From contig NC_090615.1 in NCBI RefSeq assembly GCF_004359215.1, positions 1,908,542 to 1,972,541 of the forward strand: a stretch of DNA of 64,000 bases, given 5' to 3'. Source of the stretch: Bremia lactucae (Eukaryota; Oomycota; Peronosporomycetes; Peronosporales; Peronosporaceae). The notes under the pieces are model-generated. The model did no database searches, was not told the origin of the DNA, and was given only the letters and a program-made list of their open reading frames with translations. Below are positions 1 through 64,000 of the stretch, piece after piece. The stretch's first letter is position 1. Each line of letters starts with the position of its first letter. Position numbers and translations under genes: made by a program.

Positions 1-691
1 TTATGGAATGCTGATTGTCAGCATTCGTTTGAAGGTATCAAGCAAAGCTTGATGCAATCGCCCATCTTTGCGATTGCAGATCAAGACAGATCATTCCGTG
101 TGGTCTGTGACGCCAGCGATTTCGCAATCGGTTGCGCGTTGATGGAATACGATACAGACGGCGCGGAGCGCGTCGTCTGTTACCAATCGCGTCAGCTGAA
201 ACCAGCTGAACGCAATTTCCCAGTGCATGACAATGAACTCCTTGCCATGAAACATGCATTGGCTAAATTTAGGGTCTGTCTCCTAGGAAATAGACCGTTC
301 ATCCTATACGGACCATGCGTCATTACGCACGGCCGTAAACAGCCCACACCTTTCGCAAAGAATGGCGAGGTGGCTATCCTTCTTCGCGGAGTATAATTTC
401 TGAGTCGAATATAAACCAGGACGACTTAATGTCGTCGCTGATGCGTTATCACGCCGACCCGCTTTCGAGTCAGCAGTGCACTCCAACAGTGAAAATAATC
501 TTACTGTTGCAACACTCACAACGAGTGTTCCGTCATCAACCTTAGTTGATGACATCAAGAAAGCCTACAAAGAAGATAAGGACCTTCTAGTTGACGCTTC
601 AAGACGTTCATCAATTAGCCCTCTGTTTAACGAGAGACAAGCATCGTCACCGCTTCATATTGCCAAATTATACATGGCTCGTGCTTTCTGA
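1..691 (+). pseudogene. Ty3/gypsy RNase H and RH-IN linker, truncated at window edge
   Basis: The frame is open from base 1 and shows the gypsy RNase H signature VVCDASDFAIGCAL, then VCYQSRQLKPAERNFPVHDNELLAMKHAL. A frameshift near 380 and a TGA at 401 follow. The reading then resumes with VEYKPGRLNVVADALSRRP, the usual end of the RNase H domain, and a linker to about 691. RNase H removes the RNA strand of the RNA/DNA hybrid during reverse transcription. RT lies off the left edge. The TDH-type motif is damaged, with YGPCVIT where YTDHAS is expected. After about 675 the strand of homology flips to an antisense protease, so integrase is absent. Clearly a dead fragment. Confidence 0.85.
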
Positions 692-1080
692 GCCGTGGTA
701 ATCCAAGAAAAGCATCAAATTTGTCATCCAAATCAAGTACGATGAAGTTATCATTGTACTATTTACCCTTTAACGTCCACTGGTTACCAACTATACGTTT
801 CTTTACTGTTACAGATGCGCCTGTTGCTAGGCGCAATGTCATCCTCGTTAAAGGGATATCGCGCTCAACGAACTTGAGCCTGCGATCTTCAAGCGATTTG
901 CGTCGAACGAAATATCTCGACGCCCCACAATCGACTGGGGACTTTAGTGGCAATCTATTTGCCACTACAATTTTCAAGGTTACGAGGTTAACATCATCAC
1001 CTGGGGCAGTTACACACAATGTTTGTGTGTAAGGAGCAACTTTCGTCAAAAGGCCTGCAAATTCTTTGGCGTTGCTGAAT
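676..1080 (-). pseudogene. Ty3/gypsy retropepsin-like protease fragment
   Basis: On the minus strand, LTKVAPYTQTLCV leads into LVTLKIVVANRLP and the active-site stretch SPVDCGAS. This is the retropepsin flap and catalytic-loop region, with Cys in place of the usual Ser or Thr after the catalytic Asp. The same DCGAS is found in the copy at 11836-12057, so it is probably a family trait. The frame is -1 relative to the gag upstream (higher coordinates). A one-base deletion lies just before the LTKVAP segment compared with the other copies. The domain stops at about 676 against a plus-strand RNase H fragment, an inverted junction. Confidence 0.75.
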
Positions 1081-1120
1081 CAGTCGGGCGCTCCGCACCT
1101 ACTGATCCCGACCATTATTT
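1081..1120 (-). promoter_or_regulatory. Remnant gag-PR -1 frameshift signal (stem-loop plus slip site)
   Basis: Sense arms are CAGTAGG and CGGACTG-like (the plus strand reads CAGTCGG ... CCTACTG), one mismatch from perfect, with a 10-nt loop. The gag amber codon is in the 5' arm (CAG TAG). Nine nucleotides upstream is A-AAT-AAT, one base from the intact heptamer A-AAA-AAT at 12123-12129. Spacing and register match the intact copy. Confidence 0.6.
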
Positions 1121-2100
1121 GGCAATCCGCCTCGCCGCTGCGATTTCGCAAAAGCGTCGGATCCGCGTCCTCCGCTGTTCCTAGCGGGAGGTCGATCTTT
1201 TCGCGCAGTGCTTCTAGGCACTAACCGTTGGACACTACACTCATAGGCGTAGTCGTCCGTCTTTTGACAACATGTTACATTTTTGTAATCATTTTGTACT
1301 TGAAGAGCGAGATTTCTCGCTCTCTACATTCGAGAGGCCCATAGGTTCTGAACCTCCGTTTTCTTGTCGTCTCGGTGGACAATTAGCAATCGAGTAAAGG
1401 AAAGCCTGTTTCAGGTTCCGCAACAGAGACGCTTGGTCAAGCGTCTCTAGTTCGAGTCGAAACAGGTGAGTCTTGACAGGACCGCGAGACCCTTGATGAA
1501 CATGTGTGTCATCAATCGGATGACTCACGATACAACTGACCATGTATCGTGTATTTTGGGCATAAGCGTGAAGGTCACGCTTGCCCTGCTTCGAATCCAG
1601 GAGCTCGGCTCGAGCCCTGAATTTGCCACGTAGCGGCTCAAATTTTTGCCTGAGCCGGGTCTTAAAGACCTCATACGTCGTCTGATTCGACGAGCCATCT
1701 CAAAAGAGAGTTCCCTTCCACTACCCTAAGCTTATAGAATTTAATTATAAGCTTTCGGGTCGACGTGGAAGCGTCGGCCCATTAGCAGCATGTAAATGCT
1801 GCTGGGTTAACAGTTGTACCTGTTAGCACCCTGTTCCTCTCAGCACCTCCGCGTGTTGAGAGCCTTGCTGGTGAAGCAAGGCTACTTTCTTTCGGGCCCC
1901 GTCGAGTTTGTGTTGTATGAACTCGGCTTTGGCCGCATGCTGTTCATCTCTGCTCAGAGTATACAGCATGGCGCCAACGGCTGGTCCGCCTACGTCCTAA
2001 CTCATTCATTTGATCGCTCTTCATTCAAGGTCACTCAAATAAGTAAACCTTTCATGCGTTGCGTGATAGCCTTCTTGAGGGGCTGCCAAGCTCCCTTCTT

Positions 2101-2124
2101 CATCCAACATGTCCATGTTGGATG
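2101..2124 (-). promoter_or_regulatory. Conserved palindrome at gypsy gag start
   Basis: CATCCAACATG and CATGTTGGATG are perfect 11-bp inverted arms around a 2-nt loop. They contain the two in-frame ATG codons of gag (M-D-M-L-D like). The copy at 13213-13240 has T and A where this one has C and G at the paired position, a compensatory change. Confidence 0.6.
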
Positions 2125-2157
2125 GAACGTGCGTAGATCGTTGAACGGAGTACGAAA

Positions 2158-2165
2158 TGCTACCA
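2158..2165 (-). promoter_or_regulatory. Primer-binding site, gypsy
   Basis: The minus-strand sequence is TGGTAGCA, two bases (CC) inside the LTR end. It complements a tRNA 3' end TGCTACCA, the ending typical of eukaryotic initiator tRNA-Met. The same site is at 13271-13278 and 19499-19506. Confidence 0.65.
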
Positions 2166-2167
2166 GG

Positions 2168-2330
2168 TGTGACAGGGCACCCTTTGCTAGTACTGTTAAC
2201 AGTATTAGACAACCTATACTGACTACATTGAAGTGGGGGTGGCTCGGTAACTTCACGTACACGACGTGCAGAGGAATATTACAGGTAGCTTAGTGTCTAC
2301 ATGCTGATAGTTTTTATTTAAATATGTAGC
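2168..2330 (-). repeat. Partial gypsy LTR
   Basis: Starts TGTGACAGGGCACC, a mutated form of the TGTAACGGGCACC at 54342, and matches that LTR for about 130 bp (for example CAGAGGAATATTAC). Similarity fades near 2330. It is the gag-proximal end of the 5' LTR of the minus-strand element to its left. Bases 2331-2445 show nothing recognisable. Confidence 0.65.
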
Positions 2331-2445
2331 CTACCCTTTTTATTAAGCAGATGGAGATGTCCATTGACTCCGCCTTGATCTTAACAGAACGGCAAAAGGT
2401 GGATATAGCCTTTTTTAAACTCGGAGGCATGGAGTGGGTACTATC

Positions 2446-2631
2446 TGTTGAAGATTGATGTGTTCATCGAAAGTGTTACGCTTTATGCATATGCGTGTAT
2501 AGGGGAAGTATAACAAGGGATCGTATGACAATAATAATGCGGAAAAAAGTGAGAAGAAAATTCATGAGCTGTGGCTCAGTCGGGTAAGGCATGGCAGTGT
2601 CATCCCGCAGGTCACCGGTTTCGTACCCGGC
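2446..2631 (+). repeat. Left terminal repeat of C1
   Basis: Aligns by eye with 6469-6653 along its whole length, including CTTTATGCATATGCGTGTAT and a tRNA-like end. If the LTR proper ends at the CA near 2564 or 6586 it would be only about 120 bp long. The shared tRNA-like segment beyond that would then need another explanation. Confidence 0.65.
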
Positions 2632-2637
2632 GCTCTG
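2565..2637 (+). other. tRNA-like segment (A and B box), left copy
   Basis: TGGCTCAGTCGG fits an RNA polymerase III A box, and CCGGTTTCGTACCCGG contains a T-arm or B-box-like stem. The acceptor ends pair poorly in the canonical register. Probably a tRNA-derived SINE head or tRNA relic rather than a working tRNA gene. Confidence 0.4.
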
Positions 2638-3349
2638 AATGCAGTAAAGAAGCAGCAGGCGCAAGCCGCGATCGCGCTGAATCTGAGTGACGCGCAGTTG
2701 ATGCATAGTATCGACGCTACGACGGCAAGAGAGGCTGGGGGAGGCTGGTAGAGTTTCACCGTACACAAGACATGGCGAATCGACTTCGGCTTAAGAAAAT
2801 GTTTGCCTCGTTCAAGTATATAGCTTCAAGTAATAGTGGTCACCTAACGGAGCTTGAACATCTAGTGATGAAGATGAATAGCGCAAAGTGCGGGCCACGT
2901 GAAGAGGACGTATGTGCGGTGATGCTGAGTAGTCTACCTGCAAGCTACGAGAGCTTAGTGCAGACACCGCATGTCGGTGTCAAGCTTTAATTTCAGTGAC
3001 CTCGTGGGCAAGCTGATTGCTGAGAAAGTGCGGCACAAGAACACGGCACGGGTAAAGGAAGCAACGGCTCTTTACACAAGGAAGAGAAACGGCAAGCAGC
3101 ACCCGAAGAAGCAGCAAGAGCGGCGTGATAAAGACAGTCAGGAGCGTGTATCAAATGTGGCAAGGTCGACCACTATGCTAGAGATTGCCGTTCAAGTTGT
3201 GGACCACGAGAAATACGAGAAGCGGGACACCATCGCTCCAACGTCGAATTTAATGCTAGCGAATGGTCCGTCAGCGGCTGCTGGGTTATGGACAGTGGCG
3301 CATCTGCACACATGTGCAAGGACCGGGAAGCTTTTGTGGAGTTATGAGG
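2637..3349 (+). pseudogene. C1 gag (UBN2-type), zinc knuckle and protease
   Basis: Frames joined across a shift near 2737 read AAIALNLSDAQLMHSIDATT, then LRLKKMFASFKY, then MLSSLPASYESLV: the UBN2 gag core of copia elements. A perfect CCHC knuckle (CX2CX4HX4C, CIKCGKVDHYARDC) is at 3147-3188. In the same frame, WVMDSGASAHMCKDREAF carries an intact DSG protease active site at 3291-3299. The frame ends in TGA at 3347-3349. Stops at 2988 and frameshifts break the ORF. The gag N-terminus (about 60 residues by comparison with relatives) is missing. Confidence 0.8.
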
Positions 3350-3434
3350 AAGTGTGCCAGGCGCGCAGTATATCAAGCGCGAAGAGTACTGTGAAGCTCA
3401 ATGTCATCGGCCATAGAACGGTGAAGCTACGAGT

Positions 3435-4731
3435 TTGGACCTGGAGAACACTCTCCATGTAGAAGATCTGGCAAATAATTTATTCTCGCTAACGGCTGCA
3501 TCAGAGCGAGAAATGACAGTAGAGATCACGAGCAACGAGTGCATCGTGAAACGGGGCGGTACACCAGTTGCCACTGAAAGGAAGCAGGTCTTCCTGACGT
3601 ACTTCAACGTTGAGGTTGGTTCGGAGTGCCACGTAGCCGCGTACGAGAGCGAGTTATGGCACAAAAGACTGGGTCACGCATCGTACGGGACGATAAATGA
3701 TATGATCAAGGACTGAAGGATCAAGGGCGCGAAAATGAAGGCCGACGTCTTATGTGACGTATGCGCGACATCCAAGCAAGTACCCAAGTCATTCAAGGCA
3801 AGCGAGGAAGACAAGGGACTCAGGGAGAGTGTGCGTTTTGACGGTATCGTGTGCTCCGACGTGCTTGGACCAATCACTCCAGCTTCAAGATCCGGCTTCG
3901 AGTACAGTGTGAGTTTTATCAGGATGAAGAGCCGGTATGTGACGGTTTATCCATTGCGAGAGAAGAGTGAGGCCATGAGCGCGTTTGAAAGGTTTTATCG
4001 GGAGACTAATACAGCGTCTGGGACTACGATCAAGGTTAATCGAAGTGACAACTGTGGTGAGTACAGAAACGCGGCAATGGACAGCTTCTGCAAAGAAAAG
4101 TAAATTAAGCAAGAGTACACGGTTCCGTTCAATCCTGAACAGAACGTCATCGGTGGAAATGACGCGCCGCATGCTTAGGGACAGCGGTCTCCACAAATCT
4201 TACTGGTGCTGAGCGTTAAGACAGCGGCAGACATTCGGAATGTGATTCCGAACTCGTCGAACAAAGAAGTTAAGTCCGTACGAGATGGTGTTTAAGCGAA
4301 AGCCACGCATCGATCATATGCGCGTGCTTGGTTCGCAATGTAACGCGTACGTAACAAAGGAGAAACGAAAGAAGCTGAACGATTCGGGCGTGAAGTGTTA
4401 TTTTCTTAGTTACGCGAAAGATCACAAGGCGTACCGACTACTTAACGCGGATGATGGCTCAATCATAGTTTTAAGAAGAGTGACATTTGCTGAACATCCC
4501 ACCTCAAAGGAAATGAAAAAGGAAGACGATCGAATTATCGACATCATTGAATATGAAGAAAATTGGGAGACGTCGACACTTGACGATAATGGTGTGGAGG
4601 TTCCCGCAAATGATGAAAGGCTTCGGATTCCGCCACTTAAAGCTTGCCGTGATACGATTCGTGGTAGCCAAAAAACGAGTCCAGTTTTCAAGGTCAGGTT
4701 CCTACTCGAGCATCAAGATCGCCCGGAATAG
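3435..4731 (+). pseudogene. C1 integrase
   Basis: In order: the pre-integrase zinc region LWHKRLGHASYG ... CDVCATSKQ, the core with first Asp near CSDVLGP, the second Asp at RSDNCGEY (usually RSDNGGEY), and the post-core region MRVLGSQCNAYVTKEKRKKL. The stretch that should hold the third catalytic residue (PxTPQxNGVAERMNRT in relatives) is scrambled around 4110-4260. The reading frame changes there. Stops at 3714 and 4101 also break it. Copia integrase inserts the cDNA into the host genome. Confidence 0.8.
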
Positions 4732-4924
4732 ACGGCGAAGAAGAGTGGATGGGTTTGATCTGTTTAAAAGAAGCGCGGTGTGATGCGCTCCGAACAAGAG
4801 TTTCCTAACCTAACCTATGTCGCGGTCACTTAAATTTGGACGACTTCGAGGGAGAAGACGACTCGTTCTATTTTTCATCGCAGAGGACGATGGAGAACAA
4901 GCTTCAAGCTACGAAGAAGCATTA

Positions 4925-5919
4925 ATGAGTAAGAACAAGAAACATGGCTGGAAGCGATGAAGAGCGAGGTGCAGTCACTAAATGAACACAGCACGTGGGC
5001 GCTAGTGGACATATCCACCGAACAAGAGGGTTTGTTGGCTGCGAGTGGGTATTTCGGATCAAGCGCGTTTTAAGTGGAGATATTGGCATGTTCAAGGCAC
5101 GATTAGTTGCGAAAGAATTTACGCAGCGACCTGGGATCGGCTTCGTCGAGACTTTTGCGCCAGTGACACGCAAAGAGTCAATCGATACGGTATTGGCAAT
5201 TGCAGCAGCTAAAGACTTGAAGACAAAAAATGTCAACGTTGATACCGCATTCTTGTATGGAGAAGCTGATGATGAAGTCTACATGGACCAATCCGACGGT
5301 TTTGAAGGTCAACAAAATTCGATGAAGACGTGTTTACTGCAGAAAGCGCTGTATAGAACCAAGCGGCCCGGTGCGGCAGTGGAATAGCAAACTAAATTAG
5401 CATCGTGAAAATCAAGGATTCAAAAGCACTTCAGCAGATCCGTGTGTTTATTCGAGTGTGTCAAGCGGCGAATACAGCATCATCGTTATTTACATGGATG
5501 GCCTAATGATGTTTGGTAAAACTAAGGAGCACATCACGGACATTAAGAGTGCGCTTAAGCACGAGTTCAGCATCAAGGAGCTTGGGGATCACAAGTACTG
5601 CTTGGGAATCGAGATTCACCGCAAGCGCGACGAACACTTAATCAAGATGAACCAGAAAGCATACAAAGGCGACTCGGAAAGGTTCGAAATCGAGAATTGC
5701 AAGGACGTGCACACACCAGCGGACAAAAATTCGAAACTAGTGAAGATGCCTGAAGAGGAAGCGTTTGAACCGAAATTTCCGTATCGCGAACTGGTGGGTG
5801 CATTAATATACATAGCGACTTGTACACGACCAGACATCGCGCATGCGGTTGGCGAAGTTGCCAAGTTCTGTGAGCGACGGGAATCACACTGGGTGGCGGC
5901 CAAGCGAATTTTCAAGTAA
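4925..5919 (+). pseudogene. C1 reverse transcriptase
   Basis: The N-terminal RVT_2 region reads KARLVAKEFTQRPGIGFVET FAPV, followed by VNVDTAFLYGEADDEVYM. After a shift near 5390 comes the catalytic region IVIYMDGLMMFGKT, where the second Asp of YxDD is Gly, so polymerisation should fail. Then ELGDHKYCLGIEIHR and FPYRELVGALIYIATCTRPD, the copia RT-RH connector. The stop at 5917 ends the frame. Confidence 0.85.
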
Positions 5920-6460
5920 TTGAAGACGACTACAGATATCAGGAATTGTGTTTAGCGGCGTTAACAAGGGGGAGCTCATTGGATTCGCGGATGCAAATTG
6001 GGCAGGCGACTTAGACATCCGGCGTTCAACGACGTGATATGTCTTGTTCCTGAACGGCAGCACGATCTAATGGAACTCCAAGCGTCAGCCGACCATTACG
6101 ACATCAAGCAGAAGCAGAGTATACGAGTCTGTAGAACGCAACTCGAGAGGCAGTCTGGCTTTGAAATTTGATAAAGAACTTGAAGCACAAGACGGATATG
6201 GCGACGACGATTTTTCAAGAAAATCAAGGATGTATTGCGCTAGCCAAGAATCCTGGTTACCATTCGCGCACGAAGCTCATCGACATCAAGTTTCATTTCT
6301 TGCGTGAGATGGTGGCAAGTTAGGTAATTGCGCTTGAGTACAAGCCGACGGAAGAAATGATCGCTGACGGGTTGGCCAAGGTCTTCCAAGAGCCAAGCAC
6401 ACCAATTTCATCATGGGACTCGGCATGGCGGCATAAGGGCATCAATTCGAGTGCACATCA
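5920..6460 (+). pseudogene. C1 RNase H C-terminal region
   Basis: Degraded frames give IGFADANWAGDLDIRRSTT, then an EN(Q)GCIALAKNPGYHSRTKLI stretch and MIADGLAKVF. These match the copia RNase H order DADWAGD, EDNQ, KHIDI, DxLTK. Stops at several positions inactivate it. A purine-rich ACGGAGAG ends at 6468, next to the right repeat. Confidence 0.75.
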
Positions 6461-6468
6461 ACGGAGAG

Positions 6469-6653
6469 TGTTGAACATTGATGTGTTCGTCGAAAGTGTT
6501 GCACTTTATGCATATGCGTGTATAGAGAAAATATAGCAAGGGATCATATGACAAGAATAATACGGAGAAGAAGTGTGAGGAAATCATGCGTTGTGGCTCA
6601 GTCGGGTAAGGCATGGCTGTGCCATCCCACAGGTCACCGGTTCGGGACCCGGC
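6469..6653 (+). repeat. Right terminal repeat of C1
   Basis: Starts TGTTGAACATTGATG just after a purine tract and aligns with 2446-2631. The homology ends at the CCGGC of the tRNA-like segment. Confidence 0.65.
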
Positions 6654-6659
6654 AACGAC
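6587..6659 (+). other. tRNA-like segment (A and B box), right copy
   Basis: TGGCTCAGTCGG (A box) and GGTTCGGGACC (B box) sit at tRNA-like spacing. CGTTG (6589-6593) and CAACG (6653-6657) form five of the seven acceptor pairs in the canonical register, and a T-arm CCGG/CCGG forms. The anticodon arm does not fold normally. The 290 bp after it (to 6943) hold nothing I recognise. Confidence 0.45.
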
Positions 6660-6943
6660 AAAAAGCAAAACCTTCGGGAACTGGTGGTTATGGGTTAATC
6701 AGCACTGTACTGCCAGACAGTGACGTCCCCCACTCTATGGTGGTCCACATATGTGGGAAACGGGCGCTCCGAACGATAAGATAGGTATAACGGTAGGATA
6801 GAGTTAACAGTAGGATCGAGATAAACTCAGAATATAACTTACTTTCCGGTATGCAATCTCGTCCGTAAGCCCATTTCAAGCTTCATACACCACGTAATTT
6901 AACACTATCGTGCAGTACGTCCATAAACGATGATTTTTCCTCA

Positions 6944-7520
6944 TTGGATTCGCTAAATCAGCAAATGACTAGCATGTTTGCACCGCCTGATCAGGCTTTT
7001 CGCATGCGAGCACGGCTCCAATCGACTCGACAGGGTAAACGAACCCTAGCGGACTATGTCCAGAAGTTGAGAACTCTAATTGTATCGATGCATCAAGACT
7101 CGGTGCAAGAAACAATTGTCGTAACAATCTTTATGGGGAGTCTCAATAGGTCGTTGCCCGGACGGAATTATTCCCATCTCATCCTGCTACTTTCGAAGAG
7201 GCAGTTGCCATAGCGCTACGCACTGAGTTCGACTTTAAGTCTGCTCGTGAAAGCACGCCTGTTTTCCGAACAAGCTCTTCGAGCACATGAGTACCGCCTA
7301 ATAGACCGGAACCCATGGATCGAAGCCTCGTTGAGGAAGGAGAAAATGCTTTCAAGCTGTGGAACAGCGAAAGAAGGTCCGTAGATGCTATATGTGAGGA
7401 AGCACGAAACAATTACGTCCGGCCTGTCCCCTACGAAATACGCGTAAAGCTCGAAAGAGCACTAATTCCGGACTATACCAGAAATCTCGTACGGTACGGG
7501 AAAACGTCGATACCCAGTAG
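6944..7520 (+). pseudogene. G2 gag
   Basis: Retrotransposon gag core: MTSMFAPPDQAFRMRARLQS then RQGKRTLADYVQKLRTLI and VTIFMGSLNRSLPGR. After frame changes, EPMDRSLVEEGE at 7312 matches the EPMDLSYVES motif of the gag copies at 12.4 and 20.0 kb. A degraded CCHC knuckle begins with TGC at 7386; its second Cys codon is TGA. Its frame runs on to CAG TAG (7515-7520), the conserved amber end of gag in this family. There is at least one indel near 7380. Confidence 0.75.
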
Positions 7521-7538
7521 GTGCGGGGCGCCCTACTG
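7498..7538 (+). promoter_or_regulatory. Remnant gag-PR frameshift signal in G2
   Basis: Arms CAGTAGG (7515-7521) and CCTACTG (7532-7538) are a perfect 7-bp inverted repeat with a 10-nt loop. The gag amber codon is in the 5' arm. An A-rich GGGAAAAC ends exactly 9 nt upstream, the spacing of the intact heptamer at 12123-12129. The -1 frame across the stem reads VGAGRPT. Confidence 0.6.
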
Positions 7539-7686
7539 CGGAAACCTAGGCTCTGTTGAACCTCTAAGATGTGAGACTAAACAGGTCTTAGCCCCAATTA
7601 TCTCGGTGCGTAATGGCACGGAGCGTGAGTACAAGCCTGGCTTGTTAGTCGCTCAAGCGACCGTGAAGGGCTTTGATAAGCCATGA

Positions 7687-7962
7687 TCTATTTTAATTGA
7701 CTCAAGAGCGTCTTGTAATAATCCTCGGCGTCTTTCCCTTCAGGGAGGTCAACAATATGTTGACGCGCTTAAAGCGCATAAAACTGATACAATCACTGTT
7801 CGCTTAGCGACTAGGATTTGTGTCACTGATCCTATAATTCCAATGAACTTAGGCATAAGGTTTCTGGACTTTGACAGTGTGGAACGCTGTATCGTCCTTG
7901 ATTTGGATTCGAGATATGATCTCATCCTTGAAATGGCCTGGCTTGAGCACCATGAGCCATAG
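7687..7962 (+). pseudogene. G2 retropepsin-like protease
   Basis: A stop-to-stop frame of 92 codons with no ATG. It starts SILIDSRASCNNPRR, where the catalytic DSG has become DSR, and ends with the family motif RYDLILEMAWLEHHEP (YDLILGMPWL in relatives), then TAG. The upstream frame is also open apart from a TGA at 7684-7686 that replaces an expected Trp codon. The protease would cut Gag-Pol. The Gly to Arg change beside the catalytic Asp should abolish activity. Confidence 0.8.
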
Positions 7963-8254
7963 ATCGATTAGAGGTCTAAGACCTTAGGCGCCAGGCGCAA
8001 TGTTCCTAGCAAAGTTTGGGAGAGTCATGAACCACCTTTTCTAGGCAAAACAGTGCTATTGGCGCGGGTCATTGACTGAGTATGTCAGTGTTTTAGACTT
8101 GGAATGTCTGATTTACTAAACTCCAATGTTGAAAACATTAATTCTGAGCCCGACTCAGAAGAAATAAGTGGAACGGAACGTACTCCGTCGAGTGACACTC
8201 GTTGTAATAACACTCACTGAACGCTGAAAGCATTGTTGGCCTAAGGTCGAGTCA

Positions 8255-8490
8255 TCAAGGGCGTAATATCCCTGAGATAGGTGGAGTGGTTAGTCTAAGT
8301 CCACCGAGTGTGGTCGGTCGAGGTGGCACCATACTGAGTGTCAGTAGTGACACTATTGGCGGTCGCCAGGACCTCAAGGGTGCAATATCCCTGAGATACG
8401 TGGAGTGGCACGTCTAAGTCCACCGAGTGTGGTCGGCCGATGTGGCACCATACTGAGTGTCAATAGTGACACTATTGGCGATTCGCCAGG
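8255..8490 (+). repeat. Tandem duplication, two copies of about 119 bp
   Basis: TCAAGGGCGTAATATCCCTG at 8255 and TCAAGGGTGCAATATCCCTG at 8374 start two adjacent near-identical units. Each unit includes GTCCACCGAGTGTGGTCGG and an inverted repeat AGTGTCA/TGACACT with a 4-nt loop. The units lie between the protease and RT of G2, where no conserved domain is expected. Confidence 0.85.
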
Positions 8491-8962
8491 GCATTTTGGG
8501 TCAAACCCTTCTAATGCACGTGAAGCAACACATATACGTTCGCTGGATAAGGAAGTTTGAGTTACCTAACTCCTTATCGGATGTCGATTTAGATACCATA
8601 TCTGGTATAGATACAATATAGGCTAAAAAATTCGGTGACGTGAATGTCCCGGCCTCTAAGAAGCGTATTGTCTCTACTCCAAGACAGGGGAGACGCGAAG
8701 CGTTTAAACCCTGCCAAAAGTGATACGAGTGAGCAATTACACACGCTTGTATATGGTGTAACCGGTAACAGCGAGGGAGAAGTTGGCCTTGCGGCAATCC
8801 CTTCGTTACATGCTCTTTTAGAGCTAGACGAAATGTCTATCGATGTATGAGATGGTGATTATTCGACCAACGATTGAGTTAAACTCATCGTCACTACTCG
8901 ACGAAGCTTTCCTGGGTGACACAAAGCTGCACTTAGTGCGCGGAGTGGGTCATCGATTCTTA

Positions 8963-9640
8963 AAAATCCTACGGATACATTTTATTCCTTGATTAAGGAA
9001 CTCCAAGATGTGGTATGTACCAATCCACCATCTGTTTTACCTCCGGATATAGGTGTCCGTCATGAAATTGACTTGGTTTCGGGAACCAAATATTGTATCA
9101 CACGATAGTGGCCTTTTCCAAAAGAACAGTGTTAAGTTATTGACGATTTCTTCCGTGCTAAGCACAAGGCTGGAATGGTACGAGAGAGCAAACCTCCCCA
9201 TTCGACACCAAATTTTCGAGTTTAAAAGCCAAATGGTAAATGCGCATTGTACATGCTTATAGTAAGCGTAATGCTGCTACTATACCAGCACAAATCCCCA
9301 TTCCTAGAAAGGATGTTCTTCAGAACAATATGGTGCGATGTAGAATGTACAGTGCTTTTGACTTAGTTGATGGTTACTACCAACTGCTCATGCGAGCTAC
9401 CGATATTCCGTTTACAGCGGTTAGCACCCCAAGCGGAATGCTATGGGAGTGTTTGGTTATGCCACATAGGCTTTCCAACGCCCCGGCAAAATTTAATCGT
9501 CTAGTGACGCAACTCATCGAGGTTATGCACAGACTTATTTTGATGACATTTTTGTCCATAGTCATGCGGAGCAGGGTCGGTCGTATATGGAAAACCATTT
9601 AGACCATTTGCGAGCAGTGCTCGTGTATGCGCACAAAGCG
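8963..9640 (+). pseudogene. G2 reverse transcriptase
   Basis: Starts with LIKELQDVVCTNPPSVLPPD and HEIDLVSGTKYC, then IVHAYSKRNAATIPAQIPIP, YSAFDLVDGYYQLLMR and the VSTPSGMLWECLVMPHRLSN region with AKFNRLV. After a frameshift just upstream, QTYFDDIFVHSHAEQ (YFDD at about 9536-9547) keeps both catalytic Asp residues. The polymerase motifs therefore survive, but only across three frames with stops near 9109 and elsewhere. Confidence 0.85.
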
Positions 9641-10290
9641 AGGCCTTAGAGCGGATCCCGCTAAGGTAATAGCCATAGTAGATTGGCTGGTTTCTAAAAA
9701 CCAAAAGGATTTGCGTAAGTGGTTGGCTCTCGCCAATTATTTATACAAAATAGCGAAAGTTACGCTGATTTGGCTAGGCCATTATCTAATCTCCCAGAGA
9801 ATGGTGCTGGACTAGCACAGAAAAAAAATACTCTTCAAGCAGTTAAGGATCGTCTTATCCATGCCCGATTTTGACACTGCCCAATTCAAATTGGCCTTTC
9901 AGTGTCGTCTGTGACGCATCAGATTTCGCCATTGGCAGTGCTCTGTTACAGATGTTACAGATGACGGGCGTGAACGTGTCATTGCGTTCGAATCCAGACA
10001 GCTTAAAGCTGCGGAAAAGAACTACCCAGTTCATGCTAAAGAGTTACTTGCTATGAAGTATGCTCTCGTCAAATTCAGAGTTCATCTGCTCGGCTTAAAG
10101 CCGTTTGTGATTTATACAGATCACGCGTCATTACCCACTGCGACAAAGTCGCCTCATCTCTTACAGAAAATGGCTTGATGGGTATCCTTTTTCGACGAAT
10201 ACACTTTCGAGGTGAAGTATAAGCCTGGCAAGCAAAGTGCTTGGGGCGATGCGTTATCACGCAGGCAGGAATATCAGCTTTTTCATTTAA
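9627..10290 (+). pseudogene. G2 RT connection and RNase H
   Basis: Pieces read ADPAKVIAIVDW (the RADPxKV motif), ANYLYKIAK, then VVCDASDFAIGSALLQ, SRQLKAAEKNYPVHAKELLA and FVIYTDHASLPTATKSPHLL, and finally FEVKYKPGKQSAWGDALSRR. All are gypsy RNase H signatures in order. The YTDHAS loop is intact here, unlike the copy at 1-691. At least three frameshifts and an in-frame TGA at 10177 break it. Confidence 0.85.
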
Positions 10291-10394
10291 CGACTAATGT
10301 CGCCTATTACTGAATTAATCCGTTCGGCTTACGCCACGGATGAACGGCGTGTAGCTCTGCTACAAGCTCTAAAGAGCACTGAATCGGTTCGTAA

Positions 10395-11104
10395 TTGTCG
10401 GCACGTTTGCGTGCAAGGTTACATCGAGTTTTTACCGATAACGACCTGTCGTTTTATTGCACGGACGCTGCGGATCCTCCGCGCGTCATTTTTCCTCATG
10501 ATGAGGATTCGAAGTACCGAATCCGCTATGAGGCGCACGATACTGTCTTAGTGGTCATCTCGGTAGAGAAAAGACCTACGGCTCTGTATGCCAGATTATT
10601 GGTGACCCAAACTTTATAAATGGGTTAGCTTGCCAACGTATTAAACCCTCGGCGCATGCTGCTGCGCCACTGGCAAGTCTCTTTGTATCCGTTGGGCATT
10701 GAAAGTTCATTAGTATGGTCGGTATACCGAAAGATTCGGCCGGTAACTCTGGCATAGTGGGCTTTGTGATATCAGCCCTGTTACCGTTCGGAAACAAGTA
10801 AGCGTGTTCCTCACGACGCGATTTAGTGTCTTAAGGCATGTAAGGGATACGATGCCTGATAGCCAAGACAATAAGAAAAGCAGATGCCAAAGGCAGAAGC
10901 TGTAATAATTATTTTATGGTCGGAGACCGAGTTTTTATTAAACGCAAAAAATCTACCTACAACTTGGTTTCCGCGGTCTTCAAGACCAAATTGCGCCCGC
11001 GCTTTATTGGGCCATTTACGGTCGTGCCCAAGAAAGGCCTAGCTTACATGCTAAACCTTCCTAGCAAGCTGCGTACACACCCAGTCTTAAGTTGGCTTGA
11101 TTAA
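10395..11104 (+). pseudogene. G2 integrase with GPF/Y tail
   Basis: Weak N-terminal zinc-finger remnant CQRIKPSAHAAAPLAS near 10630. The start of the core reads GIPKDSAGNSGIVGFV near 10715, where the first catalytic Asp segment (MDFV in relatives) is lost. The middle of the core is missing. The C-terminal region 10916-11104 reads VGDRVFIKRKK ... FKTKLRPRFIGPFTVV, a clear GPF/Y module. Bases 11105-11388 show no domain. Confidence 0.75.
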
Positions 11105-11388
11105 GCCATATCGGGACCCTTTACACGTGGACTTGAAGGCGCTTGCGCCGAGATAGAAGCCTTTCTAAGGTATATACTCCTGGGCACTAGTTGCCACTTG
11201 GTTCTACGAGCCCCTGAATCCCTTGAACTAGGATTCATTAAGCTTTAATAGCTTGTACGACTCCCTGAGTTGTTAAAACCATTCGTTCTACAGAATTAAG
11301 AGACCCCCTGAGTCTAAAGTCCTCCTAATACTTTAGAAGCGAGGTAGCTCCGCTACACCACACATCAACGATTGTGTTTTGCTGCATA

Positions 11389-12107
11389 TTAATGCCTTAA
11401 ATGTCGCCCGCCAGACGTACATTCATGTCTCAATCCACTCGACTTCTTCGAGTGCTGGACCTTCGGCGCTGCCTGTCCATTAGCACAGCCACCAGCAGCT
11501 GACTCCACAGTGTGATTGGTAATCACACTGCAATCTTGTGCAGTTGTACTAACGACCGTACCACAAGTGAGGCCATCGCACTCACTCGTACACGCTTGTG
11601 GACGCTCCAAGACGTTCAGCAGATGGCCATCTGATAAACAAGTGGCAGGCATCTTTACGGATCGATGCTGCCAGCTGATCCTTGGCTCGTATTTTCTGAG
11701 CCAAGGTAAACCTAGGATGACATCAAATTTGTCATCCAAATCCGGTACGATGAAGTCACATCATCATACTGTAAATCCCTTAACGTGTAGTGAAATTTAC
11801 TACGCGTTTCATTACTATTATCGATGCGCCTGTCGCTAGACGACCGTCATCCTCGTTGGAGAGATGTCGGGCTCAACATATTTGAGCCTACAACCCTCTA
11901 GTGACTGGCGACGAATAAAGTTATTCGACGCTCCGCAGTCCACTAGAGCTCTGAGTGACAAATCATTTGTCACTTTCAACTTCAAGGTGATGAGGGATAC
12001 CTCATCACCAGGTGCAGAGACACATAATGATTGTGTGTCTGGAGCAACTTTTGTCAAGAGATTTGCAAATTCTCTTGAGGTTGCTGGATCAGTAGGGCGT
12101 TGCGCCC
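11389..12107 (-). pseudogene. G3 gypsy protease, read in the -1 frame of gag
   Basis: Minus strand. The frame is open from inside the gag-PR stem-loop: SVGAQRPTDPATSREFANLL, then TKVAPDTQSLCVSAPGDE, and the catalytic ALVDCGASNNFIRR. No ATG starts it. A second frame (11389-11739) continues with DDKFDVILGLPWLRKYEPR, the conserved protease C-terminus, and a linker. The Cys in DCGAS is shared with 759-1049. The domain stops at about 11389 against G2, so RT, RH and IN are missing. Confidence 0.8.
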
Positions 12108-12129
12108 CTACTGACCCCGACCATTTTTT
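12090..12129 (-). promoter_or_regulatory. Programmed -1 frameshift signal at gag-PR junction (best copy)
   Basis: Sense order: slippery heptamer A-AAA-AAT (plus-strand 12123-12129) in the gag frame, a 9-nt spacer, then a stem of CAGTAGGG and CCCTACTG (8 bp, 8-nt loop; plus-strand 12090-12113). Gag ends at the amber codon inside the 5' arm (TAG at 12108-12110). The protease frame is -1 relative to gag and is open through the stem. Copies of the stem are at 1081, 7515, 19910, 57979 and 62831. Confidence 0.75.
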
Positions 12130-13240
12130 GGCGGTCCGCCTCGCTGTTGCGATTTCGCAACAACGTCGGATCCGCGACCGTTGCCCTCTTTGGCATACGG
12201 TCCAAGATTACGTTCAGTACCTTTTGGTGCTGGACGTGGGGCACTACACTCATGAGCGTAGTGTCCTAATTTTTGGTAGCGGTGGCATTTCTGCAATCGC
12301 TTATTGCTCGAAAAGCGAGGTCTATCGCTTTCGACGTAAGAAAGGTCCATGGGTTCTGGACCTCCTAACTCGTGTCGTCTTGGAGGACGATATGATGACG
12401 AACTAGCTTGAGCCTGTCTCAAGCTAAAGTCCTCCTGTTCCGCAACGGATATTGCTTCTTCAAGCGTATCCAGTTCCAAGCGGAACAGGTGGGTCTTTAC
12501 GGGACCATCCGTAAGACCTTGCATGAACACCGTAATCAAAGTGTGTTCATGAACTGGGTTATTTGTTATACACTCGCTAAGAGTCTTATGTGCTGGGCAT
12601 TTGCGTGAACATCACGCTTGCCTTGATTGAGTTTCAGAAGCTCTGAACGAGCACTGAACTCAGCCCTTGGCGGTTCAAACGTCTGTTTGAGTCGTGCTTT
12701 AAAAGCCTCTAGCGACCCAAAGACGTATGCGTCGCGCAGTTGAAGGCCCAATGCCCAAGTTTTGGCACGACCTGCCAAATTTGATTGAGCGAATGCGACT
12801 TGCATTTGCTCGTCGACGATGTGACGTGTCCTTATGGCATCGTCCAACTCGACAAACCATCACAAGAGGGACTCTTCTTCGACTCCTCTATACTTAAAGA
12901 TGTCAATCTTTAAGGTCTCGGGACGACGCGTGTGCGTCATCCCAGGTACAGGGGTATGTACCTGTTATAACCTCAACTTCTGCCTGTTGAGAGCCTTGCT
13001 GATTAAGCAAGGCTACCTTCTCCTTCGCATCGTCAAGTTCATGTTGTATGAGCCTGGCGATGGCTGAATGGAGGGCATCTCTGTCCGAAATCGGACAGCA
13101 TGGCCAAGATGGCATCGTTCCCTACGCTCGAACTCATTCGTTCGACCGCACTCCTTTCTATGTCACTTAGAAAGGAGTAGCTATCACGCGAAACGTGATG
13201 CGTATTTCCATTATCATCTAACATGTCCATGTTAGATGAT
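12108..13240 (-). pseudogene. G3 gypsy gag
   Basis: Starts in the palindrome at 13213-13240 (M-D-M-L-D), continues with a helical, probably coiled-coil N-terminus (ARLIQHELDDAKEKVALLNQ). Then comes the capsid-like core SNLAGRAKTWALGLQLRDAY with FKARLKQTFEPPRAEFSARS and LLKLNQGKRDVHANAQHI. A one-base deletion at about 12571 relative to 20311 shifts the frame. The C-terminal part has GGPEPMDLSYVES and a damaged zinc knuckle CHRYQKLGHYAHEC (second Cys is Tyr). It ends GRGQ-amber. Bases 12405-12928 are nearly identical to 20141-20668. Confidence 0.85.
13213..13240 (-). promoter_or_regulatory. Gag-start palindrome, G3
   Basis: Arms ATCATCTAACATG and CATGTTAGATGAT are a perfect 13-bp inverted repeat with a 2-nt loop, about 30 nt from the primer-binding site. 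It holds the gag start codon. Related copies are at 2101-2124, 19540-19563 and about 20944-20970 (imperfect). Confidence 0.65.
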
Positions 13241-13270
13241 GAAACTGTGGTCCTTGGACGAACTTCAAAG

Positions 13271-13278
13271 TGCTACCA
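13271..13278 (-). promoter_or_regulatory. Primer-binding site, G3
   Basis: Sense TGGTAGCA (TGGTAGCAC with the next base), separated by CC from the LTR end at 13281. Fits the 3' end of initiator tRNA-Met. Confidence 0.7.
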
Positions 13279-13280
13279 GG

Positions 13281-13746
13281 TGTAACGGGGCACTACTGAC
13301 TTGTACTGCTTCAGTGCAAGTCCACTCCGCACTGCCTCAGTCGTCGAACGTGACATCTCGACTGATCACCTGCGAGTGGTGCCTCACTTCTCGTACAGTA
13401 GTACGTGCAGAAGAAGACTCTCTTTTAAAACACTTGCTTTAAAGAGGGTTAATTAAAAACAGTATTTAATATAATTAAGTTCTTTTGTTTCTATCTATTT
13501 AATACTACTTAATTTTAAACTAATACAAAACATGTAATAAAGTCTAATCTGTCTCTCTCTTTGCGCGCTTCCAACTCTGACTGGACAGCGGAGAAAGTAG
13601 ATATAATGGTCTATATCTGCCAATGGATAAGCTTTTAGAATATTACCATGTAAAGTTATATTCTCCAAACATTATCTACCTTTTAGATAATATATTAACT
13701 AACAACCTTTCAGTGTTAATTTCATGTAACGATACACCCAGTTACA
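13281..13746 (-). repeat. Gypsy LTR, 5' LTR of G3
   Basis: The plus strand begins TGTAACGGGGCAC and ends CCCAGTTACA, so terminal inverted repeats are TGTAACGGG-like. Similar along its length to 21010-21460 (same strand) and to 19057-19496 (inverted). It is AT-rich with a subterminal TGTAAC palindrome at 13725-13746. Internal sequence (gag) lies to the left, so this is a 5' LTR of a minus-strand element. Confidence 0.85.
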
Positions 13747-13910
13747 ATATTAATACAATTTTCATTTTACCCTCTTAAGTTAACTTGTCTTAAGGGAAGT
13801 CTTCCTCTGCACGTACAGTGTACGTCACCTAACGAAAGGCACCACTCACAACTGAAGCAGTGTGAAGTGGACTTGTACTGGAACAGTACAAGTCGTAGTG
13901 CCCCGTTACA
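13747..13910 (+). repeat. Inverted partial LTR abutting the G3 LTR
   Basis: Matches the last 165 bp or so of the plus-oriented LTR at 19057-19496 (AATACA, TTAACCCTCTT-like, TCTGCACGTAC) and ends in CCCCGTTACA. It directly abuts the oppositely oriented LTR, making a head-to-head LTR palindrome. No primer-binding site or gag follows. Bases 13911-14192 carry no recognisable repeat and form the 3' flank of the phosphatase gene. Confidence 0.75.
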
Positions 13911-14192
13911 CATATATAACAATAGATTGATCTTCGACCTGGACAATACGTTTCTTAAATTTTATAGTTCGATATTATTAACTATCGTATTATTCTAATA
14001 TAATTTTAAGCTCCGATGTTTTTTCACTGATTAAAAAGAGCCCAAACGTTTCTAGCTTTTATGTTATCAATCATCAACCTGCGCCATCACGTTTCCCACA
14101 GTCATCCAAATCCGGACGAAGCTTGTAAAAAGGAAATCATTTATAACGAGTTCAACAAATCGCACGAATTCGGCCAATTGCAAAACTAGCAT

Positions 14193-15041
14193 TTAGTTTG
14201 CTGGTGGGAAGGCCTCAATAAGCAGAGGTAGGAACTCAGCTGTTGCAATTTTGTACACGGGATGATTAACTACACCTAGAAGCGCAGCGGCAAATATGCT
14301 GTGGGAGACAACACCAACACTCTGTGATGACGTGTTCGAAAAGATAAAATTTAAGAACTTTGTTGCACGAATTTTTATCTCAGCGTCAGTCTCACGATGA
14401 TCAGAGGTCCACCATGGGTCCGCATCAGATTTAATTTTGCTGAAGTCCAAGTGAGGGTACTCGAGTCGCTTTTCAGAGATGCTGCGACGCTGGTCGCAAG
14501 TGCTCACACCCAGTATCTCCCGTGCTAACTCTACCACTGTGCTTTTGATGTTTTGTTGATTTTGGTACGCAACGGAGTAAGTATGAAGTGTACGCTCTAG
14601 CGGAGACACCAGCACATTGTCGAGATGTAAGCCCATAGAAATCTCACCGTCGAGCATTTTCGACGCTTTTCCTGCTTGTATGACCCCGGTTTTTGTCAAG
14701 GGCGAATCCAAATACTCTGGCAGCTTAGAGTAGTAGCCGTCCCACGCGAACATGCCATACTTGTTAGTAGCGACGTTGTGGATACCTTCACCATGACGCA
14801 GAAATACCAGAAGCTTCACATTTCTGCCTTCAAGTCGTCCCGCGGCAACTTCAGCATGCACATCATGCCACGTGTATCCATCCTGCAGCCCCATGTGAGG
14901 AGGGTAAGACGCTGGGGGAGACTGGCTAGGATCCCGTTGACTAAAATATTTAGGAATGTAGCGATACCGAGATGACGTAGGATGCTGGCCACTAGCTTTG
15001 CATATCACGAAAAGAAGCGCACCGAGGATTACCGCCAACAT
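14193..15041 (-). CDS. Secreted histidine-phosphatase / phosphoglycerate-mutase-like protein
   Basis: 282 residues, uninterrupted. Residues 1-18 (LAVILGALLFVICKASG core) are a signal peptide, so the product is probably secreted or enters the endomembrane system. The catalytic RHG motif is LRHGEGIHN at 81-89 (His83 the phospho-acceptor). A phosphate-binding Arg lies in SPLERTLHT (146-154). The REILGVSTCDQRR stretch (174-186) fits the plant and fungal PMU1-like subgroup, and the second His is in GVVSHS (243-248). All expected catalytic residues are present, and length is normal for a single-domain member plus leader. Enzymes of this clan remove or transfer phosphate through a phosphohistidine; the substrate cannot be told from sequence. 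A purine (A) is at -3 of the ATG. No intron is evident. It is the only intact non-transposon gene seen. Confidence 0.9.
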   Translation of the reverse strand: MLAVILGALLFVICKASGQHPTSSRYRYIPKYFSQRDPSQSPPASYPPHMGLQDGYTWHDVHAEVAAGRLEGRNVKLLVFLRHGEGIHNVATNKYGMFAWDGYYSKLPEYLDSPLTKTGVIQAGKASKMLDGEISMGLHLDNVLVSPLERTLHTYSVAYQNQQNIKSTVVELAREILGVSTCDQRRSISEKRLEYPHLDFSKIKSDADPWWTSDHRETDAEIKIRATKFLNFIFSNTSSQSVGVVSHSIFAAALLGVVNHPVYKIATAEFLPLLIEAFPPAN

Positions 15042-15080
15042 TTTAGCGTTACGAGTTAAGCGAGATCCGAGAGACTGACG

Positions 15081-15097
15081 GAAAATTCAGATGTGAG
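15081..15097 (-). promoter_or_regulatory. Possible oomycete initiator-like core promoter
   Basis: The minus strand reads CTCACATCTGAATTTTC about 40-56 nt before the phosphatase ATG. It loosely resembles the oomycete initiator plus flanking element (TCA-pyrimidine region then AWTTT). It is a partial match only, and no transcript data are available here. Confidence 0.3.
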
Positions 15098-15166
15098 GAG
15101 GAAAGGCTTCCAAACAGCAGAAATTTGTAGGACCTGGTACTGCGCTGATAGATGGGTTGTGGCAAA

Positions 15167-15337
15167 TCAATCGCCGTTTTTATCACTTACTAACCATATC
15201 GAATTGTCGCGGATTTGCCGTTTTGCAATGTTAGGGTACCGCTCTTTGAAGCGAGCAATTACTGCTACTTCAATGTTCTTCTGCATCTGCGGGAAGCCAG
15301 CCTTAAAGTTATCATTGCGACATGTCTGTGAGTAGTA
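15167..15337 (-). other. Short unrecognised reading frame, 56 codons
   Basis: Bounded by TAA at 15338-15340 and TGA at 15167-15169, with no obvious start except an internal Met (QMQKNIEVAVIARFKERYPN). The composition looks protein-like, but I do not recognise a family. It may be a fragment of a lost gene or chance. Flanking sequence from 15338 to 15891 holds no domain I can identify. Confidence 0.25.
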
Positions 15338-15752
15338 TTATGTGTGGCAGACTAGCCGGGAAAAATCCTTCTCCGAAAGATATGCACTTGCTCTGATCTG
15401 CATCAGCGAAAAGCAAAAGCACCACAAAGTGTGTACGAGGCGTTTTTCTAAGAATCTTTGCAATCTACTCGAAATTGAGCAAATCAAGTCTCAAAAACAA
15501 CATTTTGCAATCACTTTTTCCATCTTTTTCATGTACTTGATGATCGTATGAGCAATGCAAGGCTACAAAAAGGGTATGCGTTCGCAGGCAATCCTTGTGC
15601 AAGGGGCTTCAGTAACCAAGTCTTTACTTGTTCATAAAAATTAATCAAGTACACTCGAACAATTTTCTTGGTAGGAACAAATACGTAGCAACGGTCAAGA
15701 TATATTCTGTACACCTGAGCGAAACTGACCACTGCATTTTAGCACCACCCAC

Positions 15753-15780
15753 TCTTAAGAAATTGATCTTAAGAAATTGA
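15753..15780. repeat. Perfect 14-bp tandem duplication
   Basis: TCTTAAGAAATTGA occurs twice in a row. It is the only clear structure in the otherwise featureless 15338-15891 stretch. Confidence 0.8.
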
Positions 15781-15922
15781 GGTCTTACGGAATTTATTGA
15801 AATATTCTGCGTTGTCACTTTTATCAAACAAAATATTGCACTGTAGGTTAGAGCAGCTAAAATTATTAAAAAATGATCCGTAGCATAGAGCGGTATTGTT
15901 GAAGGTGGAGCATCAGGCGACG

Positions 15923-16585
15923 CCCCAGCAAAATGGAATGGCTGAACGAATGAATAGGACACTGACGGAACGTGCAAGGTCGATGCTAAATCACATGCAA
16001 GTGGAAAAGAAGTGGTGGGCTGAAGCTATAAATACAGCTGTATATGTGACCAACCGGGTCACGTGCGCTTCATCCCCGACGAAGACTCCAATTGAGATGT
16101 GTTTTGGCTTGAAGCCAGACATGTCACACATGCGCGTTTTTGGTGCTCAAGGTTACGCACACATTGACAAAGCAAAACGTGCTTAATTGGACAAGAAGGC
16201 ATTTCGGTGCATGTTTCTTGGTTATTCACACGAAGTGAAGGGTTATCGTGTCTGGAATTATAATTCAGAAAAACTTGAAGTCACAAGGTCAGTGACATTT
16301 CAAGAACAGCCACGGACGAAGTATGTACAAGTTGTTGATGACGCACCAGTATCAACTCGTCAGCACGCAAAAATAAATGGCGAAGGAGACGATGATATCA
16401 GGGTTCAATCACCAATTTCTTCGAATCACGATGAAATTGAACCTATGGAGGTTGATCAGACTAACGGTGATCAAATAGTCTCGCCTCCTCAAGAATTAAC
16501 GTCGTTGGGTACACGTCTAGAGAATGGACATGAAGATGATATTGCTTTCGATATCGATGACGTGTACATGGAGCCAGCTAATTGA
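15923..16585 (+). pseudogene. C2 integrase C-terminal half
   Basis: Begins inside the last core motif, PQQNGMAERMNRTLTERAR, carrying the third acidic residue, then MLNHMQVEKKWWAEAINTAV and MRVFGAQGYAHI. A single TAA (16184-16186) precedes KKAFRCMFLGYSHEVKGYRV in the same frame, and an acidic linker follows. The first two catalytic Asp residues are deleted. Confidence 0.85.
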
Positions 16586-17678
16586 GGATGATATTCAGGC
16601 CATTGTGCCCAGGGAGGGATGGACTAATCTCGATGACAGTCTAGAGACACATTCATCTCGTGTTAGTGGACACAATAACCCTCTCGCAATATCTCCTCCA
16701 AGTACAGACTCACAAGCTTTGGTTCCGGTCGGGATGTCAGATGCTATTGTTTCGTCACGAGGAGATGAACCTGTAGAACGTGCCTCAAAACGATATCGTA
16801 TTGAATATGATCAAGCTAATGCGGCATTTGAAACCCCATCAACGTACCAAGATGCTGTGAAGTCTCCACAAAGTATGATGTGGAAAGAAGCGATAGAAGC
16901 CGAACTGAAGGCACTAGATAGCAAAAAGACGTGGAGTCCCGTGGACAATTTGTTAAACAAGAAGGTAATTGGAACTAAGTGGGTGTTCGCCATCAAGCGA
17001 AATGAAAATGGTGATGTTGAGCGATATAAGGCTCGGCTTGTGGCATTAGGTTATCGTCAGACCTATGGAATTGATTACTGGCAACATACCGCGAAACACA
17101 CGAATTGAATTCATGTTCGCAACCGGAGAATACGTGTCGTGATGGCTATATTCCAATATGATGTCGATACAGCATTTATCAATGGTGTTCTCGAAGAAGA
17201 GGTGTTTCTTAATACACCCGAGGGCGTTAAAATGAAATCGAGTCAAGTGCTGAAGCTAAATCGAAGCCTGTATGGACTTAAACAAGCTGCTGCAACATGG
17301 TTTAAGACTATTTCAGGCGTTTTCAAGAGCATGGGATTTGTGGCGTGCGTTTCGGATCCGTGTGTATTTGTTCGTCGATTTGACAATTTTTCATGGACTT
17401 ACGTGACGTTATATGTCGATGACATGCTCATTGGTGGCATTTCGTACGACTCAATTAAGCAAGTTGCTGATGAATTGTCTACTAAATTTCAGCTCAAGAG
17501 ACTGGGTAAAGTGCGATTTGTTCTGGGCATCGAAGTTGACTACAAGATGGAGGAGAAACGACTCAAGATCTGTCAAAGCGCGTGGATAGCAAGAATGGTT
17601 GAAAAATTCAATCAAGATAATGCTAGGCCGGTGTATAATCCGGGTATGGAAGACCAGAACATGATAAGTGTGAAGTGA
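16524..17678 (+). pseudogene. C2 reverse transcriptase
   Basis: After a frame change near 16580 the linker leads into WKEAIEAELKALDSKKTWSP, GTKWVFAIKRNENGDVERYK and ARLVALGYRQTYGIDYWQ. A damaged stretch with a stop at 17106 follows. Then FQYDVDTAFINGVLEEEVFL, LYGLKQAAATWF and the intact catalytic YVDDMLIGG (about 17409-17435). LKRLGKVRFVLGIEVD completes the palm and thumb. About two lesions separate it from function. Confidence 0.9.
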
Positions 17679-18385
17679 TGGACCCAAAAATGAAAAATCG
17701 TCCGTATCGTTCATTGGTGGGTTCACTTCTCTACGTGGCAACCGGCACAAGACCCGATATTGCATTCGCGGTGTGTCAATTGAGTCGACACTTAGAAAAA
17801 CCAAGTGAAGAACATTGGAATGCAGCTATCCGAGTGCTGCGTTATTTAAAGTCAACCGCTATGGATGGAATCTGCTATCGGAGCAAGTCACGCGAACTGC
17901 AGTTGAGTGCATTTAGTGACGCTGATTGGGGCAGTAACAAGGACAAATGACGCTCAACATCAGGTGTGATGGTGATGGTCAACGGATCACCCGTGATTTT
18001 TTTTCAAGTCAAAAATGCAAAACAGTGTGTCGCTAAGCACTGCCGAAGCCGAATATGTGGCTTTATCATTGTGTATACAAGAAGTATTGTGGACTAAATC
18101 GCTATTGCTGGAGATGAAGGTCAAGATTAATGGTCCAGTAATGGTGTACGAGGACAATCAAAGTGTGATTGCTATCGCGAAAAATGAAGGATATCAAAGT
18201 CGTGCGAAGCACATTGATATACGCTATCATTTTGTCCGTGATCAAGTCAAAAACAAGGTAATACAGCTGGAGTATATTAAAACCAAGTTACAGCTCGCTG
18301 ATTTCCTGACCAAGACAATTTCGACAACGAAGTTTCAATTTCTCGTGGCCAAGACCAATATTAGAAACTTCTCGTCGAGGAGGAG
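17675..18385 (+). pseudogene. C2 RNase H
   Basis: RPYRSLVGSLLYVATGTRPD leads to ELQLSAFSDADWGSNKDK, then a TGA (17948). A frame shift near 18000 follows, then SVSLSTAEAEYVALSLCIQE, VYEDNQSVIAIA, SRAKHIDIRYHFVRD and LADFLTKTI. All copia RNase H landmarks are there in order. A purine tract (GAGGAGGAG) ends at the LTR start at 18386. Confidence 0.9.
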
Positions 18386-18585
18386 TGTTGAAGGTGGAAC
18401 ATCAGGCGACGGTTCGTTGTCGTGCTGATGTGGCGGTTACTGTCGTGAATGACACAAGAAGAAGAGCAAGCGAAGCTGTTACATTTAAGTACGTAACATG
18501 TATGAGGGTTTTATAAGAACGAATTTACTTTTCCATTTTCCCTACACGAAGACATTCTTACGCAGTGTGTTGTCATACCCCAACA
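18386..18585 (+). repeat. 3' LTR of C2
   Basis: 200 bp starting TGTTG and ending CAACA, a 5-bp terminal inverted repeat, preceded by a polypurine tract and followed by the GGTAT target duplication. Bases 18591-19056 after it show no recognisable coding or repeat structure. Confidence 0.9.
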
Positions 18586-19056
18586 GGTATCACATGACAG
18601 TAAAACATTATACAAATCTACCCAGATTGAGCACCGTGCCTTCCTCAATTGTAGCCACTATCACTGCATAAAGCAAGGGCTAAGTTTAGCTTTCAACATA
18701 ATCTTTGATATGCGGGATAGTTCCTGACAATCCGCAAGTTTTTTAAGAAGTTCAGCAAACATTAAATTTGTTAGGATTTAGCCAGGGCACAAGCTTAAAG
18801 ACGAACATTGTGACATAATAAATTATGAAAATTGCTAAATTCACACCCTTTTTCGTTAAATTGACACCTTTTTTTATTTTGAGTTTGAAGTGCGAGGGAG
18901 GCGGCTGGGGCTAATTATAGCGTAATACGTTGTCTTAATGTATGCAGGAGTTATTGGTCGCATGATTATTCTTAAGGGTGACATGGGGGGTAACAACACC
19001 ATTGCTGAGGTAAAGTCGGATAGCCATCATACCAATACTAATCACTTTGCGCTTAC

Positions 19057-19496
19057 TGTAACGGGTGTATCGTTACATGAAATTAACACTTAAAGGTTGT
19101 TAATTAATATATAATCTAAGAGGTAGATAATATTTGGAGAATATTACTATACATGGTAATATTCTAAAGGCTTATCCAATGGTAGATATAGACCATTATA
19201 TCTACTTTCTTCGCGGTTCAGTCAGCGCTGGACGCGCGCAAAGAGAAAGACAGATAAGACTTTTAGTACATATTTTGTAAAAGTTTATAATTAAGTTAGT
19301 TTTAAGTAGGTAGACAAGAAGAACTTAATTATATTGATACAGTTTTTAATTAACCCTCTTTAAAGCAAGTGTTTTAAAGAAAAGACTTCTTCTGCACGTA
19401 CTAGTGTACGTGAAGTGACGTGAGGCACCACTCGCACTGAGGCAGTGCGAAGTGGACTTGTACTAGAGCAGTACAGGTCTGCAGTAGCCCGTTACA
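19057..19496 (+). repeat. Gypsy LTR, plus orientation
   Basis: 440 bp, begins TGTAACGGG and ends CCCGTTACA (9-bp perfect inverted ends). The first 21 bp are themselves a TGTAACG/CGTTACA palindrome. Followed by CC and the primer-binding site. Confidence 0.9.
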
Positions 19497-19498
19497 CC

Positions 19499-19506
19499 TG
19501 GTAGCA
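19499..19506 (+). promoter_or_regulatory. Primer-binding site, plus half of G4
   Basis: TGGTAGCA followed by C, two bases after the LTR. Complements the 3' end expected for initiator tRNA-Met. Confidence 0.7.
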
Positions 19507-19539
19507 CTTTGTAGTCCGTCCAAGGACCACAGTTCCAAT

Positions 19540-19807
19540 CATCTAACATGAACATGTTAGATGAAATGAAAATACGCATCACGTTTCGCGTGATAGCTAC
19601 TCCTTTCTAAGTGACATAGAAAGGAGTGCGGTCGAACGAATGAGTTCGAGCGTAGGGAACGATGCCATCTTGGCCATGCTGTCCGATTTCGGACAGAGAT
19701 GCCCTCCATTCAGCCATCGCCAAGTCCATACAACATGAACTTGACGAGGCGAAGGAGAAGGTAGCCTTGCTTAATCAGCAAGACTCTCAACACGCAGAAG
19801 TTGAGGT
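19540..19807 (+). pseudogene. Plus-strand gag N-terminus (G4 left half)
   Basis: Begins in the palindrome CATCTAACATG/CATGTTAGATG (19540-19563; loop AA, so M-N-M-L-D). Recovers gag homology in NDAILAMLSDFGQRCPPFSH and, in another frame, the LDEAKEKVALLNQQDSQHAE helix. Stops at the inverted junction near 19808. Too short and shifted to function. Confidence 0.7.
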
Positions 19808-19808
19808 T

Positions 19809-19949
19809 GATGAGGTATCCCTCATCACCTGGTGCAGAGGCACATAATGATTGTGTGTCTGGAGCAACTTTAGTCAAGGGATACACAAATTCTCTTGAGG
19901 TTGCTGGATCAGTAGGGCGTTGCGCCCCTACTGACCCCGACCGCTTTTT
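19809..19949 (-). pseudogene. Protease N-terminus with frameshift signal (G4 right half)
   Basis: The minus-strand -1 frame reads SVGAQRPTDPATSREFVYPL then TKVAPDTQSLCASAPGDE and stops at the junction. The stem CAGTAGGG/CCCTACTG is perfect (19910-19933). The slip site has decayed to A-AAA-AGC (19943-19949). Confidence 0.75.
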
Positions 19950-20961
19950 GGCGGTCCGCCTCGGTGTTGCGATTTCGCAACAACGTCGGACCCGCGACCG
20001 TTGCCCTTTTTGTCATTCGGTCCATAATGCAATCGCTTATTGTTCGAAAAACGAGGATTCTCGCTTTCAACATAAGAGAGGTCCATCGGTTCTGGACCTC
20101 CTAGCTCGTGTCGTCTTGGAGGACGATACGATGACGAAATAGCTTGAGCCTGTCTCAAGCTAAAGTCCTCCTGTTCCGCAACGGATATTGCTTCTTCAAG
20201 CGTATCCAGTTCCAAGCGGAACAGGTGGGTCTTTACGGGACCATCCGTAAGACCTTGCATGAACACCGTAATCAAAGTGTGTTCATGAACTGGGTTATTT
20301 GTTATACAACTCGCTAAGAGTCTTATGTGCTGGGCATTTGCGTGAACATCACGCTTGCCTTGATTGAGTTTCAGAAGCTCTGAACGAGCACTGAACTCAG
20401 CCCTTGGCGGTTCAAACGTCTGTTTGAGTCGTGCTTTAAAAGCCTCTAGCGACCCAAAGACGTATGCGTCGCGCAGTTGAAGGCCCAATGCCCAAGTTTT
20501 GGCACGACCTGCCAAATTTGATTGAGCGAATGCGACTTGCATTTGCTCGTCGACGATGTGACGTGTCCTTATGGCATCGTCCAACTCGACAAACCATCAC
20601 AAGAGGGACTCTTCTTCGACTCCTCTATACTTAAAGATGTCAATCTTTAAGGTCTCGGGACGACGCGTTTCCCACGTACAGAGGTCTGTACGTGTTGTAA
20701 CCTCAACAGTTCTGCCTGTTGAGATCGTTGCTGATTCAGCAAGGATACCTTTTCCTTCATCTCGTCAAGTTCATGTTGTATGAACTTCGCGATGGCTGAA
20801 TGGAGGGCATCCCTGTCCAAATTGGACAGCATTGCCAAGATTGCATCGTTTCCTCCGGTCGAACTCATTCGTTCGACCGCACTCGTTTCTATGTCACTTA
20901 GAGAGGAGTAGCTTTCACAGGAAACGTGATGCGTAGTCCCACCATCATCTAACATGTCCAT
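19928..20961 (-). pseudogene. G4 gypsy gag, longest intact gag frame
   Basis: The 218-codon frame 19928-20584 covers the whole capsid-like core (WALGLQLRDAYVFGSLEAFK, FEPPRAEFSARSELLKLNQ), LITVFMQGLTDGPVKTHLFR and GGPEPMDLSYVES, ending GRGQ-amber. About 33 residues with the zinc knuckle are missing between KRL and GNGRGSD compared with 12108-12539. The N-terminal part (20647-20961) starts M-D-M-L-D in the gag palindrome and has a helical IQHELDEMKEKVSLLNQQR; it is joined by a frame change near 20660. The LTR and primer-binding site (mutated TGGTAACA, 21000-21007) lie just upstream. Confidence 0.85.
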
Positions 20962-21009
20962 GTTTGAGGGGATTCGTGGTCCTTGGATGGACTACAAAGT
21001 GTTACCAGG

Positions 21010-21460
21010 TGTAACGGGGCACTACGACTTGTACTGCTTCAGTACAAGTCCACTTCGCACTGCTTCAGTTGCGAGTGGTGCCTTACGTTATTTCACGTAC
21101 ACTAGTACGTGCAGAGGAAGACTTCTTTCTAAGATAACTAGCTTAAAGAGGGTAAAATGAAAACTGTATTAATATAATTAAGTATCTCTTCTTCTGTCTG
21201 TTAACTCTAACTTAATTATAACAAATACTCAACATGCAACTAAAGTCTTATCTTATCTTATTTGTCTCTCTCTTTTGTTTATCTCTACAGCTGATTAGTC
21301 TGCGAAATAAATAGTTATAATGGTCTATACCAATTTATGAATAAGAATTCTGAACATTACTATATAAAGTAATATCTTCCAAATATTATCTACCTTTTAG
21401 ATAATATATCTATTAACAACCCTTAAGTGTTAATTTCATGTAGCGATACACCCCGTTACA
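21010..21460 (-). repeat. Gypsy LTR, minus orientation
   Basis: 451 bp, plus strand TGTAACGGGGC ... CCCCGTTACA. Full counterpart, inverted, of 19057-19496. Bases 21461-21853 to its right show no recognisable element or gene. Confidence 0.9.
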
Positions 21461-21853
21461 GGTACGACTTGGACTTGAATACTTGAAGCTTCTATACTTA
21501 GAATTTTTTTCCCAATGACTTTTCCCTGTAATCGAAGTGGCGAATTCGCGGTTAGTAAGTGGATGGTGAACATTCCTGTACGACTATAAATTAACTGCAT
21601 ATGCGAACAATTAGGTGATGATTGCCTATGTAAAGTATCTATATGAGTCTTGATTATATATCTTTGGCTCTGGATTCTTGGTTTGTGTTGTCTTGGTCAC
21701 TGGCTGGAGTCGTCATTCGTCTTGATGGATAAGTACTTGCGAATGCTCGCAAGGGCTGTTTGTTTCCTGATTTAAATTTGGGCAATTCACCTACATGCTT
21801 ACAAACTATATTCCTTCTATATATTAATATGACTCTTATACGTAAAAAGAGTA

Positions 21854-22430
21854 ATGAAATGTATTAAACAAAGTCGATTGTCGAGGAACTCGGATGCAGA
21901 CTGGGCGGGTGATCATTCCGACCGCAGCTCAACTCGTGGCTCTGCCTTCATTTTACTAGGCGCTCCTGTATGTTGGAGAAGCAAGAAACAGTCGAGTGTA
22001 TCTTTATCAACCCGCGAGGCAGAATACATTGCATTGAGTTTAGCGGTCAAAAAGGCAAGTGAATCCATCACTTGCTTTGTGTGATTTCGTATGCGACAGG
22101 CGCGTCAGGACCTAAGCTCGAGATATTTAAAACGCAATCAGACCTGCATCAAGATGATCAAGGATTTAGTCAACACTGCGGTGCAAAGCACGTAGATATC
22201 AAGTATCGTCACATTCATGACATTATCAAGCGTGGCGAAGTGTATTCCGAGTGCTCTGAACGTCGAACATGTTGGTAGTCAAAATGACGAAGGGATTACC
22301 GGGAGCTTGTTAAAGAACATGACAGCGGCTCTCGGCATTCGAGCGAGCTCGCCTTGGGGGAGCGTATACTATCCGAACTGGTCCAATTCGAGCCGTAATT
22401 CAACAGAGCTTTTACTTATCATGGTATAGG
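21854..22430 (+). pseudogene. Copia RNase H fragment
   Basis: NSDADWAGDHSDRSSTRGSA, VCWRSKKQSSVSLSTREAEY and IALSLAVKKASESI are the copia RNase H N-terminal half. After a frame change come CGAKHVDIKYRHIHD and IKRGEVYS. RT is absent; the left edge is abrupt. An LTR-like segment follows. Confidence 0.8.
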
Positions 22431-22730
22431 AAGTTACACTATGCAGAAATGAGTGGTCCCGAGAAGTAGATATGTAAGCCCCAATCAATCAATCAATTAC
22501 AAATAACTTCATCTCCAACAAGTGTTCTCGATTCTTCGCTCAGACTCTTTACTTCACCTCTTCTTTTTTCTTCGCTTTTGCCGCATCTCCGGCTTCAGAA
22601 ACCAGAAATTCGTCGGTGTGGCTGATCGACTAAGGTGCACTCAACATATGTCGGACTCCAAGACGTTCGTAGAAGTTTACAAGAAGATCGATCCGGTTAA
22701 CGTGCACCACCAGAGGGCGGTATTATCGAG
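22431..22730 (+). pseudogene. LTR tail fused to copia protease fragment
   Basis: 22470-22600 resembles the 3' half of the copia LTR at 46212-46459 (GACTCTTTACTTC, CTTCAGAAACCA). It is followed directly by a protease frame reading WLID-stop-GALNIC, where the catalytic Ser codon has become TAA. Gag is missing between the two. Confidence 0.6.
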
Positions 22731-22789
22731 CTATTGGCGATGGCGATACTTTGATTATATCAAACCGCAAAAGTTAAAACTATGTTGAA

Positions 22790-23560
22790 CCGAGTTCCAG
22801 ATTGGATCGGATTGGGCTGTATACTTTACCTGACCCATTACCTTCAAAAGGGCTCAAGCATGTATTGTGCGCATTCCACTAGCGTCCGATTCATGCGTTC
22901 AGCCACCCGTTTCAGTCTTGAAGTGTATGATAACGTAACTTTGGGCAATACCACGCCGCTTGCAAATTGGCCACTTCAATTTGACATGTACCTACCACCA
23001 TTGTCACAACGAAGAGATTTGACATATTCGCCGGTCTGAGTCTCAGCAGCGAAAGCAACAGACATAGCGAATTTGTCTGAGACCCCCAACTTGCTTCATA
23101 GCAAGCACTGTGGTATAATGCGAGTGCTCATCGGTGTATTTGTAAAGTACCGCTTAACACTAAAAGTCGTTGACCGCATTAGACCGCACACATCCATGTG
23201 AACGACGTCAAGCAATTACTTTGCGTGATGAGGTGACTTTTGCATAAAGCTCACTCGCGTCTATTTGCCAAGTGCAAAGCATCGCACAGCTAAGCAAGTT
23301 TAATCCCAATATTATAGCTCGTTCTTACGATAGTGGCTAGAACGCCATGGTCAATGCACCTAAATGGAAGGTGCCAGAAGAACGTGGTGGTGTACCCATA
23401 GCATGTTCAATCTTTCACTGCAATAGTTTTTGCTTAAGCAAGACAGCCGCCGCCTCCAAAGGTGATCGGACACTCGTCTTTGTTGCCATTAAGCACCTCG
23501 AGCGTCTAAGCTGTCCACAACTGCCGACCTAAGGAGCGTACGGCAAGCTGATATAGGGGG
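22790..23560 (-). pseudogene. Copia integrase fragment
   Basis: Minus-strand frames show the KxxRCDNGG-like second-Asp region (SLRCDNGG) and VAERMNRTLVECAQYML. Upstream (higher coordinates) is a VHMDVCG first-Asp region, and further upstream the CxLAKQTR-like zinc area is decayed. The order and spacing fit copia IN, truncated on both sides. Confidence 0.65.
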
Positions 23561-24450
23561 TCTAAAACAGGTTCTAAATGCAGTGTTTGGCAAGGAGTGA
23601 TAACTGGCTTAAAGTAGCAATAGGTTTGCAGACTGAGGACCTTTAGTATGTGTTAACTTGGCCTTTTGCCTTTAAGTACTCGATTATCTTTTCCAACAGG
23701 TTAGGAGCTCACGCCCCGTCGACGCGGTTTTTTCTTCATGCTCTCCCTTCGTCTTCCTGGACGCGTCTTCGCCAAGATAGATCAGCAAATATTAAAGCAC
23801 CAGAGTTTACACGTGGAAATTCCAGATGCAGATGATACTAGGAGAAGGTCTTGTGGGAAGTGACAAGTGGGGGAGATCAAGTTGGAGCACTGCACGAATT
23901 AGATGGACCAAGCAACCTTCAAGAGGATGTCTCGAAAGGCACTGGCGATAATGTGTCTTGCGATCGAAGACCTGCAGCTGCCCCATAGTCCGATCATCAA
24001 GTGGTGCGCATGATCCATGGTCGCGACTGGAAAATACATTTTTAGAAGAAAAGTCCATTAAAAAAGCTCTTCTTTCGTCGAAGCATTATCACAACAATAA
24101 TGGAAAAAGGTGATTACGTTCTGTAGCACATTAATAAGATTATGAGGCTGGCAGAGCAGCTCGACGCTGAAGGTGCCCAATGAGCGAGAACGACTCGGCT
24201 ATTACGCTTCTTGGAAGTCTCCGTGACTCGTACCACTATCTACTTATTGACTTGGGAGCTGGTGACGTCTCGAATCCCTTAAGAGGATATAGCGCGGGCG
24301 GCGAAAGAGCTGCGTCTGATCAAGCGCTTTTGATGAAGGTTGCCATGGAAAAGGACGGCCGGTGAAGACGACTTGCGAAAGCCACAACTGCAGGAAACTA
24401 GGACACTGGGTCGCATATTGCCTTCGCGCTGAGACTTGGGCTGATTGTGC
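23561..24450 (+). pseudogene. Copia LTR end, primer site remnant and gag
   Basis: An LTR-like tract ends CCAACA at 23698, followed by GGTTAGGAGCTC (23699-23710), a mutated form of the copia primer site GGTTATGAGCCC. Gag then reads EIKLEHCTN, MDQATFKRMSRKALAIMCLA and, after frame changes, ENDSAITLLGSLRDSYHYLL. A zinc knuckle with its first Cys displaced (NCRKLGHWVAYC) ends near 24420. Confidence 0.65.
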
Positions 24451-24454
24451 TACC

Positions 24455-24580
24455 TCTAAGTCTATTCTTTTAGAACCTTCTAGAATGACCGCTGACGGAT
24501 AACCGGCGTCGAGAATCTTACCGGCGGTTCGGATTGACCCGGTTTTGGGCTGTGTTTTTAACCTAAAATTTATAACGCTT
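24455..24580 (-). repeat. Inverted copia LTR fragment with HSE-like triplet
   Basis: The reverse complement matches the plus copia LTR at 30572 and 42358 (CACAGCCCAAAACCGG, TTCTAGAAGGTTC). The plus strand carries GAAccTTCtaGAA at 24473-24485, a perfect three-unit heat-shock-element pattern. Confidence 0.6.
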
Positions 24581-24599
24581 AATACGCCCCATCGATGCG

Positions 24600-26999
24600 A
24601 ACAAGCATGCATACCCATTGCATCAGTTAACATCTAGTGGTGTGGTCCTGGTAGCCTTCGTCATGAGGTCGGCTAGCACGCGTGACGTTTTGCAGTTCTC
24701 GTAGTCTTCCTCGCTTTGCTTGGCCTTATCACACGGATGTGATGGTACTTGATGTCGATGTGCTTGGCGCGTCCATGATTGACAGGATTTTTTGTCATCT
24801 TGACTTACAACTGATTGTCTTCAAAGATCATACGTGTTGGTGCTGTCATATAACACACACCTTCAGAAATTCGCACAAAAGGCGATGATACATTTGCATT
24901 CTTGCCCCGCCATACTCAAGGCAACGTGCTCAGCCTCGCTTGTGGATAGCGACATATTTGACTGCTTTTTTCTCCCCCAGCTGACAGGTATTTGCTGCCG
25001 ATCATCTCCTCATCAGCTCTTCGACTGGCTATGTCGTGCACACGTGGCGACTCAAGGAGCGTACGGCAAGCCGATCCAACCAGATTTTAAAGATAACGGC
25101 TAACTCGTTACTACCAGTTGCATACATGCGAAGCTTTTTTAGCCCGTAAATTGATTTCATTAGCTCAAGGCGATTGAGATCTACATCAAAATCGATGCCT
25201 TAGAGACCATGCAGAAGACTATTTTCTCATCAAGCCATATAGGAACGCCGTCACGACAGCAAGCTGGTCGAAAGCCTACTTTAACATTTTGCGATGGCAA
25301 TCAACATCGCAGAGTGTGACGTACTTGACCACCGGCAGAAAATCTTCGTGCGTCAAAACCATACTTCTACTTATATACCATAGCAACGAGCTGCGCCTTG
25401 TTCTTCTCAACAGATTCGTCAGACCGGCGCTTATCTTGAATACCCATTTGTGCCAATAACTTTAGGCTTGACTTGAATTTAATAGCCTTGTGCCAAAGCA
25501 CTTGATCGGCTCCACTGATTGAATCTTGAATTGCTGGCCACGAGAGATCACTAGCTTCCACCGCATTGGCATAAGCTTGCTAAAATACCGGAGAAGTCGA
25601 TTCACGAGTTTTTTTTAATGCATGTCTTTATTTTTAATAATTCTGCAAGATTCTGCCTTATGAAGTAGCTTGGCGCTTGGGCAGTCGCTTGAACGCATTT
25701 TCAGGAGCACTCAACTCTTCGAGGCCAGTTGCGCGATATAATTGCTGTCTTGTTAGTACCTTTTAAGCGATCCTTGGGCTTTGAAGGCTGTCTGCTGCCA
25801 CTGGCCCTGCAACTTCATCATTAGCAATACAATCACGTCGAAACTAAAGTTGTCGCTGTCACCAATCAAGCTTGTTTTCGAAAATTAAATTTGGTTCGTC
25901 CAAGAGAACATCACGAATCATCATACCTTGTCCCGCCTCAATGTCGAACACTTGATATGGCTTCGAGCTTCTGCATAGCTCATAACGATACTTGGGGCCT
26001 CACTTAAGTCGCATTCTCTTGGACTTAAAGTGTATGCTTGGCCTTAGACTTGTTTCCAACCTCAAAAGGCATCTTGCTATCGATCTTTGGCGACGAAAGT
26101 CGATTCTTGAAGTAAGATGCAGTCATTGCCGCTTCGCCGCAAAATCATTTTGACAGCTTGCCGTGATGCAGTTAGGTGCGACCGATCGTGACAATGATAC
26201 GTGTTACACGCTCTGCTATCCCGTTGGTCGAATAAGCAGATGGAACCGTAATTAACTGCTCAATACCTTGATCTTCATGAGACTTTTTAGCTAATTAGTT
26301 GCAGATTGCAAACCCTATCGTGTCGAACTAACTTGAAACGCGTGTATTTCAGCGTCTGCATTTTTAAAATATGCATTTACTTTAAGACTTGGCACTTAGG
26401 CAAAATCCCTTCAAGCATCCACTTGCTTCATCCATCAATCAAGCCAATATGTAGACACTTGCTGTCTTCAAAAAAACTTGTCCATGGGGCCGCAGATGTC
26501 GGAATGAAGCAATTAAACGCCTTTTTGCGACACTTGTCACGATTGCTTGGGAACGGCTTTTAAAACCATAGTTTGCAGTTGACATCTCCGGTACACGCTT
26601 GGGTCAGCTGATTCATCTGGCATCTTTGCGTCCTTTATCATGCCGATGCTGATCATCTTGCGTAGCACATCCCTCCAGCCGCGACCATGCATCATGCACT
26701 ACACTTACTGAGCGGGCCAAGAGGCAGCTGCGAATCCTCCACCGCAAGGCAGACGCCTTCCGGAGCTTTGGCTTGTAAGTCGCCAGGTCCAGCGCAGTAG
26801 TCAGATGATTAAGCTTCACATCCCCGCTCGTCACTTCCCACGGGTCCTTTCCTCCAGTACCATTTGTATCTTAAACTTCCACGTATGGAGATTCATACCA
26901 TCAAACTTGTTGATGAGAGAAGAGATGGCAAAAGCGGAGTCCATGGCGTGGGCTAAGCCAGCGTCGGGGGCAAAAAAGGCGGGTTATGGGCTCATAACC
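24600..26999 (-). mobile_element. Internally deleted copia element M-E
   Basis: Read on the minus strand: primer site GGTTATGAGCCC (26988-26999); gag (TSGDVKLNHLTTALDLATYK, SVSVVHDAWSRLEG); then integrase remnants (26570-25670); RT N-terminus (GADQVLWHKAI, a KYGFDARRF-like segment, MVSKASILM region); then RNase H (NTYDL*RQSV, KHIDIKYHHIR) to 24600. Protease, zinc knuckle and the RT catalytic YxDD segment are missing. Heavily mutated. Confidence 0.65.
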
Positions 27000-27037
27000 T
27001 ATAAAACGGTAACCCATTCCGATTTATCCTGATTTGG

Positions 27038-27934
27038 TCAAGCCGCTTCCCCACCAACAGGTTCAGCACCATATTGGCTCAGCCGCAGCAAGATTCGGAC
27101 GTGTTGCAACCAAAGGGTAAAAATATCACCAACACAACTTCGGTACGGCACGTTCTGCATTGAATCTTCATGCTTGCAACCACCCTCACACATTTTCTTC
27201 GTCAACTTAAATTCTGCATCTCGAGGCATCTACACAGGATTGCTATCTTGCATTCCGAACTTGTTTAAAACCGATCTAAGAAACTTAGTTTGCCGAATCG
27301 TGACTTGACCGGGTACTTGGTCTTGTACAATTTCCATACCAAAGAAATACTTGGGTTCCCCAAGATCAGTCATCTCGAATCGATCACTTGGTGTATGCTT
27401 CATCGAGAATAAAAGCGAGCCTTCGCTGCTGCAATGATAAGTTCGCCCACAGAAAGTACGACAATAGTCATGGAGTGGTTGGTCCGCTTGATGTACACGC
27501 ATTGATCTGACTCACACCTCTTAAAACTCGTCTTAATTGTGAATTTGTCGATATTGTGATTGCACATGCGCGGCGACTGATTGAGTCCATAAAGCGACCG
27601 CTTGAGTTTGCACACATGGTTTGGACTATTTCCGCTGATAAAATCCTTCAGGATGCTGCATGATTTTTTTTGCATCCAGAACACCGATAAAAATGCAGTC
27701 TTCAGGTCGATTTGATGAAGCGTCAACCCGTACTTGACAGCCATACAAGCACTATCGAATCGAAGTAGACTTTACCACTGGCGCAAATGCCTCCTCGTAG
27801 TCGACTTCATACTTCTTCGAAAATGCCTTGGCCACGAGCCGCGTCTTGAAACGCTCTATAATTCCATCTTGATTTTCCTTTACTGGAACACCCATCTGCA
27901 GCCGATTGATTGCATCTCTTAGGTAGAGGCACAA
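27038..27934 (-). pseudogene. M-F reverse transcriptase
   Basis: ERFKTRLVAKAFSKKYEVDY and EEAFAPVVKSTSIR open the domain. LTLHQIDLKTAFLSVF and CKLKRSLYGLNQSPRMCN follow, then the catalytic site mutated to LSVGELIIA (YVDDLIIA expected) and FEMTDLGEPKYFFGMEIVQD. Two frames are needed. Both catalytic Asp residues are lost, so the copy is dead. Confidence 0.85.
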
Positions 27935-28190
27935 TTTCCAATGTCTTGTTCTTGAGAAGTGAATGGTTTTGGAGTCACACTTAGCTCTTCACTCTTCTGC
28001 GCCGCTGGATTTCATCGCCGACTTGAACGTTGCTGGCATTTCTCCCACTAAACACAAGACGTTGTTTGCTTTATATCCATTTTCATCATTCGTAACTGTA
28101 ACAGACGCTGGCAATTCTTCGAGCGTCGACCTTCAATATTCAGCTACATGTCGCTTGGGACGCGGAGTTTTAGTGATCTTTGCCAATGAC

Positions 28191-29300
28191 TCAGTACGAG
28201 TATGCCGTTGCTACCCAGATCAAATCCACGTCGACGTCCTGGGATTCACTCGGCTTCATTTTAGGCTTCATGTCAATGTCCGTTGAGATGCCTTTATCGT
28301 CGTCTTGAATTTCGACGATCTTGCACTTGTACCCGTCTTTACTTCTTTCCCAGTCGATAGTGTCTTCCTTGAACTGTGCATCGCTTATAAGAATTCGGCC
28401 ACTCGACAGGTCTTCAAAATGATACGTCTTCTGGTGCTCTGAAGAGCTCAATCGGCACAATACGGCTTTTGCGTCCAGCTTGAATCGCTTTTCTTTTGAT
28501 ATGTGTACGTACGCGTGACCTTGAGGCGAACTCTTCGTCAATCAAATCTCGAATGGCGTCTTTCCATGGTCTATAACAGGCAATGGACAACGATTGCGCA
28601 GAAACATTGCCGTCATTACTGCTTCACCCCAATAGTGCTTGGCGAGGCAGGCGTCTTCCAGCATGCACCTAGCGCATTCCACAAGCGTCCTGTTCATACG
28701 CCCCGCAACTCCATTCAACTGTGGTGTGTAAGGCGGTGTATACTTCAGAATAATGCCTAGGTCCAAATAGAACTTGGCCATTGATTTGGACGCATATACA
28801 TCACCGTTGTCGCAACGAAGAGCTTTTACACGCTTGCCGGTCTGCTTTTCCACGAACGCAAGAAAAAAAATTGCGAACTTGTCCACGACTTATGACTTGC
28901 TCAGGTATACGACACAGTGCCTGGCCTTACGTCGTCGAAAGTGGCAAAATAACGCTTGCCGCTAAAGTCGAAGTCTGCGTGGGGCCACAAATATTGCTGT
29001 GTATGACCTTAAAAGCTCACTCGCCCGCTTTGTCAATATCGATAAAAGCGTACGCGAGTTTGTATACCAAGCGCGCATCCATCATTAAACTTCCACGCGC
29101 AGTGTCGATTCCAACAGCAAAGTCCTTCTTAACGATGGCACTAAGTCCGTCATGGCCGATATCTTCAAGTCGTAGGTACCACAAGTACGAAATAAAACTC
29201 TCATTGCCAGCCAAAGACTTGATCGCATCGGCTCTCTCTGCCTATATCTTGGACTACACCGTCGTCCGCAAGATGAACGTCGATAGGAGAAGACCTTGTT
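28191..29300 (-). pseudogene. M-F integrase
   Basis: Minus strand. GKRVKALRCDNGDVYASKSM (second Asp) and YTPQLNGVAGRMNRTLVECA (third catalytic region) are in one 114-codon frame, 28542-28886. Then GHAYVHISKEKRFKLDAKAV and a post-core acidic linker (28191-28541). The first-Asp region near 29000-29220 is decayed. Confidence 0.8.
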
Positions 29301-29326
29301 GTTTCTAATTTACTTGTAAGAGCTTG

Positions 29327-30240
29327 TCATATTCTGCGTCGCCCCCGAGTCAACCAGCCATACATCGTTCGGCTTGGCAAAGTCCTGCAACCACCACCCA
29401 AGAGAGATAGTCGCCAAATTTTCAATCTGTGCGACATTTGCACGCTGCGACCGATATCGCTAAGCGTCATTATGGAGTCGTGAAGGGCGATCCGCAATTC
29501 AGTGTCCTTGTTTGCCGCAATTGTGGCGCACATCAGAATTCTTCTCCAAACGTCCTTTGCACTTATCATCCTTCATCATAAACGCTTGACCAGACGCAGC
29601 TTCTTTGCAGCCCTGCTCCTTGCGCTTCATATCCTCTTTTAGTAGTTGAGACGTTACCAGCTCTCACATCAATGGATTCACTCGCAGTTCCATTGCCGTG
29701 ATAAAAAACTGGAACGAGTCAATAAGACTCCAAAAATATCGTGATGACCAAGTCTTCGTTCATTGGTCACCCACAGCATCGAGCTGCCCCGTTAGCGTCT
29801 TGAGCTTGTCGAACGCTCTAGGACATCATCACCTTCTTCTTCCATCATTGTTGTGAAGAGCCGGACGAAGAAAGAGCTTGTTCACAAGGCACCTTTTCCC
29901 GAAGTCTCCTCCCAGTCTAGAAATGCATTATGCGCATCACTTAACGATCGGACCAGGGGCAGCTGTTAGTCTTCCATCGCAAGACAAATCATCGCTAGCG
30001 CCTTTGAGACTTCCTCTTGAAGGTCGCCTGATCCATCGCATTCGTACAGTGCTCCAGCTTGATCTCCTCGCTTGCCATTTCCCACAAGTCCCTCCCCTCC
30101 AGCACTATCTGCATCTATGGCTTCTACGTGTATAAGTTAGTACCGTCAAATTTGTTGATCCGACATGGCTTGGAAGTGTCCATGATGGCGAAGGTATTGC
30201 TTGGAGCCGGAGAGTCGGAGTTGGCGAATCTTGGCCTAAT
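29327..30240 (-). pseudogene. M-F gag and protease
   Basis: The protease reads DVWLVDSGATQ (about 29338-29370), with an intact DSG. Gag begins near 30196 with INKFDGTNLYT, then EIKLEHCTNAMDQATFKRKS and a decayed core to about 29600. It includes many stops. The same gag is better kept at 48449-49000. Confidence 0.7.
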
Positions 30241-30264
30241 TTTAAGGTCGCTTAAGCACTAGTT

Positions 30265-30560
30265 GGCAAAATGCAAAGTAAATATATTAAAAAAACTTAC
30301 TTCGAAAAGCTATTGCTACCTTTAAACCAACTATTACTCTAATGTAACGATCAAGAAGCATTAACTGGCAAAATGCAAAGTAAATATATTATGGTCCTTA
30401 GTTCGTAATCTATTACTACCTCTAAGCCAATAATTACCTAGGAAGCTTCTTTAACTTCTCGAAGCTTCCAATGACGTCATACCCGCCGTCGGACAACCGC
30501 CGCCAGAAAATTACCTTCTTACAACCTCCGTCAGATTAGCATACTGGTAACCATTACCAA
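30265..30560 (-). repeat. Copia LTR (family M), 5' LTR side of M-F
   Basis: Shares GCAAAGTAAATATATTATGG, the GAAGCTTC block and AATGACGTCAT with the LTRs at 33190, 37535, 48210 and 51340. The GCAAAGTAAATATATT segment occurs twice here (near 30278 and 30378), so two LTR starts are stacked. Confidence 0.7.
30442..30479. promoter_or_regulatory. HSE-like array and TGACGTCA palindrome in M-family LTR
   Basis: GAAgcTTC (30442-30449), then TTCtcGAAgcTTC (30456-30468), then TGACGTCA (30472-30479). Confidence 0.5.
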
Positions 30561-30571
30561 TTGCTTACTAT

Positions 30572-30836
30572 TGAGGGTTATGGGTTTCAGATAATGTACG
30601 CAGCCCAAACCGGTCCAATCCGAGCCGCTAATTTATATCACCGATGACGGTTTTCTGACGGCGACATTCTAGAAGGCTCTAGAACTATGGGCTTAGAAGT
30701 AGCACATGTGAACTAGGTCCTACATATACTCATTCCTACATTTTTTTTCTCTCCAACAAGTGTCTTCGTAACTTCGCGTAGATACTCTGTTTAGTTTCTT
30801 CTTCTCCCTTCGCTATTTTCGGCTCCAGAACCAACA
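30572..30836 (+). repeat. 5' LTR of C4
   Basis: Starts TGAGGGTTATGGGTTTCAG and ends CCAACA. Related to 38817-39104, 42358-42514 (partial) and 46212-46459. Contains TTCtaGAAggCTCtaGAA at 30667-30684, an HSE-like array. Confidence 0.8.
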
Positions 30837-30851
30837 GGTTATGAGCCCAAC
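30837..30851 (+). promoter_or_regulatory. Primer-binding site of C4 (tRNA-Met anticodon-loop type)
   Basis: GGTTATGAGCCCAAC directly follows the LTR. Its complement GGGCTCATAACC is the anticodon stem-loop of eukaryotic initiator tRNA-Met, as used by Drosophila copia (half-tRNA primer). An exact inverted copy is at 48990-49004. The first gag-frame ATG overlaps the site. Confidence 0.75.
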
Positions 30852-31760
30852 GACCATGTCTTCTTCGCAAGATGTTTCGACGAAGGTACACCTCGACAAG
30901 CTCAACGGTAAGAACTACGCCACGTGGAACCGCTTCATGCATGACGTGTTTCTGACTAAGTCGGTGTGGCGCGTGGTTAACCGAGAGGTAACGACGACGT
31001 TTGCTGATACCTGCATTAGGGATGAGTACGTCAATGCCAGCAACATTGCATTCGGCCTGATGCTTCTGCATATGACGCGATCTATCACCATGTGGTTGAT
31101 GACTGAAGAAGCCTACGTTGCGTGGACACGAAATTAAGACACTATACGGCGGATCGCAGAAGGCTGGACGCATCTACTAGAAGCGGCAGCTATTCAGCAT
31201 GGAGATGGCGGAAGGCGGCAACGTTTTGCATCACTGCAACGAGGTTCTCAGCACCAGCGCCAATCTTAGCAGTATCGGCGCTAATATGAAGGATGAAGAT
31301 GTTGCAATCTGCCTAGTCCGCATTATCTAAAAAGCTACGAAAATGTCGTACTAAACTTGGAGATGAGCAGTGCAGAGTTGCGGCACAAGACGTTGTGAAG
31401 GTGCGGTTGAACGAGCACATCAAGCGATAAGGTGAAGTGATTGCTACAGTGAATACTGAAGACGCAGTATAAGTGTTCAGTGCCGAGTGAGAGTCCCACC
31501 AAGGCACTTATTGCGGCAAATTGAGGCACGCGGTAGAGCAATGCTGGACGAAATAAAAGGACGACAGTCGAGGAGCTCGATGCGGCAGACGAAGTCGTGG
31601 ATACGGAGCTAGCAACGTGCAGTATTGGCACAATGACGACTACGACAACGATTGGGTCGTGTTTGCGTTCTCGCTGGAATGCGAGCTTTCGGTAGGCAAA
31701 GATATGTCGGTTTGTGGGTTATTGACAGTGGCGCGCCACCCATCATATATGCTACGACAA
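30841..31760 (+). pseudogene. C4 gag and protease
   Basis: The gag N-terminus is VHLDKLNGKNYATWNRFMHD, VFLTKSVWRVVNREV and NIAFGLMLLHM, open for 99 codons. Frameshifts and stops follow. A knuckle remnant YCGKLRHAVEQC (first Cys lost) is near 31520, and the protease WVIDSGA near 31715-31735 keeps DSG but then degenerates. Confidence 0.75.
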
Positions 31761-32099
31761 GTTTTCAACACTAGACGAGCAATACAAAGGCGAACTTTCA
31801 GTAGCTGATGGTAACGAGACAAAGATTATGGGCGTGGCGTGGTACTATTGTTGAGGAGGTAGTCCTACCGAACGGTGACGTCTGCGAGACAGAAAACAAA
31901 GACGCACTATATGTACTGAAGATGAGCAAGAATTTGCTCTCGGTCCGAAAATAAACCAAACTCGTCGCTATCAAGTGGCGTTTGGCGGAGATCGCATGAA
32001 CATTGCACGGAAATGCTCAAAGCAAGTGGTGGTAACGGACGACCTCGTCGATCGACTTTAACGGCTTCGCACCCCAAAGCGATCAGCTGATACGGCGAC

Positions 32100-33020
32100 T
32101 TCATCCAGCAAAATCGACCTGCATCCGCGAATGAGCCAAATGCCAAATTACGTACTGCGAAAAATGATTGCTATTAATGCTTAAGGACGCCCCCACACCA
32201 TCTACGACAAGCTTATCAAGCATGTGCCGTGAATGTCAATAAGGCAAAATGGTCTAAAAATCGTTTCCAAGCAACCACAACAAGCGTCGACACGCCTCAT
32301 CGAATTGCTGGATTTTGATATCTGCTACGGCATTGAACGAGAACCTCTTGAGGGCGGCAAGTTCCTACTTACGAGGCCAGCAGATGCATGAAGAGATTCT
32401 GCTTGCACGCTAAGTCGGAAAACGAGGACTTTATTAAGATGTACATACTGAAGATTCAAACGCATTTTGAGAAAACGGTCAAGTTCGTGCGGGATGACGG
32501 GGCTCGGGAATTCGCGACTTCTTCTCTCAATTACTTCTACGAGGACGAGGATATCGAGCAGCAGGTCACAGCTCCGTACGTTGAGCGCGCCATACGAAGA
32601 ATTGTTACTATTGAGTGCAGCATGTTGCACCACGCTAAGTTGGACAAGTGCTTCTGAGGCGAGGCTGCTATGACTGCGATATACGTCAAGAATCGGCTAC
32701 CGTCACTAAAATTAAGAACAAAACTTCGTGCTAGATCGTGCTCAAGTCGAAGCCGAGCGTCAAGCATATGCGCGTCTTTGGCTGTCGAGCTTACGTTTTG
32801 ACTTCGAAAGAAAAGCGGCTCAAGTGGGACCCCACGTCTCGAGTTGGCGTATTCGTAGGCCATGAAGAAGTCTCCGAGGCATATCGGATCTACGACATTA
32901 AAGCTCAAAAAGTTGATCAGTCGATATGTCACATTTGACGAGTTAAGTCTTGGCGATTTAACAATCATAATTTTGACGACATTGATGCAGCAAACCTCGA
33001 CTTTGACATGCTCGAGTAAG
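32100..33020 (+). pseudogene. C4 integrase
   Basis: FIKMYILKIQTHFEKTVKFV, RDDGAREFATSSLNYFYEDE (second Asp) and EQQVTAPYVERAIRRIV, then KPSVKHMRVFGCRAYVLTSK and VGVFVGHEEVSEAYRIYDI. The third catalytic region is altered. Stops at 32655 and 32936. Confidence 0.8.
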
Positions 33021-33295
33021 CGATGACGACTTTACGACGACAAAGGATTTTAATCAGACAGAAAAACTCAAACTTCGGGCACGTGAATCGAATTGTCATT
33101 CAAATTCTCATGCTCGGAGCATCGTGTCGCTGGAATAAAAGAGGCGTTTGCTCCCGAATGAATGGAATCACGTCAAGTTAAGCGTGAAGTATAAGGGTAA
33201 TCGGGTAGTAGGATGCAAATTGCAAAGTAAATGTATTGTGGTCCTTAGTTCGTAATCTCAAATACTACCTCTAAGCCAATCATTACCTAGAAAGC

Positions 33296-33343
33296 TTCTA
33301 AAACCTTCTCGAAGCTTTCAATGACGTCATCCCAATGATATCA
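33296..33343. promoter_or_regulatory. HSE-like array and paired CRE-like sites, M-A left LTR
   Basis: TTCtaAAAccTTCtcGAA (33296-33313), TGACGTCA (33322-33329) and TGATATCA (33336-33343), the last two 14 bp apart. Confidence 0.5.
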
Positions 33344-33522
33344 TACCGCCGCCGGAAGACCAGCTCCAGTCAACCGCTTACCGCAAACTATCACTAGTAC
33401 TTACGAGAACTATCCTGATATCGGTCGAGCCGCTTCCTCTCCTAGTCGATAACGCTGCTGCTGCTCGAGACGATTCCGAGCTTCACTCCCACTCGACTCG
33501 ACAGCGATTGAACTTTGTATGC

Positions 33523-35069
33523 CTAGCTTCGATCGAAGAGCGCTGTTCTGAAATTGCAGAAATCAGATTGATCATGAGATCTTATTTTATATCGAGTATC
33601 AGGCAGTACTCTAATACCACATGACCGTCTTCGACCTTTCCACGAACAAAATAGTACGAATGCCGATGCGTCTGGTACGTTTGTGAAATTTGTGGTTCTT
33701 GCCCAACATAATTGCACCTTAAATATCTTCGTACACCTTCACAGGTTCATCGCCGACTTCGTGCATGAAAGCCAAAATTGCCTCTGATAAGCTTCAGATA
33801 ATGCCATGTGCGCAGCCTCATTATACGATAGTGCAACTGTCCACTGTTTCTTACTGCGCCAGCACATAAAATGTATTCGCTGGTACTTCGTCTGACTCGA
33901 TGTCACCTGCCCAGTCGGCATCCGAGAAGCCTATATATTCACCACAACCTAATCCTGAAAATCGAAGTCCATGTGTCCGAGTCGCTTGCAAGTACCGTAA
34001 CTTACGCTCAAGCGCTTACCAATGGGTCGGGCAAGGATCGGCAGCATGTCGAGCGAAATGACGAGTCTGGTGATCAGTCAATGTGACAAATCAAGTTTCT
34101 AGTTAATTTATAACCAAGTACGGCATGCAGGATTGCAAGTCTTCAAAAGATTAAATTAAAGTTGACGAAGGCTATGTCTGAAGATGGCCGCAAGCATCAC
34201 GAGACGATGTTAAATGTTCCGTTTCGCAGTGCTGTTGGTGCCTCAATGAACTTGAAAGTTGGAACTCGCTCGGACCTTGCTGCCGCTGTGGGTACTCTAG
34301 GTCAGTCTGCATTCCGAGACAGATTTCAGCTCACCAAGTCAAGCATCCCAAATTGCTCACTCAAAGCAAGCTTTGTCGCCTCAAGTAAATTCGTATTGCT
34401 GCACGCAAGAATTAGATCGTTGACGAAGATCACCACGAATATCATGCCATTTCGTCGCGCTTGACGTACACGCAATGGACCATTTCGCCTTTGGTAAATC
34501 CAGTCTTGCGCATGAACTCGTTGATTGTCTGGTTCCACATTCGAGGAGACTGCTTAAGTCTATAGAGTGGTCGCCTGAGCTTGCATACCTGGTGCGGATT
34601 TTTGGAGCTGATACAACCTTCATTTCATTTAGAAGATCATTTAGAGACGCTGTCTTGACGTACATTTGGTGAAGAGCTAGACTGTGCTAAGCCGCTATAC
34701 TCAGAATAATTCGGTTTGATGTAAACTTGGCCATCGGTGCGAATATCTGTTCAAAGTCCACTCCGTACTTCTCCAGAAACCTTTTGCAACGAGGCATGCT
34801 TTCTATCGCTCGATCAGTCCTTCAGCAAATTATTTTACCTTGAACGCCCACTTGCAGCTTATAGCTTTTCGGCCGCGTGGCAGGATCACAAGCTCCCACG
34901 TCTCATTCTTGGTCAGCAATACAACCTCAGATGCGCACGCTTCTTTCCACTTGCCAGCGGCGCTAGATTCCATAGCTGAGATATAGGATGTCGGCACTTC
35001 TCCCACTGAATCTACAGCGTTCGCATAGTCTCTTTCTTCTTCCTTTATCGACGTAAGCAGAGCTGACAT
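33523..35069 (-). pseudogene. M-A reverse transcriptase and RNase H
   Basis: The RT start is KWKEACASEVVLLTKNETWE then LVILPRGRKAISCKWAFKVK. The catalytic region has [11 protein letters not shown] instead of [11 protein letters not shown], so the first Asp is lost. The connector includes EDGCKHHETM-like sequence on the antisense strand near 34190. RNase H is reduced to CWRSKKQWTVALSYNEAAHM and weaker traces to 33523. Confidence 0.75.
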
Positions 35070-35320
35070 GTCTTCAAGAGGCCTCTGTTGACCTTGAGCT
35101 GGTCCTAGCGTGGCCTCGCTTGCGCGGCTAATTTACCCACGGCGTTTAGCACTTGGTGTTCGTATCAAGTTTTCAAGCGATTGAGTTCTCCTATAGCGCT
35201 TAGATCCTGAAACAAAGCATGGGGGGTCCGCAATTAGTCTCTTTTCAGATTCTTGTGTTTGCTCTTGTGATGGTGGAGCATCGAACGACTCTCTCGCAAA
35301 TATTCGTCGTTTTCTTCACG

Positions 35321-36526
35321 TCAGTCACCGCAGTGCTGCAGTGGCCGGTCAGGAGCTTGTCCGTATTTCTCTCTTTCTAAAGCGTTCTTCATAAACATAG
35401 CATCGCGACTTACGATAATCCTGCCCGTTGATAGTTGCTCGAACAGATACGCTTTTTCGTGCTCCAAATATCCAAGAAAACGGCAAAGACTCGCTTGTGG
35501 ATCCAATTTAGAGCACTTCTCGGTTGGGACGTGCACATACACATGACAGCCAAAACCATACCTTGACGTTTGCGAGTATCGGCTTTTTCTTTCTGCATTC
35601 ATCGTGTGGAGTCTTAAGCAAGTCTTGAACACGATTTGGCAGACAATTACGGAGTAAAGCTGCGGTCACAACTGCTTTATCCCAATATTCGTTAGTCAAG
35701 CCAGCATGTTCAATCATGCACCGTGCATATTCAACCAGTGTGCGATTCATCTTTTCGGCTACACCGTTGACTTCAAGGGTGTACGGGGGCGTGAATTTCT
35801 GGACAAAATGCCACGGTCAGCGCTGAATTGGAAGAACTTAGCTAATTTGTATCGCCGCCGTTGTCACTGCGAAGCACCTTGATGCGACTGCCGGTCATTT
35901 TCTCTGCAATATTTACAAAGTGAACAGACTTGTTGAAGGCTTCGGTCTTGTTGCGCATAAGACACGCTGCGCAATGCCGAGACTTGTCATCGATAAAAAT
36001 ATCAAAATAATTAATCCCGCCGATAGTGTAAGTCCTCAGTGGCCCAACGCACATCGCTATGGACAACTTCCAAAATAGGTTTTGAGCGATTCGTTTGAGG
36101 CAGACTGGAACTTGAAACGAGTTTGCTTCCCCAGCGCACAGCTTTAGCAAAGCTCCCACAGCTTGACTCACTTAATGTCGACACCAATTGCAAGAATGTT
36201 TTGAGCTATGGCTTCTAGTCCGCCGTAACCAATGTGTCCAAGTCGGAGATGCCAAAGAAACGATTTCAAAGAAGCCAAATTTTGAGGCTGCTTGCCATGT
36301 TCACCGTCTCGACTGGTACCGGAGTCATACTTAGTTGAACCAAACCCTTTCCAATGCGATAGCCGATTCTTTTAGCTATATTGAGCAGCACCCATTGTCG
36401 AAATTCACTGGAGCAACGCCCTTGGAAAATCGACCGGCAGAAAACAAATTGCGACTGAGCTTGGGAATATGCCATACCCCCTTTAGCACATCCTTTGTCA
36501 TACCGCTTTAACATATAAATGGCCAT
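35321..36526 (-). pseudogene. M-A integrase
   Basis: GPLRTYTIGGINYFDIFIDD (first Asp region) and KVLRSDNGGDTN (second Asp) are in 35842-36171. MNRTLVEYARCMIEHAGLTN and EYWDKAVVTAALLRNCLPNR are in 35508-35750, and ASLCRFLGYLEHEKAYLFEQ follows. Three frames are needed. Well preserved residues outnumber lesions. Confidence 0.85.
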
Positions 36527-36581
36527 TGGAATGTCGCTAACTCCAATTGCTTGGATAACGCCGTTGTCCCCGAGACGAACG

Positions 36582-37460
36582 TTATCCGGGTCGATCTTCT
36601 TGCATTCCTATAAACATCATGGAGGACGGCATATGTTGAGTCGCACCTGAGTCGATCAGCAACACCGACGAATATTCAGCGTCCATAACCGAAAGAATAT
36701 TCGTCGAGATCTTCATCTCGCACAACATTTGCTCGCTGGAAGTGCTGTCGAGGATTGCTGTTGTTGTCTTGAATGCGCGAAGGATTCTCCGCGATCCAAT
36801 AACCACCTTGCCGCAGTATTTGCACGCACCAGTATTCTTTGCTGGCCATCCATTGCGCTTCTTTTCACTCTTCATAAAAGCCTGGCCAACCACAGCTCTA
36901 TCGCCGCCTTGATCCTTGCGCTGCGTATCCTCAAAGCAGCCGAGACATCACAAGCTTCCATGCCATCGTAGCGGTACGCGATTAAACTCTGTTATAAGAT
37001 ACTGGTACAACGCGTTCAGGCTACCTAGAAGCGTGATCACCAAGGCATCCTCACCTACCTGAACGCCACCCGCGTCGAGCTGCTCCACCAGTATTGATAT
37101 GCGTGAGAGCAATATTAGCCTCCTCTATCATGTCTGTGAAGAAAAGCCGACATAGAATGAGCTTGTTGGCGAGGCTCTTCTTTTCAGAGTTTTTTTCCAG
37201 CTTTTACCTTGCATCAAAGGCCCAACTAGCTGAGCGTACCAACGGTAGCTGTGGGCCCTCCATCGAGAGGCATATCGCGACCATCGCATTGTGATACTTT
37301 CGCTTGAACGTAGGTTGGTCCCGCGCCGTCAGGAAATCCTCGAATTTGACTTTTCCGCATACGAAATCACACTTGTAACGCTTCTCGAGCACAATCTGCA
37401 TTTTTAACTTTCAGGCATGGAAGTTGGTTCCATCAATTTATTAATCTGGGTCGTTAAAGA
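36582..37460 (-). pseudogene. M-A gag and protease
   Basis: The protease SSVLLIDSGATQHMPSSMMF is intact around DSG, in one frame (36582-36893) with a half-kept knuckle CKYCGK. Gag upstream reads KFEDFLTARDQPTFKRKYHN and AICLSMEGPQLPLVRSAS (37204-37401), starting near 37460. Confidence 0.8.
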
Positions 37461-37519
37461 TTCCATGACGGTCGAAGCAAGGTTGATGGCAGCGGGGGCA
37501 GAGTTGAGAGTTGAACGGA

Positions 37520-37534
37520 CTTGGGCTCATAATT
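37520..37534 (-). promoter_or_regulatory. Mutated copia primer-binding site, M-A
   Basis: Sense AATTATGAGCCCAAG, two changes from GGTTATGAGCCCAAC plus one at the end. It directly precedes the LTR. Confidence 0.55.
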
Positions 37535-37646
37535 TGAAGTAAAAAGGCACTTGGGTAGTAGGATGCAAAATTGTAAAGGTAGTATATTATGGTCCTTGTT
37601 TCGTAATCTCTATTACTATCTCTAAGCCAACCATCACCTAGGATGC

Positions 37647-37680
37647 TTCTAGAACCTTCTCAAAGCTTTCAATGATGTCA
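37647..37680. promoter_or_regulatory. HSE-like array and CRE-like site, M-A right LTR
   Basis: TTCtaGAAccTTCtcAAA (37647-37664), then TGATGTCA (37673-37680). Confidence 0.45.
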
Positions 37681-37794
37681 TACCGCCGTTGGACAATCAC
37701 CTTTGTTCAATCGCTTACCAATTAGTATACCGGTAAGGCATTACTAGTACTAAACGGTACTATCCTAATATGGGTCGAGCCGCTTCCTCGCCAA

Positions 37795-38816
37795 TACTTA
37801 GTCAGTATGCTGCTGCGCGAGAACTTCAAAGCGACGACCAAGCGCGAAAGAAGCCAACTTTGGGTCAAGAATTTTGGACTTCCGAAGATTAGAACAGCGA
37901 CTCGACTCTTCCTGCAGTTTGGCGTGCAAGTGCTAATGCAGTCGAAGCTAAGGGCTTGTCTGTTGAGACAACCGCTTTTTAAGATGGTAGAAGTGGACCG
38001 GATCAGCTTCATTGGCGCAAGGCGATGTAAGCAGAACTTGATTCAACGCAACTTCGTAGAGTAATTTGAGCTGCAAAGTTCCGAGCAGCACAACTCGCTA
38101 TTGGAACCAAGTGGATTTTTATGATCAAGCGTAAAGTCGACGGCTCGATTGAGAAGCACAAGGCTCGTCTTGTAGCAAAGGGCTTCAGCAAAAACATAAA
38201 ATCGACTAGCCTGTGGTCAAGTATGCGACGCTACGAATGGTGATTGCTTCGACCAAGTACTTCAACTGGCCACTTGATCAACTGGATCTGGTGGCAGCTT
38301 TTCTTGAGCGAGTTATGAAAGAAGTTGTCAGAAGGGTTTGACCTCGACAACGACTTTGATTGTCTTAAGTTGGACAAGGTAATTTTTGGCATAAAATAAG
38401 TTTCACGTGTGCGGTAAAAGCTTTTGACGAGTTTGTATGCTCAATTTATCTTTAAGTTTTGGCCTTGTGTTAGTCACTGGAAGTTCGACTGAGCTGATTT
38501 AGCGTAGCAAGTCCGACTTACAAAGACGCTATGAATTGACCGATAGTGGCAAGTGTGCATTTGTGTTGGGCATCGAGCTTGTGGACAATGACGATGGCAG
38601 CTTGACAATATGTCAACAGCGATACGTCGACGACATTATCCAGCGCTTTGGCATGTATGATTGCAAGGCAGCGATAAGTTAACGAATATAAGTCCACGCC
38701 TTATGCCAAGCGATATCCCGATGAAGTTGAACGCACCATTTCGTGAGGGTGTGGGTACGCTGATGCATTTAATGACTGCAACGCGGCCGGACATTGCATT
38801 TGCTGTTGGCTATTCT
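37795..38816 (+). pseudogene. Copia RT remnant, likely the 3' part of C4
   Basis: [49 protein letters not shown], then RRYELTDSGKCAFVLGIELV and ATRPDIAFAVGY. The YxDD stretch is missing between about 38400 and 38530. RNase H is absent; an LTR (38817) starts right after FAVGY. Confidence 0.75.
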
Positions 38817-39104
38817 TGAGGGCTATGTGTTCCAGGTAATGTACACAACCTCAATCGGTTCAATCTGAACCGCCAATTAATATCTTCGACGATGGTTTTT
38901 AGACTGTCCGACGGCGGACATTCAAGATTGTTCTAAAGATAAAGGCTTAGAAGTAGCAGTTGTGAAGTAAGGACCGTAATATATACACTTCCAAATATTC
39001 CTTTCCTAACACAAGAGTCTTCGCTCCGGTTCGCCCCTCGCGTAGACTCTTTCCTCCATCTCGCTTCGACTCGTTTCGCTTCACTCCAGTACGCTCCTTC
39101 AACA
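38817..39104 (+). repeat. 5' LTR of C5a
   Basis: TGAGGGCTATG at the start and TTCAACA at the end. The HSE-like block is degraded (TTCaaGATtgTTC, 38921-38933). The site GCTAAGAGCCCAAC follows at 39106-39119, a mutated primer-binding site. Confidence 0.75.
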
Positions 39105-40240
39105 TGCTAAGAGCCCAACAACCGTGTATTATGTACATGACGTCTCGGCCAAGGTCCTGGTCGAAAAATTACACGGGTACAACTTCGCCATGGAGCCGCT
39201 ACATGCGTGACGTATTTCTGACCAAGTCAGCGAGGCATATTATCGGCCGTGGAGAAACTAACTCCAACATTCGTCGATGCGCGAGATTCCGACGAATATT
39301 TCCAGAAAAGCAACATCGCGTTTGGTCTAATACTCTTGCATAACCGACCTCAGTGGCCGAGTGGTTAAGCACTGGAACTGGGACCGGGAGGTACGTGGAT
39401 CGATACTCGCGGAGGGCGGTACGATGACACATCGCCGGAGATAGGCTAACAAGAAGACGAGCAACCATCCAATGGATGGCCGCCCTGCCAACCCGCACCG
39501 AAGGTGTGTGATAGTTGGGTGGGGGGAGGCCCTGTAGCCGAAATTCCCCATAGTGTAATGAGGGGTGCGGGGTTCCAATAAGAGAACTTCGTCAAAATTG
39601 AATCTCTAATACTCTTGCATATGGAGGCGGATAACCATCACGTGGTCGACGACTGCGAAGAAGCTTAGGTCGCATGGACGCGCATCAAGGCTGTATACGG
39701 TGGATCGCAGAAAGCGACTGCATCTAGCGCCAACTCTTCGGTATAGAGACGGCGGAAGGCGGAATCGTCTCGCATTGCTGCAATGAAGTTCTCAACACCA
39801 TCGCTAAGCTTAGCAGCATCGGCGCGAAGATGGAGGACGAAGAAGTTGCAATCTGCCTGCTGCGGAGTCTCTCGAAGAGTTACGAAAATGTCAACCTCAA
39901 TTCGGATATCAGCAATGCAGAACTACGGACGCAGGACGTAGTAAAAGTGCTGACTAATGAGCATATTAAGCGGCAGAGTGAACAATCTCAATTCATCAAG
40001 ACTGAAGCCCTTGTTATACCATTTGCTGCCGAGCATGAGTCACGACAAGGTGCATATTGCGGGAAAATGGAGCACTTGGTGGAGCGGTGCTGGACTAAGC
40101 AGAGTAACGAAAGTCGTAATGCTCGATGCGGCGGCCAAGCTCCTAAACGCGGAGCAAACAACGCCTGCTACCACGAAAATGACTATTACGAGTACGACCG
40201 CGATGCGTTTGCTGTTACACTGGATCATGGATAACTTAAA
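39104..40240 (+). pseudogene. C5a gag, split by a SINE
   Basis: The N-terminus is YMRDVFLTKSARHIIGRGE and a SNIAFGLILLH-like piece, interrupted at 39343-39604. After the SINE the gag continues with [40 protein letters not shown] and a knuckle-like [13 protein letters not shown]. The reading is open for 134 codons from 39830. Confidence 0.8.
39326..39621 (+). mobile_element. tRNA-derived SINE with 17-bp target duplication
   Basis: The body (39343-39604, 262 bp) starts ACCGACCTCAGTGGCCGAGT. The TGGCCGAGTGGTTAAGC stretch is a tRNA-Ser/Leu-type A box, and GGATCGATACTC is B-box-like about 38 bp later. It is flanked by the exact 17-bp repeat TCTAATACTCTTGCATA at 39326-39342 and 39605-39621. The host is copia gag, which is contiguous if the insert is ignored. 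Such long duplications are typical of LINE-mobilised elements. Confidence 0.9.
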
Positions 40241-41650
40241 TATAACAATATGCCTGGAATATGGGCGATCGACAGTGGTGCGAACGCAACACATATGCAA
40301 TGACAAGGTCAATTTTTTGTTGCTTAATGAGCGCGATGAAGGTGAATGCTCGGTGGCCACTAGAGACAAGGCTGCGATAAAGGTGTAGGAAACATCGTTG
40401 ACGTGTGGTTCTGCCCGATGGTCAAGAGTGCGATATCGAGTTTACGAATACGATCTTTGTGCCAAAGATGAACAAGAATTTGTTTTTAGTACGCAGAGCA
40501 TGCAAATTCCGCGAAATCGACAGCACAAGAATTGATGACGGCGGACCTCGTTGATGGTCTGAATTGGCTGCTTCAGAAACGCTATTTTGCCATTTCAACG
40601 ACCTTGACACGCGAAACCGATCTACATGCACGATTGGGTCATGCTCCACTGGACTATGTACGAGAGATGGTCAGCATCGGCATAATAAAGGATGCTTCAC
40701 CACCTACTAAGTCGAATGTACAAGGCTTATGTCGTACGTGTCAGCAAGGCATAACGGATTAGTAGCCATTTCCAAGCAATTGGAGCAAGCGTCATGATGA
40801 CAATTTTTGAACTTCTTCATTAAGACGCAATTTGACAAGTTGGTCAAGTACGTCCGACATGACGGAGCACGTGAATTCGCCACCAACTCTCTAAAGGACT
40901 TCTACGAAGAGCAAGCAAACTACAATTATTTACGCTCATCAGACAAATGGCACGACAGAGCGAGCTATACGGACAATTGTAACCATTGGTTGTAGCATGC
41001 TACAAACGCAGGACTGGGTAAATGCTTCTGTGAAGCTACCATGGCGCCGATTCACATCAGGAAGCGTCTTCCATTACCTAAGGTTGAGAGCAAAGCACTA
41101 TTTCAGATAGCTCGCAATTTAAAGCCAAGTGTCAACACATGCGCGTATTTGGCTGTCCAGCGTACTTTCTGACTCCTAAGGAGAAGCGACAGAAGCGGGA
41201 TGAAAAGGCTCGTGCAAGCAATTTTGTGGGCTATGAACAAGTATCAGAGGCATATCGGATTTATGAAGTCAATGCTGGACAGTCGTGACCCATGTTCGAC
41301 GAATCTCAGTTTGGCATTCCTCTTAGCAAAGTCCGTGCTCATGACGATGATCTTGATTTCGACCCACTTAACATAGGCAACATCGAGGGAGGTCGTACGA
41401 CATATTTCAAGCAAACAGGCAAACGTAAGATTTGCAAGAACTAAAAACAGAAGCAAGCGAGAACCATCGCTTTAAGCATCCTGGAGCTGGACTGGAAGAA
41501 TCAAGTGCTCCTAAAAGTATGGAAGTGCGCCGCACAAAGCGCCTTTCTGTCGAGAGAATGCAATGCAATGCATGTTTGCCGTGCAAATACGAATGCGGTT
41601 GAAGCTGGCGACTTTTCTGACCCTAGGACTTTTGAAGACGAGGTAAGTAC
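40241..41650 (+). pseudogene. C5a protease and integrase
   Basis: Protease W(A)IDSGANATHMQ near 40262 keeps DSG. The pre-integrase region LHARLGHAPLDYVREMVSIG, IIKDA and CRTCQQG is in 40532-40762. Core KLVKYVRHDGAREFATNSLK DFYEE follows (second Asp), then MRVFGCPAYFLTPKEKRQKR in a shifted frame and a decayed linker. Several stops. Confidence 0.75.
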
Positions 41651-41679
41651 ATTGGCGAAAGGCGATACGCGCGGAGCTT

Positions 41680-42345
41680 AGTTCAATGCAACTACATGGG
41701 GTATTTAAAACGGCAAAACTTCCGTCAAGACACCGTGCAATTGGAAAGAAATGGGTGTACAAGATGAAACGGAAATCCAATGTATCAATTGACAAGTACT
41801 TGATGCGAAACGATTCAAGCAGAAGTACGGCATCGACTACTCGAAAAAAAATTCACCCGTCGTCAAGTACATCACGCATTGGATTGTGATTGCTTTACAT
41901 TTTAATCGGACATTGGATCAACTTGACGTAGTTACGGCATTTCTCCACGGTGTCATTAAAGAAGTTGTATATATTGCGTCGTTCCAGAACGAGTGGAAGT
42001 TGGTGATGGCTTTGACTGTTTCAAGCTTGTAACGTCAATTTACGTCTCGAACAAGCCTCGTGCGTGTGGAATGAGACTTTCAATGATTTTGTTTGCTCAG
42101 CCGGTTTTCATGTATCCGACTTAGGATCCGTATTCGCACATCATGATTTTCAAAAGCATTCTTTTCTGCTAGTATACGTCGACGATGGTTTGGCCATTGG
42201 AAGCTCCATTGAGCTTATCGCACGAACCGAAGAGGATAGTAAGATGCGCTTAGATGACTGACAGCGGCAAGTCTGCGTTTGATTTAGGTATTGAAGTTGT
42301 CGAGAATGTGTCACAATTTCCAACGGCGCTATACTAAATACTTTT
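41680..42345 (+). pseudogene. C5a reverse transcriptase, C-terminally truncated
   Basis: MQLHGVFKTAKLPSRHRAIG, KKWVYKMKRKSNVSIDKYL, a FNRTLDQLDVVTAFLHGVI-like segment and KEVVYI. Then WNETFNDFVCSAGFHVSDLG and the intact catalytic LVYVDDGLAIGSS. It ends in a FDLGIEVVENV and RRYTKYFLKRF area at the LTR junction. Four frames are needed. Confidence 0.75.
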
Positions 42346-42463
42346 TAAAGCGTTTTTAATAATGGCTTTTAGGTAATGTTCACAACCCAAACCGGTGCAA
42401 TGCGAGCCGCCGGTCAATATCTTTGACGACGGTTTTCCGACAGCGATTGTCCGACGGCAGACA

Positions 42464-42481
42464 TTCTAGAAGGTTCTAGAG
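42464..42481. promoter_or_regulatory. HSE-like array in C5b LTR
   Basis: TTCtaGAAggTTCtaGAG: four alternating TTC/GAA units at 5-bp spacing, one base from perfect. Confidence 0.55.
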
Positions 42482-42514
42482 CTACAGGCTTAAGAGTAGC
42501 AGTTGTGAACTAAG

Positions 42515-43218
42515 GAGGACGTAGCTGTTTGCTTCGCAGTCTGCCCAAGAGCTACAAAACGTCGTACTCTATCTAGAGATGAGCAATGCCGAACTACTTT
42601 CGCAAGATGTTGTAACTATGCTTTCGAATATGCACATCAAGCCCACGGCGAGAATGAGAATTTAGCAAAGGCTTTAAACAAAGACCCTGAATCTCGTTAG
42701 CGCACGTACTGCGGAAAATTGGGGCACGCTCTTGACAAGCGCTGGACCAAGTAAGAAGATAAAATCGAAGGCCAAGGCGCGGCGGCAACGGCCGATGACG
42801 CGGGGCCAGCAATATTCAGTGGAGAAACAACAATGATACCTACGATTACGATCGGGTGGCGTTTGCTGCTTCGCTGGAATGTGGAATGACGACGGGCAAC
42901 AACATGTTCGGGATATGAACGTTCGACAGCGGCGCAACGCACCACATATGCAACGACAATGCAAAGTTCGTCCAGTTTATTGAGTGTGATGAAGGTGGCG
43001 TGTCAGTAGCCGACGGCAACATGGCGTCTATCAAGGGTGTTGGCACCGTCGTGGAACATGTAATATTTCGTGATGAGAATATGAGCCATATTGAAATTAA
43101 GAACACTTTGTACGTCCCAGATATGAGCAAATTTTTTCTTTCGGGGCCTCAAATCAACAGGTATGGCAAGTTTCAAGTGGTGTTTGGTGGTGCCGAAATG
43201 CGCGTTTCAGGAGTGTAA
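42515..43218 (+). pseudogene. C5b gag C-terminus and protease
   Basis: Gag traces (SLPKSYKT, YDYDRVAFAASLECGMTTGN) precede TFDSGATHHICN at about 42919, a protease with intact DSG. The frame then stays open for VEHVIFRDENMSHIEIKNTL, YVPDMSKFFLSGPQINRYGK and FQVVFGGAEMRVSG (43000-43218), the full C-terminal half of the copia protease region. Confidence 0.8.
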
Positions 43219-43356
43219 TAATAACCAAATTTCGACTAAGTAAAAAATGCCTCGCACTTGGTGATCAATATCAAATATAAGTACTCGCTAATACATGTTC
43301 ACGAGGCAGAGGTAACACATTATTTCGAATCTGCTATTATGTCAATCTAGTATCGA

Positions 43357-44578
43357 GTGCCTTTGGTCTGGATCCCTTCGCGAGAAGCTCCATCAAATGC
43401 GGCGACGAAAACAAAGACGCTTGATCTGCACGCGCATTTGGGTCACGCTCCAGTCCAAGTGTTGCGCAAAATGGTTAACATGAATATGATCAAGGATGTA
43501 AGTCTACCAATGACATCGGATTCGCCTAGTAGTCAACAAGGAAAAATTGATCAAAACCGTTCCCCATCAACCGCGACAAGCGTCATTATGACACCTTCGA
43601 GCTGCTTCATTTCGACATTTCCGGTCCTATGAAGCAAGAATCACTTGGGATTAGCAAGTCTTTGTTACATATTGTTAATGAAGCCAGCGGATGTATGAAG
43701 GGGTGTTGCGTGCGAGCCAAATCGGACATTGAAGGCCACATCAGGACTACATCATAAAAATTTACACACAGTTTGCCAAGAAGGTTAAGTTGTACAGCAC
43801 GATGGAGCTCGTGAGCTCAAGACAAGCTCGATCAAGACTTTCTACGAAGATGAGGGTAGTGAGCAGCAACCAACAGTTCCATGCTGTTGCTTGCTGCTCA
43901 ATACCCTCATCGCGCTCACTAGAATAAAGAGGCAGAAGAGCGTGCTATTCGGACGATTTTACATCGGATGGAGTATGCTAAATCATGCCATGTTTGACAA
44001 GTGCTTCTGGGCTAAAGCAGCAGTGACAGCAATCTACGTCAAGAATTGAATGCCGTCGCTGTAAGTCTAGTATAAGAATCCCTGTGAAACTGTACAGGAG
44101 TCGAAGCCAAGTGTAAAACACATGCGTGTACTTCGCTACGGGACGTCCAATCTGACTCAAACAAAAGCGACTCAAGCGGGATCCTAAAGCCCGAGTTGGA
44201 ATTTTCCTAGGTTACAAAGAAGCTTCGAAGGCTTATCGAGTCTATGATATCCATACAGGACAAATTGCTATAAATCATGATGTGAACTTTGATGAGTCCG
44301 TGTTCGGGTTTCTGTCGACAAGCTTGGACGGAGATGTCGATGATTTTGACTTTAAAGATCTCGATATCGACGATTGTGCTGTTCTAGAACCGGAGTACAA
44401 GCAGACAAGAAAGCGAAAGAGTCACTCAAGTATAAAAAAATATTATACAAGAAAATTACGAGCCGTTCGATACAAAAATGATCTTGTAGAAGCAAGTGCG
44501 CCGTCTAATTCTTGCACGGAAGAAGATGAAGAAAATATTGATGGCCAAGATGACGAAACTGCTTCTCTTGTCCTTTAG
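43357..44578 (+). pseudogene. C5b integrase
   Basis: LDLHAHLGHAPVQVLRKMVN (pre-integrase HH), MIKDVSLPMTSD, then a decayed core with KKVKLYSTMELVSSRQAR-like remnants. The post-core MRVLRYGTSNLTQTKATQAG is also decayed. An acidic linker of 98 codons (44282-44578, FDESVFGFLSTSLDGDVDDF) is open. The catalytic triad cannot be followed. Confidence 0.65.
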
Positions 44579-45568
44579 CGTGCAAGTGACAATGCCGTTG
44601 AAGGATCGACCGAATTCAGAGCCGAAGTCCTTTCAAGAAGCGGCGAATGGACCGCAGCAATTTCACTGGCGCAAAGCAATTCGTATGGAGCTCGAGTCCA
44701 TGCGTCTTCGTGGTGTGTTTCGTGCTGCCAAGCTGCCAAATATGACTAACGTGCAATCGGTACCAATTAGTGTTTAAGGTCAAGCGCAGAGCGGGTGAGT
44801 CTATTGAGAATACAAGGCTCGCCTCGTGGCAAAGGGTTTCAAGCAGAATTACGGCATTGATACACTGAAACATTCTGGACGGTTATCAAGTACGTGATTT
44901 TGCGAATGGTGATCGCCATAAAGTACCGTACTTGTATTATTTTAATTGGCCTCTCGACCAGCGTAATGTGGCAATGCATTTTTGTATGGGATTATAAAGG
45001 AGCAAGTCTATTGCGAGGTCCCCGAAGGAGTCCAACTTGAGGATGGTTTTGATTGTTTCGAACTAGTCAAGGCCATCTACGGACTCAAGCAAGCGTCGCT
45101 TGTGGAATGATACGTTTGATGAGTTCATATGCTCTATTGGCTTCATGTATCAGCATTCGACCCGTGTCTATATCTCTAACGTTTGACAGACATTGCGTGC
45201 TTGTGCTGGTCTACGCGGACGATGGGCTGGTTACTAGACGCTCGCATAAATTGGTCCCACGTACCAATAAGGATCTCAAGACACGCTTCGAGATGACGGA
45301 CAGTGACAAGCGTGCATTCGACCTCTGCATCGAGCTGATCTTCAACCTATACGGCAGCTTGACGATGTGCCAACGCCGCTACGTGGGCGATTTTCCCAAA
45401 CGTTTTGGTATGAACGAAAGAAAAACTGCAGTCAGTCCGGTTGATATGAGCTCCCGGCTGCTTTCACCTGATGCATCAACCAAGGTGATTTCTTCATTTG
45501 CGAAGCTGTTTGTGATGAAGTGCACAGACTGCTTCGAAAATAAAGAGTTCACCTTGGTTGCTGCATGA
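44579..45568 (+). pseudogene. C5b reverse transcriptase
   Basis: AANGPQQFHWRKAIRMELES, MRLRGVFRAAKLPN and an [19 protein letters not shown] segment precede AIYGLKQASLVE near 45075. The catalytic VYADDGLVTRRS (45211-45246) retains both Asp residues. Then FEMTDSDKRAFDLCIELIFN, LTMCQRRYVGDFPKRFGMNE. Three frames. Confidence 0.8.
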
Positions 45569-46210
45569 CTTTGAAGCATCTAACGACTGCAATGCGTTCA
45601 GACATTGCGTTTGCTGCCAGTTATGTATCACGCTTCATAAAGAATACCCAAGAAGAACACAGAGTTGCGGTCAAGCATATCTTCGCTATTTACAAGGCAC
45701 CAAGACACATGGTATCTGTTACAAGCCAAGCGATAAGATTGTTTTTTGCGGATACTCTGACGCAGACTGGGTTGGAGATCTTGCTGACGCAAGTCGACTT
45801 CGGGCTACACGTTCATGTTACTGAGTGCACCCTCAAGTTGGGGCAGCAAGAAGCAATCAAGCGTGTATACATTGCGCTTAATCTGGTAATCCGAGAAGGC
45901 AATGGATTCATCGCCTGCTTTGTGAAAATTTAGCAGCTGGCGGTTGCGCTTCTCCCGAGCTTGTGATACAAGCAGACAATCGGTCATGCATCAAGATGAC
46001 AAAGAATCCTCTTAATCAAGGTCGCCAAAACAAATTGACCTCAAGAACCACAACATTGGTGACGAGATCAAGCGTAGTGAAGTAAAGGTCAAATATTGCG
46101 AAACTTCGATAATGCTCGCGGACATTTTGACTAAAGCGCTACACGGTCCGCGCCATAAAGAGCTCACAACAGCACTTAACATTCAAGGGAGTTCGCATTG
46201 AGGGGACGTA
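45558..46210 (+). pseudogene. C5b RNase H
   Basis: LKHLTTAMRSDIAFAASYVS, FIKNTQEEHRVAVKHIFA, then GICYKPSDKIVFCGYSDADW VGDLADASR. After further shifts come weak AKHVDLKNHNIGDEIK-like and ADILTKALHG pieces to the 3' LTR. Too broken to act. Confidence 0.75.
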
Positions 46211-46211
46211 T

Positions 46212-46459
46212 TGAGGGTTATGGGTTTCAGGTAATGTACACAACATAACCGGTCCAACCCAACCGTGGCTTAACATAGCATTACTTATATTGAAGTTTGA
46301 GTAAGCAACTACGAGAAGTAAAGGTGTAAGCCCCCAATAGATCAATCACTTCGAAATTACTTCCTCTCTTATAAGTGTCTTCGCAACTTTGCACAGACTC
46401 TTTGCTTCGGTTCTTCTTCTCTCTTCGCCTTCGTTACACTTCGCCTTCAGAAACCAACA
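46212..46459 (+). repeat. 3' LTR of C5b
   Basis: Begins TGAGGGTTATGGGTTTCAG and ends AAACCAACA, 248 bp. The HSE block present in 30572-30836 and 42358 is missing; an internal deletion removes it. Confidence 0.8.
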
Positions 46460-46488
46460 CTTACCGGTACTAGCCTAATCCGGTCAAG

Positions 46489-46839
46489 TCACTCGACTCG
46501 ACACTTGCAGACACTTGTACACCGAGTTTGCTCAGAAGCACACAAACTTGCGTCGCTGGAATCGGCTTTGATGTCGAGAGTAGAGCCATACTCCAATACC
46601 ACTTGGATATCCCCCACCTTTCCGCGCTCAAAATGATAGCGGATATCAATGTGCTTGGTGCGTATGTGAAACGTAGGATTCTTGGCGAACGCGATCGAAC
46701 CTCGGTTGTCCTTATAGATCTTGACCGCATCGTTTCTCGACATCTCACCGAGCTCACACAAGAACGGTAAAAGCCACACCGCTTCTTTTGCTACTTTTGA
46801 CAACGCCATGTATTCGGCTTCCGTCGATGGAAGTGCCAC
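46489..46839 (-). pseudogene. M-C RNase H C-terminal half
   Basis: ALPSTEAEYMALSKVAKEAV, WLLPFLCELGE, VKIYKDNRGSIAFAKN (EDNQGSIALAKN expected) and RTKHIDIRYHFERGKV, in one frame of 116 codons ending in an LTR-proximal tail. The Glu of EDN is Lys here. Confidence 0.85.
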
Positions 46840-47099
46840 CGTGCGCTACTTCTTGCCTGCCTTTTCTGATTCATTCGCCGTTCACCAAAACAGCATAATT
46901 ACTTGTGCTTCTTCTTGGCGCTGTGTCTCCAGCCCAGTTCGCATTGGAATAGCCTTAAAGTCCCTCGTCACTTGATGCTTGAAACTTTATACAATGCAAT
47001 TTGTGCCTGTGCATATACCTGATACTCAAGCGCTCAAACTTGAGCGCTTGACAGTGTGTCGGACATGGATCTGAAGCAAATTGACTGAGCGATGTCGGG

Positions 47100-48180
47100 T
47101 CGTGTGCCTACCATAAGGTACACTAGACAGCCGACAGCATTCAATATGGCACCCCAGCAATGCTCTCGTTATGCTTGCAACCTCCTTCAGACATGAGCTT
47201 TGTCAACTTGAGTCCCGGGTTCTGAGGCGTCCTGACGGGTTTACTGCTCTCCATCTTGAAATTGCTCAAAATAGCGCAAGCGAACTTTGTCTGCCGCATC
47301 GTCGGAGTCCCACTTCCTATATCTTGCCCAATCTCGATTCCAAGAAAGTACTTGAGCTGACCATGCCGGCCATCTCAAAACGCTTGCAAAGTATAGTCCT
47401 TTGTTTCTTCGAGCATCTTGTCGGCTCTGCTAGCCAAAATCAAGTCATCGACGGAGAGTGCAACGAAGATCATACATTGGCCATCTCACTTCATGTAGAC
47501 GGAGTGGTCGGTTTTGCACTTCTTGAACGCATGCCGTAGCATTATTCATTGAGAATCTTTTTTCACATGCGAGGCAACTGCTTAAGCCCGCGCAATGATC
47601 GTTACGGTTTGCACACATAGTCTGTACGGAGCGTATCACTGAAGCCATCTGGCTGCGTCATGTAGATATTCTCGTCGAGCTGGCCATTGAGGAACGATAT
47701 CTTCACGTCCATGTAAGGACAGTGAGCCCGTACTTGGAAGCCAAACTGAGCAGAATTCGGCTCGATGCAAACTTGGCCACAGGCGCAAAAGTATCTTTGT
47801 AGTCATTACCAAACTTCTGTGCAAAGCCTTTGGCCACTAGACGCGCCATGTACGCTCCTCTTTACCATCTTAATTTTCCTTGACGCGAATCACTTATTGA
47901 TTGCCAATTGGCTTGCGTCTTTTCGGTAGCGCCGCAGCGTCTAAGTCTTGTTATTTTAAAGTAATTCCATTTTTCGAGCTGCATGCTTCTTGCCACTTGG
48001 CTGCAGCGCTGGATTCCATCGCCGACTTGAACGTGGTCGGCATTTCTCCCACTAAATTCACAACGTACGCAGCCTCAAAATCTTGTGCCGTAGCAGACAT
48101 TTTTACCAGTGGCTGGCATCGGCTATGTCGCTTAGGCGTTAGTATCTCGGGTACTTTTTCGAGCGATTGAGTCCTCTGGT
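47100..48180 (-). pseudogene. M-C reverse transcriptase
   Basis: Frames show SATAQDFEAAYVVNLVGEMP and TTFKSAMESSAAAKWQEACS, then decayed [11 protein letters not shown] and the palm segment ending IFVALSVDDLILAS (about 47425-47460), where the YVDD Tyr is lost but both Asp remain. The N-terminal part nearly matches 49743-50423. Confidence 0.75.
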
Positions 48181-48293
48181 GCTGCTAATAAAATGTATAC
48201 TTGATCGATTAATGGAAAAATGTAAAGTAAATATATTATGGTCCTGAGTCGTAATTTCTATGTCTACCTCTTAGCCGATCATTATTTTTGAGC

Positions 48294-48341
48294 TTCTATA
48301 ACCTTCTAGATGCTTTTAATGACGTCATCGTAATGACGTCA
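48294..48341. promoter_or_regulatory. Two perfect TGACGTCA sites and degraded HSE, LTR fragment
   Basis: TGACGTCA at 48320-48327 and 48334-48341, 14 bp apart. The upstream TTC/GAA block (48294-48311) is degraded. Confidence 0.55.
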
Positions 48342-48368
48342 CACCCACCGTCGACCAACCGCCATCGC

Positions 48369-48511
48369 TCTTCGTTGTGACAACGGCGGTGAATACACAT
48401 CTCGTGAAATGGACATGTTCTGCAAGCGCCGTGGTATTGATCAAAAGTTCACGCCAATCTACACTCCGCAACGGAATGCGGTAGTAGTGGAATGCGCACG
48501 ATGCATTCTTG
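48369..48511 (+). pseudogene. Inverted integrase chip
   Basis: An open plus-strand segment with LRCDNGGEYTSREMDMFCKR (second Asp) and RGIDQKFTPIYTPQRNAVVV ECAR. It lies against a minus-strand gag, so it is a short inverted piece of a different copia copy. Confidence 0.8.
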
Positions 48512-48514
48512 AGC

Positions 48515-48999
48515 GATTACTACGTCATCTTCGCTGACCGTACCATTCACTGCGTCGAGCTGCTCCGCCAACGTCTTGAGCCGAATAGTGTGCTCCAACC
48601 CTTCGTCGTCTTCCTCCATATTGGCCTTAAAGAAACGTCGACAAAGAAAGAGCTTATCAGCTAAGCTCTTCTTCTCGAAGTGCCCCTTTAATCTTGACCA
48701 TGCATCAAACGCTTCACTTGCCGACCGGACCAGGGGCAGCTGCGAATCCTTCATCGCGAGACAGATCATCGCCAATGCGTTACGAGACTTCCATTTGAAA
48801 GTCGAATGGTCCAATATATTCGTGCAGTGCTCAATTTTGATCTCCCCACTTCCCACAGGCGCCTCTCCTTCAGCACCATTCGCATCTTGAGCTTCAGGTG
48901 TGAAGTAATGTATCATCGAATTTATTGATTCGGTTTGGCGTAGAGGCGTCCATGCGACAGTCCTGGGTAGGGAAGGCAGAGTCAGCGGGGTTGGGCTCA
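48515..48999 (-). pseudogene. M-C gag, best copia gag
   Basis: One frame from about 48870 reads IKIEHCTNILDHSTFKWKSR, NALAMICLAMKDSQLPLVRS, AFDAWSRLKGHFEKKSLADK, LFLCRRFFKANMEEDDEGLE and TIRLKTLAEQLDAV. These are the UBN2 core landmarks. The start region has a frame change, and the frame runs into unrelated sequence at 48511. Confidence 0.85.
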
Positions 49000-49004
49000 T
49001 AACC
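48990..49004 (-). promoter_or_regulatory. Primer-binding site of M-C
   Basis: Sense GGTTATGAGCCCAAC, identical to 30837-30851 on the other strand. The LTR end (CTGACA in sense) adjoins. Confidence 0.75.
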
Positions 49005-49162
49005 TGTCAGAAAAAGTCGTTTGAGTGCTAGATGACAAAATGCAAATGTTGAAGGTTTTTAGTTCGCAAACAATTTGCTACCTTTAAGCCTACAGGATAC
49101 TTTACTGGATTTATTAGCTGGCTATGTCCATTCTAGCCATCCGCTTCTACTACGTAGAAATC

Positions 49163-49227
49163 CCATTTTGAAGTTGATCATCGCCAATCTTAAAGCTGAT
49201 TATCACCCATCTTGAAGTTTATCATCG
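49163..49227. repeat. Three imperfect 22-bp tandem units in LTR
   Basis: Units resemble CCATTTTGAAGTTGATCATC, CCAATCTTAAAGCTGATTAT and CCCATCTTGAAGTTTATCAT. They lie in the M-C LTR leader. Confidence 0.6.
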
Positions 49228-49303
49228 ATTCTTCGCAGAACCATCTATTGTGCAGTCGCATGTAGAGGATCGCTGTCGTGCTATGTCAATGATCCACCGA
49301 ACC

Positions 49304-49585
49304 TTACCGGTTTGTCTTGTGCATGTCGAAGCGCATTCTTAACAAAAGTCTTAGTTTGCACACATGATCCGGATGGACCGTATCAGTTAAGCCATCAGGC
49401 TGCAACATGTAGATGTCCTCGTCGAGCTGGCCGTTGAGGAGCGCTGTCTTCACGTCTATTTGATGGACAGTAAGTTCGTACTTTGCTGTCAAACTGAGCA
49501 GAATTCGGATTGATGTAAATTTGGCCACATGCTCAAACGTTTCTTTATAGTCGATGCCAAACTTCTGTGCAAAGCCTTTGGCCAC
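49304..49585 (-). pseudogene. M-D reverse transcriptase N-terminal part
   Basis: [40 protein letters not shown] and QIDVKTALLNGQLDEDIYML, then HPDHVCKL. The fingers subdomain is well conserved. It ends before the YxDD site. Confidence 0.85.
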
Positions 49586-49742
49586 TAGACGCGCCTTGTA
49601 CCGCTTTACTTTACCATCTTGGTTCCTTGACGCTAACTACACATCGATTGTCAGTTGGGGTTTGCGTCCGTTCGGTAGCGGCACAAGCATCCAAGTCTTG
49701 ATCTTTTGAAGCGATTCCATTTTCGAGTCGCATGCTTCTTTG

Positions 49743-50423
49743 TCACTTGGCTGCGGCGCTGAATTCCATCGCCGACTTGAACGTGGTCGGCATTTGTCTC
49801 ATCGAATTTACAACGTAGGCAGTTTCAAAATCTTGTGCCGTTGCAGACAATTCTTCCATCGATTGGTATTGACAGTGTCGCTTAGGCGTTGGCATTCGGC
49901 CTCTTTTTCGAGCGATGGAGTCCGCTGGTGCCGCTTGCTGCCAGGCTCCGTTTCTTGCTCCGCTCACATTCTTCATTCTTGTGACCAGTTTCTTTGAGAT
50001 GTGGAGAGCCAATTCATCAGCAACTAGAACGACAATCTCGATATGATGGCGGACGCATCTCCCACTGTCAAACATGTCTTCCATAAATTTTGCCATTCGA
50101 CTCACTAGTATACGGCCACTCTCAATCTCTTGGAAACGGTATGCTTTTTCATGTTCAGAGTAGCCGAGAAACCGACAGCGTACCGATCGAGAGTCAAGCT
50201 TGCGACACTTTCCCTTTGGAACTGTCACAAATGTATGGCAGCCAAACACCTTTAGATTCGCCAGCAGTGGTTTCTTCCCGATCCAAACCTGATATGGTGA
50301 CTTTTCCATACCAATTCCTCGCGTTGGACAGCGATTGCGAAGAAAGGTAGCGGTCATGACAGCTTCATCCCAATACGTTCTTAGCAATCCAGCGTGCTTA
50401 GGCATGCATCGTGCGCATTTCAT
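49743..50423 (-). pseudogene. M-D integrase C-terminus and linker, 226 codons
   Basis: ARCMPKHAGLLRTYWDEAVM, TATFLRNRCPTRGIG, LANLKVFGCHTFVTVPKGKC and RFLGYSEHEKAYRFQEIESG run in one uninterrupted frame, then into the RT-proximal ATAQDFETAYVVNSMRQMP. The longest pol frame in the window. The second-Asp region upstream (SLQCDNGGEYTSGE-like) is in another frame. Confidence 0.85.
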
Positions 50424-51425
50424 TAGAGTGCGATTTATTCTTTTTAGCCACCCCGTTCAGTTTCAGAGTGTAGGGTGGCGTGAACTTTTGCTCAATATCA
50501 TAATTTGACCATTTCACCCGATGTGTATTCGCCACCATTGTCACATTGAAGAGCTTTGACAGCTTTGCCGGTGTGAATTTCAGCAAGCGCAACAAACTTG
50601 GCGAATTTCTCTGATACCTCTGACATGCTTCCTAGCAACGACACTGTAATAAAGTGCCAGTTACTATCGGTGAAGGTGACAAAGTACCGCTAACCGCTCA
50701 TCACGACGAGCTTGCCACATTGGCTTCGTCAGTGCCAACGGGCGTCATGCATAACTTAAACAGCCCTTTACCCTCACGGGATCCAAGCTTCCACTGCAAT
50801 CGTGTTCCTTTTTAGCAAAGCATCCGTCGCTTTCTAAAGTGACCGGACCCACGCAGTAGTAAAGCGTACAACGGATTAGAGGTTGCGCGATAACTTCGGA
50901 ATATGCGAAACTACTCGTGGCGCCCTCTTCTTAGTTCCACATGGAGCATTCATGCACATTACAATGTCACCAGTCCCGATCGCCTGGGCGACACTGTCGT
51001 CTGCTAAGTGAACATCCACCGGAGAAATATCCTTGTAAATTTTCATCAACGTTTTCGAGTACGTCGTGTGCTACGTTGCACCCTAGTCGACCAGCCACAA
51101 GCAACTTTGCTAGTCTTGAAATGTCCACGTACCGAAAAAAGATATTCGTCAGAGTCCTCCTCACTGTGGCAGCTGCCGCTCTGGGGACTTGGTGATTCAA
51201 TGCCTATACTTCCCACAGTAGTGACAGGCACTGCTGGCCTTGACCATTGCTTGGGTCCATTACGCCGTTCGTCGCCCGTTGTCATAAACACTTGTCCTTG
51301 CCCGTGCGCGGTTCCATCTAATGTAAAGATCAAGTGAGCACTAGTTGTCAAAATGCAAAGTGAACATATTATGGTTCTTAGTTCTTAATCTGGGTTACCT
51401 CTAATCCAATCATTACCTAGAAAGC

Positions 51426-51473
51426 TTCTTGAACCTTCTCGAAGCTTATAATGACGTCTTCCCAATGACGTAA
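51426..51473. promoter_or_regulatory. HSE-like array and paired CRE-like sites, M-B LTR
   Basis: TTCttGAAccTTCtcGAA (51426-51443) is a perfect four-unit HSE pattern. TGACGTCT (51452-51459) and TGACGTAA (51466-51473) follow, 14 bp apart. Confidence 0.55.
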
Positions 51474-51535
51474 TACCTGCCGTTGGACAACCGCCGCTGG
51501 AAAACCACTTTCGGACAACCTCCATTGGATTAGAT

Positions 51536-53114
51536 AGCGATATGCCTAGTTTGGATCGAAGAGCGCTGAATTGAATTGCAGAAATTGGCTTGGTCATAAG
51601 TTCTGCTAACATTTCGAGTGTAGGGCAGTACTTTAATACCACATGACCATCTTCGACCTTTTCAGGAACAAAATTGTATTGAATGTCGATGTACTTCGTG
51701 CGTTTGTAGAATCCGGGGTTCTTGGCCAACGCGGTTGCACCTGATTGTCTTCGTAAACCTTGACAGGATCATCGCTTGAGTCTTCGCCGAGTTCGCGCTT
51801 AAAAGCCTTGAGCCAAACTGCCTCTTGAGTAGCTTTTGATAATGCCATGTACTCAGCCTCAGTCGACAATAGTGCAACCGTCCGCTGTTTCTTACTGCGC
51901 CAGCTATGCACCCTTTGTTCAGCACAAACACGGATCCACTGGTACTTGACCTTTACTTGATGTCACGTGCCCAGTCGGCATCCGAGTAGCCTACCAATTC
52001 ACCACAATAAGGTCCTGAAAATCGAAGTCCATGTGTCTTAGTCGCTTGCAAGTACCGAAATACACGCTTAAGGGCTTGCCAATGAGTCAGGCATGGATTG
52101 GCAGCATACTGACTTAAAGTTCCCACAGCGGCAGCAAGGTCAGGGCGAGTATAACCATCAGATACATTATTGCAATAACAGCACTACGACACGGAACATT
52201 TTTCATCGTCTCATGATGCTTGCAGCCATCTTCACACATAGCCTTGATCAGGTTAATCCAATATCTTGAGGCGTTCTTATAGATTTGCAATCCTGCATGC
52301 CATACTTGGCTAAAATTGACTGCAGAAACTTGGTTTGCCACATTGACACATCACCAGACTCGTCATTTAGCTCGACTTGCATTCAGAGACAGAATTTCAG
52401 CTCACCTAAGTCGGACATTACAGACTGCTCGCTCAAACCTCGCTTTGTCGCCTCAAGTAGCGCCATATTGCTGCACGCAAGAATTAGATCGTTGACGTGG
52501 GTCACCACGAATATCATGGCCATTTCATCGCGCTTGACGTACACGCAATGGTCCATTCCACACTTGGTAAATCCAGTCTTGCACATGAACTCGTCAATTG
52601 TCTGGTTCCACATTCAAGGTGACTGCTTATGTCCATAGAGTGCACGCTCGAGCTTGCATAAATGATATGGATTCTTGGAGATGACAACACCTTCAGGCTC
52701 CTTCATGTAAATTTCTTTATCCAGTAGACCATTAAGAAACGCTGTCTTGACGTCCATCTGGTGTAGAATTATACCATGCTAAGCCGCTATACTCAGAATA
52801 ATCCGAATTGATGTAAACTTGGTCACCGGTCCGAATGTCTTCGCAAAGTCCACTTCGTACTTCTGCAAAACACCTTCTGCAACGAGGCGTACCTCGTATT
52901 GCCTGATCAGTCATTCAGCAGTTTTTCTTACCTTGAACACCCACTTGATGCTTCTAGCGTTTTGGCCGCGTGGCAGAACCACAAGCTTCCACGTCTCATT
53001 CTTCGCCAGCGATTCGAATTCAAAAAAAATGCGCACGCTTTTTTTCCACTTGCTGGCGTCGCTGGATTCCATAGCTGACATATACACTATCGGTATTTCT
53101 CTTAATAAATCCAC
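51536..53114 (-). pseudogene. M-B reverse transcriptase and RNase H
   Basis: The RT start is LAKNETWKLVVLPRGQNARS IKWVFKV. Palm: [35 protein letters not shown] and SDLGELKF. RNase H: RSKKQRTVALLSTEAEYMAL SKATQEAVWLKAF with VYEDNQ, then KNPGFYKRTKYIDIQYNFVP and LAELMTKPIS. Domains are well recognisable over four frames, but the catalytic Asp pair is HVND. Confidence 0.85.
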
Positions 53115-53393
53115 CGCGAACGCATAGGTGTTTTCTTCTTCCTTATCGACGAAAGCAGAGCTGATATGTCTTCAATAGGCCTTTGTTGACCTTGAGTCGG
53201 TCCTGGCGTCGCCTCACTTGCGCGACTGATACACCCATTTCAAGCGATTGAGCCCTCTGAAAGAAACGAGCATGCGTGTATTAAGGAAACAACTGTCCGG
53301 GGCATTTGGAGCGAATCAGACTCGTGTGTTTGCTCTTGTGATAGTAAAATTTCGGACGACTCTTCTTGCATGTCTTCATGGTTTTCTTCACTG

Positions 53394-54341
53394 TCAGCCA
53401 CCGCAATTTCGCTGTGGAATTCGATTGACCTGCCAGGAGATTGTCCGCGATTCCCGCGTCGAAAGTGCTCTCCATGAACTATTATCGCGACTTACGATAA
53501 TCCGGCCCGTTGATAGTTGCTCGAACCGATACACTTTTTCGTACTTCAAATATCCAAGAAAACGGCACACACTTGCTAGTGGATCCATTTTAGAGGGCAT
53601 CTCCTTTGAGAAGTGCACATACGCATGACAGCCAAATACCTCAAGAATTGCGATTTCTTCGTTCATTCCTCGTGTGAAGTCTTGAGCGAGCCTTGAGCAC
53701 GAATTGGCAGACGATTATGGAAAAAGGCTGAAGTCATAAGTGCTTCACCCAGTACTCCTTGGTCAAACGATCATGCGCAATTATGCACCGTGCACATCCG
53801 ACAAGGGTCCGGTTCATCCTTTCGGCCACACCGTTGAATTCAAAGGTATGCGGTCGTGTGAACTTCTGGTCAATGCCACGAGCGGCGCAGAAATTGACAA
53901 ACTTAGCTGAATTGTAGTCACCGCCGTTGTCACTGCGAAGCACCTTGACGGAATTGCCGGTCATGTTCGCAAACTTGACAAAATGTTGAAGACCTCGAAC
54001 TTGTTGCACATAAGATATACTGCGCAGTGTCGATACTTGTCATCGATGAAAGTAACAAAATACTTAATTTCGCCGAAAATGGAAGTCCTCATTGGTTCAC
54101 ACATTGCTATGGACGACGTCTAAAAGAGATATTGAGCGATCCTTTGAGGCAGGCTGAAACTTGATACGAGTTTGCTTTCCCAGCGAACAGCTTCCGCAAA
54201 GCTCCCACTGCTTGACTGACCCAATGTCGACACCGGTAGCAAAATTGTTTATAGCGATGGCATCTTGTCTGCCGTTACCAATGTATCCAAGACGGAAAGC
54301 CCAAAGAAATGAATTGAAATAGCCGCATTCTGAGGCTAGCA
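53394..54341 (-). pseudogene. M-B integrase
   Basis: Pre-integrase LWAFRLGYIGNG ... CGSCSLGKQTRIKFQPAS, with both His of the HHCC finger mutated. Core SVKVLRSDNGGDYNSAKFVN (second Asp) and FNGVAERMNRTLVGCARCII, then EVFGCHAYVHFSKEMPSKMD and RFLGYLKYEKVYRFEQLSTG. Four frames cover it. Confidence 0.85.
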
Positions 54342-54786
54342 TGTAACGGGCACCCTTTGCCAGTACTGTTGACAGTACTCGACAACCTATATTGATTACA
54401 ATGAGTGGAGTGGCTCGATTACTTCACGTACACAACGTACAGAGGAATATTACACGTAGCTAAGTAGTCCCAGCTATCAAAGGTTAGTTTTAAGGTTTTT
54501 AGAATAAAAAGCAGTAAAACTGTATTAATATTTAAAGCTTTTGTCATAACGATCTTCTATCGACTGGCTTTAATATGTTATTTACAAACTGTGCAATGCG
54601 CCCCCTTGCGCGACGCCTAATCTGGCATTGTAATATTTCCAAATTTGGTAATATTGGAACTATCAAGTCAAATAATTCATCAAGATAATCATATAAGCTT
54701 ATTTGCTTATTTCCTTTCATAGAACATTATATTTATTATTGCTCGTACAGGAAATTAATACTCATGTAACGGGACACCGCGTTACA
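54342..54786 (-). repeat. Gypsy LTR (second family)
   Basis: 445 bp, plus strand TGTAACGGGCACC ... ACCGCGTTACA. Its orientation is taken from the related 5' LTR at 2168, whose gag is on the minus strand. A G-rich tract (TTACGGGGGTGA on the minus strand) adjoins the right end and fits a polypurine tract, making this a 3' LTR. A palindrome TGTAAC/GTTACA lies at 54765-54786. Confidence 0.75.
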
Positions 54787-54926
54787 TCACCCCCGTAACC
54801 AACAGTTACTATATTGAGTGCCAGGAAATATTTAAATGTCTTTTCCTGTATCCTGTAATTGTGCATTATTAGTTTTAATTAAAATTCCAATTTTATCGCA
54901 TTGTTGATTTTTGTTCAGAAATCAGC

Positions 54927-55479
54927 ATGGCGACGAATAAGTCTGTGCGCGTAGCCCGTGAGGCCGCAAAGCTGGCAGCTGCGCGGATCAGTGCAGCTGC
55001 TGGTAATTTTAAGTTTCAGTAAACGCTAATGCGTCTACTGTGGGGAATACGTCACCTCCTATTCCCATTTGAGGTGACTGAAATATGTCATCTGTTGATT
55101 CCATTGCAGGTGACAACCTGCTGCACCAATTGTAGCTGACTGGTCCGAGTCACCGTCATCGCCCAACTCAGTGGCTACTTTGAAGGCCGTCGGATCACCC
55201 GGGACCGAGTACGAGTCCGTTAAACCTTTGGGCTCTAACGTGACAACCAAAGAGGAGATGACGAGGTTGTTCGACTCGTCGATCCTCTTTGGTGAGGAGC
55301 CATCTGATGATGACTCCATGGGCGACGATCACTCTGGTGACGTTAGTTTGCGTCGCCAGGAACAAAGTGATCGTGCAGGGAAGAATGCTGCTGCTGGTGC
55401 TAGTTTGCATTATAAGGAAAGGAGTGGTTCTAACGATCGCTCCGAGAGCCATGTTAGCGATAACATTAGCATGTGTTAA
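54927..55479 (+). other. Alanine-rich and acidic plus-strand ORFs, unrecognised
   Basis: A short frame from 54927 reads TNKSVRVAREAAKLAAARIS and stops at 55020. A second (55171-55479) is acidic and Ser-rich (GEEPSDDDSMGDDHSG). The first resembles the Ala-rich start of some gypsy gag proteins, but no gag core follows. They lie antisense between the LTR and the RNase H of a minus-strand element. Either a displaced gag N-terminus or an antisense accessory ORF. Confidence 0.35.
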
Positions 55480-55716
55480 CAGGAGAGGGACCGCAATACG
55501 TTGCGCTCGCTCCCGAAAGAAGCCTTGATTGTCCTCTAAGAGTAACCTAGCTCGTTAGTTTGGTATGACCAATGACGATACCAGATTCCGCTTATCGACT
55601 CATCCAGGCTTCATAATTGTTGTGATGATTTTGAAGGTGATCTATCAACACATCAAGAGCCTTATCTTCTTGATAAGCTTTTCAAATGTCGACAAGTAAT
55701 GTTTACGACGGAAGAC

Positions 55717-57355
55717 TTATTGTTGCAACAGTAGCCTTATGCTCACTGTTGATTTGCGCAGACGGCTCAAGATCGGGCGCATCAGCGACGATGTTAAGTC
55801 GTCTGGTTTATATTCCACGACGAAGTTATGCTCCGCAAAGAAAGACAACAACCATCTTTCCATTCTCTGCGAGAGGTGTGGACTGTTTTCGGCCGTGCGT
55901 AAAGACGCATGGTCCTTATAAACTATGAACGGTCTATTTCCCAACCGATAAACCCGTAACTTAGCCAGTGCATATTTTATGGCAAGAAGTTCCTTGTCAT
56001 GCACTGCATAGTTGCATCTAGCTGGTTGAAGCTGACGCGATTGATAACAAACGACGCGCTCTGCGCCATCTGTGTCATACTGCATTAGCGCACAGCTGAT
56101 TGCAAAATCGCTGGCGTCACCGACCATTTGAAATGGTCGGTATTGGTCAGCAATCGTTAGGATTGGCGATTGTTTCAAGCTTTGCTTGATACCCTCAAAC
56201 GAACGTTGACAGTCAGATTTCCATGAACACTTTACATTTTTCTTCAATAAAGAAGAAACACGTACTGTCATTTCGGCGTAATTGCGTGAGTACTTGGGTA
56301 GGTACGCCGCTAAGCCGAGAAACTTTCGAATTCCCTTTACATCGACTGGCACAGACCGATAGTTGATCGCCTTGATCTTTTTCGGATCCGGGCGCACACT
56401 GTGTTTACCCACGATGCACCCAAGAAGCGGTATTTCGCTTACAGCGAATATACACTTCTTGCGATTGCATACAACTTGTGCTTACGCATAAGTGTAAGAA
56501 TCTTCGGACGTGGGTACGATGTTCTTCAACGTCCGACTTTCCGTTTATGGCTCTGCTGTGAACAAATGCATTATCAAAATCGCTTGGTGCAAAATCCCAC
56601 ACCAATCTCAACCGATTGGTTACACATCTGTTAAATGTCGCAGGGGCATTACTAATTCCCCGTAAATTGACAAGCCCCTCCCATACCATAGCGCTTGAGG
56701 TGCTTACTGCTGTGAACGGGATATCTTGTTCACGCATGAGGATCTGATAGAATCCATCCATCAGATCCATTGACAAAAAGATAGTACTCTTAGACATACC
56801 ATCAATGATTACGTCTTTTCGTGATATCGGTGTTGAGCCGGTACCGTTGCAGCGTTCAAATTTATTAAATGCATGCACAATCCGCCATCCCCGTGTTGCT
56901 TTACGCACACATGAGATCGGAGAGCTACGTTGGGAAGTTGACTTCCTCACATGGCCCGCTGCTAAGCGATCGGCAAAGAATTTGTCGATCGCCAATACTT
57001 GTTGACGAGGCAATGGGCAGCGAGATCCTCTACGATCGACTCTCCAGTCGATCTAGGACTTTCGCATTGTCTTTTATCGAAGAATGTTTGAAACATTCTT
57101 TAATGTTGTTTTTTAAGCAAGCATCCTTGTTCGTACCCTCACCTTTTTCGAGTGGTCGAACTCCGACGCTGCCTGTGCTTGTGCACCGCCTTCGGTAACT
57201 ATGTCCACGTGACATAGGTGGACCTTCGACGCTGCCGATGCTTGTGCACAGCCTTCGGCATCTAACGATTGAGACGACGCCATAGAAGCTCGCCGTATCA
57301 GTGATAATTCGGCGAACGTGAAATTTGGAATGTCCAACTTAGCCGGACGTGTCAA
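55717..57355 (-). pseudogene. Gypsy reverse transcriptase and RNase H, minus strand
   Basis: RT (57013-56405): QVLAIDKFFADRLAAGHVRK, IVHAFNKFERCNGTGSTPIS, FLSMDLMDGFYQILMREQDI and FTAVSTSSAMVWEGLVNLRG. The catalytic YFDD is mutated to DFDN (SDFDNAFVHSRA). RNase H (56412-55717): DPKKIKAINYRSVPVDVKGI, VVGDASDFAI-like (MVGDASDFAISCALMQYD), YQSRQLQPARCNYAVHDKEL and DHASLRTAENSPHL. A PR-RT linker extends to about 57355. Only one shift separates the two long frames. Confidence 0.9.
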
Positions 57356-57379
57356 ATCTTAGGCCTTGGGGATCAAGCT

Positions 57380-58110
57380 TCACGACCCATTAGTTTTTGG
57401 GTCGTATGAGTTTTTTAAGACCCGGCTAAGGCAAACATTGAGCCGTTACAAGCCGACTTCAGGACTCGAGCAGAGCTCCTGGATTTGAGGCAGGGCAAGC
57501 GTGACCTTTACGCTTATGTCCAACATACACGATACGTAGTCAGTTTTATCGTGAGTCATCCGATTGATTAACATACACTGTGTTCATTAAGGGTCTCGCA
57601 GACGGTCCTGTCAAGACCCACCTGTTCCGGATCGAATTAGAGCGATATACGAAGCGATCTATCTAGCGGAACAAGTTGACTTCAGCTTTTAAAAGGCTTT
57701 CGTCCACTCGGGTGCTTATCGTCCACCGAGACGACAAGAAAACGGAGGTCCAGAACCATGGAACTCTCGTATATATAGAGCGAGAACCCTCGCTCTTCAA
57801 GTTACAAACGTTACCAAAATACAATCGTGTCAAAAGACGGACCACTTCGTGCCCCACGGCCAGTGCCTAGAAACACTGTGCGAAATGAGCGACCTTCCAC
57901 TAGGAACAGCGGAGGACGCGGATCCGAAGCTGTTGCGAAATTGCAACAGCAAACCGGATCGTCAAATGCGGTCGGGGTCAGTAGGTGCGGAGAGCCCTAC
58001 TGATCCAGCAACGTCAAAAGAATTTGTAGGCTTTTTTGACGAAAGTTGCTCCTCGCACACAAACGTAGTGTATAACTGCCCCAGAGGATGAGGTTAACCT
58101 CATCAGACTG
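57380..58110 (+). pseudogene. Gypsy gag C-terminus and protease start, plus strand
   Basis: YEFFKTRLRQTLSRYKPTS and a LRQGKRDLYAYVQHTRYVVS-like gag core, then TMELSYI and SENPRSSSYKRYQN in shifting frames, the usual C-terminal gag. It passes the stem-loop at 57979-58002, where the -1 frame reads VGAESPTDPATSKEF. Protease is cut off near 58110. Opposite in strand to the adjacent RT, so an inverted joint lies at about 57360. Confidence 0.7.
57960..58002 (+). promoter_or_regulatory. Remnant gag-PR frameshift signal
   Basis: Arms CAGTAGG (57979-57985) and CCTACTG (57996-58002), 10-nt loop, amber codon in the 5' arm. The slip site is eroded to TCAAATGC at the same distance upstream. Confidence 0.55.
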
Positions 58111-58135
58111 TGGAGAAAACTAATGTCTTACTGCA

Positions 58136-58290
58136 TCAACATTACCAAATTTGGTAATATTGGAACTATTAAGTCGAATAATAAATAAGATAATTATTTG
58201 TATTTCTTTGTTTATTTCTTTCATAAATCATAGCATTTATTATTACTCTTTTAGGAAAAAAATACTTTTGTAACGGGACATTCCGTTACA
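58136..58290 (-). repeat. Partial gypsy LTR (second family)
   Basis: Matches 54640-54786 (TTTGGTAATATTGGAACTAT) and ends TGTAACGGGACATTCCGTTACA-like at 58269-58290 (arms TGTAACGG and CCGTTACA). Confidence 0.75.
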
Positions 58291-60350
58291 CCCGGCACAC
58301 GTTTAGTCCATCTGATTCGAATGGTATTTTGCGCCTTCATCATGTCGATGTTGGTCATCTTGCGTAGCACAGCTGTCGATGCATGACCCGTCCGTGCATG
58401 CAGGTTCTCACTGTGCGTTTATGCTGCCATGTTTGCAGAAAATCGCGGTGTGCGTAGCCAGTATAATCCATCGACAAGATCGGGTTGCCACTATTCGTTT
58501 TGAGCCTTTGTGTGCGATATGCATACTCGCACCATCAAACACAACTTAGAACTCGCCACTTTCGTTGGTATGTGGTACCGACAGCACGATCTTCTTCATC
58601 TTCGGCACATATTACGCGTCATTGACCTCAATCTCATGCTCGCTACCGTCGGACAAAGTGACTCGCTGGACTATAGTTCCAACATTCTTGATTTCGGCCT
58701 TGTTGCCATTGGTCGATAGTAGATATTCTTCGTGCTGATTCAGTGTGGCAAATTTTTCTTATTGCTGCAGATGTGGTGCGTAGTTCCACTGTCAACCGCC
58801 CACAAACCTGCCGTACTCTTGTTCGTTGAAGTCCATGTTCCACCGAAAAAGCAAACGCTATACGATCATAGTCGTCTTCGTTTTCCGCTGTTCCGCCATT
58901 GTACATTGTTTGCCTCGCAATAGTGCCGCGTCGAGCACATTAATTTTCTTTTTTCTGTTTGGTCTAGCACCTCTCTACCGTGTGCCCCAATTTTCTACAG
59001 TAAGAGCACTGGCGAGGTTCACGCTCAGCGCTGAAAGACTTCGCCGGTTTTCAAATTTCACCGTCGCCATTTTCTCGCCTGTCTCTTGCTATGCTCATTC
59101 GTTAGCACTCTCATTGCATCTTGCGACCGCTGTTGCAGCATTGAAACACTCCACGTTGTTGCATTAAACTTAGCTCTGCGCGTATCGCCTTTGCCAATGT
59201 ACTTGATCAGGCCCACTTACTGCGTCTTGAGAAGTCATCGGTTCAGACAAATCTCTAGCTTCGGCCGCATGGGCACTTGCACGCCAAAATGCCGGAGGTG
59301 TTGAATCACCTCTTTCGTTCGTATCCTTTTCTTCTTCATCCTCCAGATTGCGTTGCATCCTCTCAACAGAACGGCGCTTTGCGCGACGCTCTTCAATACT
59401 TTCAGGAGCACTTGCTCCTTCCAGGCCAGCTCCAGGATGCTCAAAGTGATGGCTCTCCTTTGCTTTTTGTTGAGGTCGTGTGAATCTTACGTTTGCCTGT
59501 CTTCTTGAAATCTGTCGTACAGCCTCACTTGAAGTTGCTTATGCTAAGTGAGTTAAAGTTAATAATATCATCATCGTCACGGTCTTCGTTGAGAAAAATG
59601 CCAAACTGAGATTCGTCTTACCTGACGTCACGACGGATCACCACTTGCCCAGCTTCGATGTCATAAATGTGATATGCCTTCGATGCTTCTTCACAGCCCA
59701 CAAATATACCCGCGCGAGCCTTGACCTTCCACTTCAGACGCTTCTCTTTAGAACGTACACTTGACAGCCGAATTAGCGCATGTGCGTGATACTAAACTTT
59801 GAGTTGTTGACTATCTCAAAGAGAATTTTGCTCTCAACCTTGGGTGACGAAAGACGGTCCTTGATATATATTGACGCCATGGCAGCTTCACCCCAAAAGC
59901 TATTTTCCAGTCTTGCGTGATGCAACATGCTTCAACCAATAATTACAATCGTCTGTATAGCTCGCTCTGCCGTACCGTTTGTCTGATGCGTAAGGGACCG
60001 TCGTTTGCTGCTAAATGCCATGCTCTTCGTAGATGTCCTTTAAAGAGTTGGTGGCAAAATCACTTGCTCCGTCGTGTCGGACATACTTGATCAGCTTGCC
60101 AAGTTGCGTCTTCACTTGGATGATCTAGCTGATGATGCAGCTCTCGCTTTCTTACTTGGGTCGCAGACAGAGACCCTTCATGCAATCACAAGCTGCGTCG
60201 ACCATAAGGAGCAAGTATATATCTGCTACCTCCCAGCGAATCTTCTTTCATTGTGTTGCTGATAAGCACCTCGAGCGGCTAATTTTCGCACAAGTTGCTG
60301 TTGTTAAGGATGCGCCTCGACATGCGCAAGATTAACCAGTAAGCACCGGT
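58291..60350 (-). pseudogene. Copia fragments, minus strand, domains out of order
   Basis: Reading the minus strand from 60350: integrase core (KYVRHDGAS, FATNSLKDIY) and post-core (RSKEKRLKWKVKARAGIFVG CEEASKAYHIYDIEAGQ) to 59600; then linker and RT start (DAVSGPDQVHWQRRYAQS, 59170-59358). Then, unexpectedly, a gag knuckle (CSYCRKLGHTVERC, about 58965-59006) and protease WAVDSGTTHHIC (near 58770-58800). Gag and protease should precede integrase, so at least two copies are fused. Confidence 0.7.
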
Positions 60351-60356
60351 TGATCA

Positions 60357-60932
60357 TCGACATAGCACGACAGAGATTCTGTCAATTGGTGCGCATGATG
60401 CATGGTCACGACTGGAAGGACATTTCGAGAAGGGGATCCTCGCAAACAAGCTTTCTCTTTGTCGACGTTTCTTTACAACAATGATGAAATAAGGAGATGA
60501 TGACCTGGAACACATCAACAACCCCAAGACGCTAGCGGGCTAGTGAAGAAGACTGGTGCGTGCCACAGTTGCGGCAAGCAAGGACACTGGATCGCGGATT
60601 ACCCTTCGCGAGTCCAGAATGACGCGGAGTGATATCGGTCGCACCGTGCAAATGTCGCACAGTTTGAAGATTTTAGCGACAATCTCCTCATGTTGGCAGT
60701 AGCAGCGGCTCTGTTAAGCCGACTGATGTATGGCTAGTCAACTCGAGGTTGACGCAGCACATGACAAATTCGAAAAAGTTCATGCGAATCACAAGGTCTT
60801 CTCACTAATCGACGTTCATCTTGCCGACGAACGTTTAGTCCAAGTTATCGGTAGCGGTGACATCGTTATGTAAACGAAGACTTTGCAGGGGGTGAAGTGG
60901 GGGGTACTAACGAACGTTTGGCACATTCCGAA
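60357..60932 (+). pseudogene. Copia gag and protease, cut by a gypsy LTR
   Basis: AHDAWSRLEGHFEKGILANK and LSLCRRFFTTMM, then a knuckle CHSCGKQGHWIADY whose last Cys is Tyr. The protease reads VWLVNSRLTQHMTNSKKFM: the catalytic DSG is NSR. It continues VHLADERLVQVIGSGDIVM, a stop, and VWHIPNV, where the gypsy LTR begins at 60933. Confidence 0.8.
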
Positions 60933-61450
60933 TGTAGGCGGGTGCTACGACAGCAGCCACGCTCTACTCTAACACACACATTCAGGCACAGCAAGGAAGC
61001 GGTTTGACCGTCTTCCCTTACGAGCAGTGATGTAGCTGGTGGGCGCCTAAGCGACCGCACCCAACAAAATAAGTAATTAGTACAAGTGTCGTCACGGAAG
61101 CGGTACTCCTGCTTCACGTGCGCACTTGTCAACATGGAAGTAGTTTTAAGACTGATTTATATTTCATCGAATTAAATTTAATTGCTTTTGACTAATCAAT
61201 CGATGCCATCTCTGTAGATGTGCACCCCTCCGTGGCGAGCGAATTATTCTGAATACCTCGGATTACGGATGACGCTAGCCGTCATCCCTTCCAACGTGAA
61301 TGCGCCTATGTGCACCACATACACAAGGGTGGGTCACTTTGTGCACCACACCCAAGCAGCAGGTCTAATTACTTAACATGAAGTACCGTTAAGTACGCAA
61401 ATTAACCTTAATGGATTTGTGTAACATTAGGGCAACTTTAGCCTGTTACA
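60933..61450 (-). repeat. Gypsy LTR (third type)
   Basis: Plus strand begins TGTAGGCGGGTGC and ends AGCCTGTTACA. The right flank CCCCCCTCTTT is a purine tract on the minus strand, so it is probably a 3' LTR of a minus-strand element. A TGTAAC ... GTTACA palindrome spans 61420-61450. The left boundary is inferred from the break in copia protease. Confidence 0.55.
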
Positions 61451-61564
61451 CCCCCCTCTTTAAGAACGCATTTTACATTTTGCAAAACCTTCAACGGGAG
61501 GAAGAGGGATAGCGAGCTGCTTTGCGCGCCGCTTTTTAGTCCTCCCAAACACTCTCAGCGACCA

Positions 61565-62189
61565 ATGTGTGTACGTCCTTGTCATCTTACGGCGCCTGAT
61601 TTCACTAAAAGGGGTAAAGCTGGTAGGTCGTCTGCAAAGACACCCACACAACCCGCACGAAGCGCATGCGCAGCGATTAAACGCAGCCGTCGCCTATGTC
61701 TCAGCTGCAACGCCGACAGTAACTGCAGCTGTCTCGCTGACTGGACTTAAAGATCTATCCTACTTTCACAGTGAGGATGTGGATCCGTCGCTCCTTGTTG
61801 ACTACAGCGAGTCGACACCGCTGCCATCACATCGTGATAGTGATGAGCACAGCGAGCTGAGGAGGAAAGATGTTGGCGCTTTCTTGTCCATCCAAACATC
61901 ACCCATTGCTCCTAATATGGAGACGCCCAACGTTGCGAAGACCAACTTGCCTAACGTCAACAAAGCAACTGTCTCGTCGTCTGCGCTAGCTAGCGCAGCG
62001 ACCATTCGTGAGAGCGCTACCCATAAAGGTGTGCATGCTTCTCAGTTGGGTAGAACTACAACACCTGACGTTCAGACCATCATACACAATGGGTCTGACG
62101 TAGAAGAGCATAAGTTAAAGCTCCACCGACGGCACGTGAACGTGTCCAGTCGTTGTCACATTTTAGCCGTATCGAATGCGGCTATGTGA
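61565..62189 (+). other. Serine/threonine-rich plus-strand ORF, unrecognised
   Basis: The 206-codon frame 61569-62189 has SYFHSEDVDPSLLVDYSEST, SELRRKDVGAF and KATVSSSALASAATIRE. No conserved domain is recognised. An alternative frame from 61565 is basic (TKRGKAGRSSAKTPTQPARS). It could be a degraded gypsy gag N-terminus or an antisense accessory ORF of the minus-strand element whose 3' LTR precedes it. Confidence 0.35.
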
Positions 62190-62528
62190 CTGGTGGCATA
62201 CCACCGATGCCAACTCCATCCGAATGGTCGTTCGGATGGAACGATTGCGTCGTTTCTAGAGCGGGCTAATCTAGATGCAGATAATTATTAAGGCATCTAT
62301 AGTGTCTGGAAGGCTTAGGGGAAATCTCTTGATCGTATTTTCCCGATCGCGGTTGTGTTGCATTCAAATGAATCAACGGATCAATACAAAGCAGCATTCC
62401 TGCGCCGCTGTTAGCCACATTCCGATGTGGCGAAACAACGGCCGCAGCGAATAACTTCGCTCGCTTGAATGTGAAAGAAATCATCGGCGGTACTATACCC
62501 CCTGTTTCTTCTCATCACGCCGCTCCTG

Positions 62529-62743
62529 CTAGTCCATATGGAACTTGCCGAGCGAAAACTGGTGCCCCACCTCATAGGTAGACACCAGGCCCGGTACGTC
62601 AACGCGGAGCGCATCGACCGGTTCCCAAGAGTCAAAACTCTTTGGGTATCCTCTCCACTGGACGAGGATTGATACTTCTGCTGCACGAAGCGGTGGTCAA
62701 CCAACCTTCCAACAAGGAAGCGTTGGTTCTCAACAGCATCCAT
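62529..62743 (-). pseudogene. Chromodomain from a gypsy integrase tail
   Basis: The minus strand reads DAVENQRFLVGRLVDHRFVQ then, after a one-base shift, ILVQWRGYPKSFDSWEPVDA LRVDVPGLV and stops at TAG (62529-62531). The aromatic residues and WEP motif of a retrotransposon chromodomain are present. Such domains guide integrase to modified histones. It is inverted relative to the gypsy protease next to it. Confidence 0.85.
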
Positions 62744-62830
62744 CAGTGCAAGTGGCGCCCGATCGGAGCGGCGATGTTGCCCACCTTCTCGCGGCAGTCT
62801 ATCCTGCTTCCGTTCAGTCGCAGGCACTGA

Positions 62831-64000
62831 GCGTAGGGGCGGGATGCCCTACTGACGCGGGCTTTGAAGCTATCCCTAAGTTCAGAGTTATCGAACAAAT
62901 GAATAGGATAGTCCCTGAGGTCTCGATATTCGGACCTCAACCCTGCTGGTCTATAGCGCTCGAGTACGAAGCTATGACGATGTGATGACCTTCTTTTGGG
63001 TTCGGGTGCATCACAGAATTTTGTGAAACTCGCGGCTCTAAAGCAGAGACCGGCGATGGTTGAGTCGCTTTGCAAGAATGGCAAGTGAGAAGAGGCAACC
63101 GCTCGTTTAGCGAACGGCACGCTCGTAAAGTCTGAGAGAGTTCAAGGTGAACTCGCCTTCAATATTACTGAATTCTTCTGTTGAGAGAAAAACCTAGTGC
63201 TAGGTATAAAGAGTCCGTATGACCTCATCCTTGGCATGCCATGGTTGGCAAGATACCAACAATGGATAGACTGACGTACGTACAGTTGCTCTCTAAGCGA
63301 ACGCCAAAAAGGATGTGTTCCTGCAAGAGGCGTATGCAGTTGATGTCGTGTCAGACACAGTCGAGGGTGCGTTGACGGGTTGACAAGCGTCACCAAGTCC
63401 TACCCAGCTCGTAGAGACTGGGGTAGTGAAAAGGACGATGACAAGTAGTCATGCGTCCAATAGTCCTGCACAGAGCCGAGAGCCTGTGGCAGTAGACAGC
63501 GAGCTGACAAAACGTCAGGCGTCACAAGAACCGGCACAGAGCCTAGAGCCTTGTGCGGTTGAAAACGGTGCGTTAGCCGAGAGAGCAATGGCACCCGCTT
63601 CCCGGTCAAAGGTCGTGATGACTCGAAAAACGAGTACCTGGCAAAAAAAGACGATCAAAGGCACGGTCAAAACGAGTGACCTTTGGATCGGCCCTGACGA
63701 AGGAGGACAAGCCTTCGAACAAGGTATTCGAGGCCGCCGAAGGCGAAATAGCGGAAGCATCCTCTGTTGAGGTGCTCCAGCACGTCTTGAAGTCTTCGAG
63801 GAGATAGTAAAAATCCCGGGGATAGCGTGGGATCTATTCCTGTCCGAACTTAAGGAAGGAAAGATCCACGAAGTAGTCGCACCAGTTGCAGAAAATAACT
63901 TGGTAAACTAGAGCTCGTCTTCCACAATGGACGAGAGCGTCCTAGAAACGAACAAAAAGAAACGATTCGCTGCTCAAGGCTGGGATGCCTTGAAAGACAG
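62831..64000 (+). pseudogene. Gypsy gag-PR junction, protease and PR-RT linker, runs off window
   Basis: The gag-PR stem (GTAGGG 62833-62838, CCCTAC 62847-62852) starts it, with -1 frame SVGAGCPTDAGFEAIPKF. The protease reads LLLGSGASQNFVKLAAL (catalytic Asp replaced by Gly at 62999) and ends SPYDLILGMPWLARYQQWID. A linker with repeated AQSREPV/AQSLEPC follows, then FLSELKEGKIHEVVAPVAEN, SSSSTMDESVLETNKKKRFA and AQGWDALKD, the segment just upstream of RT in this family. Confidence 0.85.

Follow-up and report, generated by a model that had tools for sequence, protein, structure and literature searches.

The -1 frameshift signals of retroviruses, such as HIV-1 gag-pol and HTLV-II gag-pro, are described as an X_XXY_YYZ heptamer, a spacer of 5-9 nt and a simple stem-loop (PMC7618472). 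Among animal LTR retrotransposons, a survey cited in PMC5009743 placed pol in the -1 frame in 28 of 51 elements. The same source describes a conserved 27-nt stem (11 bp, 4-nt loop) at the junction of the plant Sirevirus elements, with pol in +1 or overlapping, and a slip site G_GAU_UUU followed 3 nt downstream by an amber codon in pea enation mosaic virus (PMC5009743). For the oomycete Bremia lactucae, the reported assembly spans 115 Mb, of which 24 Mb are gaps, and Gypsy elements occupy 53.3 Mb of the 91 Mb sequenced (PMC6570648).

In a 64,000-nt stretch of B. lactucae DNA (hereafter the window) we analysed a cassette that we read, with a probability of roughly 0.88, as the gag-to-protease -1 frameshift signal of several oomycete Ty3/gypsy families. 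An earlier note on the window had proposed a -1 frameshift at this place, and the comparisons below support that interpretation. The heptamer AAAAAAT, the 9-nt spacer and the stem follow one another at 12090-12129 exactly as described there; the position stood and the strand was corrected to minus, the element being oriented from high to low coordinates. The parts of the cassette are:

12123..12129, minus strand: slippery heptamer A_AAA_AAT (AAAAAAT) in the gag frame, family F1, by sequence reading
12114..12122, minus strand: 9-nt spacer GGTCGGGGT, its last four bases able to pair with 12086-12089
12090..12113, minus strand: 24-nt stem-loop CAGTAGGG-GCGCAACG-CCCTACTG, by pattern search and predicted fold, either 7 bp, a bulged G, 3 bp and the triloop CAA, or 8 bp and an 8-nt loop
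12108..12110, minus strand: gag amber stop codon TAG within the 5' arm
12108..12611, minus strand: 3' part of the gag frame including the stop, a piece itself without a Pfam match
11839..12129, minus strand: -1 frame starting at the heptamer, protease N-terminal region, with TAG after 97 codons
12086..12089, minus strand: ATCC, a possible 4-bp stem extension with the spacer bases GGGT (predicted fold)

As the earlier note had claimed, the gag frame ends at the amber codon 12110-12108 in the 5' arm and the -1 frame is open across the stem. We find it open for 97 codons from the heptamer. An open reading frame related to this gag piece, at 19931-20596, gave a Retrotrans_gag match (Pfam, E 1.3e-12), and the protease of the 12090 copy gave Pfam E-values of 0.004 and 0.018, both below the cut-off. 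The -1 frame stretch carries VDCGASNNF, which we take to be a protease-like motif, its residues having been read in locus L015.

The anatomy and phase of the cassette match two-tRNA -1 slippage as in retroviruses. For the majority of ribosomes, translation of gag would end at the amber codon within the stem, and the product would be Gag alone. The others, a minority, would be held up by the stem while the heptamer occupies the P and A sites, move one base back, pass the amber codon out of frame and continue into protease-pol, yielding Gag-Pro-Pol. What the analysis establishes is how the parts are ordered, phased and spaced, how they read, that they recur in four distinct families, that paired synonymous sites are conserved and which fold is predicted; the slippage itself, its rate and its stimulation by the stem are inferred.

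With up to three mismatches allowed, the stem pattern was found at six places in the window, compared with a mean of 0.09 and a maximum of 2 in 100 shuffles. The five places other than 12090 are:

19910..19949, minus strand: second F1 copy, AAAAAGC, spacer and stem as at 12090
1081..1120, minus strand: F3 copy, AAATAAT, stem with two mismatches
57963..58002, plus strand: F3 copy (57979), decayed heptamer CAAATGC, T at stem position 8
7499..7538, plus strand: F4 copy (7515), GGAAAAC, spacer GTCGATACC, stem
62831..62854, plus strand: F2-like remnant, 5' arm without CAG, slip heptamer absent at the expected place

These five stems had been reported before as copies of one element with the arms kept. 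The stems themselves were recovered, and by their sequence the six copies are assigned to three Ty3/gypsy groups, F1/F3 (12090, 19910, 1081 and 57979), F4 (7515) and F2 (62831). At 62831, which is F2-like downstream, the arms are not retained: other bases stand where the 5' arm should have CAG, and CAGTCGC occupies the place of the heptamer. Self-BLAST of the window linked 12090, 19910, 1081 and 57979, with 67-78% identity between F1 (12090, 19910) and F3 (1081, 57979) over the aligned stretches around the junction; F3 has the F1 pattern in common, but with T at stem position 8. A VGAxxPT-like peptide is encoded in the -1 frame of all six copies, and the slip site has decayed to AAATAAT at 1081 and AAAAAGC at 19910, both of which had been noticed earlier, and to CAAATGC at 57979.

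Several other features of the window were recorded. The F1 copy at 19054-21461 has an inverted duplicate: 19054-19808 is the reverse of 13749-12969 (87%), and 20699-21461 the reverse of 19808-19056 (81%, self-BLAST). A 297-aa open frame at 14196-15086 on the minus strand matches the histidine phosphatase superfamily (PF00300, E 1.3e-10) and is likely a host gene amid retrotransposon remnants. Copia-type remnants, with matches to RVT_2, Retrotran_gag_2 and a retroviral SH3-like domain, lie on the plus strand at 5401-5916, 16521-17675, 39728-40231 and 45053-45565 (the RVT_2 match of the last being below the Pfam cut-off), and on the minus strand at 48452-49006 and 49746-50456.

The whole genome (115.9 Mb, 220 contigs) was then searched. 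An exact AAAY-N9-stem pattern gave 1,440 matches against 0 for the reversed control, and 0 in the viral contig collection and the prokaryotic genome collection, from which records of this genome or its close relatives may be missing; a related-locus search of the viral contig collection likewise yielded no confirmed relatives. The pattern with a loop one base shorter matched 35 times, in copies with one base deleted. The exact-arm palindrome alone, which counts alike on both strands, occurs 1,200 times. For F1 and F2 we used anchors leaving heptamer and stem free, and obtained 620+604 places for F1 (at most 3 mismatches; reversed control 8+5) and 563+559 for F2 (reversed control 0). The F4 search, GGAAAAY-N9-CAGTAGG, gave 226+254 exact matches and none in the control; eleven places among the matches listed were F2 variants, and 20 regions were read. 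F5 is represented by the single locus L113, with a relative, L114, both met among the AAAY-N9-stem matches listed. Eight further gag matches examined for other families all proved to be F2.

Four families, F1, F2, F4 and F5, have a common layout: a heptamer, 9 nt, and CAGTAGG-N-GC. The gag frame reads CAG TAG there, and the -1 frame encodes VGAxxPT. The heptamers are A_AAA_AAC/T in F1, G_GGA_AAT in F2, G_GAA_AAC in F4 and A_AAA_AAC in F5. These families, in which a heptamer stands 9 nt ahead of one and the same stem, have unlike Gag tails and proteases, and identity in the protease region, stem peptide excluded, is 26-31%. Among the first 100 F1 places listed, all with exact anchors, we counted 64 AAAAAAC, 13 AAAAAAT, 1 AAAAAAA and 22 others; the corresponding 100 F2 places had 73 GGGAAAT, 1 GGGAAAC and 26 others. 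The heptamer, whose conservation the earlier note had proposed to check, therefore fits X_XXY_YYZ in 78/100 F1 and 74/100 F2 of these first places, collected without regard to it, counts that are not independent trials because the copies are related by descent. F5 fits in L113. The F4 heptamer is not a strict X_XXY_YYZ and would, by our own reasoning, require the middle position of the P-site codon to form a G-U contact. The AAAAAAT of the window is not a private mutation, since it is also found in L076, L081, L083 and L071 (spacer GGACGGGGT).

Places chosen by the stem led to the same junctions. Of the 23 distinct stem-chosen places read on contig C1, 13 proved to be gag-protease junctions of F1 and 10 of F2, and a canonical heptamer is retained at 9 nt in 14 of them. 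When loci were picked by anchors that leave the stem free, 13/30 F1 and 16/30 F2 had two exact arms; at stem positions 4-6, TAG stands in 22/30 F1 and 26/30 F2 anchored loci, with TAA in two more F2. Most copies read are decayed, and loss of the stem in dead copies is as expected. Two F4 loci, L104 and L106, carry three tandem copies of a 27-nt slip-site unit in the gag frame, which there reads VRENVDTQK, VRENVDTQK and VRENVDTQ before the stop. Of 4735 PF03732 candidates in the genome 150 were scored, and most of these have an identical score of 61.3 bits, which suggests a recent burst of F2.

That coding constraint might preserve the arms was rightly raised in the earlier note. The arms could be kept only for VGAxxPT in the -1 frame and for the gag Q-stop, with the hairpin idle and any slippage due to the heptamer alone. 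Such an explanation would fit the presence of the peptide in each of the six window copies and some Phytophthora proteins, the conserved Gag ends and the weak F4 and F5 folds. It survives best among the rivals; we nevertheless regard it as improbable, and the evidence against it comes from synonymous sites compared between families. Past the gag stop, stem positions 8, 11, 14, 17, 20 and 23 each hold the third base of a -1 frame codon. In a bulged model of 7 bp, a bulge at position 8 and a triloop closed by pairing of 9-11 with 15-17, position 14 lies in the loop and positions 11, 17, 20 and 23 are paired. Among fourfold codons for the same residue, in the six pairs of F1, F2, F4 and F5, the third base agrees in 31/37 cases within the stem vs. 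just 22/83 outside it. All six disagreements in the stem fall at the unpaired positions 8 or 14, and the paired positions 11, 17, 20 and 23, which coding leaves free, do not vary among the four families. Position 24 is G throughout, despite changes of its residue (D, D, G, G, V). In the relative F5b position 11 differs (GCT) and that stem pair is lost. A crude hand estimate puts the chance of such conservation at ~1e-7, taking the outside match rate of 0.27, four sites and three independent comparisons, and assuming independent sites and a star-shaped family tree. Each free core base faces a base fixed by the code or by the amber codon, so that classical covariation is hardly possible in the core. 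The bases flanking the stem differ between families, and recombination would therefore need to copy a tract of ~24 nt. The conservation of the stem is predicted by pairing and not by coding alone; the comparison between families favours a structural role.

Predicted folds differed between families. The 45-nt F1 piece has a minimum of -23.1 kcal/mol with 12 bp and an 8-nt loop (z -4.6; 0/200 shuffles as good), and its bulged triloop form is the centroid at -23.0 kcal/mol. For F2 the minimum is likewise the 8-nt loop (z -3.5), and for F4 and F5 it is the bulged form, close to shuffles (z -1.3 with 17/200, and z -1.7 with 11/200 as good, respectively). Pieces of 80-81 nt gave z of -5.6 for F1, -2.2 for F2 and -1.3 for F4. 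The 8-bp stem proposed earlier was accordingly recovered as the minimum-energy form in F1 and F2, but the fold common to the families is the one with position 8 bulged and 9-11 paired with 15-17: its pairs are possible in 10/10 cases in F1-F5 and 9/10 in F5b, vs. 8, 8, 7, 7, 7 and 7 of 8 for the plain model in F1, F2, F3, F4, F5 and F5b. In F1 the lower extension GGGT/ATCC would add four pairs reaching into the spacer, which measures 9 nt to the core stem and 5 nt if the extension forms. Pairing of the spacer with bases past the stem amounts to 4, 3 with a bulge, 4, 2, 1 and 0 pairs in F1, F2, F3, F4, F5 and F5b; we do not claim these differences as covariation because the families are too few.

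A second rival is that the 24-nt near-palindrome is kept, perhaps additionally, for packaging or dimerisation of the element RNA or as a protein-binding site in RNA or DNA, its position at the junction being incidental. The core is constant in F1-F5 in its sequence, beyond pairing, as this would predict. Against it stand the constant 9-nt spacing and the phase to heptamers of unlike sequence, and the constancy of the core needs no further reason, given that its free bases face fixed ones. We consider this explanation very unlikely as a replacement for the frameshift reading; a second role would be compatible with it.

The frames were followed on both sides of the junction. Gag and protease in one frame, the arrangement that would contradict a frameshift signal, was not found in the copies with the longest gag openings upstream, L045 (389 codons), L076 (379) and L036/L001 (one place, 370): in L045, L076 and L036 gag stops at the amber codon within the stem and the protease is in the -1 frame. 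The longest -1 openings run up to an N run (L040, 357 codons; L015, 331; L083, 305). None of the copies read has gag and pol open in full, because pol enters N; the N runs may be assembly gaps. In 7/10 F2 places chosen by the stem alone, a TGA lying two codons ahead of the heptamer closes the -1 frame, so that ribosomes could enter the protease frame only within the ~28 nt holding the heptamer. This TGA lies inside the F2 search anchor and was counted only on the 10 stem-chosen places.

Retrotrans_gag was matched in L036 (E 8.4e-16) and L076 (E 1.1e-14), a CCHC pattern is present in the relatives P0001 and P0002, and the -1 frame of the F2 locus L004 gave an RVP_2 match above the cut-off (E 5.8e-5). 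The 101-codon protease piece of L090 had no Pfam match, and a PDB search with the protease piece gave 0 matches. With Retrotrans_gag and a CCHC knuckle, and a predicted retroviral-type aspartic protease after gag, the elements are classed as Ty3/gypsy (Metaviridae).

Relatives in other species were compared at the protein level. The nearest named Gag relatives among the matches listed are from the downy mildews Peronospora effusa, Peronospora farinosa, Peronospora matthiolae and Hyaloperonospora, followed by Globisporangium and Phytophthora. The 177 relatives listed comprise 57/57 matches and the best 120 of 213. A full-tailed set of 110, with the CCHC motif starting 43-75 residues from the end, was retained; 55 that lack the CCHC pattern were set aside, as were 8 whose tails are shorter and 4 whose tails are longer. 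The C-terminus is N-x-x-x-Q in 101/110 full-tailed relatives listed (KN 66, GN 30, EN 3, LN 1, TN 1), many of which are near relatives of one another; one of the nine others, P0028, ends GKGQAQ. Lys-Asn, Gly-Asn and Leu-Asn could be encoded by A_AAA_AAY, G_GGA_AAY and U_UUA_AAY, the heptamers of other species being deduced here from protein. TTTAAAY-N9-CAGTAGG occurs at 0 places in the B. lactucae genome, so that the U_UUA_AAY class is a guess from the protein end LN (P0018). An alignment of 25 Gag proteins shows no variation at this N and Q; its members were picked mostly for intact ends, and it is hence not an independent test.

On the protease side, Phytophthora fragariaefolia and Phytophthora palmivora likewise have protease-bearing proteins with VGAGRPT; most of the 119 further matches listed do not extend to the VGAxxPT region or are without the peptide. 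One predicted protein of Phytophthora rubi, P0212, holds gag and protease domains together without VGAxxPT, and the arrangement may therefore not be general in oomycetes. In the predicted proteins P0227, P0232 and P0238 (Phytophthora fragariaefolia) and P0158 (Peronospora matthiolae), residues of the gag side lead directly into the VGA peptide, which looks as though the frame change had been bridged by gene prediction.

Such bridging proteins, together with the six-A run in F1 and F5, could also be accounted for if splicing, or slippage of the polymerase on the A-run, gave access to the -1 frame. GGGAAAT in F2 and GGAAAAC in F4 offer no such six-A run at that place, and we give these routes little credence, about as little as the other roles of the palindrome. 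The idea that the frame change is decay of old copies, with live elements having gag and pol in one frame, can be practically dismissed: most copies read are broken, but the same arrangement recurs in four families and, judged by Gag ends, in relatives elsewhere, the longest-open gag copies carry it, and one score is common to most of the 150 scored gag matches, as after a recent burst.

Ribosomal -1 frameshifting is a known mechanism; what is unusual here is the constancy of the stem while it is paired with different slip sites. As a speculative and rather unlikely extension of the frameshift reading, the cassette could be an RNA module of old standing in oomycete Ty3/gypsy elements, with an exchangeable heptamer, and with spacer, amber codon and stem fixed because the stem is read sequence-specifically and does not act only as a roadblock, e.g., by the Gag nucleocapsid as a feedback on the Gag:Pol ratio. 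The exchangeable heptamers would be A_AAA_AAY, G_GGA_AAY and G_GAA_AAC and, from the Gag ends LN and GK, possibly U_UUA_AAY and G_GGA_AAA.

No earlier description of such a signal in oomycete retroelements was found in titles and abstract openings among the matches listed, a search mostly outside the subscription literature. If confirmed, the cassette would be the frameshift signal of a dominant oomycete element group and would account for the gene models that bridge the junction. One stem joined to different slip sites also forms a natural series, useful for separating the contributions of stem and heptamer.

Compared with the systems described, the cassette is like the short conserved stem that Sirevirus elements have at the gag-pol junction (PMC5009743), but it differs from this plant Ty1/copia group in a protease in the -1 frame, a Ty3-type gag, and 10 bp with a bulge and a 3-nt loop. 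A G_GAx start such as that of F4 G_GAA_AAC has a precedent in pea enation mosaic virus, a plant RNA virus with another heptamer and other spacing (PMC5009743). With animal LTR elements the families share the Ty3/gypsy type and classical heptamers at the gag-pol junction; the hosts are different, and a shared constant stem is not among the features that the part of PMC5009743 on animal elements describes. The likeness to retroviral signals extends to the X_XXY_YYZ heptamer, the 5-9 nt spacer and, as predicted here, a simple stem-loop, and the lower stem of HIV-1 also uses spacer bases, as the F1 GGGT/ATCC extension would (PMC7618472). Unlike in retroviral signals, the gag amber codon here lies inside the 5' arm, the stem is constant across element families, and the host is an oomycete.
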